Shown here in pieces: positions 1-64,000 of a DNA stretch of 64,000 bases. The first letter of the stretch is position 1. The number at the start of each line of letters is the position of its first letter. Source of the stretch: Crocinitomicaceae bacterium (GTDB lineage: Bacteria; Bacteroidota; Bacteroidia; Flavobacteriales_D; Crocinitomicaceae); contig JAURMI010000003.1 in assembly GCA_030830785.1 (NCBI GenBank), forward strand, positions 1-64,000, read 5' to 3'. The notes beneath the pieces are model-generated. The model was not told the origin of the DNA and did no database searches. It saw nothing but the letters and a program-made list of their open reading frames with translations. A program made the position numbers and the translations under genes.

Positions 1-1
1 C

Positions 2-2437
2 AATGGCTTAATCATTGGGGCGGGCAATATATTAAATGGCAATACCACCTATCCTGCGCCTTATGGCAATTGGTATTGGGGAGCGAGGCATCAGTTCTTG
101 GTATTGGCCTCCGAACTGCAAGCTGCAGGGCTCAGTGCCGGGCCAATTAATTCATTGGCTTTTGAAGTGGCCAGCACCATCGGTGAGTTTTATTCCTATA
201 TCGACATCTCCTTGAACCATACCGATTTAACAGATTTAGCGCCTGAATTTCTTCCTCTAAATGGTCAAGAATTACATACCAATTTTAAATTAAATGCCCA
301 AGGAGAAACGGTTTATCTCTTCGATTCGAATAATCAACTCCAAGACCAACTCCAAATCAAGAGTCCAAGAGCAGATATTTCTGTTGGAAGATTTCCAAAT
401 GGTGCGTCTCTCATTTCTTGGATGTCTCCAACCCTAGGTAGTTCCAATAATGTGGCCCAAATTTATAATGATTCGCTACCGCGACCACAAATTTCTATCA
501 AAAGTACCCTGCTCAATGGGCCAATTAATGTTGAAATCACAACTACTGTTCCAAGTAACCAAGGCAAGCTTGTCTTTACGACAAACGGCTATGACCCTAC
601 CTTTAATTCAATCGTGTATTCGGGTCCTATCAATATTGCCTACAATCAAGTGCTGCGCGCCAAAGTCTTTCCTGTCAATTCACCAACTACCCTACCTAGT
701 GAACAAGCCGTGGCGAGTTATAGTTTCAATGTTTCACATACCACGCCGATATTGATGGTGAATACAGCACCTACTAATTTATATGGCAACACTGGAATTT
801 TTGAAAATTGGTGGACAGATTGGGTCAAGCCGGCTTATGGAATATTAATCGATACGGGAGAGGCACACACCATAATCCATGAAGGCATTGCGGCAATTAG
901 AATGGATGGCGGTGCGGGCGGAAGTAGGTCTCAACCTCAGCATTCTTTTCGCTTGAGTTGGGCAGATGGAACCTACGGAGACCAACCTATTGTTGAAGCA
1001 ATATTACCCGACAGACCAAATAGGCATCTGTACAGTGATTTTTATTTAAGAAACGGATCTAATCAGTATTTAAACTTGCCCTACAAAGATGCTTTTCAAG
1101 TAAAAATGATGAGTCAAGGCACAGACAATTATTATTCGAGCTATAGACCTGTAAGTGTATATATCAATGGTTGGTACAATGGTTTGTACGAATTACGCGA
1201 AAAATTCAATCAAGAATATTTTCAAGAGCACGATGATGCCTCAAAAGATTCCATAGAAATCTTGTCATTGAGTTATTGGTATAATCTTGTGCTTAGAGCT
1301 GTTGAAGGAGACGTCAATAATTTTTGGAATTCGTATAATCAATTTCTTGGGTTAAATACAAATTCTACCACGTATTGGCAAGAAGCAGACCAATATTTTG
1401 ATCTTAAGCATTATACCGATTACATCATCGGGGAGTCTTGGATTGGCAATGTTGATTGGCCGCAAAACAATATTAAAATTTATCGCTCAGATGCTTCTCA
1501 AATGCGGTGGCGCTTTGCCCTTATTGATTTAGAACTCTCCCTGCAGCCCAATGGCTGGTCCCATTGTCAAGATAACCACATTGCCTACATGAAGAACATC
1601 AACTCAATTCCATATATAATGATATGGAAGAAAAGCATGCTCAATGAAATGTACCGCAATTATTTTATCAATCGTTTTGCAGATCAAATGAATACAAGTT
1701 TTAGACCAGAAAATTTGATCAACACCGAAATGGAATTTTATAACTCTATGCTTCCCGAAATGCCTCTTGAATTTGCACGTTGGGGTGATCCTAATAATAT
1801 TGCTGGGCAAATGGCAGTTTTTGAAGCCAAACACCTTGAATTTCAACAAGAACTCTTGTGTAGGTCAACTTATGTTTTTAACCACTTACGTTCTGAATTT
1901 AACCTAGTTAAGAAAGTTGAAGTTACCCTTACCGTTGAGCCAGAAAATGCCGGAGAAATTCATTTAAATACCATACAGCCGAGCACTTATCCTTGGTCAG
2001 GAACCTACTTTGATGGAGTGCCAATTTCGCTTCAACCCATCGCTAAACCTGGTTTTGAATTTTCACATTGGCTTCCTGCCTCAAATATTGTAGATAGTCT
2101 AATGGATAGCCTCAAAATCAACGTAACGCAAAATTCGCAAACTTTTACGGCTGTTTTTAAATCTGTTCCTATCATTGCCGATGGCCCAGACATTCATTTT
2201 AGTGTGAATCCAAATCCAAACAATGGTTTCTTTGATTTGATCAGCGATAATAAAACCATTGCCAAAGAATGTTCATTTTTTGTGTGTGACAATCAAGGAA
2301 GAGTTGTAGAAAATGGACAGGTTTCTCAAACCAATCAAACGCCAATAGATCTTTCAATAAATTGTGCAGGAATTTATTTTATCAATATTTATCAAAATTC
2401 GGCATTAATTGAATGTTTGAAAATACTTAAATATTAA
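2..2437 (+). CDS. T9SS-secreted CotH-kinase / lamin-tail protein (5' end outside window)
   Basis: The reading frame is open to the left edge, so the start lies outside the window; the first upstream-looking start (TTG at 98) is not a real start. Order seen: a Bacteroidota surface module (motif PAPYGNWYWGARHQF, nt 50-230); the second half of a lamin-tail domain (KLNAQGETVYLFD, then DISVGRFPNG, nt 270-440); a chitobiase/hexosaminidase C-terminal-like Ig domain (FTTNGYDPT, nt 480-700); a CotH domain (nt 740-1900) with RMDGGAGGSRS, YLRNGSNQ, GLYELREKFN and RWRFALIDLEL; an InlB-like repeat (KPGFEFSHWLPAS, about nt 1915-2150); and a type A T9SS sorting domain beginning FSVNPNPNNGFFD. CotH proteins in spore formers are protein kinases; the role of secreted bacterial forms is not settled. 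The lamin-tail domain seems to lack its first half. It converges on meaB with a 6 bp gap. Confidence 0.85.
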   Translation, partial: NGLIIGAGNILNGNTTYPAPYGNWYWGARHQFLVLASELQAAGLSAGPINSLAFEVASTIGEFYSYIDISLNHTDLTDLAPEFLPLNGQELHTNFKLNAQGETVYLFDSNNQLQDQLQIKSPRADISVGRFPNGASLISWMSPTLGSSNNVAQIYNDSLPRPQISIKSTLLNGPINVEITTTVPSNQGKLVFTTNGYDPTFNSIVYSGPINIAYNQVLRAKVFPVNSPTTLPSEQAVASYSFNVSHTTPILMVNTAPTNLYGNTGIFENWWTDWVKPAYGILIDTGEAHTIIHEGIAAIRMDGGAGGSRSQPQHSFRLSWADGTYGDQPIVEAILPDRPNRHLYSDFYLRNGSNQYLNLPYKDAFQVKMMSQGTDNYYSSYRPVSVYINGWYNGLYELREKFNQEYFQEHDDASKDSIEILSLSYWYNLVLRAVEGDVNNFWNSYNQFLGLNTNSTTYWQEADQYFDLKHYTDYIIGESWIGNVDWPQNNIKIYRSDASQMRWRFALIDLELSLQPNGWSHCQDNHIAYMKNINSIPYIMIWKKSMLNEMYRNYFINRFADQMNTSFRPENLINTEMEFYNSMLPEMPLEFARWGDPNNIAGQMAVFEAKHLEFQQELLCRSTYVFNHLRSEFNLVKKVEVTLTVEPENAGEIHLNTIQPSTYPWSGTYFDGVPISLQPIAKPGFEFSHWLPASNIVDSLMDSLKINVTQNSQTFTAVFKSVPIIADGPDIHFSVNPNPNNGFFDLISDNKTIAKECSFFVCDNQGRVVENGQVSQTNQTPIDLSINCAGIYFINIYQNSALIECLKILKY

Positions 2438-2443
2438 AGGGTA

Positions 2444-3475
2444 TTATTTTCTTTCAATTTTCAGCTTTGTAAGTGCTTCATAGGCCATCATCTTGCCTTC
2501 TGCAATGGCTTGCTTTAATGACTCAAAAATTATAAGGTTGCTTTGATTGGAATAAAATTCACTTTGTAATAAATCTATTAGAAGCTGATTAAATAAAGCC
2601 AATTCTTGATCTTGGCGCCTGTTCACAAGACTTCCGTTCAATGTAGCATGATTAAAATACGACTCGGTAATTTGCCAAATTTTATCAAGACCTGAACCCA
2701 AAAGACCCGATGCACACTCAACTTTTGGTTGCCACTTATCTGTACGCGAAGCAAATAAATGAATTGCAGAGGCATATTCCTTACGCGCCAGCATGGCTAA
2801 ATTTTCATTCTCGCCATCGGCTTTATTGATCACAATAAGATCGGCTAGCTCCATAATTCCCCTCTTGATACCCTGTAATTGATCACCAGCGCCAGCAAGC
2901 ATCAATAGAATGAAAAAATCTACCATTCCATGAACTAAGGTTTCAGACTGACCCACACCCACAGTTTCAATTAATATGATATCAAATCCTGCGGCTTCAC
3001 ACAAGGCAATCGCTTGTCGTGTATTTTTTGCCACACCACCCAGGGTTTGACCTGCAGCAGTGGGTCGAATAAACGCATTTGGATTTTGTGAAAGTTGCTC
3101 CATTCTGGTTTTATCACCCAAAATGCTACCACCACTAAGTGTGGAAGATGGATCTATGGCTAACACTGCGACTTTATGTCCGGCTTCTATGAGCTGAAGA
3201 CCAAAATTCTCAATAAGCGTGCTTTTTCCAACTCCCGGTATACCAGTTATTCCAATACGTTTTGCAGGAATTTTTGGCCCAGTAAGTGCGCCCATGAGTT
3301 CATGCGCTTGTTCTAGGTCATCGCTATTTGTGCTTTCAATCAAGGTAATCGCTTGTGCTAAAGCGTTGTGCGAAGCTGTCTTTATACCCTTCAACAATTC
3401 GCGATGAGTACGGGTTGAACGATGTTGCCTTTTGGCCTCAAACCAATTATCGATATTTTTCTTATTTGGCTTCAA
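2444..3475 (-). CDS. meaB: Methylmalonyl-CoA mutase-associated GTPase MeaB
   Basis: G3E-family P-loop GTPase that, in known homologues, loads and protects the adenosylcobalamin cofactor of methylmalonyl-CoA mutase in the cytoplasm. Visible are an N-terminal helical extension, the P-loop GIPGVGKST (about residues 78-86), the family segment LAIDPSSTLSGGSILGDKTR, the switch segment ETVGVGQSE and the guanine-specificity motif NKAD. The 343-residue length is normal. It is last of a four-gene minus-strand operon and its start lies 14 bp inside the end of elbB, implying coupled translation. No mutase gene is in the window, so the partner must be elsewhere. Older annotation calls this family ArgK/LAO transport ATPase. 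Confidence 0.93.
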   Translation of the reverse strand: MKPNKKNIDNWFEAKRQHRSTRTHRELLKGIKTASHNALAQAITLIESTNSDDLEQAHELMGALTGPKIPAKRIGITGIPGVGKSTLIENFGLQLIEAGHKVAVLAIDPSSTLSGGSILGDKTRMEQLSQNPNAFIRPTAAGQTLGGVAKNTRQAIALCEAAGFDIILIETVGVGQSETLVHGMVDFFILLMLAGAGDQLQGIKRGIMELADLIVINKADGENENLAMLARKEYASAIHLFASRTDKWQPKVECASGLLGSGLDKIWQITESYFNHATLNGSLVNRRQDQELALFNQLLIDLLQSEFYSNQSNLIIFESLKQAIAEGKMMAYEALTKLKIERK

Positions 3476-4151
3476 TTAATTCTTTTAGCGCCAATAACGC
3501 CTTGGCGATATTATTTTGTAATTGTGGCAGGCTAGCTTCCATCATATAGCAAGGTGCTGTTATTATACGATTTGCATGGTCAACGCAGATTTCATCTATG
3601 GTACAATCTGGTGTTTGAACACCTTTGTTTTGCATTCCTTGTTGAAAGGCAGAAATTTCGTAAGGTGAGGCGGCATGCCTGCTTCCAATGGTTAGCTTTT
3701 GATTTATTGGCATGCCATCAAAGGCCAAAGCCAAGAGCACTGGACTCACACATAATGCCACTATAGGTTTGCCAACATTGTATAGATTGACAAGTAATAA
3801 TTTAACATCTGCACGTATGCTCCCTTTTGGACCTTCAAACGCCCATGTAGAAAAATTCTTGGCGCTTCCGAAGCCACCGGGTATTACAAGTGCATCTATA
3901 TCGGCGGGTACAACAGTTTTAATATTTTGAATTTGACCTCGCGCAATACGTGCTGCCTCTTCAAGCATATTTCTTTTCTGTGCAATTTCTTTTCCGTCTA
4001 AATGATTGATGACGTGATGTTGATGGGCATCTATTCCTATACAAACTGCCTCATAACCCATACGCTGGATTTCCAACAAGGTTATGACGGTTTCATGAAT
4101 TTCGGCACCATCATAAACACCAGCTCCTGAAAGCAATACACCTATTTTCAT
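3462..4151 (-). CDS. elbB: ElbB-like glyoxalase / DJ-1-PfpI superfamily protein
   Basis: Member of the ElbB (sigma cross-reacting protein 27A) branch of the class I glutamine-amidotransferase-like fold. The N-terminus is MKIGVLLSGAGVYDGAEIHE; the middle has VIPGGFGSAKNF (about residues 89-100), and the nucleophile elbow VALCVSPVLLA carries the conserved cysteine (about Cys134). The E. coli homologue has weak glyoxalase activity and was linked to isoprenoid biosynthesis. Length (229 residues) fits. The ATG overlaps the bshA stop by 4 bp and the gene end overlaps meaB by 14 bp. Co-transcription with bshA suggests handling of reactive carbonyls or thiols, but this is inference. Confidence 0.9.
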   Translation of the reverse strand: MKIGVLLSGAGVYDGAEIHETVITLLEIQRMGYEAVCIGIDAHQHHVINHLDGKEIAQKRNMLEEAARIARGQIQNIKTVVPADIDALVIPGGFGSAKNFSTWAFEGPKGSIRADVKLLLVNLYNVGKPIVALCVSPVLLALAFDGMPINQKLTIGSRHAASPYEISAFQQGMQNKGVQTPDCTIDEICVDHANRIITAPCYMMEASLPQLQNNIAKALLALKELIEAK

Positions 4152-5275
4152 TTGTTTTTTTGCACTAATTTAATATATAAATTTTCGTAATGTGGTAGCA
4201 CTTTTTCCAGGCTAAACTTATTAGCAGTTTCCATTGCACCCTGTTTGAAGCCCAAAATATTTTTAGGCTCAATAATTTCTAACACATAATTAGCCATTTG
4301 TTCAATATCACCAACTTTTGCAACATATCCGGATACTCCATGTCGATTTACCTCTGGTATGCCTCCAGTATTTGATGAAACAACCGGCACACCCAGAGAC
4401 ATAGCCTCAAGAGCAGCCAATCCAAAGCTTTCCGTTTTAGATGGCAATAAAAAGACATCGGCGATTTCTAATACATGCGCAGTATCTCTAACCTTGCCTA
4501 AGAAAATGACATCATCACATAATTTTAATTCGCGGCATAAGCGTTCGCAGGCATATCGATCTGGGCCATCTCCTACCAAAATAAGTTTACAATCCCTTTG
4601 ATGGCGTACAATTGAAAATATACGGATTACATCTTCTGTGCGTTTTACAGGGCGAAAATTCGAAACATGACACAAGATAGTTTGATCTTGATTTGCATAT
4701 TTACTACGTATGTAAGACTTTGAGCTGTCTTTAGGCGAAATTGGCGGTACAAAATTTGGAATAACTTCAATATTGGAACTGACTTTAAAATGATTGAGCG
4801 TGTCTTTTTTTAAACTTTCGGAAACAGCCGTTACAGCGTCGGAATGATTAATGCAAAAAGTTATCACAGGTTCAAAAGATGGATCTTTTCCAACAAGCGT
4901 TATATCGGTGCCGTGAAGTGTGGTTACAAAGGGGATTTTAATACCTTCGGCCAATAATATTTGCTTTGCCATATAAGCGGCCGAGGCATGAGGAATGGCA
5001 TAATGAACATGAAGAATATCTAATTTCTCATATTTTACTACATCCACCATTTTACTTGCCAATTGCGTTTCATAAGGCTGGAAATCAAATAAAGGATAAT
5101 CTGTGATAGAAACCTCGTGATAAAATATATTTTCACGAAATGAACCCAAGCGTACAGGCTGAGAATAGGTGATGAAATGAACTTCATGACCCTTGCTAGC
5201 AAGTGCTTTACCTAATTCAGTTGCAACAACACCACTTCCACCAAAAGTTGGATAAAGAACGATTCCTATTTTCAT
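4148..5275 (-). CDS. bshA: BshA: N-acetyl-alpha-D-glucosaminyl L-malate synthase
   Basis: First enzyme of bacillithiol synthesis, joining UDP-GlcNAc and L-malate. It is a GT4-type GT-B glycosyltransferase: the BshA-type N-terminus YPTFGGSGVVATELG with ITYSQPVRLG, HVHYAIPHASAAYMA, then TTLHGTDITLVG, and in the C-terminal half KTESFGLAALEAMSLG with the GT4 EX7E signature. At 375 residues it matches the family closely. The 1 bp overlap upstream and 4 bp overlap downstream place it in the operon starting at 5847. bshB and bshC are not in the window. Alternative: a general GT4 enzyme, less likely given the strong BshA signatures. Confidence 0.92.
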   Translation of the reverse strand: MKIGIVLYPTFGGSGVVATELGKALASKGHEVHFITYSQPVRLGSFRENIFYHEVSITDYPLFDFQPYETQLASKMVDVVKYEKLDILHVHYAIPHASAAYMAKQILLAEGIKIPFVTTLHGTDITLVGKDPSFEPVITFCINHSDAVTAVSESLKKDTLNHFKVSSNIEVIPNFVPPISPKDSSKSYIRSKYANQDQTILCHVSNFRPVKRTEDVIRIFSIVRHQRDCKLILVGDGPDRYACERLCRELKLCDDVIFLGKVRDTAHVLEIADVFLLPSKTESFGLAALEAMSLGVPVVSSNTGGIPEVNRHGVSGYVAKVGDIEQMANYVLEIIEPKNILGFKQGAMETANKFSLEKVLPHYENLYIKLVQKNK

Positions 5276-5847
5276 TATTGACTATCTATTGGTATAAAAA
5301 ACGTGAGTCTGTAAATAATGGGTAAAATTCTTACAACTTGCCCAAATTCGTTTTTAATTTTAAAAGAATAACTACTTCTAAATGGACTATTCGTTGCATT
5401 GATTAAATCATAGAACAATGCCGCATTTAATCTTACTTTATCAGTTAGCTTTAGATAAAAACCACCCCCAACCATCAAATTTGGCGACCACGGCTTTACT
5501 GTTTCTAAAGGATTTACAAAACTATATGGACTTTTTAAGTATTGAAATTCGATTCCCCCAAAAATAAGTTCCTGATATCTGTAGTGAGCAAATATGCCAC
5601 CACCCCAAGTTGTCATGTTGCTTTGAACTCCTAAATTATTGGACCAATTTCGCTGAATTCTAAGTGAGGGTCCAACGATGAGCGCATCCGAAATGCGTGC
5701 AGCATATTTTATTTCGCCACCAACCGATCCGCCAAGATTTGAAAAACCAATGTATGGTTCAACACCTAATTCGGCGCCTTGGTAGTTAAGCTGAGCCATT
5801 AAATGCGAGAATAAGTTAATACAAAGGGTAAGCAACAGGTATCGCAT
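5275..5847 (-). CDS. Predicted small outer-membrane beta-barrel protein, function unknown
   Basis: A signal peptide (MRYLLLTLCINLFSHLMA, then QLNYQG) is followed by alternating aromatic and polar strands typical of an 8-stranded barrel (GGSVGGEIKYAARI, TWGGGIFAHYRYQ, NLMVGGGFYLKLTDKVRLNAALFYDL). The C-terminus IIYRLTFFIPIDSQ resembles a last strand but lacks a terminal aromatic residue. It heads the bshA-elbB-meaB operon: 1 bp overlap with bshA and a TATCTTTG element 15 nt upstream of the ATG. I do not recognise a specific family. Confidence 0.75.
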   Translation of the reverse strand: MRYLLLTLCINLFSHLMAQLNYQGAELGVEPYIGFSNLGGSVGGEIKYAARISDALIVGPSLRIQRNWSNNLGVQSNMTTWGGGIFAHYRYQELIFGGIEFQYLKSPYSFVNPLETVKPWSPNLMVGGGFYLKLTDKVRLNAALFYDLINATNSPFRSSYSFKIKNEFGQVVRILPIIYRLTFFIPIDSQ

Positions 5848-5862
5848 AATTATTGTTTATTA

Positions 5863-5870
5863 CAAAGATA
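5863..5870 (-). promoter_or_regulatory. -7 promoter element of the bshA operon
   Basis: TATCTTTG on the minus strand is an exact match to the Bacteroidota sigma-ABfr -7 consensus TAnnTTTG. It ends 15 nt before the ATG at 5847. It is back-to-back with the folD promoter, so the two transcription starts diverge from a region of about 70 bp. Confidence 0.7.
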
Positions 5871-5875
5871 CAGGA

Positions 5876-5906
5876 TTTGTAGCCACGAGGCATCTTTGTA
5901 TCTTTG
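5876..5906 (+). promoter_or_regulatory. folD promoter (-33 TTTG and -7 TATCTTTG)
   Basis: TTTG at 5876-5879, a 19 nt spacer and TATCTTTG at 5899-5906 reproduce the Bacteroidota two-part promoter almost exactly. The predicted transcription start is about 5911-5913, giving a leader of only 6-8 nt before the ATG at 5919. The in-frame TTG at 5904 falls inside the -7 element and therefore cannot be the translation start. Confidence 0.75.
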
Positions 5907-5918
5907 CAAAAAAAACGC

Positions 5919-6797
5919 ATGACTATATTAGACGGCAAGGCAACGGCAGCCATCATTCGAGAAGAACTGAAAGAGGCTGTTCTAAAACGCAAAAGTGATG
6001 GTAAAAAGATACCTCATTTAGCTGCAGTTTTGGTGGGAAACGACGGGGGTTCGGTTTCTTATGTAACAGCTAAAGTAAAGGCTTGCGAAGAAATAGGATT
6101 TGAAAGCACGCTAATTCGATATGATGAAACCGTATCTGAGGAAATTTTATTGCAAAAAGTTGCCAATTTAAATCAAGACAATAGTATTGATGGATTCATT
6201 GTCCAGCTGCCTCTTCCAAAACATATTGATGAATTAAAAATCATTCAGGCAATTGATCCCAAAAAAGATGTTGATGGTTTTCACCCTCAAAACATTGGAA
6301 AAATGGTCTTGAATCTACCTGGTTTATTACCTGCAACTCCGGCTGGGATTATCGAATTAATTCGCCGCAATGAAATAGAAACTGAAGGTAAAAATTGCCT
6401 AATTATTGGGCGAAGTAATATTGTAGGCACCCCCTTATCTATTCTACTTGGGCGTAATGGGAAACCAGGAAATTGTACCGTCACACTTGCCCATTCCAAA
6501 ACCAGTAATCTTAAAACGCTTAGTTTAGAAGCTGATATTATTATTGCTGCAATTGGAAAACCGAACTTTATAAAGGCAAACATGGTAAAAGATGGAGCCG
6601 TAGTAATTGATGTGGGTACAACCAGGGTTGAAGATGCTTCTCGAGCCAGGGGATGGCGACTTGTTGGAGATGTGAAATTTGATGAAGTTGCACCAAAATG
6701 CAGTTATATATCTCCAGTTCCCGGAGGTGTAGGACCAATGACAATTGCCTCACTAATGATCAATACGCTCAAGGCTATTGAAAATAAATCCAAATAG
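5919..6797 (+). CDS. folD: FolD: methylenetetrahydrofolate dehydrogenase / methenyltetrahydrofolate cyclohydrolase
   Basis: Bifunctional cytosolic C1 enzyme interconverting 5,10-methylene-, methenyl- and 10-formyl-tetrahydrofolate. Seen: VLVGNDGGSVSYVTAKVKAC with the catalytic Tyr and Lys, IDGFIVQLPLPKHID, the DPKKDVDGFHP loop, a Rossmann segment (GRSNIVGTPLSILLG) and the C-terminal SPVPGGVGPMTIASL. Start chosen at ATG 5919 (MTILDGK) because the alternative TTG at 5904 lies inside the promoter; this gives 292 residues, the usual size. The next ATG directly abuts its stop codon. Confidence 0.96.
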   Translation: MTILDGKATAAIIREELKEAVLKRKSDGKKIPHLAAVLVGNDGGSVSYVTAKVKACEEIGFESTLIRYDETVSEEILLQKVANLNQDNSIDGFIVQLPLPKHIDELKIIQAIDPKKDVDGFHPQNIGKMVLNLPGLLPATPAGIIELIRRNEIETEGKNCLIIGRSNIVGTPLSILLGRNGKPGNCTVTLAHSKTSNLKTLSLEADIIIAAIGKPNFIKANMVKDGAVVIDVGTTRVEDASRARGWRLVGDVKFDEVAPKCSYISPVPGGVGPMTIASLMINTLKAIENKSK

Positions 6798-7007
6798 ATG
6801 GATCATCAATTTCAAATAGAAGGACCTTTTATTGAACTAATAGGCTTAATTAAAGCACTCGGTATCGCCCAGAATGGTGGGCATGCCAAAGCCATCGTGG
6901 AGCAAGGCATAGTTTATCGCAACGGAGAACGGGAATTACGCAAAAGAGCCAAGCTCGTAAGGGGTGATATTATTCAAATCGAAGCGCTTAAAATTCAACT
7001 CCAATAG
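6798..7007 (+). CDS. S4-domain RNA-binding protein (YbcJ-like)
   Basis: A 69-residue protein that is a single S4 domain: FIELIGLIKALGIAQNGGHA, then AIVEQGIVYRNGE and ELRKRAKLVRGDII form the usual alpha-L RNA-binding fold. It resembles the E. coli YbcJ family. The ATG follows the folD TAG with no gap, so it is almost certainly translated from the folD message. E. coli ybcJ is also adjacent to folD. The RNA target is unknown. Confidence 0.85.
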   Translation: MDHQFQIEGPFIELIGLIKALGIAQNGGHAKAIVEQGIVYRNGERELRKRAKLVRGDIIQIEALKIQLQ

Positions 7008-7032
7008 TTGTTCTTCATTATTTGAGCTATTC

Positions 7033-8112
7033 TTATTTTAGTGTCCTAAAATCTTGTCCTGATTTTAATTTTAAGAGCACGGCATAAATAAGGCGAATGC
7101 AATTTTCAACATCTTGTTTTTGAACCATTTCTACTGTGGTATGCATGTAACGCAGCGGCAATGAAATTAGTGCAGAAACCACCCCTTCATTTGAATATGC
7201 AAAGGCATCAGTGTCTGTCCCTGTTGAGCGTGAAACCGCTGCACGTTGAAATGGAATTTTTTCCATATTGGCCGCATCAATAATAAATCTCAATAAATTA
7301 TTTTGAACCGCAGGGCCATAAGTTAATACGGGCCCTTTTCCACTTTGTTGGTCACCATTTTCAACTTTATCCACCATAGGTGTTGCTGTATCATGACACA
7401 CGTCGGTAATAATAGCTATATCTGGCTTAATTCGATGGGCCATCATTTCGGCACCACGTAAACCAATTTCCTCTTGAACGGAATTAACCACATAAAGTGT
7501 AAAAGGTAATTTTTTCTTGCCTTCCGAGAGTAAGCGCGCAACCTCTGCTATCATGAACCCACCCACACGGTTATCTAGTGCACGGCCAACATATTTATTT
7601 TTATTTAAGACCATAAACTCGTCCTCGAACGTTGCCACGCATCCAACATGAACCCCCAAAGCTTCCACCTCCTCTTTTGAACTGCAACCGCAATCTAAAA
7701 AAATATTTTTCATACTTGGTGTTTCTTCCTTTTGTTGACGCATATGAATTGCTGGCCAACCAAATACAGCCTTTACAATACCATTGTCTGTATGTATATT
7801 AACGCGTTTTGAAGGCGCAATCATGTGGTCCGAACCTCCATTTCGACGCAAGTAAATGAAGCCGTCTTTGGTGATGTAGTGCACAAACCAAGAGATCTCG
7901 TCGGCATGTGCCTCAATCACGACCTTGTACTTTTGACCAGGATTTATTACAGCCGCTACAGAGCCATATGCATCAGTAATATATTCATCAACGAAAGGTT
8001 TAATATAATTAAGCCATAATTGTTGTCCCGAAGTCTCAAAACCCGTAGGGCTTGCATTATTGAGATAAGACGCTAAAAATTTTTCTGAATTATTTGAAAT
8101 GATTTTTTTCAT
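7033..8112 (-). CDS. M42 family glutamyl/leucyl aminopeptidase-like metallopeptidase
   Basis: Dinuclear zinc aminopeptidase of the M42 (PepA/YsdC/FrvX) family, normally a cytosolic tetrahedral dodecamer that trims peptides. Metal and catalytic segments visible: VVIEAHADEISWFV, YVGRALDNRVGGFMIAE (bridging Asp), NSVQEEIGLRGAE (catalytic Glu pair), ITDVCHDT and the C-terminal SLPLRYMHTTVEMV. Length 359 is typical. No signal peptide. It lies 2 bp downstream of the large T9SS gene 8115-12155 and may be co-transcribed, although a functional link is not evident. Some family members are annotated as endoglucanase M; peptidase is the better call. Confidence 0.92.
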   Translation of the reverse strand: MKKIISNNSEKFLASYLNNASPTGFETSGQQLWLNYIKPFVDEYITDAYGSVAAVINPGQKYKVVIEAHADEISWFVHYITKDGFIYLRRNGGSDHMIAPSKRVNIHTDNGIVKAVFGWPAIHMRQQKEETPSMKNIFLDCGCSSKEEVEALGVHVGCVATFEDEFMVLNKNKYVGRALDNRVGGFMIAEVARLLSEGKKKLPFTLYVVNSVQEEIGLRGAEMMAHRIKPDIAIITDVCHDTATPMVDKVENGDQQSGKGPVLTYGPAVQNNLLRFIIDAANMEKIPFQRAAVSRSTGTDTDAFAYSNEGVVSALISLPLRYMHTTVEMVQKQDVENCIRLIYAVLLKLKSGQDFRTLK

Positions 8113-8114
8113 AT

Positions 8115-11100
8115 TTATCGAATAAGGGTAATATTTCCTTTAAATATATTTTGTAAGCCTCCCAAACAGGTTACTTCTAAATAATAATCGTAAACATCTG
8201 GGTCTAATAGCTTTCCCTTGTATGTTCCATCCCATCCTTCTGTTAATGTAGTGCATTCCCAGACAAGCTCTCCCCAACGGTCAAAAACTCTAAATATAAA
8301 TGATTCAATATACGGGCCTCTGACATAAAGCTTATCATTGTGGCCATCTTTATTGGGTGAAAATGCATTGGGCACAAAGACATAAGGTAAAGAACATATA
8401 CTATCGACTACTTTGATAATCACGGTGTCCGTACCAAAGCACATACCATCAGTAACGGTCAAAGTATAAATCATGGTTTGGTCAATGACTGCCTGTGGAT
8501 TGGCAATATTTGAATTAGACAATCCAAGGGTTGGTGACCAAGAATAAGCATAGGAACCCATCGGCAAGCCAGTCAATTGAGAACTTGTATTTGGGAGTAT
8601 TATTGTGGGGTCTGCACTAGCCGAAACAAGAAGTGGGTCTAATGGAGATACATTTATATAAATAGAATCTTGTAAGATACAATTCTGGTCGGTAAGCACT
8701 TCGACATAAATATTTTGGGGATTGTTAAGTATTAAAGTGGCATTGGGTAAATTGTTTGGGCCTACGAGCAAACTAGTCGGACTCCAAGAAATCGATTGAG
8801 CCGTTGCAAAACCAATGAGCAATAATTCAAAAGGAGTTTGACTACAAACCATGTTCGGACCTTCAATAGACATTGAATCTGACAGAATAATCAATTCAAT
8901 GCTATCTATTACGGAGCAATAGTTATTTGAAATCTCAATGAAATACCAGCCTGTCTCAGGGTCAATTAACGTTAAATTAGGAGAAAACGATAAATTGAGT
9001 GTATCTGTGAATTGCCCCGAACTCGACCAAATGATTTGAGAAGGAACCCCAGAAATATTCGGCGTAATTGTAGTATCTGTGGAATTACATAGTAGTATTT
9101 GATCATCCAATAATAATCCTAATGTTTCTCCCACTGTTACTTGAATACTTTGTTGATCTGAACCTAAGCATATTGAATCTGAAATAAATAAACTCAAAGT
9201 ATAGGTGCCCGCTTGATCATAATAAACAATCGGATTGAAATTGGTACTGTCAACTATGCCATTACCAAAATCCCATAAATAAGAACTTGTCACCGTAGAG
9301 TTATTATTTAATATCAATGTGAGAGGTGCACAACCAATCGTATCACTAATCATAAAGGAAGCGTTAATTGGGACATCAAATTGGACGTAAACCGAATCGA
9401 GCGAAGAACAAAATCCATTGCTGGCTTGACAAAAATACCAACCAGAGGAGCTTATTGTTATACTGGATTGCTGCAATGAATTAAGCGGATTACTCAAATC
9501 GTTTTGCATAGACCAAATAAATTCATTGGCCGTACCTTGGGTATCGGCATTCAAAACAAAGGGCGTAGTACTACAAAGGTTTATTGTATCGGCTAAATTT
9601 AAGTGGATTGAATCGAGAACCAGAATTTGAATTTGAGCAGTATCTGTTAATAAACAAACACTGTCTGTGACATATAGAAAAACCTCATAGATACCTGCAT
9701 TGGGATATGTAATTGTTGGGTTAAATATAACACTAGTCGTGTCGCCATTTCCAAAATCCCATAAATAGGCATCTCCTTGTGTAGATTGATTTTGAAAAGT
9801 AACTACAAGATCTTGGCACCCTTGAACGTTTGAACTTGTAAATTCTGCACTCGGTATCAACTGAAAGTCAAACTTAAAAACAAGGTTGTTACAATTGCTG
9901 CTATTATTCGTATTGGACCAAACACCTGAAGGCGTGGGAAAATCAGATTGACCACCACAACCACCACAAACAGATTGATAAACAACGCCATTCTTATCAA
10001 AGCGCGATGTACCACCATCCACATGCTCGTGTGCAATAGGCCCACCTAAATACGAGGCGTAAAGCAAGCCTGAGAAATTACTCGATAGCACCATTAAATA
10101 AAAATCGAATCCCGTTGTAGTTGCCTGAAATGCATTGGCACTTACCGGCATTCCGCTCAAGGGAGTTGATTGCAGAATATTTGCACCCCAACCAGAAATA
10201 TAAATATTTCCACAGATATCAACCAAGAAAGCCGCTGGTGAAATATTCACTTGGTTTGATCCGTTTCCAATTACTGTTGATGCGATATTGGTTGTGAGTC
10301 CTGCATTTAATTTTAAAACAAATTGACTACTCCCTGGATTGCTGTATGCTGCGTTATTAATTACAAAACCACCATTATTTGCCTGGCCGAGTAAAAATAT
10401 ATTATTATTACGATCAATCTCAACAAAAAACACTTGGTCATATTGGGGAGTCCCGATATAACTGGCTTTTTGAATACTAGCGCCTGTAGCAATGAGCTTT
10501 ACCACAAAGCCATCTGTCTTACCACCGTTATACGAACTTTGATAGGCTCCACTTGTACCCGATAAATTGTTTGAACTTGTCGCACCTGCAAAAACAATTG
10601 CGCCAAGGGTATCAACTTTGACAGAATATGCCGCATCATCTTTATTGCCACCATAATATGAGGAAAATTGCAAATTAGAAAAAGTAGGATTCAATCTAAA
10701 AATTACGGCGTCCTGACCTATTCCTTTAGTTGGCTGAAAGGGATTAAATGTTGGAAAATCTGAAGAGCGCGTGCAACTTGCCACCAATACATCTCCATTT
10801 GCATCGATAAAAATTTCTCCTCGGAATTGATCGCCATAATTGCTTGTTAGTGAATCATAGGCCAGTACACTATTATAAGGTAATCCTAGCGCACGGTAAT
10901 TAACCCCATCGTTTGAACTGCCGCCAATATAGGTTGATGCCAACAAATTTTGACCATTGGCACTTAATTTAGATACATATAAATCTGTTCCCTGGGTGCC
11001 AAAATTTACCCCGTTAAAATAAAAATTAGTGTTAGCCACTCCGCCTGCGTGGATACTTTGAAGCGCACCTGACGTTATAGGAAAATCAGTACTAGAAGTT

Positions 11101-12155
11101 GCTCCAAATAAGTAAATATTATTTAGAGAATCGCAAATTAAACTATTTGCCGTTTCGGTACCTTGAAAGTTATCTCCACCTCCTAAAAAACTAGACCAGA
11201 GCATCGTGCTTCCATCAGCAGAATATCGCGTAATAAACACATCGGTTATGCCATAGGCACCGGATATTGAATTGAAATTAGAATTTATATCAAAGCTCGA
11301 CAGACTCGGAAGAGGGAAATTATTACCATAGACCATACCTGCAGAATATGCCGTCCCATCATAGCCATAGGTGGCGGTCATCCCAAAATTATCAGAAATG
11401 GCACCGTTATAGGTTGCAAAAACCAATATTGGGTCTATGTATAATGTTTGGGTTGAATCATAGTCGCCTAGTGCATAGCTAAAAATGCCGCCTTCTTTTT
11501 CAAGGTAAGCACAAGCAACTTCTTTATGATTGCCATTTATGATTTGATAAGCAATTGGTTGCTGTTCAATAATTTGACCAATCGGTGTTTTTAGTACTAG
11601 TTTACCTTTTTTTATCTCAATACGCTGTGGGCCATGGTAATTCCAAATTATATCCTCAGGACTCGCTCCGGGCAACAATTCAAATGTGTATTTGTATAAC
11701 CCTTCAGAAACTTGCCAATGCAAATTTATATTAGGATAAAAAGCTTTATAGGATAGCTCGCCATAGGCAGCCACGTCTTTTGCCCATTTCGAGTTTTCGC
11801 TTCCATGAAAGAAATTATAAACATGTTTTCGAGGTGAACCTGGTGCGGCATTTAAATTAACATTTGCACCTAAAAACTCCTGTGAGACTAAATGTGTTGG
11901 AATCTTAGGATCATCTACAACAATATTTTGGTGATGCGCCGCTTCGAGAGCAGAAAAATCAGTTAGCTGGTATAAAATTCGATTTTCACCAATCCAAATT
12001 TTTGCAGCTCCATCTTTGGCCATATAATCGACATCTGAAGGCCATTGACCCTTATTTTCAACAAATTCTAATCCTTGAAATTGGGCTGCAACTTTTGTGC
12101 AAATTACTAAGCCAAATACTGCGGAAAATAAAATCTTGTTTATATAAGAATACAT
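8115..12155 (-). CDS. Giant T9SS type B surface protein with DUF7948, SBBP-like and PKD domains
   Basis: A 1346-residue secreted protein. A signal peptide (to about residue 24) precedes a DUF7948-type domain opening FVENKGQWPSDVDYMAKDG (about 30-250). Repeated SBBP-type propeller motifs follow (about 250-790), such as TDVFITRYSADGSTMLWSS and DAAYSVKVDTLGAIVFAGATS. Two or more PKD domains follow (YLWDFGNGDTTSV, SYLWDFGNGIVDST; about 800-1050), then further Ig-like modules. The type B T9SS / gliding-motility C-terminal domain is at about 1255-1346 (FVPNAFSPNKDGHNDKL, FRVFDRWGELVWE, GWDGTYKGK). Likely a cell-surface adhesin. ATG 12155 lies 5 nt after a TAACTTAG promoter-like element. Confidence 0.9.
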   Translation of the reverse strand: MYSYINKILFSAVFGLVICTKVAAQFQGLEFVENKGQWPSDVDYMAKDGAAKIWIGENRILYQLTDFSALEAAHHQNIVVDDPKIPTHLVSQEFLGANVNLNAAPGSPRKHVYNFFHGSENSKWAKDVAAYGELSYKAFYPNINLHWQVSEGLYKYTFELLPGASPEDIIWNYHGPQRIEIKKGKLVLKTPIGQIIEQQPIAYQIINGNHKEVACAYLEKEGGIFSYALGDYDSTQTLYIDPILVFATYNGAISDNFGMTATYGYDGTAYSAGMVYGNNFPLPSLSSFDINSNFNSISGAYGITDVFITRYSADGSTMLWSSFLGGGDNFQGTETANSLICDSLNNIYLFGATSSTDFPITSGALQSIHAGGVANTNFYFNGVNFGTQGTDLYVSKLSANGQNLLASTYIGGSSNDGVNYRALGLPYNSVLAYDSLTSNYGDQFRGEIFIDANGDVLVASCTRSSDFPTFNPFQPTKGIGQDAVIFRLNPTFSNLQFSSYYGGNKDDAAYSVKVDTLGAIVFAGATSSNNLSGTSGAYQSSYNGGKTDGFVVKLIATGASIQKASYIGTPQYDQVFFVEIDRNNNIFLLGQANNGGFVINNAAYSNPGSSQFVLKLNAGLTTNIASTVIGNGSNQVNISPAAFLVDICGNIYISGWGANILQSTPLSGMPVSANAFQATTTGFDFYLMVLSSNFSGLLYASYLGGPIAHEHVDGGTSRFDKNGVVYQSVCGGCGGQSDFPTPSGVWSNTNNSSNCNNLVFKFDFQLIPSAEFTSSNVQGCQDLVVTFQNQSTQGDAYLWDFGNGDTTSVIFNPTITYPNAGIYEVFLYVTDSVCLLTDTAQIQILVLDSIHLNLADTINLCSTTPFVLNADTQGTANEFIWSMQNDLSNPLNSLQQSSITISSSGWYFCQASNGFCSSLDSVYVQFDVPINASFMISDTIGCAPLTLILNNNSTVTSSYLWDFGNGIVDSTNFNPIVYYDQAGTYTLSLFISDSICLGSDQQSIQVTVGETLGLLLDDQILLCNSTDTTITPNISGVPSQIIWSSSGQFTDTLNLSFSPNLTLIDPETGWYFIEISNNYCSVIDSIELIILSDSMSIEGPNMVCSQTPFELLLIGFATAQSISWSPTSLLVGPNNLPNATLILNNPQNIYVEVLTDQNCILQDSIYINVSPLDPLLVSASADPTIILPNTSSQLTGLPMGSYAYSWSPTLGLSNSNIANPQAVIDQTMIYTLTVTDGMCFGTDTVIIKVVDSICSLPYVFVPNAFSPNKDGHNDKLYVRGPYIESFIFRVFDRWGELVWECTTLTEGWDGTYKGKLLDPDVYDYYLEVTCLGGLQNIFKGNITLIR

Positions 12156-12160
12156 CTACG

Positions 12161-12168
12161 CTAAGTTA
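12161..12168 (-). promoter_or_regulatory. Probable variant -7 element of the giant surface protein gene
   Basis: TAACTTAG on the minus strand differs from TAnnTTTG at one position and ends 5 nt before ATG 12155, predicting a leaderless or almost leaderless message. The same variant occurs upstream of citrate synthase at 47571-47578. Confidence 0.45.
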
Positions 12169-12179
12169 AGCATTTCGAC

Positions 12180-12187
12180 TAATTTTG
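12180..12187 (+). promoter_or_regulatory. -7 promoter element of the 12204 operon
   Basis: TAATTTTG matches TAnnTTTG exactly and lies 16 nt upstream of ATG 12204. It diverges from the element at 12161-12168; only 11 bp separate the two. Confidence 0.65.
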
Positions 12188-12203
12188 TAGGGAGCAAATT
12201 CAT

Positions 12204-13154
12204 ATGAATCATTCACCAAACAAAATCTGTGCACTTTTTAATATTCAATACCCCATAATTCAAGGAGGAATGATTTGGTGCGCTGGATGGAGACTTGCTA
12301 GTGCTGTTTCAAATGCCGGTGGTCTTGGACTCATAGGAGCCGGATCAATGTATCCTGATGTTTTAGACGAGCATATACAAAAATGCAAATTAGCAACTCA
12401 AAAACCTTTTGGTGTGAATCTTCCATTACTCTATCCCAATATAGAAGACCACATTCAAACCATCATCAAGCATAAAGTGCCCATCGTTTTTACGAGTGCT
12501 GGAAATCCAAAAAGCTGGACCCAAACATTAAAAAATGAGGGGATAAAAGTAGTACATGTAGTTTCGAGTGTCAAATTTGCATTAAAGTCTCAAGAAGCTG
12601 GCGTCGATGCAGTGGTGGCTGAAGGTTTTGAGGCTGGCGGACACAACGGTAGGGAAGAAACCACTACACTTTGTTTGATACCTATGGTAAAAAAACACAT
12701 AGACATTCCATTAATCGCAGCAGGCGGAATTGGCGATGGCAGGGCCATGTTAGCCATGTTCAATTTAGGTGCTGATGGCGTTCAGGTGGGGAGTCGGTTC
12801 GTCGCTTCAAGAGAATCAAGTGCACACCAAAATTTTAAACAAGCTGTAATTGATTGTAAGGAAGGTGATACATTGCTTACACTCAAAGAACTTACACCAG
12901 TTCGCTTACTTAAAAATAGTTTTTTTGAGAAAGTGCAAAGCGCATATTTCAAGGGTACAAATCTAGAGGAAATCACCGAATTACTTGGGCGCGGACGGGC
13001 TAAAAAAGGCATGTTTGAAGGTGATCTTGAAGAGGGTGAATTGGAGATTGGCCAAATAGCAGGGAATTTTGATAGTATATGTTCAGCCCAAGAAATAATT
13101 CAGGAATTTGTGAGTGATTATAATGCTGCTTTATTAGAACAAACATCCTTTTAA
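12204..13154 (+). CDS. FMN-dependent nitronate monooxygenase / 2-nitropropane dioxygenase-like oxidoreductase
   Basis: TIM-barrel flavoenzyme of the NMO/FabK superfamily. Visible: the N-terminal FNIQYPIIQGGMIWCAG with SNAGGLGLIGAG, then KPFGVNLPL, the active-site loop VAEGFEAGGHNG containing the conserved His, and the phosphate-binding AAGGIGDGRAMLAMFNLGADGVQVGSRFV. At 316 residues it fits NMO and also FabK-type enoyl-ACP reductase; sequence alone does not decide which. First gene of a plus-strand run; the stop overlaps the next ATG by one base. Confidence 0.85.
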   Translation: MNHSPNKICALFNIQYPIIQGGMIWCAGWRLASAVSNAGGLGLIGAGSMYPDVLDEHIQKCKLATQKPFGVNLPLLYPNIEDHIQTIIKHKVPIVFTSAGNPKSWTQTLKNEGIKVVHVVSSVKFALKSQEAGVDAVVAEGFEAGGHNGREETTTLCLIPMVKKHIDIPLIAAGGIGDGRAMLAMFNLGADGVQVGSRFVASRESSAHQNFKQAVIDCKEGDTLLTLKELTPVRLLKNSFFEKVQSAYFKGTNLEEITELLGRGRAKKGMFEGDLEEGELEIGQIAGNFDSICSAQEIIQEFVSDYNAALLEQTSF

Positions 13155-14395
13155 TGATCATAAATTTTGAACAATTTACGTTGGGCAATGGGCTTCGGGT
13201 GATATTTCACAAAGAGCCCTCTACCCCTATGGCAGTAGTAAATGTTTTGTACGACGTTGGTGCAAGAGATGAAAATGAGAATAAAACTGGATTTGCCCAT
13301 TTATTTGAACATCTCATGTTTGGTGGTTCAATTAATATAGGAGACTTTGACTCACCACTTCAAGAAGCCGGAGGCCAAAGCAATGCATTTACTTCCAATG
13401 ATATTACCAATTATTACAATATTTTACCAGCCCACAATATTGATACAGCGTTGTGGTTAGAATCAGATAGGATGTTGTCTTTGGCATTTACTCCTAAAAG
13501 TTTAGAAGTTCAACGCCAAGTTGTTATTGAAGAATTTAAACAGCGTTATTTGAATCAACCTTATGGCGATGCATGGCTTCAATTACGTCCTTTGGCTTAC
13601 AGAAAACATCCCTATCGTTGGGCTACTATAGGAAAAAAAATACAACACATAAAGGACGCCTCAATGGAAGACGTTCGCACTTTTTTTAAAAAATATTACC
13701 ATCCGGCAAATGCAATTTTATGTATAGTGGGCAATTTTGAATTGGAAACGATAAAGCAAAAAGTTGATTATTATTTTGGCGACATCCCCGCTCAAAAAAA
13801 ATCAACACGAAAGATTGCTAAAGAACCAAAACAAAAAAAGTTTAGGTCAAAAAGAATCATACGCAATGTGCCAACAGATGCTTTTTATTATGCCTTTGCA
13901 ATGGGCAGCCGTTTAGATCCTCAGTATTACCTTGCAGATTTACTTTCTGATCATATCGGAAATGAAAAAACTGGGATTTTGTATTCAGAATTGAAAATAA
14001 AGAAAAAACTTGTCAATGAAATTGGAGCATATATTACTGGGTCTATTGACAATGGGCTATTAATTATTACAGGTAAATTGAACCCGAGAATTAATTTTGA
14101 ACACTTAGATGGCGCTTTGTGGGATGTATTGGAAAAATATACTTCACGACCCATAACTCAACCAGCACTAAAAGAATTAAAGTTAAAGATGCAAACGGCC
14201 AAGGCATTTCAAGATCAAGGTCTTTTAAATAGGGCCATGAATCTTAGTTACTTTGAACTATTGTCTAAAGCCAATATGATAAATGAAGAATCGACAAATT
14301 ATATGCGCATACAAGCATTAGATTTGCACCACTTTGCTAAAGGCATTTTAAGAAAAAATAATTGTTCCTTATTGCAAATTCAAGCTAAAAGATGA
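13154..14395 (+). CDS. M16 family zinc protease, catalytic subunit
   Basis: Carries the inverted zinc motif HLFEH (about residues 49-53, in FAHLFEHLMFGGS) and the downstream zinc-ligand Glu in VVIEEFKQRY, about 70 residues later. The C-terminal half contains the usual M16 repeat (YHPANAILCIVGNF, YYFGDIPA) but lacks a clear Arg-Tyr substrate motif. 413 residues, no signal peptide seen. Its last 4 bp overlap the next gene, which supplies the complementary inactive half. The pair resembles heterodimeric M16B proteases and the mitochondrial processing peptidase. Confidence 0.9.
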   Translation: MIINFEQFTLGNGLRVIFHKEPSTPMAVVNVLYDVGARDENENKTGFAHLFEHLMFGGSINIGDFDSPLQEAGGQSNAFTSNDITNYYNILPAHNIDTALWLESDRMLSLAFTPKSLEVQRQVVIEEFKQRYLNQPYGDAWLQLRPLAYRKHPYRWATIGKKIQHIKDASMEDVRTFFKKYYHPANAILCIVGNFELETIKQKVDYYFGDIPAQKKSTRKIAKEPKQKKFRSKRIIRNVPTDAFYYAFAMGSRLDPQYYLADLLSDHIGNEKTGILYSELKIKKKLVNEIGAYITGSIDNGLLIITGKLNPRINFEHLDGALWDVLEKYTSRPITQPALKELKLKMQTAKAFQDQGLLNRAMNLSYFELLSKANMINEESTNYMRIQALDLHHFAKGILRKNNCSLLQIQAKR

Positions 14396-15675
14396 TTCGT
14401 CAAATACAATATCATAAGCCCATAAATCGCAGCATAGCGCCTGCTATACAGTCTATAGATAAAATAAATTTTATAGCTCCTGAAAAAATTATTCTTCAAA
14501 ATGGGGTTTGTTTATTTTGGAAAAGCGGTATACAAAATCAAACAAGTAAAATTGAATTGCATTTTGAAGCTGGATCATCCATAGATGACCCGCTTACTGC
14601 CGGTCTTTGTGCAGGGTTATTGATTAATGGTAGTTCAACAAAAAATGCCAAACAAATTCAAAAAGCCCTCGATTCAGTAGGCTCCTATTATGATGTAAGC
14701 TTAAATCAAGATACAGCGGTTGTAACAATATATGCACTAAATAATCAACTCTTAAAAGCATACCGTATTTTTCATGAGCATCTTTTTGACGCAATTTTCC
14801 CTCAGAAAGAAATTGATAATTTAGTTCAAGAACGCAAACAAAAATTTAAACTACAAGAACAGAAAGTAAGTTTTTTGGCGCAAAGGCTGTTTCAGCAAAA
14901 ATTAATGGATCAATCATCCTATGGCCGTCTCATTGAATTTGAGGATTATAAGCGCGCTAATCGCGACAAAATACGCGCCTATCATAGTCAATATTTTCTA
15001 AATGGGCTGCATAAAGTGTTTTTGATTGGGGATATTAAACAGATTGAATTAAATGATCTTATCGGGCTTTTGAACGCGTATAAACAAAGTACATTGCAGC
15101 GCGAAAATTTTACCTGGAAAGCTCAAAAAGGAGTGCAACATTTAGTTAAAAAAGATGCAGTTCAAAGTGCCTTGCGCATTGGTAGACCCCTTTTTAATAA
15201 GACGCATCCGGATTTTATTGCCTTCAGTATTTTAAATACAATTTTGGGAGATTATTTTGGGAGTAGGCTTATGAGCAATATTCGCGAAGATAAAGGCTTC
15301 ACTTATGGGATCGGATCACATATTTTAGAGAACCGACAATTTGGTTATTTGGTAATTGGTTCAGAAGTTGGAATAAATAACAGGGAAGCCACCATTAGCG
15401 AAATTCAAATTGAATTCAAAAGACTTCAAAACCAATTGGTAGGCAAAGAGGAATTGGATCTTGTGAAAAATTTCCTTTTAGGGCAATTATTAAAGAGTGC
15501 GGATGGCCCTTATGCAATGCTAGATTTATATGCAAATGTTGAAGTCCACGATTTGGATTTAAACTTTTATGAAAAATACATCGCTGAAATCAAAAGTATC
15601 AAACCTGAAAAATTAAGAGAATTGGCAATTGAATACCTGAATTGGCAAGATATGCTGATTATTTCAGCAGGATAG
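14392..15675 (+). CDS. M16 family protease, non-catalytic partner subunit
   Basis: The same fold as its upstream neighbour (LHFEAGSSIDDPLTAGLCAG) but the position of HxxEH is occupied by GLLINGSS, so no zinc can bind. It retains the M16 motif ILGDYFGSRLMSNIREDKGF followed by TYGIGS, providing the Arg/Tyr substrate-binding residues missing from the upstream subunit. 427 residues. The ATGA overlap indicates stoichiometric coupled translation. Inferred function: an obligate heterodimeric peptidase; substrate unknown. Confidence 0.88.
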   Translation: MIRQIQYHKPINRSIAPAIQSIDKINFIAPEKIILQNGVCLFWKSGIQNQTSKIELHFEAGSSIDDPLTAGLCAGLLINGSSTKNAKQIQKALDSVGSYYDVSLNQDTAVVTIYALNNQLLKAYRIFHEHLFDAIFPQKEIDNLVQERKQKFKLQEQKVSFLAQRLFQQKLMDQSSYGRLIEFEDYKRANRDKIRAYHSQYFLNGLHKVFLIGDIKQIELNDLIGLLNAYKQSTLQRENFTWKAQKGVQHLVKKDAVQSALRIGRPLFNKTHPDFIAFSILNTILGDYFGSRLMSNIREDKGFTYGIGSHILENRQFGYLVIGSEVGINNREATISEIQIEFKRLQNQLVGKEELDLVKNFLLGQLLKSADGPYAMLDLYANVEVHDLDLNFYEKYIAEIKSIKPEKLRELAIEYLNWQDMLIISAG

Positions 15676-15733
15676 CAACTTTCAATGGCTTTAGCCGTTA
15701 TACTAAAAGAATAAAAATTTCGTTTTTTAGTAA

Positions 15734-18700
15734 ATGCCCAGAATTATTTATGTTTTGCTTTTAATGCTCATTGCCCATGCTAGTTTGGCATCGCATGTTA
15801 TGGGCGGAGAAATAACTTATAAACATTTGGGCAACAACGATTACCAATTTGAATTGGTATTCTATCGAGATTGCAATGGAGCGGATGTAAATGGAGTTTC
15901 TGAAACGCTTCGGGTTTGGAATCACCCGAGTTTGACAGCCATTCCCGTTCTATTTGTTCAGCGGCAAGATTTATCGCCAAGTTGCACTCAAGTGAATGGC
16001 GGCGCTGCACCACTTCTTTGTGGTTCAGGAAACAACGGAGGTAATGGTATTGGGGCCATTGAAAAAGTAATTTACAGAAGTGCTCCTATTCAACTCGTAG
16101 GCAACCCGCCGCCGGAAGGATGGGCTTTTACTTACGAGAATTTTTCGCGCAGCGGTGCGCTTACCAATATTCTAAATCCCTCAACCTATGGAATAACCTT
16201 AGTGGCTAAAATTTTTAATTTGGATCAACCTGATGACGCTCCAATTTTCAATGAGGATCCCTATTTTGTGAGTTGTGCAGGTCTTCCATATGCGTACAAC
16301 GGAGCGGTGAGTGATGCCAATTTAGATTCACTTTATTTTGAATTTGGCACGCCATTTAATAATTTTCCTAGCGGCATATATGATCCACCGAACAATCCTA
16401 CGCCTATTCCGTTTGAGGTGGGTTTTAATGCTAATAGCCCGACACCGGGACCTACATTAAACCCCAATAACGTTTCTGCCTCAATTAATGGTGCAAATGG
16501 AACACTTTCCTTTCAGTCCTATGTGATTGGCAACTACGTTGTTAAAATAACAATTAAAGCATATCGACAAGGCATTTTAATTTCTGAAACGGAACGCGAA
16601 ATGCAATTGGTTATTCAACCCTGCAACAGCGCCAATTTCCCACCCAATATTTTACCACCATTTTCAGGGGGGACATCCTATGAATTGACTGTTAATGCTG
16701 GTGATTTAGTCACTTTTGACTTAATCATTAATGATCCAGATACTCAGATTGATGGTAGCCCTCAAAATATTACCCTCACGGGCAATTTAAATTGTGGTAT
16801 TGCACCAAATCCTAGTTTAAATGTTGCACTACCTTTCACGGCATCAGGACAAATCCAAACGCAGTTTACTTGGCAAACCACTTGCGATCATATACTCGAT
16901 GGCCAAGGTCAGGCACAAGCTCAAAGAACATATCATTTTGTCTTCAAGGCTTCGGATGATGTTTGTCCAGTTGTTCAATCTCAATACGCAACCATTACTA
17001 TTCACGTGCTCAATTCTGGCATCATTCATGCCCCTGAAATAGCTTGTATTCAAACTAATAACGCCAATGAACTCAATATATATTGGCCATCCATCAATAA
17101 CGGAAATACATCGGGATTCTCTTCCATTCAACTTTTTTCTCTTCAAAATGGATTTTTAACCGATACCCTGGATATAACTGCCACATCCTTTACCATTCCA
17201 CCGATATATACGAGCCATGATTTTTATATTGGCGTCAATTCAGGTTGTGGAGGGTCATTTTTAAGTTATTCGGATACGGTTAAAAATATTTTTCTGACTT
17301 TAAATAACCCAAATAATGGAACAGCTGTTTTAAATTGGAACAAACCCAAAAGCCAAGCCTCTGCTCTCTACAATAGCCATTATTATATTTACAGAGAATT
17401 CCCGACAAACTTTTTCAATTTTATAGATAGCGTACCTTACAACCAAACTACCTATATAGATACCATAGATTTATGCCACGAATATTTACGCTATCGTGTA
17501 AATCTTAAAACGACTACATGTAATTTCAATTCAAATAGGCCTGGAGATTCACTTACAGACATGATGACCCCGTATATACCCATTATTTTCAGCGTTGGAT
17601 TTGATACAAGTTCCCAACAAATGCAAATTCAATGGAACCAAAATGCAGCACCAGACACCTATGGATATGTAGTATACACCTACGATGCCAACGGATTTTT
17701 AGTGGAGCTCGATACGGTTTATGGCCAGACAAACACAACATATATGTACAACGTGCCTTTTGATAATGGACCATATACCTATACTGTTGCAGCGTTTGAT
17801 TCATGTTTTATATCCTACAATCCACCAGTTTTTCAAACATCGGCAAAGGCAAATTTAAATACGTCTATTCATGCAAGTTATACCATTGATATGTGTCCGC
17901 AACGTGTAGACATTAAATGGAGCAAATACCAAGGTATAGGTGTGCAGGACTATGAATTATGGAAAAAACATAATAATATCTGGACATTGGTAGCCAATAC
18001 TACAGACACCCTTATTAGTGTTCAATTGATTAAAAATGAATCCTATTGTCTGTATATAAAAGCCAACTTAGATAATGGTTATTCGGCCTTTTCAAACCCT
18101 ATGTGTTTTATTATGCCTCAACCTACACCACCAAGTTTTCATTATTTTAGATACGCAAGTGTTATTCAGAAAGATATTGAACTTGCGGCATTTGTAGATC
18201 AAAGTGTTGGCATTACAAGTGTTCTATTTGAACGCAAAGACACCAATGGTGTTTATGAAGAAATTGGACTAGGTGATGTCATTAACAACACGGCTTATTT
18301 TCTCGATGAAGATGTTGATCCCTCATTTGGGCCATGGACCTATAGAAGTATTTACATTGATAGTTGTGGAAATCCGGGCGAGTATGCCAATGAGAATACG
18401 ACTATTTTTGTAACCGGCACCGCCGACCAATACAACATGATTAACACTTTAAATTGGACACCGTACACAGATTTTAATGGCGACATAACAAACTATCAAA
18501 TATTTCGCAATACTTATGGCACATGGGAAGCCGTGCCATTCTCGATTTTACCTGACGGGAGTTACTCACTCATCGATGATGTATCGCAAATGCGCAATAA
18601 AGGAGAGGTTTGTTACCGTGTTTTGGCCATAGAAAACTTGAATCAATTTAACTTGATGGACAGTAGTTTTTCAAATGAGCAATGTCTGATTTATGACCCA

Positions 18701-18976
18701 CTTATGTTTGTTCCAAACGCATTTACACCAGATGGTTTGAACCCAATATTTCTGCCTGTAATTCAAAATGTGGATCCAGAAAAATACACATTTAGCATCA
18801 TAGACCGTTGGGGGAAAATTGTGTTTGAAACCTCCGACCCTACTCAAGGTTGGGACGGAAGAATTAATAGTTCAGGCTTACTTGCAAGTAACGACGTCTT
18901 TCAATATCGGATTGAATTGATAATCAATAAAACTGATTCAATTGTCAAACAAGGATATGTTACCTTAATCCGTTGA
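15734..18976 (+). CDS. T9SS type B surface protein with Fn3-like modules
   Basis: 1080 residues. The N-terminus has a hydrophobic signal segment and then SHVMGGEITYKHLGNNDYQF with LVFYRDCNG, characteristic of a widespread Bacteroidota gliding-motility-associated family. The first 430 residues form this conserved module (FPPNILPPFSGGTSYELTV; FKASDDVCPV). From about 430 to 960 there are repeated Fn3-like segments (GTAVLNWNKPKSQAS, VDIKWSKYQG, NTLNWTPYTDFNGDITNYQI). The type B sorting domain is at about 985-1080 (FVPNAFTPDG, FSIIDRWGKIVFE, GWDGRINSSG). Likely exported to the cell surface by T9SS. Its TGA is overlapped by the TTG start of the glycosyltransferase. Confidence 0.9.
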   Translation: MPRIIYVLLLMLIAHASLASHVMGGEITYKHLGNNDYQFELVFYRDCNGADVNGVSETLRVWNHPSLTAIPVLFVQRQDLSPSCTQVNGGAAPLLCGSGNNGGNGIGAIEKVIYRSAPIQLVGNPPPEGWAFTYENFSRSGALTNILNPSTYGITLVAKIFNLDQPDDAPIFNEDPYFVSCAGLPYAYNGAVSDANLDSLYFEFGTPFNNFPSGIYDPPNNPTPIPFEVGFNANSPTPGPTLNPNNVSASINGANGTLSFQSYVIGNYVVKITIKAYRQGILISETEREMQLVIQPCNSANFPPNILPPFSGGTSYELTVNAGDLVTFDLIINDPDTQIDGSPQNITLTGNLNCGIAPNPSLNVALPFTASGQIQTQFTWQTTCDHILDGQGQAQAQRTYHFVFKASDDVCPVVQSQYATITIHVLNSGIIHAPEIACIQTNNANELNIYWPSINNGNTSGFSSIQLFSLQNGFLTDTLDITATSFTIPPIYTSHDFYIGVNSGCGGSFLSYSDTVKNIFLTLNNPNNGTAVLNWNKPKSQASALYNSHYYIYREFPTNFFNFIDSVPYNQTTYIDTIDLCHEYLRYRVNLKTTTCNFNSNRPGDSLTDMMTPYIPIIFSVGFDTSSQQMQIQWNQNAAPDTYGYVVYTYDANGFLVELDTVYGQTNTTYMYNVPFDNGPYTYTVAAFDSCFISYNPPVFQTSAKANLNTSIHASYTIDMCPQRVDIKWSKYQGIGVQDYELWKKHNNIWTLVANTTDTLISVQLIKNESYCLYIKANLDNGYSAFSNPMCFIMPQPTPPSFHYFRYASVIQKDIELAAFVDQSVGITSVLFERKDTNGVYEEIGLGDVINNTAYFLDEDVDPSFGPWTYRSIYIDSCGNPGEYANENTTIFVTGTADQYNMINTLNWTPYTDFNGDITNYQIFRNTYGTWEAVPFSILPDGSYSLIDDVSQMRNKGEVCYRVLAIENLNQFNLMDSSFSNEQCLIYDPLMFVPNAFTPDGLNPIFLPVIQNVDPEKYTFSIIDRWGKIVFETSDPTQGWDGRINSSGLLASNDVFQYRIELIINKTDSIVKQGYVTLIR

Positions 18977-19941
18977 ATTTGGATAAAATCCTCATCATAC
19001 AAACAGCTTTTTTAGGAGATGTTATTTTAGCCTCTCCAGTATGGGAAAATTTGCACAACAAATATCCAAATGCGCAAATCGATGTTTTGGTTAAAAAAGG
19101 AAATGAAAGTTTATTAAGTGGACACCCCTTTATTAGAAAAGTTTTTGTTTTCGATAAAAGCCAAAAGCTTAAAAATATTTGGTTGCTCACAAAAACATTT
19201 CGGAAGGTAAACTATGACCTGATTATCAATTTGCAACGTTTTACTAGCTCGGGCATCATTACTGCTTTAGCAAGAGGTAAAGAGAGCCGTGGATTCCAGA
19301 AAAATCCTATGTCTTGGCTTTTTACAAAGCGTTTTGCTCACCAAATGAAATCAGGTTGGCATGAAGTAGATCGCAATCTATTGCTTATATCCGATTTAAT
19401 TGCAGCACCTACAAGAGGGCCTAAATTATATCCAAGCCACAATGACCAACAAAAAGTAAAAGCCTTTCAAAATGTGCCTTATTTTTGTATGGCGCCCACC
19501 AGTGTATGGTACACAAAGCAAGCACCCAAAGAAATATGGTTGAAATTAATTAATCAGCTTGCGCAAACAGAACATACCATTTACCTTCTTGGCGCACCTG
19601 ATGATAAAAGTTTTTTGCAAGAATTATTAAACGAAGTCAAAGACCCAAAAGTGATCAATCTAGCAGGTGCGCTTACACTACTGCAATCTGCTGCGCTCAT
19701 GTCAGGTGCGATAAACAATTTTGTTAACGATTCGGGGCCCTTACATTTGGCTTCTGCATCCAATGCCCCTGTCACGGCATTTTTCTGCTCGACGGTGCCA
19801 GAATTTGGCTTTGGTCCACTCTCAGAAACATCTCAAATCATTGAGGTGAAAAATCTAGACTGCCGCCCTTGTGGCTTGCACGGCCACAAAGCTTGCCCAA
19901 AAGGGCATTTTAAATGCGGAAATGGATTAATCTTTAGTTGA
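18973..19941 (+). CDS. Glycosyltransferase family 9 (heptosyltransferase-like)
   Basis: LPS-type GT-B enzyme. Visible: IIQTAFLGDVILASPVWENL at the N-terminus, DLIINLQRFTSSGII, CMAPTSVWYTKQAPKE, the GT9 donor-site segment NNFVNDSGPLHLASASNAPV and a cysteine-rich tail (DCRPCGLHGHKACPKGHFKC) seen in many heptosyltransferases. Predicted to add a sugar to the lipopolysaccharide core on the cytoplasmic side of the inner membrane. The start is a TTG overlapping the preceding TGA; no better ATG exists before the conserved IIQTAFLGD, so it is accepted. 322 residues, slightly shorter than E. coli WaaF. Confidence 0.88.
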   Translation: MNLDKILIIQTAFLGDVILASPVWENLHNKYPNAQIDVLVKKGNESLLSGHPFIRKVFVFDKSQKLKNIWLLTKTFRKVNYDLIINLQRFTSSGIITALARGKESRGFQKNPMSWLFTKRFAHQMKSGWHEVDRNLLLISDLIAAPTRGPKLYPSHNDQQKVKAFQNVPYFCMAPTSVWYTKQAPKEIWLKLINQLAQTEHTIYLLGAPDDKSFLQELLNEVKDPKVINLAGALTLLQSAALMSGAINNFVNDSGPLHLASASNAPVTAFFCSTVPEFGFGPLSETSQIIEVKNLDCRPCGLHGHKACPKGHFKCGNGLIFS

Positions 19942-20072
19942 AAAACATACCACGCGTTTATGTAATTTATCCATCCGACTTCAATTTATTCACATTAAAA
20001 TAGGTTATTTAATCTAGGCAATAATTAGTCTACTAAGCAAAATTTTATTACCAATTTTAATAAGTGAAAATG

Positions 20073-20096
20073 TAATTTCACCTAATTTCTGAACTT
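20073..20096 (+). repeat. Left copy of imperfect direct repeat flanking the 20.1-22.7 kb block
   Basis: TAATTTCACCTA is followed by ATTTC and TGAACT. It matches 22772-22795 over about 23 bases with two single-base gaps. The repeat partly overlaps a small hairpin (GTGAAA at 20064-20069, TTTCAC at 20076-20081). It sits in the 206 bp gap before ATG 20148, which otherwise shows no gene or RNA signature. Confidence 0.5.
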
Positions 20097-20147
20097 GCAG
20101 CTTCCAATTCGTTGCATTTTTGTTCAACAGTTAAACGGTTTTATGTT

Positions 20148-20708
20148 ATGAATTGGAGAATAGTCATAGCTTTAGTATTCATCATCGTTGGAGGATCCGA
20201 TTTAATTCTTTGGGTTTTTAATGGCTTTTCATTTGGATGGTTTGAATTTATATTTGGAGTAAATGCTATTGCCAATATCCTACCTTGGACTTTAGTTGCT
20301 ACTGGAATTTGGCTGATTAGAAGAGAACGTTCTCTTAAAAAAATAGAACTAGAACTCATTACAGAAATTTCCAAGGGAGAAACCGTTGAGTATCGTCAAG
20401 ATACTGGTCAAACTTTATTCATTATTACAAATCAAAAGATAATCTTTCGTAATTACGGTCTTACGAAAGAATTTACAGAAAAGTATGAAGATCTGTTGAT
20501 TGACGATAAACGAAACGTTGTTTTTAATGAAATTGAAAGCGCGAGAATAGTACTAAAAAAAGAAATTGCTTTAGAATCCAAAGAAAAAAAATCCAACAAG
20601 CCTTTTGGCATACAATTGATTTTAAAATCTGGTGAAAAATTCAATATTGATTTGGGAAATAAATGTGAATTCGCTTTTGCACATCTACAAAAGCAAATGA
20701 AAGATTAA
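20148..20708 (+). CDS. Unrecognised two-helix membrane protein with cytosolic PH-like domain
   Basis: Two hydrophobic helices (IVIALVFIIVGGSDLILWVF and NAIANILPWTLVATGIWLI) are followed by a charged stalk and a soluble domain containing TLFIITNQKIIFRNYG. The latter is reminiscent of bacterial PH-like domains, in which a strand pair ends in 'T..KI..R'. Start chosen at ATG 20148 (MNWRIVIA) rather than TTG 20112: the extra 12 residues are unlike a membrane N-terminus. First of three consecutive small plus-strand genes in an AT-rich block; the next ATG is 2 bp downstream. No function assigned. Confidence 0.65.
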   Translation: MNWRIVIALVFIIVGGSDLILWVFNGFSFGWFEFIFGVNAIANILPWTLVATGIWLIRRERSLKKIELELITEISKGETVEYRQDTGQTLFIITNQKIIFRNYGLTKEFTEKYEDLLIDDKRNVVFNEIESARIVLKKEIALESKEKKSNKPFGIQLILKSGEKFNIDLGNKCEFAFAHLQKQMKD

Positions 20709-20710
20709 TA

Positions 20711-20938
20711 ATGAGAATAATTTCAATTATTGGGATAATATTCAACTTAGCTCTATTTTACTTTTATTGGAATATTGAATTACCTGAGATGTCCCAACAA
20801 GAATTATTAGATAATAAATTAGGCCCAAGCATTTCGATTTTATTTTTTATATCAACCTTGGCAATAGTGTTTGGACTTATAATATCAATTTATGGGTTAC
20901 GATATTCTAAAAGGACACATATCAAAAGAACAAAATAA
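20711..20938 (+). CDS. Unrecognised small two-helix membrane protein
   Basis: 75 residues with two predicted transmembrane helices (IISIIGIIFNLALFYFYWNI and ISILFFISTLAIVFGLIISI) and a basic C-terminal tail (RYSKRTHIKRTK). It begins 2 bp after the upstream stop and its TAA shares one base with the ATG of the lipoprotein gene. Position in a three-gene run makes it likely real. No homologous family recognised. Confidence 0.6.
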   Translation: MRIISIIGIIFNLALFYFYWNIELPEMSQQELLDNKLGPSISILFFISTLAIVFGLIISIYGLRYSKRTHIKRTK

Positions 20939-21300
20939 TGAAAAAATTAATTTTAATTGGCATTTTGCCTATTTTAATCGGTTGCAAAAGAAGTCTTGAA
21001 AACACGATAAAGGAAGGCTCTTTTTCGGTTTGTCCAAACGTAACCGTTCAAAAATTATTTACGAAATTTTTAAAGAATCCAAATTGGGAAGGTTTTTTAT
21101 CACCAGATGATAATAAATTTCATTTAAACGTTTCGGGATCTTTTGCAATTGAAGGGCAAAGGAAAAATATGTTAGTCCAATTTCAATATACAGAAGGGGA
21201 TAATTGGGAAGTTAATGCCATGGAAATAGATGGAGAAAATGTTTCAACGGATGAATGGGGCGGTATTATTGAATACATATGTGAATATGTAAATCAATAA
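20938..21300 (+). CDS. Predicted small lipoprotein, function unknown
   Basis: 120 residues with a lipobox signal (LILIGILPILIGC, lipidated Cys near residue 16). The mature part contains FSVCPNVTVQKLFTKFLKNPNWEGF, like small Bacteroidota/proteobacterial lipoproteins in which a repeated 'V...F..F...P.W..F' segment precedes a beta-rich half. One-base overlap with the preceding gene. Converges on the minus-strand gene ending at 21311, leaving a 10 bp gap. Confidence 0.65.
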   Translation: MKKLILIGILPILIGCKRSLENTIKEGSFSVCPNVTVQKLFTKFLKNPNWEGFLSPDDNKFHLNVSGSFAIEGQRKNMLVQFQYTEGDNWEVNAMEIDGENVSTDEWGGIIEYICEYVNQ

Positions 21301-21310
21301 AATACTTGAT

Positions 21311-22696
21311 TCAATAACGCGAGTATTTTATTGATTTTTCTGATAAAGCAATTTTGTTCAATTTTAACCTTTTTATTCTCTTATCAAGTGCGAATCGCTC
21401 TTCTATTATTACTTCATCTATAGGAATGTTATATTGATATGAAATTTTTAATTTAAAATCCTTTAAAAGCAATTCCCTGCGTTTTTTCAGAGTATCGATA
21501 TTTGGCGCTCCAAAATCTACTAAATCATTTATCTCTGAAAACTCTAACCCGTCATTCGCTCTCGCTATAAATAATTCCAATAATTTTTGCTCTTTCCATG
21601 TTAGAATATTGCTCATGGATGAATGACTGAAATAATAGTTATTTTTTATTTTCTTTTTTTTCTTCTTCCACAAAATGTAAAGAAAAATAAATGCAACTAT
21701 AATGCAGAAAATTACAATTACTAATTTTATAAGAGTAGTTCCTTTTATATTCTCATAAATCCAGCCTTCCGATTTATTTAAAGAATTTAAAAATTCACCA
21801 TGGTCAATTCTAACAAAATATTCTTGACTTCCCGTGTTTCTGAATTTAGTTAGATATAATCCATTATTTTCCAAAATCAATTGAATTGAATTTTTGGAAT
21901 TCAATTTAAAAGCCTCAAATCGATTTAAAACAAAATTATACCTCACAATTAAATCTTCAAAAACACAAAAATCATTTTCATAAATTTGGAATTGTCGTTT
22001 TTCATTAGATTCATATGATGATTTAGAAATAAGCGGATTTAAATTGCCAACTTTCGTCCATGTGTTAGTTTTTAAATTCAAAGCATAAACACTTTTTAAA
22101 CTTTTTGGATTTGCTTCATCATTCATATTAAAACCATTGAAAATATACAAGCAATTATTTTCAATTTTACTACTTGCCATTTGAATCAGCGGCGGCTTAT
22201 CACCAGAGGTAGGCAAAAGGAACCATTCGCTGCTTTGAGGATCGAAATATGTAATTATATTTTTAAAAGTAAATAATCCGTAACCTCCAAATAAATATGG
22301 GGCATTCTTATATGCAAAAAATGAACCACCAATCTGGTTTAAATGTTTAAAGGATTTATCAACTCTTTTCACTTGATTACCAGTCCATTTTAATACTATT
22401 CCACAGCCTGGCACAATGAAAAATGGTTCATTCAAGTTGCCTGTTACTGGAATATAACCTAGAAAATCATTAAAATCAATGTCTGCAACATATTTGTAAC
22501 TATGCCGTTCCCATCTATTTTTTGCTCTATTAAATAAGCGGTAAGAATTGGAATCCTCAATAATTATATAGGATTCAATCTTTTTATCATAAAAAACTTG
22601 GGCGTTTCTTCCATTTAATTGAATAACAGTATCATTTTTTTGTCCTAAACACCCAACTGGTGAAATTAGGAGAACCATTACAAATAATCTTAACAT
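21311..22696 (-). CDS. Membrane protein: extracytoplasmic Kelch-like sensor, one TM helix, cytosolic helical domain
   Basis: A signal segment (MLRLFVMVLLISPVGCLGQ) is followed by about 270 residues of Kelch-like beta repeats (APYLFGGYGLFTF, SSKIENNCLYIFNGF, SVYALNLKTNTWTKVGN). One transmembrane helix follows (LVIVIFCIIVAFIFLYILW) and then a cytosolic domain of about 110 residues, beginning LTWKEQKLLELFI with FSEINDLVDFG and NIDTLKKRRELLLK. The C-terminal domain resembles a domain attached to several Bacteroidota membrane sensors and may bind DNA; this is inference. Start set at ATG 22696: the upstream TTG at 22714 lies inside a TATATTTG promoter element. Confidence 0.7.
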   Translation of the reverse strand: MLRLFVMVLLISPVGCLGQKNDTVIQLNGRNAQVFYDKKIESYIIIEDSNSYRLFNRAKNRWERHSYKYVADIDFNDFLGYIPVTGNLNEPFFIVPGCGIVLKWTGNQVKRVDKSFKHLNQIGGSFFAYKNAPYLFGGYGLFTFKNIITYFDPQSSEWFLLPTSGDKPPLIQMASSKIENNCLYIFNGFNMNDEANPKSLKSVYALNLKTNTWTKVGNLNPLISKSSYESNEKRQFQIYENDFCVFEDLIVRYNFVLNRFEAFKLNSKNSIQLILENNGLYLTKFRNTGSQEYFVRIDHGEFLNSLNKSEGWIYENIKGTTLIKLVIVIFCIIVAFIFLYILWKKKKKKIKNNYYFSHSSMSNILTWKEQKLLELFIARANDGLEFSEINDLVDFGAPNIDTLKKRRELLLKDFKLKISYQYNIPIDEVIIEERFALDKRIKRLKLNKIALSEKSIKYSRY

Positions 22697-22711
22697 CAGA
22701 TAGGCTTTAAG

Positions 22712-22719
22712 CAAATATA
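22712..22719 (-). promoter_or_regulatory. -7 promoter element of the Kelch-like sensor gene
   Basis: TATATTTG on the minus strand is an exact TAnnTTTG match, 15 nt upstream of ATG 22696. A TTG inside it (22712-22714) is in frame with the coding region and would be picked as a false start. Confidence 0.65.
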
Positions 22720-22771
22720 AAATTTAGCTTTTACAAAGCACAAAGAAATGGGTGATGATGCATTTTTCCCC

Positions 22772-22795
22772 TAATTTCACCTATTTCATGAACTA
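22772..22795 (+). repeat. Right copy of imperfect direct repeat flanking the 20.1-22.7 kb block
   Basis: TAATTTCACCTA is followed by TTTCA and TGAACTA, matching 20073-20096. It lies between the sensor gene promoter and the sucC terminator, in a 158 bp non-coding gap. Confidence 0.5.
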
Positions 22796-22803
22796 TTTGA
22801 TAA

Positions 22804-22833
22804 TAAAAAAAGCCATCCGAAGATGGCTTAAAA
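22804..22833 (-). terminator. Rho-independent terminator of sucC
   Basis: On the minus strand AAGCCATC and GATGGCTT pair around a TTCG loop (the exceptionally stable C-UUCG-G tetraloop), followed by seven T residues. It starts about 25 nt after the sucC stop codon. Confidence 0.88.
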
Positions 22834-22854
22834 TATCGCTAAGTGTGGAGGTTA

Positions 22855-24066
22855 CTAAGAAAGTACTTCCTTCACCTTATCTGCGGCTTCTTGAAGCAAT
22901 ACTGCCGAATGCACATTGAGGCCAGATTCGTCAATAAGGCGCTTGGCTTCTTTGGCGTTGGTTCCTTGTAGGCGAACAATGATTGGGACAGGAATTTCAC
23001 CAATGTTTTTGTAAGCATCTACGATGCCTTGTGCCACGCGATCGCAGCGCACAATTCCACCAAAAATATTGATCAAAATCGCTTTTACATTTGGATCTTT
23101 TAAAATGATATGGAACGCTTTTTCAACGCGTTCAGCATTGGCTGTGCCGCCAACATCGAGGAAGTTGGCCGGATTACCGCCTGAAAGTTTGATGATATCC
23201 ATGGTTGCCATTGCCAACCCTGCACCGTTTACCATACAGCCCACGTTACCATCGAGTTTAACGAAGTTCAGACCAGCTTCATCGGCTTCCACTTCGGTAG
23301 GGTCTTCTTCTGTAATATCGCGCAATGCAGCTAAATCAGGATGACGGAACAAACCATTACCATCCAAACTCACTTTGGCGTCTACTGCAATGATTTTATC
23401 ATCAGAGGTTTTAAATAAGGGATTAATTTCAAACATAGAGGCATCAATTCCTACATACGCATTATAGAGTGCCGGAACAAAACGGACCATGTTTTTGAAT
23501 GCTTCTCCGGAAAGACCAAGATTAAATGCAATTTTACGCGACTGAAAGCCTTGCAGGCCAACACGCGGATCGATGTATTCTTTGAATAGCTTTTCTGGGG
23601 AATGTTCTGCGACGTGTTCAATATCCATTCCTCCTTCTGTCGAGTATATAATAACATTCCGTCCAGATTCCCGATCTAAGAGAACAGACATATAAAATTC
23701 TTTTACTTCAGAAGGCCCAGGATAATATACATCTTGTGCAATAAGCACTTGATTTACTTTTTTACCCTTGCCATTTGTCTGAAGGGTAACCAAATGGCCG
23801 CCTAGAATTCCCCCTACCTTTTCTTCTACTTGATCAATTCCCTTTGCCAATACTACGCCATGTGAACCAGTTTCTTGAACCTTACCTTTTCCACGGCCAC
23901 CGGCATGAATTTGGGCCTTAATGACATACCAAGAAGTTCCTGTTTGCTCAGTAAGCTTCTGCGCTGCCTCAACAGCATTTTCTATTTTATCAACTACAAT
24001 TCCCTCTTGAACGGCTACACCGTAATCTTTAAGAATCGCTTTGCCTTGAAATTCGTGTAAATTCAT
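22855..24066 (-). CDS. sucC: Succinyl-CoA ligase (ADP/GDP-forming) beta subunit
   Basis: TCA-cycle ATP-grasp subunit that forms succinate and NTP from succinyl-CoA together with SucD. Visible: MNLHEFQGKAILKDYGVAV, VIKAQIHAGGRGKGKVQ, FEINPLFKTSDDKIIAVDAK, then GNVGCMVNGAGLAMATMDI, GGNPANFLDVGGTANAERV, NIFGGIVRCDRVAQGI and VRLQGTNAKEA. At 403 residues it is full length. sucD is not adjacent, as is common in Bacteroidota. Followed by a strong terminator and 65 bp downstream of accC, so it is probably last in a tamB-accC-sucC unit or has its own promoter. Confidence 0.97.
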   Translation of the reverse strand: MNLHEFQGKAILKDYGVAVQEGIVVDKIENAVEAAQKLTEQTGTSWYVIKAQIHAGGRGKGKVQETGSHGVVLAKGIDQVEEKVGGILGGHLVTLQTNGKGKKVNQVLIAQDVYYPGPSEVKEFYMSVLLDRESGRNVIIYSTEGGMDIEHVAEHSPEKLFKEYIDPRVGLQGFQSRKIAFNLGLSGEAFKNMVRFVPALYNAYVGIDASMFEINPLFKTSDDKIIAVDAKVSLDGNGLFRHPDLAALRDITEEDPTEVEADEAGLNFVKLDGNVGCMVNGAGLAMATMDIIKLSGGNPANFLDVGGTANAERVEKAFHIILKDPNVKAILINIFGGIVRCDRVAQGIVDAYKNIGEIPVPIIVRLQGTNAKEAKRLIDESGLNVHSAVLLQEAADKVKEVLS

Positions 24067-24131
24067 GCTCTATAAATTGCGCCGTAAAAATAAGTTTTTT
24101 TTAAGCGCAAAAAGCAGATTAAGTCAATATT

Positions 24132-25616
24132 TTACTTGTATTGGTTCTTCCATGCAGAAGTGATATTGCGAGATGCAAAAGATTTTTTCTTTTTGTTTTG
24201 TACATCCTGCCATATTTGATCTAAGGAATATACCAGTGCTTGCTCTTCTTGTTTCATTGCATCTGTGATCAAACCAACTTCTGAGAAATGGGTTTTTACG
24301 AAATTAGTATCAAATTTGCCGCTTTGAAATGCAGGGTGCATTAAAACAAATTTTCCAAAATCAAGTGTCGTTTTTACACCGGATATTTGATAATCATCAA
24401 TTGCCGAAATACAACGCTCAATAGCCTCTTGTCTGGTTTTTCCCCAGACAACCAATTTTGCAATCATTGGGTCATAGAAAATAGGTATTTCCATCCCCTC
24501 CTTGAATGCATCATCAACACGCACATTTCGGGCTGAGGGAATTCGGTATCGATTCAAAGTACCAATATCTGGATTGAACCCATTTAAAGTATCCTCAGCA
24601 TACACGCGTACCTCAATAGCATGACCATTAATTTTTAATTCGTTCTGCAATTTAGGAAGACGTTCTTTTCGCGCAACACGAATTTGCCACTCAACAAGGT
24701 CTAAGCCAGTAATTTCTTCTGTGACAGGGTGCTCTACTTGAAGTCTGGTATTCATTTCTAGAAAATAAAAATTCAAGTTTGCATCTAGTAAAAATTCTAC
24801 AGTACCTGCACCAACATAATTACACGCTTTGCAAACCGCAACAGCAGCCTCACCCATTTTTTGGCGGATCGTTGGTGACAATATAGCACTTGGTGCTTCT
24901 TCAATTACTTTTTGATGACGGCGCTGAATAGAACATTCTCTTTCGAACAGATAGACTACATTGCCATGTTCATCTGCAAAAACTTGAATTTCAATATGCC
25001 TTGGTTGATCTACAAATTTTTCAATAAACACAGCATCATCACCAAACGATGAGCGCGCTTCATTCTGAGCAAGTCTCATTTGCTCTTCAAAATCATTTTG
25101 GTTTTCAACAAGACGCATTCCTTTGCCCCCACCACCTGCAGAAGCTTTTATCAAAATGGGATAGCCAACTCGGGTGGCAATTTTTTTTGCCGCTTCTACA
25201 TCACTAATAGCTTCATCAACACCGGGTACTAATGGTACATTATAGGATTTCACAGCTTGTTTAGCAGAAAGTTTATCACCCATAATTTCCATCGATTGTG
25301 GAGATGGGCCAATAAGCTGGATGCCTTCTTTTTCTAATTTGCGCGCAAAATTTGCGTTTTCAGATAAAAACCCGTAGCCAGGATGAACCCCATCTACCCC
25401 TAGTTCTTTACAGATTTGAATGATTTTGTCTTGTTGTAAATAACTTTCTGAAGAGGGACTGGGGCCTACATAAACGGCCTCGTCTGCCTCTAAAACGTGA
25501 GGTGCGTTTGCATCGGCATCTGAATAAATAGACACACTTTGAATGCCCATTTTCTTCAATGTTCTAAGAACGCGTCGAGCGATTTCGCCGCGGTTGGCTA
25601 CTAGTACTTTTTTCAT
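24132..25616 (-). CDS. accC: Biotin carboxylase subunit of an acyl-CoA carboxylase
   Basis: ATP-grasp enzyme that carboxylates biotin with bicarbonate. Segments: KKVLVANRGEIARRVLRTLK, GYGFLSENANFA, KASAGGGGKGMRLVEN, ERECSIQRRHQKVIEEAPS, EMNTRLQVEHPVTEE and IGTLNRYRIPSARNVRVD. It is 494 residues with a C-terminal extension of about 40 residues but no biotinyl (MKM) domain, so biotin carrier and carboxyltransferase are separate. The ECSIQRRHQKV form is shared by propionyl-, methylcrotonyl- and acetyl-CoA carboxylases; with MeaB and SucC nearby, a propionyl-CoA role is plausible but unproven. Its start lies 53 bp inside the 3' end of tamB. Confidence 0.92.
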   Translation of the reverse strand: MKKVLVANRGEIARRVLRTLKKMGIQSVSIYSDADANAPHVLEADEAVYVGPSPSSESYLQQDKIIQICKELGVDGVHPGYGFLSENANFARKLEKEGIQLIGPSPQSMEIMGDKLSAKQAVKSYNVPLVPGVDEAISDVEAAKKIATRVGYPILIKASAGGGGKGMRLVENQNDFEEQMRLAQNEARSSFGDDAVFIEKFVDQPRHIEIQVFADEHGNVVYLFERECSIQRRHQKVIEEAPSAILSPTIRQKMGEAAVAVCKACNYVGAGTVEFLLDANLNFYFLEMNTRLQVEHPVTEEITGLDLVEWQIRVARKERLPKLQNELKINGHAIEVRVYAEDTLNGFNPDIGTLNRYRIPSARNVRVDDAFKEGMEIPIFYDPMIAKLVVWGKTRQEAIERCISAIDDYQISGVKTTLDFGKFVLMHPAFQSGKFDTNFVKTHFSEVGLITDAMKQEEQALVYSLDQIWQDVQNKKKKSFASRNITSAWKNQYK

Positions 25617-28600
25617 CTTGAGGCAAAGTTACAGGTTGTCTATGTTTTTTTAAAGGAGGTAATCCAGTTTTTTTCCTACCAAATTTAAGTAGCTGTTTAA
25701 ATTGTTTAATAAATGAAAGGTCTGAAAAACGCTGAAACTCTTCAAAGTAAGAGATACCAAAACCTTGGGTAAATGGACCTTGGTTTTCATTCACAGAATT
25801 GGAATTGGATTGATTAAATGCCCTAATACTAAAATTATCTTGAATTTTATATTCCACATTTACATCTCCAATCATGGTATTGGTAAAGGATTGTGAACCG
25901 TTATTTGGGGCTGTTCTATTCTCTACACCAAAGCTTCCTGTGATAACCAGTTTGTCATCTAAGAATCCTTTGGCAACGCCAAGTTCAACTGAACTTTCTC
26001 CAGCCAGAGCATCGGAACCATAATCCAAATTCAACTTGTAATTTTCCGAGAGTTTTCCAAGTGCAGCGTTAATTTGTGATTCTAGTAAATCCAATGCTGC
26101 AGAACCTCCTGCCGATAAGCTGCCCTTTAAAGGCTGAAATTTACTTACCAATAGTAAGGAAAAGAACTGTCTATTTAATTCATCTGGATCAGATTTGACT
26201 CTATCGATAAGTGCTTTTCCTGTTTGGGTAGTGCGTGGTGCTAAAATGTCAAAAGTTATTTTTGGCTGAAGTAAAGATTCTTCCAACCTTAAATAACAAT
26301 GAATTTCTTGATTCACTAAAGAATTGTCTTGTAACTCTGGACTTAATTCTAATATGGAGGCGCGTTTGATAGCTATAGTATTGATATTAATATCTGCGTT
26401 ATAAGGGTCTCCTGTCCATTCGATTTTGGAACCTCCTTCAATATCAAAAGTTTGTTTAATAGAACCAAGTGCAAAATTGTATCTGCTGCCATTTGAAATT
26501 ACATAAGGACCATTCATGCTAAGTTGATCATATTGGTCGAGTTTAACATTGATCTCGCCACTACCTTTGGCAATAATTTCATCTCCTGTTTGGTCATTAA
26601 AAATGAGTTTCATATTGGCTTCGGGAGTGATATGAAAATTTAAATCTAAATCGAGTCCAGTAAAGTCAATTCCTTTTTGCTCTATTTGCTTTGTTGCATT
26701 CCTATTAATAAACTGTACGATATTATCTTGTTCATTTATTTCCGACATTCCATACATCGGAAAAATAATCTCAGTTCCTTTTTTCGAGGTTGCATCTACT
26801 GTGATTTCAGTATTATTCATGGTGCCAAAAATATTTGCGACTCCTCTGCCATATGCTTTACCATAATAAACGTCGCCATCCTTATATTTGGTGTTCAGTA
26901 CCATGAATCTATCCAATGGAATTAACTGATTGGTAATAGGATCTATCTTATTAATATCATCCTCAAAATTTAATTGAATATCATAATTCCAAGAATTAAA
27001 ATTGTTATGATTGACCGCACTTGATAGATAGGCAATATTCCCTTCTGGATCTTTTAAAGGTGCATTGTCTATAAAAAAGGCATCTTCAGTTACTTTAATT
27101 AAACCTTCTAGCTGATAATTGACGCCTAGTATTGCAATTTGTGCCCCTCCGTTATTTAATTGTAGATTTCCCTCTAATTTTGGATGACTAGGACTTCCTG
27201 AGAGTTTTAAACGACCATCCAATTTACCCTTAATATCCTTGACAATTTGCGGGTCTAAATATGCGTTAGCAAAAGAAATATCGGTCCTTTTGAAGTTTAA
27301 TCCCAAATCCAAAATATCTTCTTTAACAAAATAGCGTCCATCAAAATCAAAAGTCCTTTCATTTCTGTATTGTAAGGTGCCATCTAATGCTATACTCTGC
27401 CTTGTATCATTCCAATCTGAATGCAGCATAATATTGCCTACAGCCTGACCATCAATTTCAAATTCTTCGATATTGGCATCGGCAGAAATCCTCAAGTTTG
27501 TAAATGGTGTTGAAATTGTTCCCCAACCACTAAGTTTCCCATTATAAGAATTTGGTAAGCCTAAGAGATCACTCACTTCAGAAAGGTCAAGGCCAAGAAC
27601 ATCAAAACGGATTTGGTCGCGTTTATTTTCAGACAAACATCCATCGAGTTGAATCCTTTGGTAGCCTCGGGACAATAGAAAATCACTTACCATAATTTCA
27701 TCGCCACTAAGCGTGATTTCTGATAAATTGGAAACATTCCATTTTACGCCATTAATCGTATAAAAAGAAGGTTGAAGCGCTAGACTGATATAGTTTTTAG
27801 AAAGCATTGTTGTGCGCCATCGGATTAAAGAATAATCATCTGTATTTGGATCCCAACTCAAGGTTGCATCTTGCACCCCTTTTGCTCCTTGGTGACTAAA
27901 ATTAAGATTGTGAAAACTTGTAGAGTCGGCAACGATAAATTCATTGATGGCAAACATTCCTTGAGCAGTATTCTGGTGAATAGTTTCATTCAATTTTAAT
28001 TGCCTTAAATCTAAATTTTCAAACTTAATGTGAGCACTACTTAGATCTACTTTTAATAATTCGTCTTTAGAATTAAACGAACCACTCAAAACCGTACCAT
28101 TGGAAACCTTTAAATCAGGAAAGAAAATTGCAAAAAAATCATCCGTTTGACGCGCTGTAATATTGAATTTAAAGCCTGCATCTGTATGTAAAAAATCACC
28201 GGATTGTACAAGCGGAGGGTAAATGACTGCCAAATGTTGTGACAAATCATTTGTCAAAGAGGTCTGATCGACTATTCCTTCCAAAGAAAAATCAAAAATT
28301 GTCGAACTAATATTCAAATTAGTTATCTCATCGATTTTACGAATATGAATTTGGGCTAATTCTCCATTAATTTGGTGTTCATCGACTTGATAAGTATAAT
28401 CTTTCAAACTAGCGTATCCAACCAATGTTTTTGAATTCTGACCATCAAGTCCTAAATTAATCTGAGCGCTAAAATGGTCGTTGGGAATATTGCTTAAATG
28501 CAATTGACTCAAATCAGCACGGCTTAAATTTAATTCTAGTTGATAACTTGGTATTGAACCGAGATTTAATTGTAATACACTGCTTAATTGCAAATGTGGG

Positions 28601-30129
28601 TCATTGACCTTAACCTTTGATAACAATTGCTCATTACGTACTTGTAAATCATTTATTGAAATATTGCTGTAGGAATAATTATTTACATTCAAACTTTTAA
28701 GCAAACCATTGCCATTTTTTAAATCATATTTGCCATCAAAACCAAGTACTAATTCGCAACGGACTGCGCCACTTAAGCTTCCTATTTCGGGGATTTCAAC
28801 TAACTCCCCAAGAAGAAAATCTTTTAAAATTAAAAAACTCGTATCTGCTACTCCTTTAATTTGAATTTGTTTATTCTCGGTAGCGAGCACTACTGGGGCT
28901 AGCTCAAGAGTACCCAACTTAGTTTGGGCTTCGGCTATTGTTAATTCAAATTTAGAAGGATTGCCTTTTAATTTGACATTCTTTAAATCGAAAAATTCTG
29001 CTTTTTGTAAAGATTTGGGGATTTCAATAGCCTCATATTTGGCGGGTAAATGTAGATTTTGAAGGTCTTCAAGTTGAAGATGTGCCTTGGTTATTTGCTC
29101 CTTTAATAATTGTTTTTGGGTTGGTTGTCTAAAATCTGGTAATTGAATTTGAGCGTGTAAATAAGATTTCTTACCAAAACTTAAGTTTAAATCTGAAATC
29201 TTTAACGCATGCACTTTATCATGGATTCTGCCTGAAAGAAAAAAAGTCTGGTCCATACCTTCGAGTGCTGGTGCAAAGAAAACAACATCACTAGAATTTA
29301 ACTTACTTGGAGAAATTTCAATGTCATATACATTGTGCTCATTGAATGAAAGAAAATCTTCGCGAGAGTTTGAATGAATTGCCATTTTTGGCATTAATAT
29401 CAAAGACCTCTTTGTTTGGATTTTGGCATTTTCTAAAATGAGCCCTTTATCGGTGAAGATGAGTATAGAAACCATGTGCTCAAGAGCAAAGCCGCTACGC
29501 TCATTAAAATTTAAATCTTTAATTGAGCAAATTATTTTTTTACCATCTGAATTGAAATTTTGTGCATTTAAATTAATATTTCGGATGTCTAGATGATTGA
29601 AATCAATTCCCTTGACCATAGATTCTCTTCTAAAGTCATTGTATTTTAAATCTATATTTTCAAGGCTAAATTCATTGAGGTAGACCGTAAATTGCTTTGA
29701 AGATTTAGTTCGATAATTGGCATCGATGTAATGTTGAATGAAGGCATAATTGTAATTGCCATTTTTTTGTTCCCTACTTATATTTATCTCCCCACCATTT
29801 AAACGCAAATGTTTAATGTTTAATTTGTTGGGGTTATACAGAAATTGATCAAGTTCAATAAAAAGGTGATTTAGATGCAGAAGCGGTTGCTTTGTGCGAT
29901 CTTCCATGTAAAAATTGCGCAAATCCACATGTTTGAACAATACAATATCAACCCCCCCAATTTCGACTTTGGTATTGAGTTCTGTACTTAAGTAATTGGT
30001 AAGCTGACGTGCTAAAAAGGTTTGAAAGGCACTACTTCTTATGGCAAATACAACCATGATAGTTAAAATCAGGAACCACTCTAAAAGAATGGCAATTATT
30101 AGGCCCATGATTTTGAGTACCTTTGTCAT
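25564..30129 (-). CDS. tamB: TamB / DUF490 inner-membrane translocation and assembly protein
   Basis: 1521-residue AsmA/TamB-type protein. A single N-terminal transmembrane helix (LIIAILLEWFLILTIMVVFA) is followed by a very long periplasmic beta-taco region (for example GKLDGRLKLSGSPSHPKLEG). The C-terminal DUF490 domain ends with barrel-like strands (LDYGSDALAGESSVELGVAKG, LVITGSFGVENRT, NVEYKIQDNFSIRAF). Family members bridge inner and outer membranes and support lipid transport or outer-membrane protein assembly. A basic tail (KKHRQPV... PRRNRSTRS) is encoded over the start of accC. No adjacent tamA; other Omp85-like barrels are at 42736 and 60146. The TAATTTTG promoter is 7 nt upstream. 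Confidence 0.92.
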   Translation of the reverse strand: MTKVLKIMGLIIAILLEWFLILTIMVVFAIRSSAFQTFLARQLTNYLSTELNTKVEIGGVDIVLFKHVDLRNFYMEDRTKQPLLHLNHLFIELDQFLYNPNKLNIKHLRLNGGEINISREQKNGNYNYAFIQHYIDANYRTKSSKQFTVYLNEFSLENIDLKYNDFRRESMVKGIDFNHLDIRNINLNAQNFNSDGKKIICSIKDLNFNERSGFALEHMVSILIFTDKGLILENAKIQTKRSLILMPKMAIHSNSREDFLSFNEHNVYDIEISPSKLNSSDVVFFAPALEGMDQTFFLSGRIHDKVHALKISDLNLSFGKKSYLHAQIQLPDFRQPTQKQLLKEQITKAHLQLEDLQNLHLPAKYEAIEIPKSLQKAEFFDLKNVKLKGNPSKFELTIAEAQTKLGTLELAPVVLATENKQIQIKGVADTSFLILKDFLLGELVEIPEIGSLSGAVRCELVLGFDGKYDLKNGNGLLKSLNVNNYSYSNISINDLQVRNEQLLSKVKVNDPHLQLSSVLQLNLGSIPSYQLELNLSRADLSQLHLSNIPNDHFSAQINLGLDGQNSKTLVGYASLKDYTYQVDEHQINGELAQIHIRKIDEITNLNISSTIFDFSLEGIVDQTSLTNDLSQHLAVIYPPLVQSGDFLHTDAGFKFNITARQTDDFFAIFFPDLKVSNGTVLSGSFNSKDELLKVDLSSAHIKFENLDLRQLKLNETIHQNTAQGMFAINEFIVADSTSFHNLNFSHQGAKGVQDATLSWDPNTDDYSLIRWRTTMLSKNYISLALQPSFYTINGVKWNVSNLSEITLSGDEIMVSDFLLSRGYQRIQLDGCLSENKRDQIRFDVLGLDLSEVSDLLGLPNSYNGKLSGWGTISTPFTNLRISADANIEEFEIDGQAVGNIMLHSDWNDTRQSIALDGTLQYRNERTFDFDGRYFVKEDILDLGLNFKRTDISFANAYLDPQIVKDIKGKLDGRLKLSGSPSHPKLEGNLQLNNGGAQIAILGVNYQLEGLIKVTEDAFFIDNAPLKDPEGNIAYLSSAVNHNNFNSWNYDIQLNFEDDINKIDPITNQLIPLDRFMVLNTKYKDGDVYYGKAYGRGVANIFGTMNNTEITVDATSKKGTEIIFPMYGMSEINEQDNIVQFINRNATKQIEQKGIDFTGLDLDLNFHITPEANMKLIFNDQTGDEIIAKGSGEINVKLDQYDQLSMNGPYVISNGSRYNFALGSIKQTFDIEGGSKIEWTGDPYNADININTIAIKRASILELSPELQDNSLVNQEIHCYLRLEESLLQPKITFDILAPRTTQTGKALIDRVKSDPDELNRQFFSLLLVSKFQPLKGSLSAGGSAALDLLESQINAALGKLSENYKLNLDYGSDALAGESSVELGVAKGFLDDKLVITGSFGVENRTAPNNGSQSFTNTMIGDVNVEYKIQDNFSIRAFNQSNSNSVNENQGPFTQGFGISYFEEFQRFSDLSFIKQFKQLLKFGRKKTGLPPLKKHRQPVTLPQDEKSTSSQPRRNRSTRS

Positions 30130-30136
30130 ATTTGTA

Positions 30137-30144
30137 CAAAATTA
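30137..30144 (-). promoter_or_regulatory. -7 promoter element of tamB
   Basis: TAATTTTG on the minus strand matches TAnnTTTG and is separated from the tamB ATG (30129) by 7 nt, implying a leader of only 1-3 nt. It lies inside the upstream part of the divergent tsaD reading frame, a further reason to place the tsaD start at 30153. Confidence 0.65.
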
Positions 30145-30152
30145 GCAATCTT

Positions 30153-31172
30153 TTGACTGCAAAAACGAAGATCATATTAGGCATTGAATCATCTTGTGAT
30201 GACACTTCTGCTGCCATTCTTGTCGGCAACCAAATTCATGCCAATGTTATTGCCAATCAAGAGGTGCATCAATCTTTTGGTGGGGTGGTCCCTGAATTGG
30301 CAAGTCGGGCACATCAAGAGCATATTATTCCTGTAGTTCAGCGCGCATTAAATGATGCGAAAATTTCTCTCAATCAATTAGACGCCATCGCCTTTACCCA
30401 AGGTCCAGGACTCATGGGCTCACTTACAGTAGGCACCTCATTTGCAAAAGCATTGGCCCTAGCGCTAAAGATTCCGCTTATTGGAGTTCATCACATGAAA
30501 GCACATGTTTTGGCCCATTTTATTGATGATGCTAGCGATTGTAAACCTTCTTTCCCTTTTCTGTGTCTTACGGTCAGTGGCGGTCATACACAAATAGTGC
30601 AAGTCAATAATGCGATTGATATGCAAGTGTTAGGAAACACAATTGACGATGCTGCTGGAGAGGCCTTTGACAAGGCTGCGAAAATGCTCGGACTACCTTA
30701 CCCAGGTGGACCTTTAATAGATCGATATTCAAAACACGGAAATCCAAAAGCATTTACCTTTTCTAAACCACAAATTCCAGGACTTAATTTTAGTTTTAGT
30801 GGACTAAAAACATCCATTCTATACGCATTGCAAGCTGCAGAAAAAAAACAAACTGATTTTAGGAAAATTTATCTAAATGACCTTTGTGCAAGTATTCAGA
30901 ATACCATTATTGAAATTCTAATGGACAAACTCGAAAAAGCAGTTAAACAAACGGGTATTAAAAATGTAGCGATCGCTGGAGGGGTTTCAGCGAATTCTGA
31001 ATTAAGGAAACGCATACTATCAAAAAGACAAACAGATTGGAATGTAAGTATTCCAAAAATGAGCTATTGTACCGATAATGCTGCTATGATTGCAATGGCT
31101 GGCTCCTTTTATTTACAAGAAAATCTATTGGTTGGACAAGATGCAGCTGCTAATCCACGACTTAGTTGGTAA
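30153..31172 (+). CDS. tsaD: TsaD: tRNA N6-adenosine threonylcarbamoyltransferase
   Basis: Makes t6A37 in ANN-decoding tRNAs with TsaB, TsaC and TsaE. Visible: IILGIESSCDDTSAAIL at the N-terminus, ASRAHQEHIIPVV, the metal-binding HHMKAH motif, CLTVSGGHTQIVQV, DDAAGEAFDKAAKMLGLPYPGGP, AIAGGVSANSELR and YCTDNAAMIAMAG. No ATG precedes the conserved start. I chose TTG 30153 (MTAKTKIILGIE) over TTG 30123 or 30132, because those lie in the tamB/tsaD promoter region. That gives 339 residues, normal for the family. Confidence 0.95.
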   Translation: MTAKTKIILGIESSCDDTSAAILVGNQIHANVIANQEVHQSFGGVVPELASRAHQEHIIPVVQRALNDAKISLNQLDAIAFTQGPGLMGSLTVGTSFAKALALALKIPLIGVHHMKAHVLAHFIDDASDCKPSFPFLCLTVSGGHTQIVQVNNAIDMQVLGNTIDDAAGEAFDKAAKMLGLPYPGGPLIDRYSKHGNPKAFTFSKPQIPGLNFSFSGLKTSILYALQAAEKKQTDFRKIYLNDLCASIQNTIIEILMDKLEKAVKQTGIKNVAIAGGVSANSELRKRILSKRQTDWNVSIPKMSYCTDNAAMIAMAGSFYLQENLLVGQDAAANPRLSW

Positions 31173-31203
31173 CTCTGGCTACAAAATGATGCTATAATTT
31201 TTG

Positions 31204-31211
31204 TAATTTCG
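31204..31211 (+). promoter_or_regulatory. Possible variant -7 element of the dsbD-topB operon
   Basis: TAATTTCG differs from TAnnTTTG at one base and is 23 nt upstream of ATG 31235. A similar TATTTTCG precedes ftsK. If it is not used, the genes would be read from tsaD, whose stop is 62 bp upstream. Confidence 0.35.
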
Positions 31212-31234
31212 GATTCTCAATACACTTTATAAGT

Positions 31235-31693
31235 ATGCGTTTAGCAATTATTTTTTGCTTTGAAATTTTTTTGTTTAATACTCATATTATGGGTCAAGAC
31301 AAAATTCAATGGAGTTTCGACTTCAACGCTTCGAGATGCCTCGAAGCTAAAGCCCAAATTGAAAGCGGGTGGCATCTTTACTCCGCATACCTCGACCCAA
31401 ATTTAGGCCCTGTGCCAACGGCCATCCTTCTGGAAAAAAATAAATCAGTTACACTCTTAGACCCATGGATCGAAAAGGGGAAATTGGTCCATGAATTCGA
31501 CCCATCCTTTGGCGCCGAAATGGCATATTTTGAAAATGAGTATACTATTTTCGCACCTATTTTTATAAAGAAGCCCACCACTTTAAAGGGTGAACTAACC
31601 TACATGCTCTGCGACCAAACGCGTTGTCTGCCACCAAAGTCAATTGCATTTGAAATTAGCGTAAGCCCATTAAATACTGTCAAACAAAATTAA
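31235..31693 (+). CDS. Stand-alone DsbD N-terminal (alpha) domain protein
   Basis: 152 residues: a signal peptide ending near IMGQ and a single DsbD-alpha-like immunoglobulin-fold domain. It has IESGWHLYSAYLDPNLGPVP and the redox segment YMLCDQTRCLPPKS, a C-x4-C pair matching CNHEGCLPP in the next gene. In DsbD this domain passes electrons to periplasmic partners. The downstream DsbD already has its own copy (31697), so this is a second, soluble or tethered version, 3 bp upstream in the same operon. It may serve a distinct periplasmic client. Confidence 0.82.
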   Translation: MRLAIIFCFEIFLFNTHIMGQDKIQWSFDFNASRCLEAKAQIESGWHLYSAYLDPNLGPVPTAILLEKNKSVTLLDPWIEKGKLVHEFDPSFGAEMAYFENEYTIFAPIFIKKPTTLKGELTYMLCDQTRCLPPKSIAFEISVSPLNTVKQN

Positions 31694-31696
31694 TAC

Positions 31697-33736
31697 ATGA
31701 AAGCGATTTTACTTAGCATACTTTTTTTAAGTGTTTCTAATGCTAGTTTTGGCCAAGATTTTATGAGTCAATTTATTAATTGGACTTGTACTGTAGAAAA
31801 AATTGATAATAGCCATGCCAATTTGGTATTTACGGGTAAACTGGTGCCGGAATATCACATATTTAGTCTCAAACACAACCCAAATGACGCCGATGGAACG
31901 GGAATTGTTCCAGAATTTAGCTTTAAAAAAAATAAAAATTATAAAATTATTGGAAAGGTTTTTGAATTAGGAAAACCGCATAAACAAGTCGATGAGTTAG
32001 GAACTTCATACTATTTTGAAAATAAAGTTGTTTACAAACAGAAAATAGAAATTTTAGCGCAAGAGACCTTTAGCACCAATTGCAATCTATATTTTCAGCT
32101 TTGCAATCATGAAGGTTGCCTACCTCCATTTGATTTTGATGCCAATTTTAAAATTTCAGGTTTCGAAACCCAAACGGTTGGCCAAACAACAGAAGATACC
32201 TCACAAAACATTCAGCAAAACAATACAGACACAAGCCAAGCAAAGCAATCGGTTAAACAAGCCAACAAACCTATTGAACAAGATGAGAAGAAAAAAGACT
32301 CGGGGCTAGTCATTTTCATTGCAGGTTTTATTGCAGGTTTAGTAGCGCTCGTAACGCCTTGTATGTTCCCAATGATTCCAATGACGGTTACCTTTTTTAC
32401 CAAACAATCAAAAACGAGAAAAGAGGGAATTTTTAAAGCCCTCGTTTATGGCTTTTCGATAGTTTTTATTTATGTCGCTTTTGGCCTGATTTTCACCGCA
32501 ATGATGGGCCCACTAGGGCTGAATGATCTTTCAACCAACGTGTGGATGAACCTTATCTTTTTTAGCATTTTTGTATTGTTCGCATTCTCTTTTTTAGGTG
32601 CGTTTGAAATTCAATTGCCTAATTCTTGGGTCAATAAAATGGACAAGCAAGCAGATCGGGGAGGTTATCTTGGTATTTTTTTCATGGCTTTTACATTAGG
32701 GCTCGTTTCCTTTTCTTGTACAGGCCCGATCATTGGCAGTCTACTTGTAGAGGCAGCCACATCAGGTTCGTATTTGACCCCCGCCATTGGCATGACCGGA
32801 TTTTCATTGGCCCTAGCTATACCGTTCACCTTTTTTGCCATTTTCCCGGGTTGGCTCAATAGTTTGCCACAGTCGGGCGGTTGGCTCAATTCTGTGAAAG
32901 TTGTACTTGGTTTAACAGAACTTGCGCTGGCACTTAAATTCCTCTCGTCTGTTGACATGGCTTATCACTGGGATTTGCTTTCAAGAGAATGGTTTGTTGG
33001 AATTTGGTTTGTTTTATTTTTTATAATGGGTATTTATTTGCTCGGTAAATTGCAATTCGCTCATGACTCACCTGTGCAAAAATTAAGTGTTACGCGTTTT
33101 ATGTTTGCGCTTTTAGCCTTGGTTTTTTCAGTTTACTTATTTACGGGTATGTTTGGCGCGCCATTGACGCTCATAGATGGTATTGCACCACCGAGAACAC
33201 ATTCAGAGGACAATTTCAGATGGGTAAACGGCGGGCAGCAAACTGGATTAATAGAGGATTCAATTTCTGCTTCATTTGCCTCCGATATGCATCCAGTTGG
33301 AGATGGTTCAATTTTGGTATTCCATGATTTAATAAAAGGGCAGGAATATGCTAAAAAACGTAACTTACCAATTCTATTAGATTTTACTGGTCATGCTTGC
33401 CAAAACTGTCGTAAGACAGAAAGCACCGTTTGGACCAATGATGAAATCCGACCTATGCTGCAAAAGAAATTTGTTATTATTTCCCTATATGTAGATGATC
33501 GACAAGAGTTGCCTAAGAGTGAACAACGAAACTCCAAGCTTAGTGGGCCTATACGAACCGTAGGTAATAAATGGGCAGATTACCAAATGACGCGATATAA
33601 AAGCTTTCAACAACCATTGTATGTGGTAACTGATCATCAAGGAAACGATTTAACTAAAGCCATTGGTTATACACCAAATATCAAGACTTATAAAAAGTTT
33701 TTAGAACAAGGCATTGAGCGATTTAGTAGTCAATGA
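31697..33736 (+). CDS. dsbD: DsbD-type thiol:disulfide interchange protein
   Basis: 679 residues in the three-part DsbD layout. A signal peptide and alpha domain (to about residue 155, with QLCNHEGCLPP) are followed by a low-complexity Gln/Thr/Lys linker. The eight-helix membrane domain carries the conserved cysteines in VTPCMFPMIPM (about 220) and SFSCTGPIIGS. A C-terminal thioredoxin domain has LDFTGHACQNCRKTE (CxxC at about 566). It moves electrons from cytosolic thioredoxin to periplasmic disulfides. The stop overlaps the topB ATG (ATGA). Confidence 0.94.
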   Translation: MKAILLSILFLSVSNASFGQDFMSQFINWTCTVEKIDNSHANLVFTGKLVPEYHIFSLKHNPNDADGTGIVPEFSFKKNKNYKIIGKVFELGKPHKQVDELGTSYYFENKVVYKQKIEILAQETFSTNCNLYFQLCNHEGCLPPFDFDANFKISGFETQTVGQTTEDTSQNIQQNNTDTSQAKQSVKQANKPIEQDEKKKDSGLVIFIAGFIAGLVALVTPCMFPMIPMTVTFFTKQSKTRKEGIFKALVYGFSIVFIYVAFGLIFTAMMGPLGLNDLSTNVWMNLIFFSIFVLFAFSFLGAFEIQLPNSWVNKMDKQADRGGYLGIFFMAFTLGLVSFSCTGPIIGSLLVEAATSGSYLTPAIGMTGFSLALAIPFTFFAIFPGWLNSLPQSGGWLNSVKVVLGLTELALALKFLSSVDMAYHWDLLSREWFVGIWFVLFFIMGIYLLGKLQFAHDSPVQKLSVTRFMFALLALVFSVYLFTGMFGAPLTLIDGIAPPRTHSEDNFRWVNGGQQTGLIEDSISASFASDMHPVGDGSILVFHDLIKGQEYAKKRNLPILLDFTGHACQNCRKTESTVWTNDEIRPMLQKKFVIISLYVDDRQELPKSEQRNSKLSGPIRTVGNKWADYQMTRYKSFQQPLYVVTDHQGNDLTKAIGYTPNIKTYKKFLEQGIERFSSQ

Positions 33737-35496
33737 TTGTTTGTATTGCCGAAAAACCAAGTGTTGCCCGTGACCTAGCGGAAATTCTAGGAGCCAAGGT
33801 TCGAAAAGATGGCTATCTAGAAGGTAATGGATATGCTGTAACATGGGTTTTTGGCCACCTCTGTTCGCTCAAGGATCCTGAAGATTATAACGCCAATTGG
33901 AAATATTGGAAACTTGAGGATTTGCCAATCATTCCTGAAAATTTTGGAATAAAACTAAGAAAAGATCAAGGAGCAAAAAAACAATTTGAGGTGATTGAGC
34001 GCTTGGTTAGTCAGGCTGAGGAGGTCATTAATTGTGGGGATGCTGGCCAAGAAGGAGAACTCATTCAAAGATGGGTTTTACTAAAAGCCAAGTGTAAGGT
34101 GCCAGTTAAGCGTCTTTGGATTTCATCTCTTACCGAGGAGGCAATTAAAGAAGGATTTGAAAAATTAAAACCAGCTTCCGATTTCGATAGGCTTTTTGCA
34201 GCTGGAAATGCCAGGGCCGTTGGAGATTGGGTATTGGGTATTAATGGGACTAGGTTATTTACACGAAAATATGGAAGGGATAAACAAACCCTTTCTGTAG
34301 GTCGCGTTCAAACACCAACACTTGCATTGATTGTACAGCGTCAAAAAGAAATTGACGCATTTAAATCTGAAACATTTTTTGAGCTCAAAACACTTTACAG
34401 GGAAACCGAATTCAGTTGTCAAATTGATCGACTTAAAAACTTTCAAAAGGCTCAAAAAGGCATCGATTATTTAGAACAACACGATTTTGAAATTACATCG
34501 TTTGAACAAAAAGATGCAAAAGAGGGCAACCCTAGGCTTTATGACCTTACCGCATTGCAAGTAGATGGCAATAAATACTATGCATTTTCTGCAGAAGCAA
34601 CACTCAATGGTATTCAGAGCCTTTACGAGAAAAAACTCGTGAGTTATCCACGTGTGGATACTACCTATTTGTCCGAAGATTTACATCCAAAAATTCCGGG
34701 AATTCTAAAAAGATTGAAGGCTTACAATCGTTTCACAGATGCAATATCGGACAAACCGATTAAAAAATCCAAACAAATTTTTGACGATAAAAAAATAACC
34801 GATCACCATGCTATTATTCCCACGGGGATAGAACCTGGCGCAATTAGCCAAGACGAACAACGTATTTATGACCTTATTGTCCGACGATTTATTGCCGTAT
34901 TTTACCCGCCATGCGAAGTGTCTAATACTACGGTTCTCGGTAAAGTTGCTGCCCTAGAATTCAAGGCCACTGGCAAACAGGTTTTAGACAAAGGGTGGAG
35001 AATCCTATACGAAGAGCTTAAAACACAACCAAATCAAACCGAAGATAAAATACTGCCTCATTTTTCACAAAACGAAAGAGGGCCTCACAAACCATTCATT
35101 CACGAAGGCAAAACGAGCCCGCCAAAATTTTATACAGAAGCCACGCTCTTGCGCGCAATGGAAACTGCTGGAAAACTCGTAGAAAATGAACAAATGCGTG
35201 AAATAATGAAGGAAAATGGGATTGGTCGACCTTCGACAAGGGCGAGTATTATTGAAACGCTTTTCAAACGGCAATATATTGAAAAGAAAAAGAAAAATTT
35301 ACTAGCAACTCCTATGGGAATTGAGCTTATCGATAAAATTTCATTTGAGTTACTCAAGAGCCCGGAATTAACTGGTCAATGGGAATATAAACTAAGAATG
35401 ATAGAGCGCGGTAATTATGAGGCACAAACTTTTAAAAATGAATTAATTCAAATGGTGCGTCAATTAACCGATCAAGTCATTTTTGGTTCGCATTAA
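33733..35496 (+). CDS. topB: DNA topoisomerase III (type IA), lacking a zinc-finger tail
   Basis: Relaxes and decatenates DNA through a 5'-phosphotyrosine intermediate. The Toprim domain has CIAEKPSVARDLAEILGA and the acidic motif CGDAGQEGELI (about 103-109). Further segments are WISSLTEEAIKEGF, GNARAVGDWVLGINGTRLFT and LSVGRVQTPTLALIV. The active-site tyrosine is in LVSYPRVDTTYLSEDL (about 305). The C-terminus holds GIGRPSTRASIIETL and ends soon after LTGQWEYKLRMIERG. At 587 residues it lacks the C-terminal zinc ribbons or basic tail of longer homologues. Converges on argS with only 7 bp between stops. Confidence 0.94.
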   Translation: MIVCIAEKPSVARDLAEILGAKVRKDGYLEGNGYAVTWVFGHLCSLKDPEDYNANWKYWKLEDLPIIPENFGIKLRKDQGAKKQFEVIERLVSQAEEVINCGDAGQEGELIQRWVLLKAKCKVPVKRLWISSLTEEAIKEGFEKLKPASDFDRLFAAGNARAVGDWVLGINGTRLFTRKYGRDKQTLSVGRVQTPTLALIVQRQKEIDAFKSETFFELKTLYRETEFSCQIDRLKNFQKAQKGIDYLEQHDFEITSFEQKDAKEGNPRLYDLTALQVDGNKYYAFSAEATLNGIQSLYEKKLVSYPRVDTTYLSEDLHPKIPGILKRLKAYNRFTDAISDKPIKKSKQIFDDKKITDHHAIIPTGIEPGAISQDEQRIYDLIVRRFIAVFYPPCEVSNTTVLGKVAALEFKATGKQVLDKGWRILYEELKTQPNQTEDKILPHFSQNERGPHKPFIHEGKTSPPKFYTEATLLRAMETAGKLVENEQMREIMKENGIGRPSTRASIIETLFKRQYIEKKKKNLLATPMGIELIDKISFELLKSPELTGQWEYKLRMIERGNYEAQTFKNELIQMVRQLTDQVIFGSH

Positions 35497-35503
35497 CCCC
35501 CCC

Positions 35504-37405
35504 TTACATGCGTTGGGGTGCATCTACACCTAAAATCCCTAAAATACTAGACAAAACTTGACGCACACTTGCACTAAGTGACAATCGGAGTTGACGCAAT
35601 TCTCGATCTGATTCACTTAAAATTTTCACGCTTTGGTAAAAGGTATTGTAAAGCTTGACTAAATCATACACATAATTGGCTAAAATTGCTGGAGAATACG
35701 CTTTTGAGGCTTCATGAAGCACAGATTCAAATAAGTTTAATTGTTTAATTATTTGCTTTTCTTCTTCTTTTAAAATAGCGGACGATGAGAGGTTTTGCGG
35801 CTTATAGATAGCTTTTTGGAGTAGGGTTGAAATTCTAGCATGTGCATATTGTAAGAATGGTCCTGTATTTCCTGTTAAATCAATTGATTCTTCGGGATTA
35901 AATAACATTCGTTTTTTAGGATCCACCTTAAGAAGGTAATATTTTAAACCACCTAATCCTATTTGCCTGTATAAATTTTCTTTTTCTAAATTGCCCAAAC
36001 CGTCTAAATGACCCCGTTCTTGAGTCATTGCTTTTGCTTTTTGGATCACTTCGGCCATTAAATCATCTGCATCCACAACAGTTCCTTCTCGAGATTTCAT
36101 TTTACCGCTAGGTAAATCAACCATTCCATAACTTAAATGAAAACAATTGTTGGCCCATTGATAACCGAGCTTTTGTAAGATTAGAAACAAAACCTTAAAG
36201 TGATAATCTTGTTCATTTCCAACTGTGTAGACCATTCCATAGAGATCGGTATAGTCTTTAAACCTGTCGATAGCCGTTCCGATGTCTTGAGTCATATATA
36301 CCGCAGTGCCATCTGAGCGCAATACTAACTTTTCATCTAGTCCATCAGCGCTAAGATCTATCCATACAGAACCATCAACTTTCTGATAAAATATGCCCTG
36401 TTTCAAACCGTCCATTACCTGATCTTTACCTAATAAATATGTATCAGACTCATAATAGAGCTTATCGAAAGTTACGCCCATTTGGCTATATGTTTGATCA
36501 AAACCTTCATAGACCCAACCATTCATTGTAGTCCAAAGAAGATATACTTGAGGATCGCGGGCTTCCCATTTAACAAGCATATCTTTAGCCTCTTGTAATA
36601 TGGAACTTTGATTTTTTGCTAGTTCCTTTATTTTTTCATCAATTGCATCTTGTGCTTTCTGATCCTTTTGAATTTTTGTTTGCTGCAATTTTATTACCTC
36701 ATCGCGCACGGATTCTTTCGTGTTATCGAAATTTCCACGCTGCCAATCAGTCACGATGATCTTTACTTCTTTTTGAAGGGCCTGCTCAAATTCCACATAA
36801 TATCTTCCTACTAGCTTATCGCCTTTAAGGCCTGTATTGGAAGGTGTTTGACGTTCGCCTTTGTCATTTATAGGAGAAAATTTCTCCCAAGCTAACATAG
36901 ATTTGCAAATATGTATTCCACGGTCATTGATCACTTGCGTTCGCACCACCTTGTGTCCTACCGCCTTTAAAATTTCGGCAACCGAAGCACCAAGAAAAAT
37001 ATTGCGCAAATGACCTAAGTGCAATGGTTTATTGGTATTTGGAGAAGCATATTCCACCATTACTGTTGGCTTGGTATTGGCTTTAGAAAAGCCAAAGCGC
37101 TCCGAATTTTGTATTTCTTGTAATCTGTTGATCCAGTGCTCATCTTTATAAACTATATTTAAAAAGCCACCTACCACATTACAATGTGAAATTTCTTCTA
37201 TATTTTCTTCAACCCAAGCTTTTATCTTTTGAGCCGCATCTTCAATAGAGCAATGCAAAATTTTAACAAAAGGGAAAACCACTAAGGTTAGATCACCTTC
37301 GACATCCCTTCGTGTTTGCTGAAATTGAATGCTACTTTCAGATAATTCTATTCCAAAAAGCGTTGGCGCCGCATCGATAAGCGCTTTACGGATTCTATTT
37401 TCCAT
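35504..37405 (-). CDS. argS: Arginyl-tRNA synthetase
   Basis: Class I synthetase. An N-terminal Arg-tRNA-synt-N (additional) domain precedes the HIGH motif, present as HLGH (about 129-132, in SPNTNKPLHLGHLRNIF). The KMSKS position reads KMKSR (SGKMKSREGTVVDADDL). The C-terminal DALR anticodon-binding domain has FLQYAHARISTLL and LYNTFYQSVKIL. 633 residues, with an inserted Lys/Gln-rich helical segment near residues 225-275. It follows the arginase gene by 5 bp in the same direction. Confidence 0.96.
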   Translation of the reverse strand: MENRIRKALIDAAPTLFGIELSESSIQFQQTRRDVEGDLTLVVFPFVKILHCSIEDAAQKIKAWVEENIEEISHCNVVGGFLNIVYKDEHWINRLQEIQNSERFGFSKANTKPTVMVEYASPNTNKPLHLGHLRNIFLGASVAEILKAVGHKVVRTQVINDRGIHICKSMLAWEKFSPINDKGERQTPSNTGLKGDKLVGRYYVEFEQALQKEVKIIVTDWQRGNFDNTKESVRDEVIKLQQTKIQKDQKAQDAIDEKIKELAKNQSSILQEAKDMLVKWEARDPQVYLLWTTMNGWVYEGFDQTYSQMGVTFDKLYYESDTYLLGKDQVMDGLKQGIFYQKVDGSVWIDLSADGLDEKLVLRSDGTAVYMTQDIGTAIDRFKDYTDLYGMVYTVGNEQDYHFKVLFLILQKLGYQWANNCFHLSYGMVDLPSGKMKSREGTVVDADDLMAEVIQKAKAMTQERGHLDGLGNLEKENLYRQIGLGGLKYYLLKVDPKKRMLFNPEESIDLTGNTGPFLQYAHARISTLLQKAIYKPQNLSSSAILKEEEKQIIKQLNLFESVLHEASKAYSPAILANYVYDLVKLYNTFYQSVKILSESDRELRQLRLSLSASVRQVLSSILGILGVDAPQRM

Positions 37406-37410
37406 TTAAT

Positions 37411-38349
37411 TTAAGTACGGTTATCTAAAACATTTTCGATAAGTTGTAAAGCTTGCTCGGCCATGGTATTTTGCTTATCATCTAAACAAGGATTTATTTC
37501 TACAATTTCTAATGCACATAATTTCTCATTCTTAGCAAAAAAGCAAAGTATATCATTGGCTTCTCGAAATAAAAGTCCATTAGACACTGGTGTTCCTGTA
37601 CCCATTGACGACTCAATTGGATCTATGCTGTCTACATCAAAAGAAATATAAATGTAATCGCATGCAGCAAGGCTATTAGATATTTCTTGCAAACATAAGG
37701 CAAGGCCCCTTTGTCGAAGTTCTTTAATAGTGTAGTTTCTGAGTTGCAATTCATTAATAAGGGCATCTTCTTGAGTTTCTGTATCGCGGACACCGACATA
37801 TATTAAATCTTGTGGCTGTATTATACCACTTTTGAGTTGATTCCAGTAGGCGATGGTTTCTGTATCTGGATTATTTTCAGCTAAATGATGATGATCAAGT
37901 CCAAGCCCAGCAGCCACTGGCATGCCATGTAAATTTCCTGAAGGCGTTGTGAATGGCGAATGTAAATCGGCATGAGCGTCAATCCAAACAACGCCAATTC
38001 GATTTTTTGGATAAAGGTTTTTAAGTGCGCCAAAAGTTCCTGCAGCCGCACTATGATCGCCAGAAAGAATAATTGGAAAGCACTTTGACTTAAAGCACTC
38101 TTCAATTGTTTTAGACAATTCGTTAAATACGAGTCCTAAACCGTCAATGTATTTGGCAAATTTGAAATTAGTGCCTCTATCTAATAAGTGATTTTGATGT
38201 TCTACCGTAGCAACCCGGTAGTCACTAAAAATTGAACTTCCCTTACTTCTTGCAGCAGTCCGAATTGCCTCAGGACCCAAGGAAGCCCCTCTAGTGCCAG
38301 CACCCAACTCTGTTGGATTAAATATAAATTGAATATTTTTTTTAGCCAT
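37411..38349 (-). CDS. rocF: Arginase family ureohydrolase
   Basis: Binuclear manganese hydrolase converting arginine to ornithine and urea. Metal motifs in order: LSGDHSAAAG, WIDAHADLHSPFTTPSGNLHG and YISFDVDSIDPIESS, with the family tail EINPCLDDKQNTMAEQA. The SGNLHGMPV segment (Asn and His in the guanidinium-recognition loop) favours arginase over agmatinase or formimidoylglutamase. 312 residues. It precedes argS by 5 bp, so two arginine-consuming enzymes share a transcript driven by the TATCTTTG element at 38373. Confidence 0.9.
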   Translation of the reverse strand: MAKKNIQFIFNPTELGAGTRGASLGPEAIRTAARSKGSSIFSDYRVATVEHQNHLLDRGTNFKFAKYIDGLGLVFNELSKTIEECFKSKCFPIILSGDHSAAAGTFGALKNLYPKNRIGVVWIDAHADLHSPFTTPSGNLHGMPVAAGLGLDHHHLAENNPDTETIAYWNQLKSGIIQPQDLIYVGVRDTETQEDALINELQLRNYTIKELRQRGLALCLQEISNSLAACDYIYISFDVDSIDPIESSMGTGTPVSNGLLFREANDILCFFAKNEKLCALEIVEINPCLDDKQNTMAEQALQLIENVLDNRT

Positions 38350-38372
38350 AATATCCCTTCATAGGGCCTTAG

Positions 38373-38380
38373 CAAAGATA
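38373..38380 (-). promoter_or_regulatory. -7 promoter element of rocF-argS
   Basis: TATCTTTG on the minus strand, 23 nt upstream of ATG 38349. It diverges from the 38417-38424 element; the two are 36 bp apart. Confidence 0.65.
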
Positions 38381-38416
38381 CGGCTTATTTGTAAAATGGA
38401 TTTGGCCAATTATGCT

Positions 38417-38424
38417 TAGTTTTG
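38417..38424 (+). promoter_or_regulatory. -7 promoter element, predicted leaderless start of the 38428 gene
   Basis: TAGTTTTG matches TAnnTTTG, and only ATT separates it from ATG 38428. Transcription would begin at or within a few bases of the ATG. The in-frame TTG at 38422 is part of the element. Confidence 0.6.
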
Positions 38425-38427
38425 ATT

Positions 38428-39066
38428 ATGTTCAAATACATTTTTCTGTCTTTACTCTTTTATAGTTCTAGTATCATTTCAGCTCAAAAATCCTTTGTTG
38501 GTGCTTTGGAATATAATATCTCGAAAGTAGACCTGATTTCAAATGATACACTGAGTGGGAAATTATTCATCTATGCACTCGATAGTTTAGTTCGGTTCAA
38601 TTACCTTTTAGCTGATGGTACGCGACAAGAAAGTATTCATCATATAAAAAAGAGAAAATTTCTAACCCTTTTGCAAATTGATGATCATTTTTTCGCAGTA
38701 CAAATCATTGATTCCTCGCTTCTGCAGGATGAATCTAGATTTTATAAAACACTTAGGCGAAAAAAAATTGCAGGGCTCAGATGCAATGGCGGGAAAACAA
38801 AACACAGTGGCAGAGAGGAAAGTTTTTATTATTTCAAAAAAATCCCGAACCATTATTTTGTTGGCCAAGTAAATGCACCCGGACTCCCAACCTTAGGAAG
38901 ATTGGCAACAGAAAATGGCTGGATGAACTTTGAATTACAACAAATCGATTTTAGACCCCCGCCCTTAGCATTATTTGTCCCGGATAAAAAATACACCATT
39001 CTCTCTTTAAATGATTTTTTACAATGGGCTAAAACATATAATGACAACACACCCAAGACAAACTAA
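38428..39066 (+). CDS. Secreted/periplasmic protein of unknown function
   Basis: 212 residues from ATG 38428. A signal peptide (FKYIFLSLLFYSSSIISA, then QKS) precedes a beta-rich domain: FVGALEYNISKVDLI, SGKLFIYALDSLVRFNYLLADG, LTLLQIDDHFFAVQII, KIAGLRCNGGKTKH and GLPTLGRLATENGWMNFELQQI. The layout (an antiparallel sheet that accepts a small molecule or lipid, like DUF4412/LolA-like proteins) is suggestive only. No close neighbour partner: 81 bp before ftsK and divergent from rocF. Confidence 0.65.
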   Translation: MFKYIFLSLLFYSSSIISAQKSFVGALEYNISKVDLISNDTLSGKLFIYALDSLVRFNYLLADGTRQESIHHIKKRKFLTLLQIDDHFFAVQIIDSSLLQDESRFYKTLRRKKIAGLRCNGGKTKHSGREESFYYFKKIPNHYFVGQVNAPGLPTLGRLATENGWMNFELQQIDFRPPPLALFVPDKKYTILSLNDFLQWAKTYNDNTPKTN

Positions 39067-39122
39067 CACCTTGCTGTTTATAGGTTTCCAACTTTAATAC
39101 CTGATTGTGTACCGCTTTAAAC

Positions 39123-39130
39123 TATTTTCG
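39123..39130 (+). promoter_or_regulatory. Possible variant -7 element of ftsK
   Basis: TATTTTCG, one mismatch to TAnnTTTG, is 17 nt upstream of ATG 39148 in the 81 bp gap after the preceding gene. A TTCG variant also precedes the dsbD operon. Confidence 0.35.
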
Positions 39131-39147
39131 TTTTATTAGTCGCCCTC

Positions 39148-41658
39148 ATGGAAGAAAACGAATACATACCTAATTCAAGCACCAAAAGTGCTCCAAAATC
39201 TAAAGAAAAAATCGATAAATCGACTGAAAAAGTCCGATCCAAGGTTTCATTCAAGGAACGAATCAATTGGAATAAGATTAAAATTATTTTGGGTTCATTT
39301 TTGAGCTTATTGAGCGTTTTTTTATTTTTTGCAAGCATCTCCTATATTTTCACTTGGACAAAGGACCAAGATCATTTAATAGACCGTTCCTTTAGCGAAT
39401 ATATTTTCAATTCACAAATTCCAGCTGCTGAAAATTGGCTTGGGAAATTTGGCGCATGGAGTTCAAATTTGTTAATCTTTAAAGGTTTTGGTATTCCATC
39501 CTTCGGATTAATTTTCATCTTGTTTTTATATGGATTCAGAATATTGTTCAATACGGCCTTACTTCCATTAGCTCGCACTACGAGTGTGGTAATTAGCTAT
39601 CTCATTTGGGGTTCTATGTTTTGTGGTTTCTTTAGTTCAACGACAAGTTATGCAGGTGGCGCATTTGGATTTTATATCAATGAATGGCTACAAATAACAC
39701 TCGGGTATTTTGGAACCTTAAGTTTACTCGTCATCCTATTTTTTGTCATTACATCCATCCAGTTTAATCCCAATTACCTGGCCTTTATTCAGAAACTCTT
39801 CAATAAACAAGCTACCGACCCAGGTTCCTCAGATGTACTTTTAGATGGCGCATCGATAGATGATATTTATGTGGTAAATTCTATAAAAGAAGACCAAATA
39901 AAGGAAGATGACATTTCGCAGGTTGTTGAATTCGATAACGGCTCTAATGAAGAAGAAAACAATGCTGATCAAGAAAGTGAACTCATTGTTGAAATTAAAG
40001 ATGATCAATTTTCTGACGACAGTAACGAGGATTCTATTGATACTGATTTCGAAATTGAACTAGGGGAAGATCCAGAAGTTGATATCTCTGATACAAAAGA
40101 TGTTGAGGATGAGGAACTTTTGGCATCTCAACTCATAGGCAAGCATGGACAATACGATCCAACAAAAGATTTAGATGGTTACTTACTACCTCCTTTAGAA
40201 CTGATGAAAGCTTATAGTTCATCTGGTGCTTCTGTTAGCAAAGAAGAATTGGAGAACAATAAAAATCGAATTGTCGAAACGCTTTCTAATTATAAAATCG
40301 ATATCGCTAAAATAAAAGCAACGGTTGGGCCAACAGTAACACTTTATGAAATTGTACCTGCTCCTGGCGTTCGTATTTCGAAGATAAAAAATCTAGAAGA
40401 CGACATAGCACTGAGTTTGTCTGCACTAGGCATCCGCATCATTGCACCAATACCTGGCAAGGGAACTATTGGCATTGAAGTGCCGAATTCAAATCCTGAG
40501 ATGGTCTCAATGCGTTCTTTAATCGCATCGGACAAATTTCAACATTTCGATGGCGAATTGCCTGTAGTAATGGGCAAAACAATCACGAATGAAACCTACG
40601 TATTTGATTTAACGAAAATGCCTCATTTACTTGTAGCGGGGGCAACTGGTCAAGGTAAATCTGTAGGGCTAAATGCCATTTTGGTTTCTATCCTTTACAA
40701 AAAACACCCTGCGCAAGTTAAATTTGTGTTGGTCGATCCCAAAAAAGTAGAACTTACCCTATACAATAAAATAGAGCGCCACTTTTTGGCTAAACTTCCC
40801 GGCGAAGAGGAAGCCATAATTACCGACACGTCCAAAGTTGTTAATACCTTAAATTCTTTATGCATTGAGATGGATGACAGGTACGAATTACTCAAGGAAG
40901 CCGGGGTGAGGACAATCAAAGAATACAATTCTAAATTCATAGGCCGAAGACTGAACCCTGAAAAAGGGCATAGATATCTACCTTATATTGTAGTATTGAT
41001 TGACGAATTTGCAGATTTGATCATGACGGCTGGAAAAGAAATTGAACATCCTATAGCAAGGATTGCTCAATTGGCAAGGGCCATTGGGATTCACCTTATT
41101 GTTGCCACCCAAAGACCATCTGTCAATGTAATTACGGGAATGATAAAGGCCAATTTTCCTGCGCGAATTGCCTTTAGGGTATTATCAAAAATCGACTCGA
41201 GAACTATTTTAGATGCTTCTGGAGCCGATCAACTCATTGGTCGAGGGGATATGCTTATTTCCACGGGGTCAGAAATGAAACGCCTTCAATGTGGATTTTT
41301 AGATACACCAGAAGTTGAAGAAATATGTAGCTTTATTGGCGCTCAACGCGCATATCCTGAAGCACTCATTTTGCCTGAATACGTCGCAGAAGGAAGCGAG
41401 GCCAATGGCGATATAGACATGAATGAAATAGACGCGATGTTCATAGATTCAGCGCGTATTGTCGTCATCAATCAACAGGGATCTGCTAGCTTACTGCAGC
41501 GAAAGCTTAAGCTTGGCTATAACCGCGCAGGGCGCATTGTAGACCAACTTGAAGGAATGAATATCATTGGGCCTTTTCAAGGAAGCAAGGCCCGTGAAGT
41601 TTTATTTTCGGATGTAGAGAGTTTAGATGAATACCTTAGAGTTAAAGGGATTCTCTAA
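39148..41658 (+). CDS. ftsK: FtsK/SpoIIIE-type DNA translocase
   Basis: Septum-anchored hexameric motor that pumps chromosome termini during division. The Lys-rich N-terminus precedes four or five transmembrane helices (about residues 40-205, starting SFLSLLSVFLFFASISYIF). An acidic Asp/Glu-rich linker (about 230-330) follows. The alpha domain includes VTLYEIVPAPGVRISKI. The RecA motor has Walker A GATGQGKSV (about 497) and Walker B VVLIDEFADLIM (about 616), with IARIAQLARAIGIHLIVATQ. The winged-helix gamma domain (about 755-836) includes LLQRKLKLGYNRAGRIVDQL. 836 residues, shorter linker than E. coli FtsK. Converges on the VOC gene with a 3 bp gap. Confidence 0.96.
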   Translation: MEENEYIPNSSTKSAPKSKEKIDKSTEKVRSKVSFKERINWNKIKIILGSFLSLLSVFLFFASISYIFTWTKDQDHLIDRSFSEYIFNSQIPAAENWLGKFGAWSSNLLIFKGFGIPSFGLIFILFLYGFRILFNTALLPLARTTSVVISYLIWGSMFCGFFSSTTSYAGGAFGFYINEWLQITLGYFGTLSLLVILFFVITSIQFNPNYLAFIQKLFNKQATDPGSSDVLLDGASIDDIYVVNSIKEDQIKEDDISQVVEFDNGSNEEENNADQESELIVEIKDDQFSDDSNEDSIDTDFEIELGEDPEVDISDTKDVEDEELLASQLIGKHGQYDPTKDLDGYLLPPLELMKAYSSSGASVSKEELENNKNRIVETLSNYKIDIAKIKATVGPTVTLYEIVPAPGVRISKIKNLEDDIALSLSALGIRIIAPIPGKGTIGIEVPNSNPEMVSMRSLIASDKFQHFDGELPVVMGKTITNETYVFDLTKMPHLLVAGATGQGKSVGLNAILVSILYKKHPAQVKFVLVDPKKVELTLYNKIERHFLAKLPGEEEAIITDTSKVVNTLNSLCIEMDDRYELLKEAGVRTIKEYNSKFIGRRLNPEKGHRYLPYIVVLIDEFADLIMTAGKEIEHPIARIAQLARAIGIHLIVATQRPSVNVITGMIKANFPARIAFRVLSKIDSRTILDASGADQLIGRGDMLISTGSEMKRLQCGFLDTPEVEEICSFIGAQRAYPEALILPEYVAEGSEANGDIDMNEIDAMFIDSARIVVINQQGSASLLQRKLKLGYNRAGRIVDQLEGMNIIGPFQGSKAREVLFSDVESLDEYLRVKGIL

Positions 41659-41661
41659 GTT

Positions 41662-42732
41662 TTATTTTACTCTATTGATTCCCATCGCTTTGAGCATCCA
41701 TTTGGGCAAATGCTTTAATTTTGATCCTTGCTTTAAATTTAAATAAAGACCGAGTTTTTTAAATACTGGTACTTTATGGGTTTCGACAAATTCAATCCAG
41801 TACCCATCAGGATCCTCGATATATGAAAATCGGCCAGCTGCTTCTCCCATATCAAAGGAATTATCAGAATCCACTGTAAAAGGTGTGCCAAAATCTGCAC
41901 ATCTTTCCTTTAGCGCTTCCATCCCTTGTACATCAAAACACAAATGAATAAAGCCCCAGTCACCCCAAAAACGATTTTCAAATATTGGGCGCGCTTTAAT
42001 TGGTGTCTCTAATTGTATTAATTCAATTTCTGTAATTCCCAATAGTTGAGCAAAATATCCCTCCCTTTCTTTGAGATGAGTAAGTAAAACTCGTCGATAC
42101 AACTCCTGGCCGCGTTTGAAAAATTGATAATCATCGAATGTTTCATTTTTATCGTAAATCAGGGTGTCAAATCCAAGTAAATTCTTGTAAAAATCCAAAC
42201 TTTTTGTCATATCAGAGACACCAATTACTGCCCCTGCAACACCCCCACATTTCGATGGATGTTTGGATTTTCCAAACCATGATCTTCCTTCAACGATTTG
42301 AAAATAATTACCATTTGGATCTTTTACATAACAAGTCCAACGACCGGCAGGATCCTTAAAAGCTTGGCTAACATCAGCGCCCATTTGGCTCAAATGACGG
42401 TGGGTATGGAGGACGTCTTCAGATTTAATCTTACAAATAAATACCCCAAGATCTCCTAATTGAATTTCGAAATCCGCTTTTTGGGTAGGCCTAGAAGTAA
42501 ATTGCCAAATTTCGAATCCACCGCCCCCCGCCATATTCAGTGCCAAGGTTGCTGTCCGGTGATGTACTTCTCCTCCGGTGTAGCGCGTCATTAAAGGGGC
42601 CGGGGCTGCTTCTTCAAAAATCCTAACATCTAAACCAAACGCTTTCCTGTACCAAGACCAAATTTCTTGAACATTCGGCACACCAATGCCCATTTGTTGA
42701 ATTCCATTGAGGTGAAAATTATTATTTTTCAT
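41662..42732 (-). CDS. Double-VOC-domain protein (glyoxalase/dioxygenase superfamily)
   Basis: 356 residues with two vicinal-oxygen-chelate domains. The first (about 8-150) has GIQQMGIGVPNVQEIWSWYR and the strand TCYVKDPNGNYFQIVEG. The second (about 160-325) has VAGAVIGVSDMTKSLDFYKN and SYIEDPDGYWIEFVETHKV. The E at the end of each domain and candidate His residues (HHRT, HLCF) could form a metal site. Substrate unknown. 3 bp downstream of the patatin gene, so co-transcribed. Possibly extradiol dioxygenase-like, but I see no specific family signature. Confidence 0.8.
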   Translation of the reverse strand: MKNNNFHLNGIQQMGIGVPNVQEIWSWYRKAFGLDVRIFEEAAPAPLMTRYTGGEVHHRTATLALNMAGGGGFEIWQFTSRPTQKADFEIQLGDLGVFICKIKSEDVLHTHRHLSQMGADVSQAFKDPAGRWTCYVKDPNGNYFQIVEGRSWFGKSKHPSKCGGVAGAVIGVSDMTKSLDFYKNLLGFDTLIYDKNETFDDYQFFKRGQELYRRVLLTHLKEREGYFAQLLGITEIELIQLETPIKARPIFENRFWGDWGFIHLCFDVQGMEALKERCADFGTPFTVDSDNSFDMGEAAGRFSYIEDPDGYWIEFVETHKVPVFKKLGLYLNLKQGSKLKHLPKWMLKAMGINRVK

Positions 42733-42735
42733 GAG

Positions 42736-45030
42736 TTATCTAATTGCGCGTTCATTAAAAAGTAAGTAACCAAAACCCAATTGAAATTGAACAGGTTGGG
42801 CATATTTTGGTAAATAATTCAGGCTTGCCCGAATTGGGCCAACTGGCGTATGATAGATGATATGTGCCGCTGCCAGTAGGCTACGGCCGTCAAGTGGTTT
42901 AGCATAACTAAAGCCTCCGTCGGGATCTTGAACCAATTGAATAATTGGAAGAAAAGTATACCCATCTACGCGAAAATCTAAATTTTTTATTGGGCTAATT
43001 ATCAGCTGAGATCCTACACAAATATATTGTGTAGAGCGGTACGAGGCGATAAAATAAGTGTCTAAATCAGCAAGTACATTTAAACCTGGCAAAGCAAGCA
43101 TACTTGCTGTGTAATTGGCAAATAAGGACTGGCTATTGAGCACTGTTTTGAAATGTAATCCGAGGTTTACCTTTTGTTTTTTCTGAAATGGAAAACTGAG
43201 CAATTCCATTTGAATACTCAACCACTCATGTTTTTTACTAACTGTATCTTTAATTAATGAAGTAGACCCAGGAAAAGTCAATTCCTTTCCTCTTACATAA
43301 CTTGCATTGCATTGTATAAAAGTTCCAGAACTCGCAAATTGTTTTCTATTCAATGTATTGCGCGTGTAAGATAATTTTAAATTTTCACCAATAAAGGAAG
43401 TAAAATCTGCAGTGTCTTCCTTGTTAAAATAGTCCGTTTGGTAATAAGAATCATCTAGGGCAAAAATGCGAGAATTAATGGCGAAAATTCCATGTGGTCC
43501 TGATGGCATTTTAAGTTGTGCACCAAAATATCGCTCTTCTTGAACTAAAAATGATGGTTTAACATCCTCAAAAAATGTGGCAAAGCTTCTAAAATAATCC
43601 CAACGGTTTAAAACCAAATAAGCACTTAGACTAATGGGACTACTTGTTGGAAAGACTGCCTCATAATTTATTTTCCCGGAGCCATAAAACTTTCCAAAAT
43701 AAGATGATACATCTATTTTTTGACCTATATATCCAACCCGGCGATAAGCCAAACTTAAAAAACCTGTGTTTACCGCACGCGAGGACATATATCCACCAAA
43801 ATCTACACGAAATGCATTTGCTTTATCCACCTTTAAAATACAAGAAAGTAATTGTTTCGAATTCTTTTCAAAACTAGGTGTTAATGCACCGTAATAGGGT
43901 GCTGCCATGGATTTGTAAAATCGACTTTCAAATTCAATGCTATCTAAATAAGTAGAATTCGAATAACGTGAAAGCATGGCATTGCGTAAAAAAGGCAAAT
44001 CTTGTCTACGGGCTGTGCTACTTCTTACCTCCGAGATTTGCAATGGCAACAAATGCTGTCTGAAAGTCAATCTTTGTTGTGCTAAAAAATCCAAATCAGT
44101 ACTATCTGACACATATTTTCTAATAGAATCTATCATAGCAATAGTTGCATTATAGCCCTCATTTATGGCAATTTTAACATCTTCAAATTCAAAGGTTCCA
44201 ATTGATCTTTGAGGTTCAATAATAATGCCTTGTTGGCAGGGCATTGCGTAATTTGTAGGAGTGGTCATCATGCTAGCCAATAAGCCAAAAAAATCGTGCT
44301 CAGAAACGGGAGGTAAATTCTGTGATACATTACTGCCAATAATAAAATCTGGAGAAAATTCTTGGTAGAGAACATCTATAGGGAAATTATTGTAGAGTCC
44401 GCCGTCGAAATACAATTCACCGTCTATTCGAATCGGATTAAGATAAAGCGGAAAGGTCATAGAGGCACGAACGGCTAAATTTAATTTTCCATTTTCAAAA
44501 GTTTTACTCGTTTTGGATTCGACATCAGATGCAACACATCGGTATGGAACAAAAAGTCCATCGAAGTCTTCATTAACACTAGCACTTGTTCTACCAAATA
44601 TTTTGAGCATTTCAAAATCCAAATAGGTGGGATCAATGAAGGCAATCGGGAGTGATTTTTGTATAACACTATCTTGAGAAAGACTAAAATTAAACATCGA
44701 CGCATTATTGGCCTCTTGATAGAAATAAAACTTATTCTTGGCTTCTCTTTGTCCCTTAACCATTAACTGAAATGAAGGGGAAAGCACATAAGATTCAATT
44801 TCTGAAGGTGAATAGCCACTTGCATACATTGCCCCTACCAAAGCTCCGGCAGAAGTGCCAACAATATAATCCACAGGAATTTGTTTTTCTTCTAAAGCCT
44901 TTAAAACGCCAACATGTGCAACACCCGAGGCACCTCCTCCGCTAAGCACCACTCCTATTCGTTGTCTTTCTTGTGCAAAAAGTGGAATACTAAAAAAAAG
45001 AAAGTACAATAGGTGCTTGATCTTCGACAA
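42736..45030 (-). CDS. Patatin-like phospholipase fused to an outer-membrane barrel (PlpD-like)
   Basis: A signal peptide (HLLYFLFFSIPLFAQ) is followed by a patatin domain: oxyanion loop GVVLSGGGASGVAHVG, nucleophile elbow GTSAG (Ser at about residue 60), and catalytic Asp in DGGLYNNFP. Then a POTRA-like linker (residues about 330-420) and an Omp85-type 16-stranded barrel (MSSRAVNTGFLSLAYRRVG, LKLSYTRNTLNRKQF, terminal LGFGYLLFNERAIR). It resembles PlpD, a type V secretion (autotransported) lipase. Start chosen at TTG 45030, the only start between promoter TAACTTTG and the signal peptide; the more upstream TTG at 45090 precedes the promoter. 764 residues. Confidence 0.88.
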   Translation of the reverse strand: MSKIKHLLYFLFFSIPLFAQERQRIGVVLSGGGASGVAHVGVLKALEEKQIPVDYIVGTSAGALVGAMYASGYSPSEIESYVLSPSFQLMVKGQREAKNKFYFYQEANNASMFNFSLSQDSVIQKSLPIAFIDPTYLDFEMLKIFGRTSASVNEDFDGLFVPYRCVASDVESKTSKTFENGKLNLAVRASMTFPLYLNPIRIDGELYFDGGLYNNFPIDVLYQEFSPDFIIGSNVSQNLPPVSEHDFFGLLASMMTTPTNYAMPCQQGIIIEPQRSIGTFEFEDVKIAINEGYNATIAMIDSIRKYVSDSTDLDFLAQQRLTFRQHLLPLQISEVRSSTARRQDLPFLRNAMLSRYSNSTYLDSIEFESRFYKSMAAPYYGALTPSFEKNSKQLLSCILKVDKANAFRVDFGGYMSSRAVNTGFLSLAYRRVGYIGQKIDVSSYFGKFYGSGKINYEAVFPTSSPISLSAYLVLNRWDYFRSFATFFEDVKPSFLVQEERYFGAQLKMPSGPHGIFAINSRIFALDDSYYQTDYFNKEDTADFTSFIGENLKLSYTRNTLNRKQFASSGTFIQCNASYVRGKELTFPGSTSLIKDTVSKKHEWLSIQMELLSFPFQKKQKVNLGLHFKTVLNSQSLFANYTASMLALPGLNVLADLDTYFIASYRSTQYICVGSQLIISPIKNLDFRVDGYTFLPIIQLVQDPDGGFSYAKPLDGRSLLAAAHIIYHTPVGPIRASLNYLPKYAQPVQFQLGFGYLLFNERAIR

Positions 45031-45045
45031 TTTTGTTCTTTTGTA

Positions 45046-45053
45046 CAAAGTTA
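45046..45053 (-). promoter_or_regulatory. -7 promoter element of the patatin-VOC operon
   Basis: TAACTTTG on the minus strand, ending 15 nt before TTG 45030. It overlaps the leader of the divergent rlmL-like gene, whose ATG is at 45069. Confidence 0.6.
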
Positions 45054-45068
45054 ACGAATCCCCCAAAA

Positions 45069-46232
45069 ATGCATTCAAGTCAAAACGCAAAAAGCACCCC
45101 TTTAAAAATTACACTAAAATGTTTTTTTGGTTTTGAAAATATTTTGGCAGAAGAACTATATGAACTTGGTTATACTCAATGTGAACAATTAAACCGTGCG
45201 GTACAAATTAGTGGGTCTTGGGACGATGTATATAAATTAAATTTATTTTGCCGTTGTGCAATTTCTATTTTAGTTGAAATTGATCAATTCTTTATTCAAA
45301 GTGAAGAAGATTTATATAAGCGCTCCTTGCAAATCAAATGGCACGAAATATTTGATGTGAACAAAACTTTTGCCGTAAAAGGCGCCATTTTTTCTCCAAT
45401 TTTCAAAAATACACATTACCCTTTTTTATTGGTAAAAGATGCCATTGTAGATACCTTCAACAAAAGGTTTAATCAGCGGCCCAATATTGATGTAAAAACG
45501 CCAAATGTACTTTTCGATTTATATATAAAGGATAAACAAGTAACGATCTCTGTCAATACAAGTGGCTTACCACTATTTCAAAGAGGTTATCGAAGTTCGG
45601 TTGGGGCCGCACCGCTCAATGAAGTCGTTGCTGCTTGTTTGGTGCGCATGTCTGGCTGGGATCGCAAACAAACCTTCGTAGATCCCTTTTGCGGATCGGG
45701 AACTATTCTCATTGAAGCCGCGCTTTTAGCAGCTGGAATTCCAAGTAATATTGAACGGCAACATTACGCGTTTAAAAACCTTAAAAATTATAATGCAAAA
45801 TGTTGGGAAGATATTTATCAAGGAGCAACACGAATTGTTCGTCAATTACCTTGCAACATAATTGGAGGTGATATATCAGATGAAATGGTACTTAAGGCAA
45901 GGAGAAACTTAAGAAAATTCTCCTTCGGACGCCTTGTTGAAATTTCATCCACCTCTTTTGATCAACTCAAAATGGAGCCCCCTGTTTTTATATTAACAAA
46001 TCCCCCTTATGATCAAAGACTCGCTGCAAATATTTTGGATCTGTACGGACAACTTGGTACATGGCTAAAACACAAGATGGCGCCTAGTTCAGTTTGCATT
46101 ATTAGCTCTAGTCGAGAAGGGTTCAATGCAATTGGCTTAAAAGCATCAGCTAAGCACCTTGTTTATAATGGCGATATCGAATGTGAATTTCGAAAATACG
46201 AATTATTTGAAGGTAAAAAGGACCTCAATTGA
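45069..46232 (+). CDS. rlmL: THUMP-domain 23S rRNA guanine N2-methyltransferase (RlmL N-half-like)
   Basis: 387 residues. A THUMP-type RNA-binding region (about 10-165: LKCFFGFENILAEELYELGY) leads to a Rossmann methyltransferase domain with SAM motif FVDPFCGSGTILIEAALLAAG and catalytic NPPYDQRL. Bacterial homologues (RlmL/YcbY N-terminal half) methylate G2445 of 23S rRNA; this protein lacks the RlmK half. ATG 45069 (MHSSQNAK) is preferred to TTG 45033, which would lie in the divergent promoter region. Its stop codon lies inside the palindrome assigned as the gltA terminator. Confidence 0.9.
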   Translation: MHSSQNAKSTPLKITLKCFFGFENILAEELYELGYTQCEQLNRAVQISGSWDDVYKLNLFCRCAISILVEIDQFFIQSEEDLYKRSLQIKWHEIFDVNKTFAVKGAIFSPIFKNTHYPFLLVKDAIVDTFNKRFNQRPNIDVKTPNVLFDLYIKDKQVTISVNTSGLPLFQRGYRSSVGAAPLNEVVAACLVRMSGWDRKQTFVDPFCGSGTILIEAALLAAGIPSNIERQHYAFKNLKNYNAKCWEDIYQGATRIVRQLPCNIIGGDISDEMVLKARRNLRKFSFGRLVEISSTSFDQLKMEPPVFILTNPPYDQRLAANILDLYGQLGTWLKHKMAPSSVCIISSSREGFNAIGLKASAKHLVYNGDIECEFRKYELFEGKKDLN

Positions 46233-46242
46233 GGACCTCTTA
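46217..46242 (-). terminator. Probable bidirectional terminator between rlmL-like gene and gltA
   Basis: CCTCAATTGAGG (46223-46234) is a perfect palindrome. The stem continues outward past an A-A mismatch (46222/46235) with GGA/TCC and a run of five T on the minus strand. It is about 10 nt past the gltA stop and contains the rlmL TGA. Weaker than the sucC terminator. Confidence 0.45.
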
Positions 46243-46250
46243 GAATGCTT

Positions 46251-47537
46251 TTATCTTTGATCGATGGGCAAATATTGCCTATTAATTTGACCTGTATAGA
46301 TTTGTCTTGGCCGACCAATAGGCTCCTTATTTTCGGTCATTTCTTTCCATTGCGCTATCCAGCCCGGCAGACGTCCAATGGCAAACATTACGGTAAACAT
46401 TTCCGTTGGTATGCCTAAAGCCTTATAGATGATTCCAGAATAAAAATCTACGTTAGGATAAAGATTTCGTGCTTTAAAGTAATCGTCTTCTAGGGCAACC
46501 TGCTCTAATTTTTTAGCAATTTCCAAAAGCGGATCATTCACACCAAGTTTTGCTAAAACATCATCACAAGCTTTCTTGATTATTCTAGCACGCGGATCAA
46601 AATTCTTATATACCCTATGACCAAAACCCATTAGTCGGAACGGATCTCCCTTGTCTTTTGCTTTTGCAACCCATTTATCTACATTTCCACCATCTTGATC
46701 AATCCGCTCTAACATTTCAATTACCTCTTGATTGGCACCACCATGTAGCGGGCCCCAAAGCGCTGAAATTCCTGCAGAAACTGAAGAATAAAGATTGGCT
46801 TGAGATGAACCAACTATTCTTACAGTTGAAGTGGAACAATTTTGTTCATGATCGGCGTGAAGAATGAGCAATTTATTTAAAGCATCGGTTACTACAGGGT
46901 CAACATGAAAATCTTCAGTAGGCATAGAAAACATCATATAAAGGAAATTCTTACAATAATCGTTTTCATTGCGCGGATACATAAATGGGTGGCGAATCAT
47001 GTTTTTGTATGACCATGCTGCCAGTGTAGGCAATTTTGCTAATAGACGGTGTATTGTCAAATTTTTAGCATCTGCACTTCGGTTTGGATCTAAAGATTCA
47101 GGATAAAAGGTTGCCAAGGAGGCGACCATTGATGAGAGCACGCCCATTGGATGAGCTTTTGAAGGATAAGCCTCAAAAAACTGCTTCATGTCTTCATGAA
47201 CCAAAGTATGTTTACTTATGCTGTCTTGAAAACCTGAAAGCTCTTCTTTATTGGGTAAATCCCCATAAATAAGCAAATATGCCACCTCAAGAAAGCTCGC
47301 ATTATCAGCGAGTTGATCAATTGAATAGCCTCTGTAATGCAAAATTCCTTCTTCGCCATCTAAAAAAGTAATCGCACTTTTGGTCGCACCAGTATTTTTA
47401 TATCCAGTATCGAGTGTAACATAACCTGTTAAATCGCGCAATTTGGAGATGTCAATCGCTTTTTCATTTTCAGTCCCAATTACAATTGGAAGTTCATAAA
47501 TCTTGCCGTCTAGTTCTAATTTGGCTTTTTCACTCAT
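46251..47537 (-). CDS. gltA: Citrate synthase
   Basis: Condenses oxaloacetate and acetyl-CoA at the entry of the TCA cycle. Segments: ITFLDGEEGILHYRGYSIDQ, LLILHADHEQNCSTSTVRIV, ISALWGPLHGGANQEVIEML (catalytic His) and FRLMGFGHRVYKNFDPRA (second His and Asp), ending GRLPGWIAQWKEM and RPRQIYTGQ. At 428 residues with the N-terminal extension it is the type II, hexameric form with NADH-sensitive relatives in other bacteria. Preceded by TAACTTAG promoter-like element. Confidence 0.97.
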   Translation of the reverse strand: MSEKAKLELDGKIYELPIVIGTENEKAIDISKLRDLTGYVTLDTGYKNTGATKSAITFLDGEEGILHYRGYSIDQLADNASFLEVAYLLIYGDLPNKEELSGFQDSISKHTLVHEDMKQFFEAYPSKAHPMGVLSSMVASLATFYPESLDPNRSADAKNLTIHRLLAKLPTLAAWSYKNMIRHPFMYPRNENDYCKNFLYMMFSMPTEDFHVDPVVTDALNKLLILHADHEQNCSTSTVRIVGSSQANLYSSVSAGISALWGPLHGGANQEVIEMLERIDQDGGNVDKWVAKAKDKGDPFRLMGFGHRVYKNFDPRARIIKKACDDVLAKLGVNDPLLEIAKKLEQVALEDDYFKARNLYPNVDFYSGIIYKALGIPTEMFTVMFAIGRLPGWIAQWKEMTENKEPIGRPRQIYTGQINRQYLPIDQR

Positions 47538-47570
47538 TTGATGGAAATATGTCGTTTGATAATTGTGTGG

Positions 47571-47578
47571 CTAAGTTA
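47571..47578 (-). promoter_or_regulatory. Probable variant -7 element of gltA
   Basis: TAACTTAG on the minus strand, one mismatch to TAnnTTTG, 33 nt upstream of ATG 47537. A TTG at 47596-47598 (minus strand) lies 17 nt further upstream. Same variant as at 12161-12168. Confidence 0.4.
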
Positions 47579-47636
47579 CAAAAGAAAGTATAATTCAAGG
47601 GAATCATTACTTAAAACATATAATTGATGCAATAGT

Positions 47637-49796
47637 TTATAGCTCATCTAAAATATAATCATGAATCATATTGAATAAATGATTGCGGGTGTTGCCACCA
47701 TATATTCCATGATTTTTATTTGGATAAATAAACAAATCAAATTGCTTATTGGCTTTTACCAATGCACTGATCATTTCCATTGAATTTTGGTAATGAACAT
47801 TATCATCTGCTGCTCCATGGATTAAAAAATACTTGCCTTGAAGATCTGCTGCAAAATTTATAGGCGAATTATTATCGTATCCATCGGCATTTTCTTGTGG
47901 GGTTTGCATAAAGCGTTCTGTGTAAATATTATCATAAAATCTCCAATTGGTAACCGGAGCAACCGCAATCCCTACTCTGAACAGCCCCTTGCCTTTTGTC
48001 ATCGCTAAAGATGACATAAAACCACCATAGCTCCAGCCCATAATACCTAAACGATTGGCATCGACATCCGAACGCTTGGCAAATGCACGTGTTGCATCTA
48101 AAACATCTTCTAATTCTAATTTACCCAATTGTAAATAGGTTGACTTTTTAAAATCTGCTCCTCGGAATTGAGTTCCACGTGGGTCAATGCTCAATACCAT
48201 ATAACCATCTTGTGCCAGTAAATTGTGAAAGAAATAGTCATTGCCATCCCAGCTATCCAACACTTCATTGTGCCCAGGGCCACCATAAACATTTACAAAT
48301 ACAGGATATTTTTTAGTAGGGTTATAATTTTTAGGTAAAATTAACGATGCATTGAGTTGAGCATTGGGAGTTGCGATGGAAATAAATTTCTTTTCGCTTA
48401 AATTCTCTTTTTTCATCTTTTTAAGCAAGTCGGCATTATCTTCCAAAACGCTTACCAATTCTCCGTTGGCCTTTCTCAAAGAAAATACTGGAGTTGTATT
48501 GGCATTTGAATAATTGAGAATGAAATATTTCATTCCATTAAGAAATTCACCATTGTTATAACCTAACTCAGGGGTAAGGTTGGTTTTATTTTTACCATCT
48601 AAATCTATACAGTAAATAGACTTGTAAATTGCACCTGGTTCAGCAGAAGAATAATATATTACTCCTTTTTGTTCATCTAATCCCAAAAACTCAATTACAT
48701 CCCAATTTCCCGAAGTTATTGGCGTAGAGGTTCCATCCATTTCAATTCTATAAATATGATTAAAACCGCTTGACTCACTGGTTCTAATGATGGACTTACC
48801 ATCTTTCAAAATCAAAAGATTGTTATCTACATCTATGTAGGTATTGGAATTTTCCGTGAAGAACTTATTAATTGTAACTTGCTTTTGATTGGCATCAATC
48901 AACCAATAATTCAATTGATTTTGATGGCGATTTAATGTTTGAACAACCAATTGATTTGATTGAGAAGACCAATTTAATCTCGGTATATATTCAAATGAAT
49001 CGAGGCTAATTTCTTGAATTTTTGCATTGTCAACCTCCAACAAATTCAAGCTTACTTTGCTGTTAAGTTCGCCTGCCTTTGGATATTTGTATTTATATTG
49101 CTGTGGGTAAAGCTCACCATAAAGCGCCATTTGATATTCCGGCACTTGTCTTTCATCAAACTTTAAAAAAGCGATTAGCTTACTATCTGGCGACCAACAA
49201 TAGGCTTTGGTAATAGCGAATTCTTCTTCATAGACCCAATCTGTAGTTCCATTTATTATTTTTTTACGCTTTCCATCCTCGGTGAGTTTTTTTACCTTTC
49301 CTGTGGATAGTTCTTTAACAAAAAGGTCGTTTCCATGAATATAGGAAACCAATTTTCCATCAGGACTGTATTCAGCAAGGGTTTGTGGTGTATGATCGGC
49401 ATCTAAAGGAGCTAACTTTTTAGTTTGAAAATCGTACAAATAATATACTGCTTCAAAACTTCGGCGGTAAACAGAAGTTGGGTTTGTTATGAGTAGCACT
49501 TTCTGCTCATTTGAGTTAAATTCAAAACCGCTCACTTGGATAGGCTGGTTATTGTATTTCAAATCATCGTTAGAAACAAGTACCTCTGGGGTTTTCGTTG
49601 GGTCTTCTACATGGCCCTTAACTATATTTCCTTGGTCGTCGAAATCTACGTAATGCTGGCCATCTTGAAGCATCTGATATGAGCCAGCTCCGGCAGCTAT
49701 AAACTCATAGCTTTTCCAAATGCGCTCTACGTTAAGCGATTGCGCTATTGTTAATTGAGTTATTAATCCCAAAGAAAAAAGAAGAATGTATCGCAT
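47637..49796 (-). CDS. S9 family serine peptidase (dipeptidyl-peptidase IV-like)
   Basis: 719 residues from ATG 49796. A signal peptide (RYILLFSLGLITQLTIAQ) precedes an eight-bladed propeller of DPPIV type (YSPDGKLVSYIHGNDLFVK; ITKAYCWSPDSKLIAFLKFDE, with a Glu pair motif VYEEEF). The alpha/beta-hydrolase domain has Ser in IMGWSYGGFMSSLAM (about 587), Asp in HGAADDNVHYQNS and His in YPNKNHGIYGGNTRNH. The VYEEEF double Glu binds the peptide N-terminus in DPPIV, supporting Xaa-Pro dipeptidase activity in the periplasm or outer surface. An upstream TTG at 49838 lies beyond the TACATTTG promoter region and was rejected. Confidence 0.92.
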   Translation of the reverse strand: MRYILLFSLGLITQLTIAQSLNVERIWKSYEFIAAGAGSYQMLQDGQHYVDFDDQGNIVKGHVEDPTKTPEVLVSNDDLKYNNQPIQVSGFEFNSNEQKVLLITNPTSVYRRSFEAVYYLYDFQTKKLAPLDADHTPQTLAEYSPDGKLVSYIHGNDLFVKELSTGKVKKLTEDGKRKKIINGTTDWVYEEEFAITKAYCWSPDSKLIAFLKFDERQVPEYQMALYGELYPQQYKYKYPKAGELNSKVSLNLLEVDNAKIQEISLDSFEYIPRLNWSSQSNQLVVQTLNRHQNQLNYWLIDANQKQVTINKFFTENSNTYIDVDNNLLILKDGKSIIRTSESSGFNHIYRIEMDGTSTPITSGNWDVIEFLGLDEQKGVIYYSSAEPGAIYKSIYCIDLDGKNKTNLTPELGYNNGEFLNGMKYFILNYSNANTTPVFSLRKANGELVSVLEDNADLLKKMKKENLSEKKFISIATPNAQLNASLILPKNYNPTKKYPVFVNVYGGPGHNEVLDSWDGNDYFFHNLLAQDGYMVLSIDPRGTQFRGADFKKSTYLQLGKLELEDVLDATRAFAKRSDVDANRLGIMGWSYGGFMSSLAMTKGKGLFRVGIAVAPVTNWRFYDNIYTERFMQTPQENADGYDNNSPINFAADLQGKYFLIHGAADDNVHYQNSMEMISALVKANKQFDLFIYPNKNHGIYGGNTRNHLFNMIHDYILDEL

Positions 49797-49813
49797 TATA
49801 ATAATTTTAAGGC

Positions 49814-49821
49814 CAAATGTA
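49814..49821 (-). promoter_or_regulatory. -7 promoter element of the DPPIV-like gene
   Basis: TACATTTG on the minus strand, 17 nt upstream of ATG 49796, with a possible -33 TTG at 49843-49845. Confidence 0.6.
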
Positions 49822-49891
49822 CAATAATTAAACCACAAGGGCCAATGCTTTTTAATTCAAAAAATGATCAAAAAATGTAAGGTGAATGCTC

Positions 49892-49922
49892 TTGTATTAC
49901 TTTATTTAATTACGTAGATTTG
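49892..49922 (+). promoter_or_regulatory. Promoter of the nucleic-acid scavenging operon
   Basis: TTG at 49892-49894, a 20 nt spacer and TAGATTTG at 49915-49922 form a near-consensus Bacteroidota promoter, 35 nt upstream of ATG 49958. It is the only exact -7 match seen ahead of the next five genes and no terminator hairpin is apparent between them, so it probably drives all of 49958-57649. Confidence 0.7.
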
Positions 49923-49957
49923 TCAAAGATTAAACATAAGTTTTAAAATTTAAAAGC

Positions 49958-51022
49958 ATGATGAAATATACTATTCTCTTTTTATTATTAATTGGAAGTT
50001 TAAACCTTCACGCTCAAAATACCTGTAATGAACTTTTCATTTCGGAATACGTCGAAGGTTGGTCGAATAATAAGGCTTTAGAGATTTACAACCCAACAGA
50101 TAATCCGATAGACCTATCGGGATATTTTGTGAGTCGTTATTCGAATGGTGCAACAACAGCAACTGTTGCCAATTCAGTACAATTGACAGGCGTTGTTCCT
50201 CCTAAAGGAGTATATGTAGGTGTTATTGAAAAATTAGACTCAATGGGTACAGGACAAGAAGCTCCTGTTTGGGATTCACTTCAATATCGGGCAGATGGTT
50301 TTTACTGTGCAGATTACAACGTTTCAAACGCTTGGTATTGGAATGGTAATGATGCTGTTCTATTGGCCAAAGGAACACTTCCTGCAAGCCCTACGACAGT
50401 TATAAATGCTACTAATGTTTCTGGTTTTGCCATAATAGATGTATTTGGAAAAATTGGCGAAAATCCGGCCAATGAAACAGGTTCATCATCTGGAAATGAT
50501 GGTGCATGGTCCTCTCAATTTCCCTACAGCACCGGTTTAGGAGTGCTTATTACCAAAGATCATAGCATGATTAGAAAACCAGGGATTTTAAAAGGACAAA
50601 CAACTAACCCTTCTTTTTTTGATCCTCTACTTGAGTGGGATAGTATTCCACCAGTGGTTGTGCGTTTAAATGCAAATGGAGATACACTTTTTGGACAGAG
50701 TGGAAACCCAATCTTGGATGGAAATTGGACTTCTTTAGGAGTGCATGAATGCGATTGCAATTCAATTGGGCTTCATCAAGATATCAAAGCAGCGCCAAGT
50801 GTTTATCCTAACCCGAGTAATGGTGTAGTTCACGTAAAGACCCAAAATGAAATTCGCAAGATTCAAGTCGTTTCGGCACTTGGGCAGCAAATCAAAGAAA
50901 TAAATGTTTCAAGTTCTCAAGGGCAAGTTGATATAGATCTAAATAATTTGCACGGTGTTTATTTTCTTCGACTTTTACAATCTAATGGAGAGCAAACGCT
51001 ACATAAGGTAATTATTCGCTAA
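49958..51022 (+). CDS. T9SS-secreted lamin-tail-domain protein
   Basis: 354 residues. A signal peptide (to HAQ, about residue 20) precedes a lamin-tail domain: LFISEYVEGWSNNKALEIYN and NPIDLSGYFVSRYSNGA, then WYWNGNDAVLLAKG. A type A T9SS sorting domain follows at about 280-354 (SVYPNPSNGVVHV, GVYFLRLLQSNG). Lamin-tail domains commonly accompany secreted nucleases and may bind DNA or the matrix. Directly followed by the receptor gene without a gap (stop 51022, ATG 51023). Possible role: anchoring nuclease activity or DNA at the surface (inference). Confidence 0.82.
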   Translation: MMKYTILFLLLIGSLNLHAQNTCNELFISEYVEGWSNNKALEIYNPTDNPIDLSGYFVSRYSNGATTATVANSVQLTGVVPPKGVYVGVIEKLDSMGTGQEAPVWDSLQYRADGFYCADYNVSNAWYWNGNDAVLLAKGTLPASPTTVINATNVSGFAIIDVFGKIGENPANETGSSSGNDGAWSSQFPYSTGLGVLITKDHSMIRKPGILKGQTTNPSFFDPLLEWDSIPPVVVRLNANGDTLFGQSGNPILDGNWTSLGVHECDCNSIGLHQDIKAAPSVYPNPSNGVVHVKTQNEIRKIQVVSALGQQIKEINVSSSQGQVDIDLNNLHGVYFLRLLQSNGEQTLHKVIIR

Positions 51023-53761
51023 ATGTCGCGTTTAAGTCTTCTCTTTTTTATTTTTGTTGGCGCAACATTCGCTGCAATTGGTCAAAATAGCGGTACAATT
51101 TCAGGTATAGCACTCATGACACCAGGTGATATACCGGTTGCAGGTGCAAAAATAAGCCTCATAAAGGATAACCAAACCGTAAAGTTGACAGCCACCAACG
51201 ATGAAGGATTTTACACACTTGAAAATGTGCCTTTTGACCAATATTTGTTGTTATTCACCCTTCCTTTAACTGATACCGTAAGACACTTTATCGAACTAAA
51301 TCAGCCCAACTTAATACAAAATGTAGCAATTCGCCCAACACAAGAAGTTAGAGAAATTCGTGTAATTGGCAACTTAGTTCGCGGCCAAAATGTACCTGTG
51401 GCTGTCACAAAAATTGATACAAAAAAAATAACTGAGGAACTCGCCTCGAGAGATCTTCCGATGCTTTTAAATGGGACAGCAGGGGTTTATGCTACAACGC
51501 AAGGAGGAGGAGATGGCGATGCGAGAATTAATGTCCGAGGTTTTGACCAACGAAATGTCGGTGTAATGATCGATGGTGTGCCGGTAAATGACATGGAAAA
51601 TGGTGCTGTTTATTGGTCAAATTGGTTTGGATTGGATGCCATTACATCTCAAATGCAAGTTCAGCGTGGTTTGGGTGCAACAAAAATTGCTATGCCTTCC
51701 ATAGGTGGAACCATAAATATCATTACACAAGGTGTTGGCACAAAAAAAGGTGGGAGTTTTAAACAAGAATACGCCACTGGCAATTTTCTAAGGAGTACCC
51801 TTTCTTACAATACGGGTATGACCAAATCGGGTTGGGGACTTACCTTATCTGCTTCATACAAGCAAGGGCAAGGTTGGGTGGATGGTACACCCACTCAAGG
51901 ATTTTTTGGTTATACAAAAATATCTAAACGTCTTAACAATCATTTACTTACGCTTTCTGCTTTTGCGGCGCCACAACACCACGGGCAGCGCTCCTATAAC
52001 CAAGGAATTCAATATTGGGATTCCACAAGATCTCAGCAACTCGGCATCCCATTTGATTCAACCCTCATTCTCAACGACATGGGGATTCGTTACAACCAAC
52101 ATTGGGGCTATGTTACCAATTCAAGTGGCCAGCGAGAAATACTCAACGAAAGGGAAAACTTCTACAATAAACCGCAGATTACGCTCAAAGATTTTTGGGC
52201 AGTCAATGAAAAACTCGATATCTCAAATTTGGCCTACGTTTCTATTGGGCGCGGTGGCGGCACGAGTATTTTCAATTCTTCTGCTATTCTCCGCGACAGT
52301 AATTCCAACATCGATTGGGATCAAATGATTCAAGAAAATCAAGTGAACTCTCTATTCGGCACACCTAATATTGATCCAATTTATTCTCCAACAGAAATCA
52401 AAGCTAGTCAGATACTTTTGGCCAGTAGGAATAATCACTTCTGGGTAGGATACCTTGGCCAGTTCAATTATCAATATTCAAAGTCAACGTCTTTTTCTGG
52501 TGGTATTGATTTTCGCTACTATCAAGGAAGACACTATCAAGAAATCACCAATTTATTGGGTGCAGATTATTTTGTGAGCGCGGCAAATTTTAACGATCCC
52601 GACCCTATGCAACGCGTTGGAGATAAGATCGCTAAAAACACCTTTAATGCAGATAGAGACGGAGTGGTAACCTACGGTGGTTTATTTGGACAAGTGGAAC
52701 ATAATGGCGATCGCGTGAATTGGTTTTTCAATATGTCGAGTATTGTTAATGGTTATAAAGGAATAGATTATTTTCAAAGAAAATTGCTCGATTTAGGTGA
52801 TACAATCTTGCGCATTGGTGCACTTGATACCATTCAATATAACGGCCAAACATATGATGCCAATTCTACAGGTCTTAGTTATTATCAAACGCCATGGAAG
52901 TACATCCCAGGAATTACATTAAAAGGAGGTCTGAGTTACAAGCTCAATAAATTTCAAGATGTATACTGTAATTTAGGTTATTTAAACCGCACACCACAAT
53001 TTTCGAATGTCATCGACAATAATACCAATAGTTTCTTTGGTGAAATTGTAAACGAAATTATCTATGCAGCCGAAGGCGGTTATCATTACACGAACAAACA
53101 CTTCGGCATCAATTACAACGCCTATTTTACTAACTGGAAAAACAAGCCATTTCCCTATGGAGTAGCTGTGCCTGATCCCAATGATCCTACAGAATATATT
53201 CGCGTCAATATCAATGGTATGGATGCCATACATATGGGTAATGAATTAGATATTGCTTGGGAAATCGCGCCAAAAATATCTTTTGAATTCATGGTATCGG
53301 TAGGTAACTGGATTTGGAATTCGAGTAAAACGGTTTTCATTCCTCAGTATGACTCTCTGGAATTTACTTTTGATGCAAAAGGTGTGCATGTCGGTGATGC
53401 AGCACAAACGGCAATGTCCGCCTCATTTCGTTACGAACCATTCAAGCGAAGTTATTTAAAAATTCAAGGGCAATATTTTGACCGTTATTATGCCAATTTT
53501 GATCCTTTCTCTTTGCAAGGAGCCAATGGCGGCCGCGATTCCTGGATGATTCCATCTTACTCGCTTTTAAATTTATTTGGCGGTTATCGCTACAAGCAGT
53601 TTAATGCCGGTTTTGCGATCACCAATTTACTCAACAATTCTTTTATTTCGGATGCCATCAACAACGCCAATGGCATATACGATCAGTTCGATGCACGTTC
53701 TGCCACTGTGATGTTTGGTCAGGGCTTGCGTTTTAGTTTTAATTTAAGCATAAACTTTTAA
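51023..53761 (+). CDS. TonB-dependent outer-membrane receptor
   Basis: 912 residues. The signal peptide (to IGQ) precedes a CarboxypepD_reg-like Ig domain (about 25-110; ATNDEGFYTLENVPF). The plug domain has VRGFDQRNVGVMIDGVPVNDMENGAVYW and GLGATKIAMPSIGGTINIITQG. A 22-stranded barrel follows and ends FGQGLRFSFNLSINF. No SusD partner is adjacent, so it is not a classical SusC/D pair. Inferred to import a product of nucleic-acid breakdown because the genes on either side encode a lamin-tail protein and a nuclease plus a 5'-nucleotidase. Ligand unproven. Confidence 0.92.
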   Translation: MSRLSLLFFIFVGATFAAIGQNSGTISGIALMTPGDIPVAGAKISLIKDNQTVKLTATNDEGFYTLENVPFDQYLLLFTLPLTDTVRHFIELNQPNLIQNVAIRPTQEVREIRVIGNLVRGQNVPVAVTKIDTKKITEELASRDLPMLLNGTAGVYATTQGGGDGDARINVRGFDQRNVGVMIDGVPVNDMENGAVYWSNWFGLDAITSQMQVQRGLGATKIAMPSIGGTINIITQGVGTKKGGSFKQEYATGNFLRSTLSYNTGMTKSGWGLTLSASYKQGQGWVDGTPTQGFFGYTKISKRLNNHLLTLSAFAAPQHHGQRSYNQGIQYWDSTRSQQLGIPFDSTLILNDMGIRYNQHWGYVTNSSGQREILNERENFYNKPQITLKDFWAVNEKLDISNLAYVSIGRGGGTSIFNSSAILRDSNSNIDWDQMIQENQVNSLFGTPNIDPIYSPTEIKASQILLASRNNHFWVGYLGQFNYQYSKSTSFSGGIDFRYYQGRHYQEITNLLGADYFVSAANFNDPDPMQRVGDKIAKNTFNADRDGVVTYGGLFGQVEHNGDRVNWFFNMSSIVNGYKGIDYFQRKLLDLGDTILRIGALDTIQYNGQTYDANSTGLSYYQTPWKYIPGITLKGGLSYKLNKFQDVYCNLGYLNRTPQFSNVIDNNTNSFFGEIVNEIIYAAEGGYHYTNKHFGINYNAYFTNWKNKPFPYGVAVPDPNDPTEYIRVNINGMDAIHMGNELDIAWEIAPKISFEFMVSVGNWIWNSSKTVFIPQYDSLEFTFDAKGVHVGDAAQTAMSASFRYEPFKRSYLKIQGQYFDRYYANFDPFSLQGANGGRDSWMIPSYSLLNLFGGYRYKQFNAGFAITNLLNNSFISDAINNANGIYDQFDARSATVMFGQGLRFSFNLSINF

Positions 53762-53763
53762 TC

Positions 53764-56037
53764 ATGAGAAAACTTTTACCCTTACTAGGCATTATGACAT
53801 TTAGTCAAATGTTGATGGCCCAAACCATTGAACAAGTTCGTAATTTAGGTATTGGCCAAACCGTTACAGTAACTGGTGTAGTTACTAACGGCGCCGAACT
53901 GGGCCCGATCCGCTATATGCAAGATGGAACGGCGGGCATTGCATGCTACGGAACCAATTTAGCCAGTGTGCAGCAAGGCGATTCGATAACGGCTACAGGT
54001 GTTTTATTTGAATTTAGTGGTTTATTAGAGCTATCTCCTACCAATTCATTTATCAATCATGGGCAAGCTACTGTGCAGCCAACTCCACTTCAGATTCCAA
54101 TTGCAAGTGCTGGTGAAAGTTTAGAGGGGCAATTGGTGCGTCTAGACAACGTAACTTTTGTTCAAACGGGAAATTTTGCAACCGGAAACAGCACCGTACA
54201 GGTCAATGACGGTTCAAACACTTTGGATGTGCGCATCAATGGGAGCACCAATATAGATGGCTCTGCAATTCCTTCAGGCCCAGTAACAGTTATTGGTTTA
54301 ATGGGTCAATATAATGCGAATTATCAATTGGTTCCTAGAAGCTTGGCGGACATTTTCCCTTATGTGGCCCCTTCCGTAGAAATCAATGTGAAAATTAACG
54401 GTGTTGACGTACTTTCTGGTGATACCTATGTAGTTGGCACTACAGCTTCAACTGATATTACTATTGAAAACTACGGGGTGCAAAATTTAAATGTGAGTGG
54501 AGCTAGTTTCTCTGGCCCATCTGCTGCTGAATACTCCTGTAGTGCAAATGTTACTGTTGGGCCAACAAGCAGCCAAGTCATTTCTTTACAATTTACACCT
54601 GCAGGTATTGGCTCTAGATTGGCAACACTTTCTATTGCCAACAATGACAACGATGAAAACCCATACATCATTCATTTATACGGCATCGGGACCAATAATC
54701 TGGCAACAGAACCAATAAATCCGGAATCAAATTTCATAACTTGGCCTGTTGTTACCCCTTATAAATTGGTCTGTGAATTCACACCGTCGGGTGCAGAACA
54801 ATACTTGGTTTTATGGAAAGAGGGCGATGGCACATCGCCAGTTCAAGGCTATCCACTTGATGGAAACACCTACAAAAGAGGCGATGTGATTGGCAATGCC
54901 AAAGTGGCTTATGTTGGTCCTGGCACTTCTTTTTCGCCACGACACGTAGTGGCCAATACAGGATATATGTTTGCTATTTTCGCATTCAACGGGCCAGATG
55001 GATACCAAAATTACGACCAGACCATACCTGCTGGTGCTTACATTAACACCCTTGGCAGTCAAGTAGGAAATTACTACGATGGAATCTACTCAGGATCTGC
55101 AAGTTTTCTTGGAGACTTGAGTGCACTGATCAATCCACATACTTCGATTTCCTACTACAACTACCTCACGACAATGATGCACCAATACGAAGTACGCGAT
55201 ACAACAAACGGGCAGTCTTACGTAGAATGTGTGTATTCAGGAGAGCGCAAAGTATTCAATGACCCTTTTGCTTGGAGTGCCGTGGGCTATTCACGTGAAC
55301 ACACCTACTCTCATTCTTGGATGGCGACTTACCCATGTGACAACCCTGAAAAACCAGAATATAACGATCAACACAACCTTTGGCCAACCAACCTGCAGCA
55401 AGCCAACACGCCTCGATCTAACCTTCCTTTGATGGATATTGACGGAAATGTTGTTTTCAACTATCTGGGAGGTAGCGTAGGTTACAGCGGTAATCAATTG
55501 GTATATGAGCCACGCCCCGAACAAAAAGGCAACGCAGCTAGATCCATTTTCTATATGGCTACGTGCTACAATGGACAGTCTGGCTTAACTTGGGAATTAC
55601 CTGCCAACCAAAGCCAAGAGTCTTTGAAAACCTGGCATTTCAATGACGCGCCTGACAATTATGAAATTGCACGTCATGAATACGTATATGCGCTACAAGG
55701 AAACCGCAATCCCTTCATTGATTCGGCATACTTTGCCTGCCACATTAATTTTGCTAATATGACTTACCTCAATTGCGATATGGGTCTTGAGGAAAAATTA
55801 AGTAATAATTTTTCTGTTTTCCCTGTACCAGCCTCGCAAACCTTGTATGCACAAGTTAATGGGCTTGAAATTACAGGCTATCAAATCATCGACCTTCAAG
55901 GCCGACAAATTGGGGCAGCTCAAGATTTGAACCTACCTGTACTCACTTTGCCAATTAATGACATCAAGCCTGGTGTTTACTATTTAAAGGTGAATACCGC
56001 CTACGGGCAAGTACAACGCGAGTTCGTGATAGAATAA
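53764..56037 (+). CDS. T9SS-secreted endonuclease I-type nuclease with OB-fold domain
   Basis: 757 residues. Signal peptide, then an OB-fold segment (about 20-200: GQTVTVTGVVTNGAELGPI and IRYMQDGTAGIACYGTN) of the type found in extracellular nucleases. A choice-of-anchor D-like Ig module is at about 205-310 (ITIENYGVQNL, SIANNDNDENPYIIHLYG). The endonuclease I catalytic domain is at about 435-660, with REHTYSHSWM, YNDQHNLWPTNLQQANTPRSN and RSIFYMATCY. The EH...H / D..N..N..R.N arrangement matches the beta-beta-alpha-metal nucleases EndA/Dns. A type A sorting domain is at about 675-757. Predicted to cut extracellular DNA or RNA. Confidence 0.9.
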   Translation: MRKLLPLLGIMTFSQMLMAQTIEQVRNLGIGQTVTVTGVVTNGAELGPIRYMQDGTAGIACYGTNLASVQQGDSITATGVLFEFSGLLELSPTNSFINHGQATVQPTPLQIPIASAGESLEGQLVRLDNVTFVQTGNFATGNSTVQVNDGSNTLDVRINGSTNIDGSAIPSGPVTVIGLMGQYNANYQLVPRSLADIFPYVAPSVEINVKINGVDVLSGDTYVVGTTASTDITIENYGVQNLNVSGASFSGPSAAEYSCSANVTVGPTSSQVISLQFTPAGIGSRLATLSIANNDNDENPYIIHLYGIGTNNLATEPINPESNFITWPVVTPYKLVCEFTPSGAEQYLVLWKEGDGTSPVQGYPLDGNTYKRGDVIGNAKVAYVGPGTSFSPRHVVANTGYMFAIFAFNGPDGYQNYDQTIPAGAYINTLGSQVGNYYDGIYSGSASFLGDLSALINPHTSISYYNYLTTMMHQYEVRDTTNGQSYVECVYSGERKVFNDPFAWSAVGYSREHTYSHSWMATYPCDNPEKPEYNDQHNLWPTNLQQANTPRSNLPLMDIDGNVVFNYLGGSVGYSGNQLVYEPRPEQKGNAARSIFYMATCYNGQSGLTWELPANQSQESLKTWHFNDAPDNYEIARHEYVYALQGNRNPFIDSAYFACHINFANMTYLNCDMGLEEKLSNNFSVFPVPASQTLYAQVNGLEITGYQIIDLQGRQIGAAQDLNLPVLTLPINDIKPGVYYLKVNTAYGQVQREFVIE

Positions 56038-56735
56038 TGAAAATTAAATTTTGGTATATATTTTTTGGAGCAAGCCTAATGGCTTGCTCCACTTATTTAA
56101 ACCCAAATTTAAAGGTTCGGTCTTTGGTGATAGAAAACCAAAATTCTGATTCAGAAATTGCAGAACAACTCGCCCCCTATCAAGATTCATTGCACAGAGA
56201 ATTTGATCAAAATATTGCCTTTACACCTGTAGATTTAATTGTTCAACGGCCAAGTTCTAACCTTATGAATTGGTGTGCCGATGCTGTATATTATTCGCAA
56301 ATAGGCAAAACGCAATTAAACGAACCTGTTATTTGTTTACTTAATAAAGGAGGTATTAGAGCCTCATTTGGAGCAGGAAACCTCAGCTTGGCTGATTTTT
56401 ATAAGCTTATGCCCTTTGATAACCGTTTGGTTTGGGTGCATTTACCCGTTAGGAAAATTAAAGAGATTGAACATTATATTTCCCATAGTGGTGGCGAGCC
56501 CATGGCAAATTGCACATTTGAAAAAGACCAATTGCATATTGTAGGGCTACTTCCAGAACACCAATTTATTTGGGTGCTTACTGCAGATTTTTTAGCAAAT
56601 GGTGGCGACCAAATGAACTTCTTCTTGAATGAGGAAAAAAAAGAAACCAATATTTTGTTGCGAGATATTTTTATCCAAACTGCAAAACAACAAGGCAAGT
56701 TAATAATAGATCAAAATCAAAGGCATTATCCATGA
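56037..56735 (+). CDS. 5'-nucleotidase C-terminal (substrate-binding) domain lipoprotein
   Basis: 232 residues with lipobox YIFFGASLMAC. The mature protein corresponds to the C-terminal domain of UshA-type 5'-nucleotidases: NLMNWCADAVYY, CLLNKGGIRASFGAGNLSLADFY, LMPFDNRLVWVHLPVRKIKEI and LTADFLANGGDQMNFF (the substrate-contacting GGD loop). One-base overlap with the nuclease gene and 4 bp overlap with the metallophosphatase gene. The catalytic metal site is in the next gene, so the enzyme is encoded in two parts in reverse order. Confidence 0.88.
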   Translation: MKIKFWYIFFGASLMACSTYLNPNLKVRSLVIENQNSDSEIAEQLAPYQDSLHREFDQNIAFTPVDLIVQRPSSNLMNWCADAVYYSQIGKTQLNEPVICLLNKGGIRASFGAGNLSLADFYKLMPFDNRLVWVHLPVRKIKEIEHYISHSGGEPMANCTFEKDQLHIVGLLPEHQFIWVLTADFLANGGDQMNFFLNEEKKETNILLRDIFIQTAKQQGKLIIDQNQRHYP

Positions 56736-57649
56736 AATTAAGCAGAAGAAAGCTTTTAAAAAGAACTGGGTTGCTTTCCTTAGCGATTCTAATTCCTAAA
56801 TGGTTGGGTGCATTTTCTAGTCAGAAGAGGATTGATAAGTTGGTCATTCTACATACCAATGACACCCACTCTCATATCGATCCACACCCTGCTAATCACA
56901 ACAAGTACCCCAATCAGGGAGGAATTCTAGCACGGGCAGGGCTAATCGAGCAATACAGACGAGAAAATGAACATGTTTTATTGCTGGATTCAGGAGATTT
57001 TTTTCAAGGCACACCCTACTTTAATCGCTATCATGGTGTTTTGGAGATGAAATTAATGAGCGCGTTGCAATACGACGTGGCTACATTAGGGAATCATGAT
57101 TTTGACATTGGAATAGATGGTTTTCTAAATGCAAAAAAACATGCCTCCTTCAAATTTGTAAATGCCAATTACGATTTTACCAACACTGCATTGAACGGTC
57201 AAATCGATCCTTATCATATTATCGAAAAAGGCCCTTTTAGGGTTGGTATTTTTGGATTAGGTGTTGAACTAAATGGTTTGGTTCCAGCAGCTAATTACGC
57301 TGGTATGCAAATTAATGACCCTTACAAAAGTGCACAAGAAATTGTTCTTGAACTACAAAATCAAAAATGTAATTACATCGTTTGTTTATCACATTTAGGA
57401 TATGAATATAAAGATGAACAAATCCATAGTGATATTAGACTAGCCCAAGAAGTTTCGGGTATTGATATTATTTTAGGCGGACATACACACACCTTTTTAG
57501 ACGCACCAACAGAAGTCCAAAATCCTCTTGGTAAATCGGTATGGATTCATCAAGTAGGTTGGGCAGGAGTAAGATTAGGTGTAATAGAAATTGAAGGAAG
57601 AAAATTGAATTTCTTTCAAAGGAAGATTGTCTCCAAGGCAAGTAGCTAA
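56732..57649 (+). CDS. 5'-nucleotidase N-terminal metallophosphatase domain, Tat-type signal
   Basis: 305 residues. A twin-arginine signal (SRRKLLKRTGLLSLAILIP) leads to a calcineurin-type metallophosphoesterase: HTNDTHSHIDP, LLDSGDFFQGTPYF, TLGNHDFDIG (about residue 120), SHLGYEYK and ILGGHTHTFLD. These supply all the dimetal ligands. It ends after the catalytic domain, with the substrate domain in the upstream gene. Predicted to release phosphate from 5'-nucleotides in the periplasm. The TAG stop is followed at once by the gltX promoter region. Confidence 0.9.
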   Translation: MKLSRRKLLKRTGLLSLAILIPKWLGAFSSQKRIDKLVILHTNDTHSHIDPHPANHNKYPNQGGILARAGLIEQYRRENEHVLLLDSGDFFQGTPYFNRYHGVLEMKLMSALQYDVATLGNHDFDIGIDGFLNAKKHASFKFVNANYDFTNTALNGQIDPYHIIEKGPFRVGIFGLGVELNGLVPAANYAGMQINDPYKSAQEIVLELQNQKCNYIVCLSHLGYEYKDEQIHSDIRLAQEVSGIDIILGGHTHTFLDAPTEVQNPLGKSVWIHQVGWAGVRLGVIEIEGRKLNFFQRKIVSKASS

Positions 57650-57668
57650 TTGATTCTTTTCAATTTAC

Positions 57669-57676
57669 TATCTTTG
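57669..57676 (+). promoter_or_regulatory. -7 promoter element of gltX
   Basis: TATCTTTG, 18 nt upstream of ATG 57695, with a possible -33 TTG at 57650-57652. It lies in an in-frame upstream extension that starts with TTG 57650, so that extension is not coding. Confidence 0.65.
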
Positions 57677-57694
57677 CACTCTATTAATTTTTAT

Positions 57695-59224
57695 ATGTCA
57701 TCTGCACCAGTTCGCGTACGATTTGCACCTTCCCCAACAGGGCCTCTCCATATGGGAGGAGTCCGCACGGCATTGTATAATTATTTGTTTGCAAAAAAAC
57801 ATAAGGGTACCTTTCTAATCCGTATAGAGGATACCGATCAAACACGATTTGTACCAGGAGCACAACAATATATCATGGATGCCTTGCAATGGTGTGGAAT
57901 CATGCCCACCGAAGGTCCTGGCATCGGTGGAGAATTTGGACCCTATGTGCAATCTGAGCGCAAGGAAATGTACAAACCTTTTGCAGAACTACTCATTAAT
58001 GAAGATAAAGCGTACTATGCATTTGATACTGCCAAGGACTTAGATCGCATGCGCGAGCAAGCCAAAACCATGGGGATGCCCAATTGGCAATACAACAGCG
58101 TCACGCGCAATAGTATGCGTAATTCTTTGACCCTACCACAATCTGAAGTTTCTCAGTTACTCCAATCAGGGGCACCTTATGTCATCAGAATGAAAATGCC
58201 ACGCAATCACGATGTGCGTTTTCACGACATCATACGAGGGTGGGTTGTAGTAAATACCAATAACCTAGACGACAAAGTTTTATTTAAAAGTGATGGAATG
58301 CCAACCTATCATTTGGCAAATATCGTCGATGACCACACCATGCAAATTAGCCATGTAATTCGCGGCGAAGAATGGTTGCCGTCAGCCCCTTTACACATCA
58401 TGCTTTACGAAGCATTTGGATGGCCTTGTCCTGAATTTGCGCACCTCCCGCTTCTATTAAGACCTGATGGAAATGGCAAACTTTCCAAACGAGATGGTGA
58501 CCGCCTTGGTTTCCCTGTTTTCCCAACGAATTGGACTACCGCTGAAGGCGAACTTTATTCGGGCTATCGTGAAAACGGGTATTTGCCCGGTGCTTTTATC
58601 AATATGCTGGCCTTTTTGGGTTGGAACCCAGGTACAGAACAAGAAATTTTTTCAATCGAAGAGCTGGTTGAAGCTTTTTCTTTAGAAAGGGTAAGTAAAG
58701 CAGGTGCTAAATTTGACCCCAATAAAACCAAATGGTTCCAGCAATCTTACTTGCGTGCACAGTCCAACAAAGAGATTGCCAACCAGCTACGTCAAATAGA
58801 AAATATTGCCCTCTCTGACCAAGAATTGCACACTGTTTGCAATCTTATGAAAGAACGTGCCACCTTCGCCAAAGACATTCTTGTAGAAGGAGCCTACCTT
58901 TTTGACCGTCCATCGATGTATGATTCAGAAACCATACTAAAAAAGTGGAAAACAGAAACTAGCAGTCATATGATGGAATGGAAATCTGTACTTGACTCCT
59001 TATCAGACTTTTCAGCACAAACCATAGAGCATGCTTTTAAATCATTTTTAGAAAGTAAAGGCCTAGCAATAGGAGCCGTACTATTGCCATATCGCTTGGT
59101 TTTGACCGGAGTGGGAGCTGGACCTGGAATGTTCGATATTTCTGCATTTTTAGGAAAACAAGAGGTCTTGGAACGTATAGAGGCAGGGCTAAAAAAAGTG
59201 GAGCAAATTATCAATGAAGCATAA
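57695..59224 (+). CDS. gltX: Glutamyl-tRNA synthetase
   Basis: Class I synthetase charging tRNA-Glu. HIGH motif as HMGG (about 19-22, in RFAPSPTGPLHMGGVRTALY), LIRIEDTDQTRFV, PTYHLANIVDDHTMQISHVIRGEEW and KMSKS as KLSKRDG (about 261). The C-terminal anticodon-binding domain has ILVEGAYLF and GAGPGMFDISAFLG. ATG 57695 (MSSAPVRVRFAPSP) is preferred over TTG 57650, which would run through the promoter. 509 residues. Its 3' end overlaps folB by 11 bp. Confidence 0.95.
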   Translation: MSSAPVRVRFAPSPTGPLHMGGVRTALYNYLFAKKHKGTFLIRIEDTDQTRFVPGAQQYIMDALQWCGIMPTEGPGIGGEFGPYVQSERKEMYKPFAELLINEDKAYYAFDTAKDLDRMREQAKTMGMPNWQYNSVTRNSMRNSLTLPQSEVSQLLQSGAPYVIRMKMPRNHDVRFHDIIRGWVVVNTNNLDDKVLFKSDGMPTYHLANIVDDHTMQISHVIRGEEWLPSAPLHIMLYEAFGWPCPEFAHLPLLLRPDGNGKLSKRDGDRLGFPVFPTNWTTAEGELYSGYRENGYLPGAFINMLAFLGWNPGTEQEIFSIEELVEAFSLERVSKAGAKFDPNKTKWFQQSYLRAQSNKEIANQLRQIENIALSDQELHTVCNLMKERATFAKDILVEGAYLFDRPSMYDSETILKKWKTETSSHMMEWKSVLDSLSDFSAQTIEHAFKSFLESKGLAIGAVLLPYRLVLTGVGAGPGMFDISAFLGKQEVLERIEAGLKKVEQIINEA

Positions 59225-59567
59225 AATATTTGTTGAAGGGATTAAGTGTTATGCTTTTCATGGCTGTTTGGATGAAGAAGCACGCATTGGTGGCAATTAT
59301 ATAGTTGATGTTGAGCTAATTACTGACTTTAGTCTTGCAGCCCTTCACGACACACTTGACGATACAATAGATTACGTGCAAGTCAATGAGATTGTTGTTG
59401 CCGAGATGGCAATAAGATCAAAACTCATTGAACAAGTGGGGCAACGCATTGTTGGTAGACTCCAAAAGGAACTAAAAGGAATTTTAGCCTTGAAAGTTAA
59501 AATCACAAAAATTAACCCACCCATCAACGGCGACGTGGATTCAGTGGCTATCTCTATCGAAGTCTAG
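59214..59567 (+). CDS. folB: Dihydroneopterin aldolase
   Basis: 117-residue tetrahydrofolate-pathway enzyme: KIFVEGIKCYAFHGCLDEEA (FolB start with the pterin-binding GxHG-like segment), DTIDYVQVNEIV, LIEQVGQRIV and VKITKINPPI with the catalytic lysine. Octameric in the family. Overlaps the 3' end of gltX by 11 bp and converges on rdgB with a 4 bp overlap. Confidence 0.93.
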   Translation: MKHKIFVEGIKCYAFHGCLDEEARIGGNYIVDVELITDFSLAALHDTLDDTIDYVQVNEIVVAEMAIRSKLIEQVGQRIVGRLQKELKGILALKVKITKINPPINGDVDSVAISIEV

Positions 59568-60142
59568 GCAAGGTCTGTCAAGAAGCTTAAAAACTGTTTC
59601 ATTGCCCTGGCACGATGGCTGTAATTGTTTTTTTGCTCAAGTGTCATTTGAGCGAAAGTTAAGTGCGCATCATCGGCAATAAAAATTGGATCGTAGCCAA
59701 AACCTTGATCACCTCTTTTGTCTTCACTGATCTTCCCTCTTACAATTCCTGTAAATTGAACTTGCTTTTGTGCATAGCAATAAGTAATTACCGTTTTAAA
59801 CTGTGCCTCTCTATGCATACCAGGACCAAGTTCAGACAATAATTTATCCATGTTCGCCTCATCTGAGCGCTGTATAGAGGCATAACGGGCCGAATGAACA
59901 CCCGGTGCACCATCCAATGCATCCACTTCCAACCCGGTATCATCAGCAAAACAAGGCATGCCAAATTCTTTGAAAATCCATTGTGCTTTGAAAGCTGAAT
60001 TTCCTTCGATAGTAGGCTCGTCTTCGGGAATTTCTTGGTGGTAATTTAAATCAGCAAGTGTAAGCAGCGTAATTCCTTGTGGTAAGACGGAACGAATTTC
60101 GCTTGCTTTTTTCTCATTATGGCTTGCAAATACTATTGTCAT
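59564..60142 (-). CDS. rdgB: RdgB/HAM1-type XTP/dITP diphosphatase
   Basis: Housekeeping pyrophosphatase that removes non-canonical purine triphosphates. Motifs: VFASHNEKKASEIRSVLP (SxNxxK), CFADDTGLEVDALDGAPGVH, SARYA and GDQGFGYDPIFI. 192 residues. It sits 3 bp downstream of the Omp85-type gene on the same strand and overlaps folB by 4 bp in convergent orientation. Confidence 0.95.
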   Translation of the reverse strand: MTIVFASHNEKKASEIRSVLPQGITLLTLADLNYHQEIPEDEPTIEGNSAFKAQWIFKEFGMPCFADDTGLEVDALDGAPGVHSARYASIQRSDEANMDKLLSELGPGMHREAQFKTVITYCYAQKQVQFTGIVRGKISEDKRGDQGFGYDPIFIADDAHLTFAQMTLEQKNNYSHRARAMKQFLSFLTDLA

Positions 60143-60145
60143 TTT

Positions 60146-61765
60146 TCAAAAGTAGGAAATATAGCCAAGATGCACTTTTGCAGCATTGAATCTCAATCCT
60201 TGACCAATTTGTGCCCCTAATGCATAATTAAGTTTAAATTGACCGTTTTCTGTACCTAAAACAAGTCCAAGACCTAAAGCATATAAGCGTTCATTTTGAG
60301 ATAAATTAATTTTGTTTTCAGACCATGCCCAATCAGTAAATAATAAGGCATATGAGTTTTCCTCAAGCAAATAGCGATATTCCAACCCTGAAAAAACAAT
60401 GCTTGATGCAAAAAATGCATCTTCATCAAAGCCTCGCATTCGTTCAAGGCCCCCAAAACGATACAATTCATTGCTAAAAATGATAGGAGCTTGAAGGTGA
60501 TCCAACTGCCCTGACCAACAAAAAACTTGCCTTTTTCCAAGTGGCACATAGAATTTTTGCTGCAAAGCCAAACGCCATGTAAATGTAGTCTGATCTGTCT
60601 TTTTGTTCCCAACTAGATAATTCACTACTAAGTCCATGCCTTTACGTGGATTAACAATATTATCTAAAAATTGTCGCTCTAAACTTAAGCCATAAGTTGT
60701 CGAATGAAAGGAAGAAAGTTCGTTGGTGGTCTGGTTGGCAATGGTATTGGAAAGCCAATGATCTATTTGTGTGCTTAATTGCCAACCATGCGCAAACTGA
60801 TACCCAAGTGAAACATTTGTACGCACTTCAATAAAAGACGTATCCCGCTTATACATGGTTAATCCAGATTTAAACCCATATGAGCTACCTGCTATAAATG
60901 GTAACTGAATTTTTGTTTTAAGCTGTTGACTTTGTGGTGCAATACTACGCCAATGCAACTGTATCTTTTCATTTTTCTGCCAATTATTTTGTAATTGCAC
61001 ATTGAGCTCTCCAACCAAAGAAGCCTGCTGGTTGCCAGGATTTGTTTGTAAACCAATGATACCTGTTGCAGAACTAACTCTTATAGTTTCTATATAAAAA
61101 TAGATATCTGCACTGTTGTCATTATATGCCCATTCAGGGGCACGGACAAGTTTAAAGGGCATTTGATGTAAATTCCCTGGTTTCAAGTTATCCATAGCTT
61201 TTAAAGAAAAGGCCTGCTCTGAATCTATTTGCAACATTTTTTGAAGCACCTTTGGTTTGATAATTCCCTCTGGCTTTACATAAACTTGACCCCACCTCAC
61301 ATGAGGGCCAGATATAGCCGTCAAGTGTACTAATGGATCTTTTGCTGATTGATATTTCAATTTTATATTTGCAAAAGGATAACCATTATTCAAATACCAA
61401 TTCAAAGTATCCTCAACTCGAGCATTTAATTGATCTGCATCAAAAGTTTTGATAATTGAATCACTTTCACAATAGGATATGCCAGAAAAAAAAGGTCCAT
61501 AATAAATTTGAAAATAATCTAAACTATCGGTTCTTTTTGACACCCTTAAATCAAAAAGAAAATATCCTGCTTGAATGGCAAGCTTTTGCCAATGATTGGT
61601 TAATTTTTGCCATTGTGAGGATGTATAATGTTTGGAAGTATCAAAATTTAAGGCCGAAAGGGCATCGGGAATTGGCTGCTGAATTGCATCAAGCTTATAA
61701 TTTTTTTGGGCCTGTAACGCGTCTAAGCTTACTATTAAAAAAAAGCAAAAATAAAGTTTAGGCAT
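60146..61765 (-). CDS. Omp85-superfamily outer-membrane protein (BamA/TamA-like)
   Basis: 539 residues. Signal peptide (to LQAQ) followed by two or three POTRA-like domains (to about 220; NWYLNNGYPFANIKL, RWGQVYVKPEGIIKPKVLQK). A 16-stranded Omp85 barrel follows, with the loop-6 motif in RFGGLERMRGFDEDAFFAS. Shorter than BamA, and no neighbour suggests an essential role; it could be a TamA counterpart for tamB at 25564, but this is inference. A weak TATATTTA element lies 3 nt upstream of the ATG at 61769-61776. 3 bp before rdgB. Confidence 0.88.
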   Translation of the reverse strand: MPKLYFCFFLIVSLDALQAQKNYKLDAIQQPIPDALSALNFDTSKHYTSSQWQKLTNHWQKLAIQAGYFLFDLRVSKRTDSLDYFQIYYGPFFSGISYCESDSIIKTFDADQLNARVEDTLNWYLNNGYPFANIKLKYQSAKDPLVHLTAISGPHVRWGQVYVKPEGIIKPKVLQKMLQIDSEQAFSLKAMDNLKPGNLHQMPFKLVRAPEWAYNDNSADIYFYIETIRVSSATGIIGLQTNPGNQQASLVGELNVQLQNNWQKNEKIQLHWRSIAPQSQQLKTKIQLPFIAGSSYGFKSGLTMYKRDTSFIEVRTNVSLGYQFAHGWQLSTQIDHWLSNTIANQTTNELSSFHSTTYGLSLERQFLDNIVNPRKGMDLVVNYLVGNKKTDQTTFTWRLALQQKFYVPLGKRQVFCWSGQLDHLQAPIIFSNELYRFGGLERMRGFDEDAFFASSIVFSGLEYRYLLEENSYALLFTDWAWSENKINLSQNERLYALGLGLVLGTENGQFKLNYALGAQIGQGLRFNAAKVHLGYISYF

Positions 61766-61808
61766 GCTTAAATATAATGGAGTTAACGCGGTATCTTTTT
61801 AAAAATTG

Positions 61809-61816
61809 TAACTTTG
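61809..61816 (+). promoter_or_regulatory. -7 promoter element of the 45-residue lipoprotein gene
   Basis: TAACTTTG matches TAnnTTTG and lies 43 nt upstream of ATG 61860, giving a leader of about 35-40 nt, long for this window. Confidence 0.6.
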
Positions 61817-61859
61817 GTGTTGAATTTCCGTTAAACACACCAACAACAAAACAAACACC

Positions 61860-61997
61860 ATGAAAACGAAAACAATTTTTATTTTGGCCTCATTTGCTAC
61901 TTTACTACTAATGGCCTCTTGTGGCGCTGGTAGAAAAGCTGGTTGTGATGCATACGGAAAACTCGATCAGAGCAACATTGAATTGGCGTCTCGCTAA
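61860..61997 (+). CDS. Predicted 45-residue lipoprotein
   Basis: A short frame encodes MKTKTIFILA, then SFATLLLMASCGAGRKAGCD and a short tail ending ELASR. The lipobox LMASC places the lipidated Cys at residue 21, leaving a mature peptide of only 25 residues with a second Cys. Small lipoproteins with a similar GKKAGCDAYG tail occur in Bacteroidota. It has an upstream TAACTTTG promoter and an ATG in an otherwise intergenic 240 bp region, so it is probably real. No function known. Confidence 0.65.
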   Translation: MKTKTIFILASFATLLLMASCGAGRKAGCDAYGKLDQSNIELASR

Positions 61998-62005
61998 AGA
62001 TTAAC

Positions 62006-62821
62006 TTACAAAACGAAGCGCTGAATATGTTTTGCCATTTGCATCTGCATGTTCAGCGCTTCGTGCTTAGCAGCTTGAGCAAAATCCAGAGCTGAACTTG
62101 CATATAAAATTGAACGGGAGCAATTAATTAGCAACCCACACGAGGAGTTAGCACCATTTGCTACAACACTATCAATATCTCCACCTTGCGCCCCTACCCC
62201 TGGAACCAATAAAAAATAATCCGGAACCAATTTTCTCACGCGCGAAAGATATGCTGGGTGAGTGGCACCCACAACAAACATCAATTGTTCAGAAGTGCCC
62301 CATTGAGTAGATCGCAATAAAACTTGTTCAAAAAGCGCATAACCATTGCTTTCGATGAATTGAAAATCTTTTGCTCCTTCATTTGAAGTCAAGGCCAATA
62401 GAATGACCCATTTATCTTTAAATTTTAAAAAAGGTTGCACAGAATCAGAACCCATGTAGGGTGCAACAGTAAGTGCATCGGCTTTTAAATGTTCGAAAAA
62501 GGTTTGCGCATAATAACTCGATGTATTTCCTATATCGCCCCGCTTTGCATCCACGATTACCAAGCATTCTTTTGGTATATGGGCAATTGTTTTTTTCAGT
62601 GATTCCCAACCCGCTGCACCATGGCACTCAAAAAAGGCAGTATTAGGTTTAAAGGCAACCGCATAGGGGTGTGTGGCATCAATGATTGCTTTACAAAATT
62701 CAAAAAGAGGATCTTCGCATGCCAACAAATGAGCTGGAATTTTTGTTAAATCTGGATCGAGACCAACACATAAAAAACTTTCTTTTTGTTTAATTTGAGC
62801 TATTAATTCTGCTTTGGTCAT
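62006..62821 (-). CDS. pyrF: Orotidine 5'-phosphate decarboxylase
   Basis: Last step of UMP synthesis. 271 residues, the longer group 2 form: FLCVGLDPDLTKIPAHLL, catalytic IVDAKRGDIGNTSSYYAQ, APYMGSDSVQPFLKF and LLVPGVGAQGGDIDSV (phosphate-binding). Its ATG overlaps the prfA stop by 4 bp. The last 18 codons form a 17 bp inverted repeat (62013-62064). Confidence 0.96.
   Translation of the reverse strand: MTKAELIAQIKQKESFLCVGLDPDLTKIPAHLLACEDPLFEFCKAIIDATHPYAVAFKPNTAFFECHGAAGWESLKKTIAHIPKECLVIVDAKRGDIGNTSSYYAQTFFEHLKADALTVAPYMGSDSVQPFLKFKDKWVILLALTSNEGAKDFQFIESNGYALFEQVLLRSTQWGTSEQLMFVVGATHPAYLSRVRKLVPDYFLLVPGVGAQGGDIDSVVANGANSSCGLLINCSRSILYASSALDFAQAAKHEALNMQMQMAKHIQRFVL
62013..62064 (-). repeat. 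Long inverted repeat inside the 3' end of pyrF
   Basis: Arms at 62013-62029 and 62048-62064 are complementary at 16 of 17 positions (core CGAAGCGCTGAA / TTCAGCGCTTCG), with an 18 nt loop. It lies wholly in coding sequence just before the pyrF stop; on the minus strand it is followed by TTTTG and then the stop codon. It may act as a weak terminator or protect the message 3' end. Confidence 0.6.
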
Positions 62822-63897
62822 GCGGTTTGGCCTTTTAATTTTTCAGCATTTTCTGCCATTTTTAGTGCATCTAACATTTCTTGTATGTCCCCATTCATGA
62901 AAACATTCAAATTATACATTGTTTTATTAATGCGGTGATCAGTAATTCGACCTTGTGGGTAATTGTAAGTGCGGATTTTTGCCGAGCGATCACCAGTAGA
63001 CACAAGTGTCTTTCGTTGTGCCGCACGTTGGTCATGGATGCGATCAAGTTCCAATTGATAGAGTCTTGAACGCAGAACCGAAATGGCTTTTTCCAAATTC
63101 TTATGTTGAGAGCGTCCATCTTGGCATTCCACAACTAAGCCAGATGGTATATGGGTTAATCGAATAGCAGATTCAGTTTTATTGATGTGTTGCCCACCTG
63201 CACCGGAGGCCCTAAAAGTATCTTTTCGCACGTCGTTCATGTCTAGCTCAAAGTCAACCTCTTCGGCTTCTGGCAACACCGCTACTGTGATTGCAGAGGT
63301 ATGAACCCGACCCTGAGATTCTGTTTCTGGAACCCTTTGAACGCGATGCACACCAGACTCAAATTTAAGCGCCCCATAGATGCCATTACCCGTAATTTCG
63401 ATAGATATTTCTTTATACCCTTTAACAGAACCCTCTGAAGAATTTAAGAGTTCTACATTCCAACCCATAGATTTAAAATACATGGTATACATGCGATATA
63501 TGTCTTCGACAAATATACAGGCTTCATCTCCGCCAGTGCCGGCTCTTAGTTCCAGAATAGCATTTTTATCATCTTCTGGGTCTTTTGGAATGAGTAATAT
63601 TTTGATTTCCTCTTCTAAAATGGGTCTCTCATGTTCAAGTTGATCAATTTCTTGCTTAGCCATTTCGCGCATTTCAACATCCTGTTCCACTTCAAGTAAA
63701 GCTTTTGCGCTCGATAAATTGCCCAGTAATAGATTATATTTTTGATAAGTCTGATCTAAAGATTCAAGATCTCGGTATTCTTTATTGAGTTTTACAAACC
63801 TAGGCATATCGGAAATTATATCCGGATCAGTAATCATTTTGCTTACTTCTACAAAGCGAAAATGAATGGCCTCTAACTTACTGAGTAAATCTGACAT
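62818..63897 (-). CDS. prfA: Peptide chain release factor 1
   Basis: Terminates translation at UAA/UAG. Coiled N-terminal domain, then GVHRVQRVPETESQGRVHTS with the PxT stop-recognition tripeptide (P-E-T), and the catalytic GGQ loop in FRASGAGGQHINKTESAIRL (about residues 231-234). The C-terminus has GRITDHRINKTMYNLN. 359 residues. Predicted leaderless: only CGCC separates the TATCTTTG -7 element from the ATG. Followed by pyrF with a 4 bp overlap. Confidence 0.96.
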   Translation of the reverse strand: MSDLLSKLEAIHFRFVEVSKMITDPDIISDMPRFVKLNKEYRDLESLDQTYQKYNLLLGNLSSAKALLEVEQDVEMREMAKQEIDQLEHERPILEEEIKILLIPKDPEDDKNAILELRAGTGGDEACIFVEDIYRMYTMYFKSMGWNVELLNSSEGSVKGYKEISIEITGNGIYGALKFESGVHRVQRVPETESQGRVHTSAITVAVLPEAEEVDFELDMNDVRKDTFRASGAGGQHINKTESAIRLTHIPSGLVVECQDGRSQHKNLEKAISVLRSRLYQLELDRIHDQRAAQRKTLVSTGDRSAKIRTYNYPQGRITDHRINKTMYNLNVFMNGDIQEMLDALKMAENAEKLKGQTA

Positions 63898-63901
63898 GGC
63901 G

Positions 63902-63909
63902 CAAAGATA
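63902..63909 (-). promoter_or_regulatory. -7 promoter element of prfA-pyrF
   Basis: TATCTTTG on the minus strand is an exact TAnnTTTG match that ends 4 nt before ATG 63897. Initiation 5 nt downstream would be at the first base of the start codon. Confidence 0.7.
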
Positions 63910-63913
63910 GGTA

Positions 63914-63943
63914 TAAAAAAACCACCCGAGGGTGGTTTAAATT
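63914..63943 (-). terminator. Rho-independent terminator of the gene entering from the right edge
   Basis: On the minus strand AAACCACC and GGTGGTTT pair around a CTCG loop, followed by seven T residues. It starts just after the TAA at 63942-63944 and directly precedes the prfA promoter. Confidence 0.8.
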
Positions 63944-64000
63944 AGTTTATCGATCCTGTCACACGTTTCATAAATCCGTTCAAGGCCTTCTTTTTATCCG
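63942..64000 (-). CDS. Possible 3' end of a gene cut by the right edge
   Basis: A minus-strand frame ending in TAA at 63942-63944 encodes DKKKALNGFMKRVTGSIN before the edge and is followed immediately by a terminator hairpin. This is too short to assign a family. The position, at the end of a terminator-bounded unit next to prfA, supports a real C-terminus, but another frame is not excluded. Confidence 0.35.
   Translation of the reverse strand, partial: DKKKALNGFMKRVTGSIN

Follow-up and report, generated by a model that had tools for sequence, protein, structure and literature searches.

A five-gene operon around a TonB-dependent receptor as a probable DNA importer in Crocinitomicaceae

Introduction

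How do Bacteroidota such as Riemerella move DNA over the outer membrane? In R. anatipestifer, once an outer-membrane protein with a CarboxypepD_reg domain or its operon partner (DUF5689 and DUF5017) is deleted, transformation falls from 5.4e-5 to an undetectable level (limit ~4e-10; PMC8459023). The same work found no pilus homologues in Riemerella and offered a receptor model for DNA entry, which its authors called speculative; F. johnsoniae has homologues, yet was not transformable under the conditions used (PMC8459023). Riemerella mutants in tonBA and tonBB transform less, with the tonBA mutant showing no iron defect (PMC8383284).

The operon described herein raises this question anew. It is located in a stretch of 64,000 nucleotides (the window; contig JAURMI010000003.1, positions 1–64,000) from a member of the Crocinitomicaceae and was originally predicted to scavenge extracellular nucleic acids. 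A literature search that covered few subscription papers or preprints returned no paper on the operon itself. Does its receptor serve nutrition, or does it form a gate for DNA?

Architecture of the operon

Five ORFs on one strand make up the operon, with junctions 1/2, 2/3, 3/4, and 4/5 of 0, +2, −1, and −4 bp; gltX starts with its ATG 45 bp downstream of gene 5 (Table 1). The parts list and the 0–4 bp junctions of the original prediction are borne out by the ORFs and domain searches. So is a receptor without SusD, as no SusD domain was found among the five operon proteins at E values up to 0.1. Gene 2 combines a TonB plug with a CarboxypepD_reg domain, the latter scoring under its cut-off. 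In gene 3, the choice-of-anchor D/ASH-like domain scores just under its cut-off, and the T9SS sorting domain lies just under the Pfam but over the NCBIfam cut-off. The lipobox Cys of gene 4 is invariant in 10 aligned sequences, and 5_nucleotid_C is its sole domain; gene 5 has a twin-arginine start and Metallophos as its sole domain. These two proteins had been taken for a 5′-nucleotidase C-domain lipoprotein and a Tat-type metallophosphatase, which is accurate domain by domain, but together they represent one 5′-nucleotidase split over two genes. Gene 4 keeps the substrate-domain motifs N-x-GG-[IL]-R and T-x-D-[YF]-L, and the metal-site motifs of gene 5 are present in 39–40 of 40 ORFs.

Table 1. 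Features of the operon and its upstream region (window coordinates).
Feature	Position	Strand	Description	Evidence
Short intergenic region	49839..49957		Position of the leader RNA in most family loci; window without leader RNA	
Possible promoter TTG-N20-TAGATTTG	49892..49922	+	String match; pattern at chance level	
Gene 1 (P0001)	49958..51022	+	Secreted lamin-tail-domain (LTD) protein with T9SS sorting domain, 354 aa	PF00932 E 1.3e-13; PF18962 E 3.4e-12
Gene 2 (P0002)	51023..53761	+	TonB-dependent receptor, clade A1, 912 aa, without SusD partner	Plug E 5.4e-14; tree
Gene 3 (P0003)	53764..56037	+	T9SS protein with DUF5689 (OB-like), choice-of-anchor D/ASH-like, Endonuclease I, and sorting domains, 757 aa	Endonuclease_1 E 5.8e-22; match to endonuclease I 1oup
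Gene 4 (P0004)	56037..56735	+	Lipoprotein; C-terminal half alone of a UshA-type 5′-nucleotidase, 232 aa	Aligns to 3ivd residues 277–408
11-bp hairpin	56066..56091	+	Strongest terminator-like site; inside gene 4 start (signal-peptide codons); kept in most relatives folded	
Gene 5 (P0005)	56732..57649	+	Twin-arginine metallophosphatase; N-terminal (metal-site) half of a UshA-type 5′-nucleotidase, 305 aa	Aligns to 2z1a (5′-nucleotidase) residues 29–286

Conservation of the A1 operon

In a phylogenetic tree, the receptor of the window belongs to a clade termed A1 (54 sequences, support 0.953), from which a second clade, A2, is separate (38 sequences, support 1.0). A1 groups with other receptors of unassigned role (X) rather than with A2; hence, DNA import shared by A1 and A2 would require an ancestral trait or convergence. 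By hhalign, A1 and A2 align over their full length with an E value of 1.5e-83, this receptor pair alone being compared. Among solved structures, the A1 receptor matches other receptors in their N-terminal and plug parts only, and the A2 receptor has no match.

The A1 clade was followed through 61 loci. At all 58 readable ones, an LTD gene lies upstream of the receptor and a nuclease gene downstream, being Endonuclease I in 47 and an unrelated PLD type in 11. Among these loci are 23 that were picked on the receptor alone (L105, L106, L110, and L112–L131), and all 23 have the complete trio. Within the family of the window, both downstream nucleotidase genes, in their reversed order, are kept in 40 of 42 readable A1 loci, so that the gene order for which the original prediction suggested a search does recur in relatives. 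The five genes form one conserved unit. The REH motif is present in 47/47 Endonuclease I ORFs and the HNL-type motif in 40/47; an EEP nuclease gene is absent at the window locus and at 60 of the 61 A1 loci and present in L051. Because two unrelated phosphodiesterase folds fill the nuclease slot, nucleic acid is the likely substrate.

Receptors in unrelated contexts without a nuclease had been named as evidence against a joint pathway. They occur among most of the distant paralogues examined but not in the orthologous clade. Lower-scoring receptors outside the order were rejected as orthologues, with LTD or PLD genes near 0 of 20 examined, and L084, which counted as A1 by score alone, was rejected because tree and surroundings put it among other receptors. 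Two of these 20 receptors have noteworthy neighbors: in L086, the second gene downstream encodes an Endonuclease I lipoprotein, and in L072, the upstream side encodes a T9SS protein that has DUF5689-like parts. A survey of 296 genomes from the phylum finds A2 in 45 and trio-type A1 in 3; most therefore have neither at these thresholds.

Of 47 family genomes, 44 encode the split nucleotidase, which adjoins either receptor type. It lies at most 4 kb from A1 or A2 in 42 of the 44, the other two carrying it on separate contigs, and two genomes without A1 or A2 are also without it. Outside the family, the pair is found at 0 of 16 readable A1 loci, and dephosphorylation is therefore an add-on rather than part of the core.

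Mutual exclusion and same-slot replacement of A1 and A2

The A2 cassette consists of a receptor, a DUF5689 protein, and usually an EEP nuclease. Among 150 genomes from the order, A1 is present in 98 (the genome of the window counted) and A2 in 42, while 10 have neither and none has both. The thresholds for these receptor classes were chosen after score gaps had been seen; four A1 assignments derive from partial matches, and eleven genomes were dropped from A1 because their best match is an X-type receptor or a weaker one (G040, G053, G064, G090, G100, G109, G120, G121, G136, G142, and G178). Fisher's exact test gives 5e-28 for the exclusion, a value inflated by kinship. Calculated within families, leaving out two genomes of unknown family, 8.5 overlaps are expected and the chance of observing zero is 1.9e-10.

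Locus surroundings were examined for 40 of the 98 A1 and 20 of the 42 A2 genomes. With profiles made for this analysis, all 20 examined A2 loci of the order contain an EEP nuclease and a DUF5689-type gene; Pfam confirms EEP in 9/9 scanned. In three genera of three families, the A1 and A2 cassettes share one chromosomal slot. The flanking genes of L051 and L231 are 87–96% identical on both sides. For L116 and L226, identities amount to 84% for gltA, 69% for DPP, and 44% and 64% for the nucleotidase halves, and in the pair L131/L233 the PLD nuclease gene is retained (54%). Mixed cassettes exist as well—L235 joins an A2 receptor with a T9SS Endonuclease I, and L233 has the PLD nuclease behind its A2 receptor.

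By domain description and adjacency, as opposed to sequence, the A2 cassette fits the description of the Riemerella transformation pair; Riemerella itself is absent among the matches listed (at least 80 loci of the A2 search, mostly MAGs). Linkage of A2 to comEC and recA, suggested by the locus numbers in Riemerella, was rejected, as neither is near eight A2 loci: ComEC was not found there by BLAST nor RecA by a crude string test, and a Pfam scan of ten neighbors at two of the eight likewise returned neither.

Regulatory elements

A near-consensus promoter had been predicted in front of gene 1. Its string is present, but the pattern TTG-N20-TANNTTTG occurs twice in the window against 2.25 matches expected by chance, and in 15 of 16 relatives (160 bases examined) TANNTTTG lies further upstream, at −90 to −158, compared with −43 for the window copy. 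It is a plausible promoter that is not significant alone, and at this chance-level frequency the motif was rejected as evidence for the operon. Neither sigma-70-type promoters nor terminator-like sites (12, versus 11.1 in shuffles) exceed shuffle level in this region.

Of 40 family loci, 29 carry a covarying structured leader RNA in front of the operon. This RNA was not found in the window, nor at the wider A2 loci, with the exception of two of genus g13. Searches against Rfam returned no match for the leader (8 loci at the gathering threshold; one leader at E up to 1), and two Rfam matches in the window (49000–51000) were set aside as being far under their cut-offs. The leader would offer a regulatory handle on the timing of uptake.

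Function of the operon

Since the same slot holds, in other genomes, a gate resembling one needed for transformation, the operon probably imports DNA. The best reading is a DNA importer of the outer membrane that depends on TonB and most likely serves natural transformation, with nucleotide recovery on the side; this reading is assigned a probability of roughly two in three. In this scheme, DNA would be held at the surface by the LTD protein, exported through the T9SS, together with the OB-like DUF5689 part of gene 3, and the Endonuclease I domain, whose motif is intact, would nick or cut it to create an entry end. The A1 receptor, energized by TonB, would then pass the DNA over the outer membrane, as suggested by its exchangeability with A2 and by the genetics of R. 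anatipestifer. Inner-membrane transport and recombination would fall to ComEC and DprA, and the split 5′-nucleotidase pair would dephosphorylate nucleotides from degraded DNA. ComEC, DprA, and DUF1343 are encoded in the genome of the window; however, control genomes have ComEC in 10/14 and DprA in 11/14, so that the presence of these two proves little. The surface proteins are acidic (pI 4.4 for the LTD protein and 4.2 for the OB part), which does not favor simple electrostatic DNA binding, and a surface nuclease could equally destroy DNA. The grouping of A1 with X receptors, the majority of phylum genomes having neither receptor at the thresholds used, and the non-transformable F. johnsoniae likewise speak against this reading.

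The original prediction of nutrient scavenging had its parts right. In a pure form, a surface endonuclease would produce fragments, the receptor would import oligonucleotides, and the split nucleotidase would free phosphate and nucleosides, with no role in transformation. This draws on the nuclease and nucleotidase sharing one operon, as well as on the frequency of the nucleotidase pair in the family and its position beside the receptor. It is nevertheless the weaker reading and, as the main role, unlikely: a cassette fitting the Riemerella transformation genes excludes the operon, without a single co-occurrence in the 150 genomes, and replaces it in the same slot, and A1 loci outside the family do without the nucleotidase pair. 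The T9SS sorting domains of both surface proteins would also suit clearance of biofilm or extracellular DNA outside the cell, with the receptor importing something else and merely being co-regulated. This is very unlikely, given that the receptor gene sits between both surface genes wherever a locus is fully readable, and that cassette swaps include the receptor. Slightly more improbable still is a common small ligand, such as a metal or vitamin, imported by A1 and A2 and required for competence, with nucleases that release phosphate and have no part in DNA entry. In its favor, an adjoining nuclease is lacking in most of the X relatives examined, the best NCBIfam matches of the window receptor are BtuB-like plugs, and the effects of TonB in Riemerella may be nutritional (PMC8383284); against this, enzymes acting on nucleic acids or nucleotides recur next to the receptors, and they are of four kinds (Endonuclease I, PLD, EEP, and split 5′-nucleotidase).

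If the operon does import DNA, uptake should also be found across a large set of relatives. Independent comparative support for a TonB-driven DNA gate comes from a second receptor cassette, of a different clade, which replaces the first in place and has a nuclease wherever readable. At somewhat less than even odds, a wider picture can be drawn, in which Bacteroidota that have no type IV pili take in transforming DNA via TonB-dependent receptors. These receptors would fall into two classes, with separate DNA-holding proteins at the surface and, in each case, one of three unrelated nucleases; whole cassettes would be swapped at one fixed locus, owing perhaps to phage pressure or DNA preference, and a new structured leader RNA would control the operon in one family.

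Comparison with known systems

SusC/SusD and phosphate-linked SusCD-like systems combine a TonB-dependent receptor and a surface hydrolase in one operon, as is the case here, but they possess a SusD-type lipoprotein, whereas the operon of the window has none. Gene 3 shares the Endonuclease_1 domain and REH/HNL-type motifs with Endonuclease I (Vibrio Vvn, EndA); in the window, however, the domain is embedded in a 757-aa T9SS cargo protein with DUF5689 and Ig-like domains. Metal-site motifs (gene 5) and substrate-domain motifs (gene 4) are common to UshA and ecto-5′-nucleotidase. UshA is one polypeptide with the N-half preceding the C-half, whereas the window encodes two proteins, the C-half first, one being a lipoprotein and the other having a Tat-type start. 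The extracellular exonuclease ExeM shows N-terminal LTD similarity far under the family cut-off; it unites LTD and nuclease in one protein, whereas these are two genes in the window with the receptor in between.

The closest counterpart is the Riemerella pair RA0C_RS04915 (outer-membrane protein) and RA0C_RS04920 (DUF5689 and DUF5017). The window differs from it by a receptor of the A1 instead of the A2 clade—the Riemerella protein being assigned to A2 by inference—by Endonuclease I instead of DUF5017 in gene 3, by a separate LTD gene and a split nucleotidase, and by a locus without EEP nuclease. Common to both is a CarboxypepD_reg receptor followed, within one operon, by a DUF5689 surface protein; TonB is involved in Riemerella, and ComEC, DprA, and DUF1343 in the genome of the window extend the likeness.

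Architecture of the five-gene operon

The operon in the window consists of five genes on one strand, separated by gaps of 0, +2, −1, and −4 bp. Hence, the compact arrangement described in the original prediction is borne out, and its parts list (a lamin-tail domain [LTD] protein, TonB receptor, Endonuclease I, 5′-nucleotidase C-domain, and metallophosphatase) is fully recovered by domain analysis. The promoter placed in front of these genes exists as a string, but its pattern occurs at chance frequency (2 seen versus 2.25 expected). Against solved structures, gene 4 matches nucleotidases (3ivd and 2z1a) over their C-half only, and the matches of gene 5 (2z1a, UshA, and relatives) are confined to the N-half; a 5′-nucleotidase is, thus, split in two with its halves in reversed order. 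The genome of the window comprises 26 contigs (1.9 Mb, 83% complete).

The signal-peptide codons of gene 4 contain an 11-bp hairpin. Among 13 relatives folded, it is kept in 10 loci of the genus and, with a changed base pair, in L125 from another genus; it is missing in L057, and the stretch folded for L115 may fall short of it. It is possibly an attenuator or a processing site between the nuclease and nucleotidase genes.

Features of the operon and related loci (L, locus; A1 and A2, receptor types; T9SS, type IX secretion)
Feature	Location	Description	Basis
Operon	window 49958-57649	five genes
Gene 1		secreted LTD protein with T9SS sorting domain	domain analysis
Gene 2		TonB-dependent receptor	domain analysis
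Gene 3		T9SS protein with DUF5689, choice-of-anchor D/ASH-like domain, and Endonuclease I	domain analysis
Gene 4		lipoprotein, C-terminal domain of 5′-nucleotidase only	domain analysis
Gene 5		metallophosphatase, Tat-type start	domain analysis
Gene 4 hairpin	window 56066-56091	11 bp
Leader RNA, A1	about 20-160 bases upstream of gene 1	L033, L037, L039, L040, and 25 further loci	model
Leader RNA, A2	L231:10209-10273; L232:6297-6359		model
LTD-DUF5689 fusion	L132:7868-9895	behind A2 receptor

Conservation of the A1 unit

The receptor of the window belongs to a clade termed A1. Of 61 A1 loci, three are cut off on the upstream and three on the downstream side. In all 58 readable loci, the LTD gene lies directly upstream of the receptor; the nuclease gene immediately follows the receptor, likewise in 58 of 58, a count that is biased for the 38 loci chosen by similarity to gene 3. 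All 23 loci chosen on the receptor alone carry this trio. The nuclease slot holds Endonuclease I in 47 loci and a PLD-type enzyme in 11. As one slot takes two unrelated phosphodiesterase folds, these sequences point to nucleic acid as the substrate. DUF5689 was not found by Pfam in L059, L060, and L061 or by our own profile in L120 and L122-L126, all of which retain the nuclease. Catalytic motifs are mostly kept: REH in 47/47 and an HNL-type motif in 40/47 Endonuclease I ORFs, HxKxxxxD in all 13 PLD ORFs, some partial (two copies in 10), and the metallophosphatase motifs in 39 to 40 of 40 ORFs.

The nucleotidase pair (genes 4 and 5) is confined more narrowly. Within f1, the family of the window, it lies downstream of the A1 trio in 40 of 42 readable loci, the exceptions being one locus with gene 4 only and one with neither half; outside f1, it is found in 0 of 16 readable loci. 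It likewise adjoins the A2 receptor, the other type, in 5/5 loci of f1 and 0/15 of other families, which have a more diverged homologue at another genomic location. Altogether, 44 of 47 f1 genomes contain the pair, at most 4 kb from the receptor in 42 and on another contig in two; in G177, the remaining f1 genome of interest here, the receptor sits at a contig end. Two nearly complete f1 genomes (G061 and G175) are devoid of A1, A2, and the split nucleotidase alike. Genus members L048 and L038 have an intact trio without the metallophosphatase half and the whole pair, respectively.

A structured leader RNA

A 62-position element precedes gene 1 in 29 of the 40 f1 loci with a readable upstream side. 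It is a new structured RNA with strong covariation, formed by a 10-bp outer stem, UCCUUGA opposite GAAACC, and a short inner stem. In an alignment of 16 sequences, compensatory changes occur at 9 of 10 outer pairs, and 91.8% of cells pair across both stems (40-53% when the alignment is slid); covariation is 0.548 versus 0.190 in shuffles, matched by 0 of 500. Searching 100 sources (1.58 Mb) with an E cut-off of 1 gave 31 matches, every one just upstream of a receptor operon. Sixteen of these built the model; the 15 new ones comprise 13 A1 loci and two g13 loci of the A2 type (E 0.011 and 0.12). The model search found no leader in the window or in any other A2 locus searched, and a weak one (E 0.04) in L032, the closest relative of the window. 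No Rfam family matches (gathering threshold on eight loci; E up to 1 on one leader).

Relation of A1 and A2 receptors

Both receptor profiles were run against one set of 150 genomes of the order, and the best five candidates per genome were scored. A1 was called at ≥690 bits, plus four high-density partial hits (G155, G163, G171, and G173), and A2 at ≥350 bits. A1 occurs in 98 genomes (own genome included), A2 in 42, neither in 10, and both in none, with surroundings inspected for 40 of the A1 and 20 of the A2 genomes and the remainder assigned by score. Fisher's test yields 5e-28, a value inflated by kinship. With family membership fixed, for the five families holding both types and leaving out two genomes of unknown family, 8.5 double genomes are expected, and the probability of finding none is 1.9e-10.

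Three genera in the sample have both types, in each case in the same slot. In genus g13, L051 (A1) and L231 (A2) share flanking genes at 87-96% identity, three to one side and six to the other, EEP nuclease among them; the receptor sets in between differ and are oppositely oriented. In g21, L116 (A1) and L226 (A2) have in common gltA (84%), DPP (69%), and the two halves of the nucleotidase (44% and 64%), all of them neighbors in the window as well; L226 additionally contains EEP and one further T9SS gene. In g36, the PLD nuclease gene (54%) is common to L131 and L233, as are genes to either side. In L235, a T9SS Endonuclease I adjoins an A2 cassette. This trading of parts, as read from gene content, argues for one common job.

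In a tree of 134 receptor sequences, A1 and A2 form separate clades of 54 members (window included; support 0.953) and 38 members (support 1.0), respectively; further receptors outside both, termed X, join A1 before A2 does (0.861). This branching speaks against simply tracing DNA import by A1 and A2 to a common ancestor and is the main structural objection to that reading. Most X receptors examined have no nuclease alongside; an exception is L086, with an Endonuclease I gene two genes from the receptor. In L100, L102, and L107, the receptor adjoins a T9SS protein, part of which weakly resembles DUF5689. In L085, L086, L087, and L077, the gene after the receptor encodes a lipoprotein-like protein (about 380-550 aa), after which L086 encodes an Endonuclease I lipoprotein.

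Proposed function and comparison with Riemerella

The original prediction of nucleic acid scavenging is partly upheld: the gene unit and its nuclease and nucleotidase parts stand, and the nutrient role ranks below DNA import. The better reading of the gene content is that the operon encodes a TonB-dependent DNA importer, a counterpart of, and interchangeable with, the transformation receptor of the Riemerella type. Herein, the LTD and OB-like parts would most likely capture DNA at the surface, the nuclease would nick it, and the receptor would pass it inward, driven by TonB, for ComEC and DprA to take over; the nucleotidase pair would salvage phosphate and nucleosides. ComEC, DprA, and DUF1343 are all present in the genome of the window. 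PMC4486849 discusses LTD as a domain associated with DNA in secreted DNases. The surface proteins of the operon are acidic, which disfavors simple electrostatic capture.

Two Riemerella anatipestifer proteins encoded in one operon, an outer-membrane protein with CarboxypepD_reg and a partner with DUF5689 and DUF5017, are described in PMC8459023 as essential for natural transformation; by domain description and adjacency, the pair would belong to A2. Among the listed matches (80 loci, named records), A2 is followed by a DUF5689-type gene in 71 of 76 readable loci and has EEP nearby in 58 of 74. Among 296 genomes sampled across the phylum, 45 have A2 and three have trio-type A1, all three from the order of the window. 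In L132, LTD is fused into the DUF5689 protein; the window has separate genes. DUF5689 was found in 12 of 15 genomes of two other families, behind a receptor in 11 of 12 (directly or one short ORF away), with a divergent EEP nuclease (PF19580) at 10 of these 11 loci. At L138, no EEP nuclease was seen at the receptor-DUF5689 locus, which, with its DUF5689 and DUF5017 protein and CarboxypepD_reg-type receptor, resembles the Riemerella pair as described.
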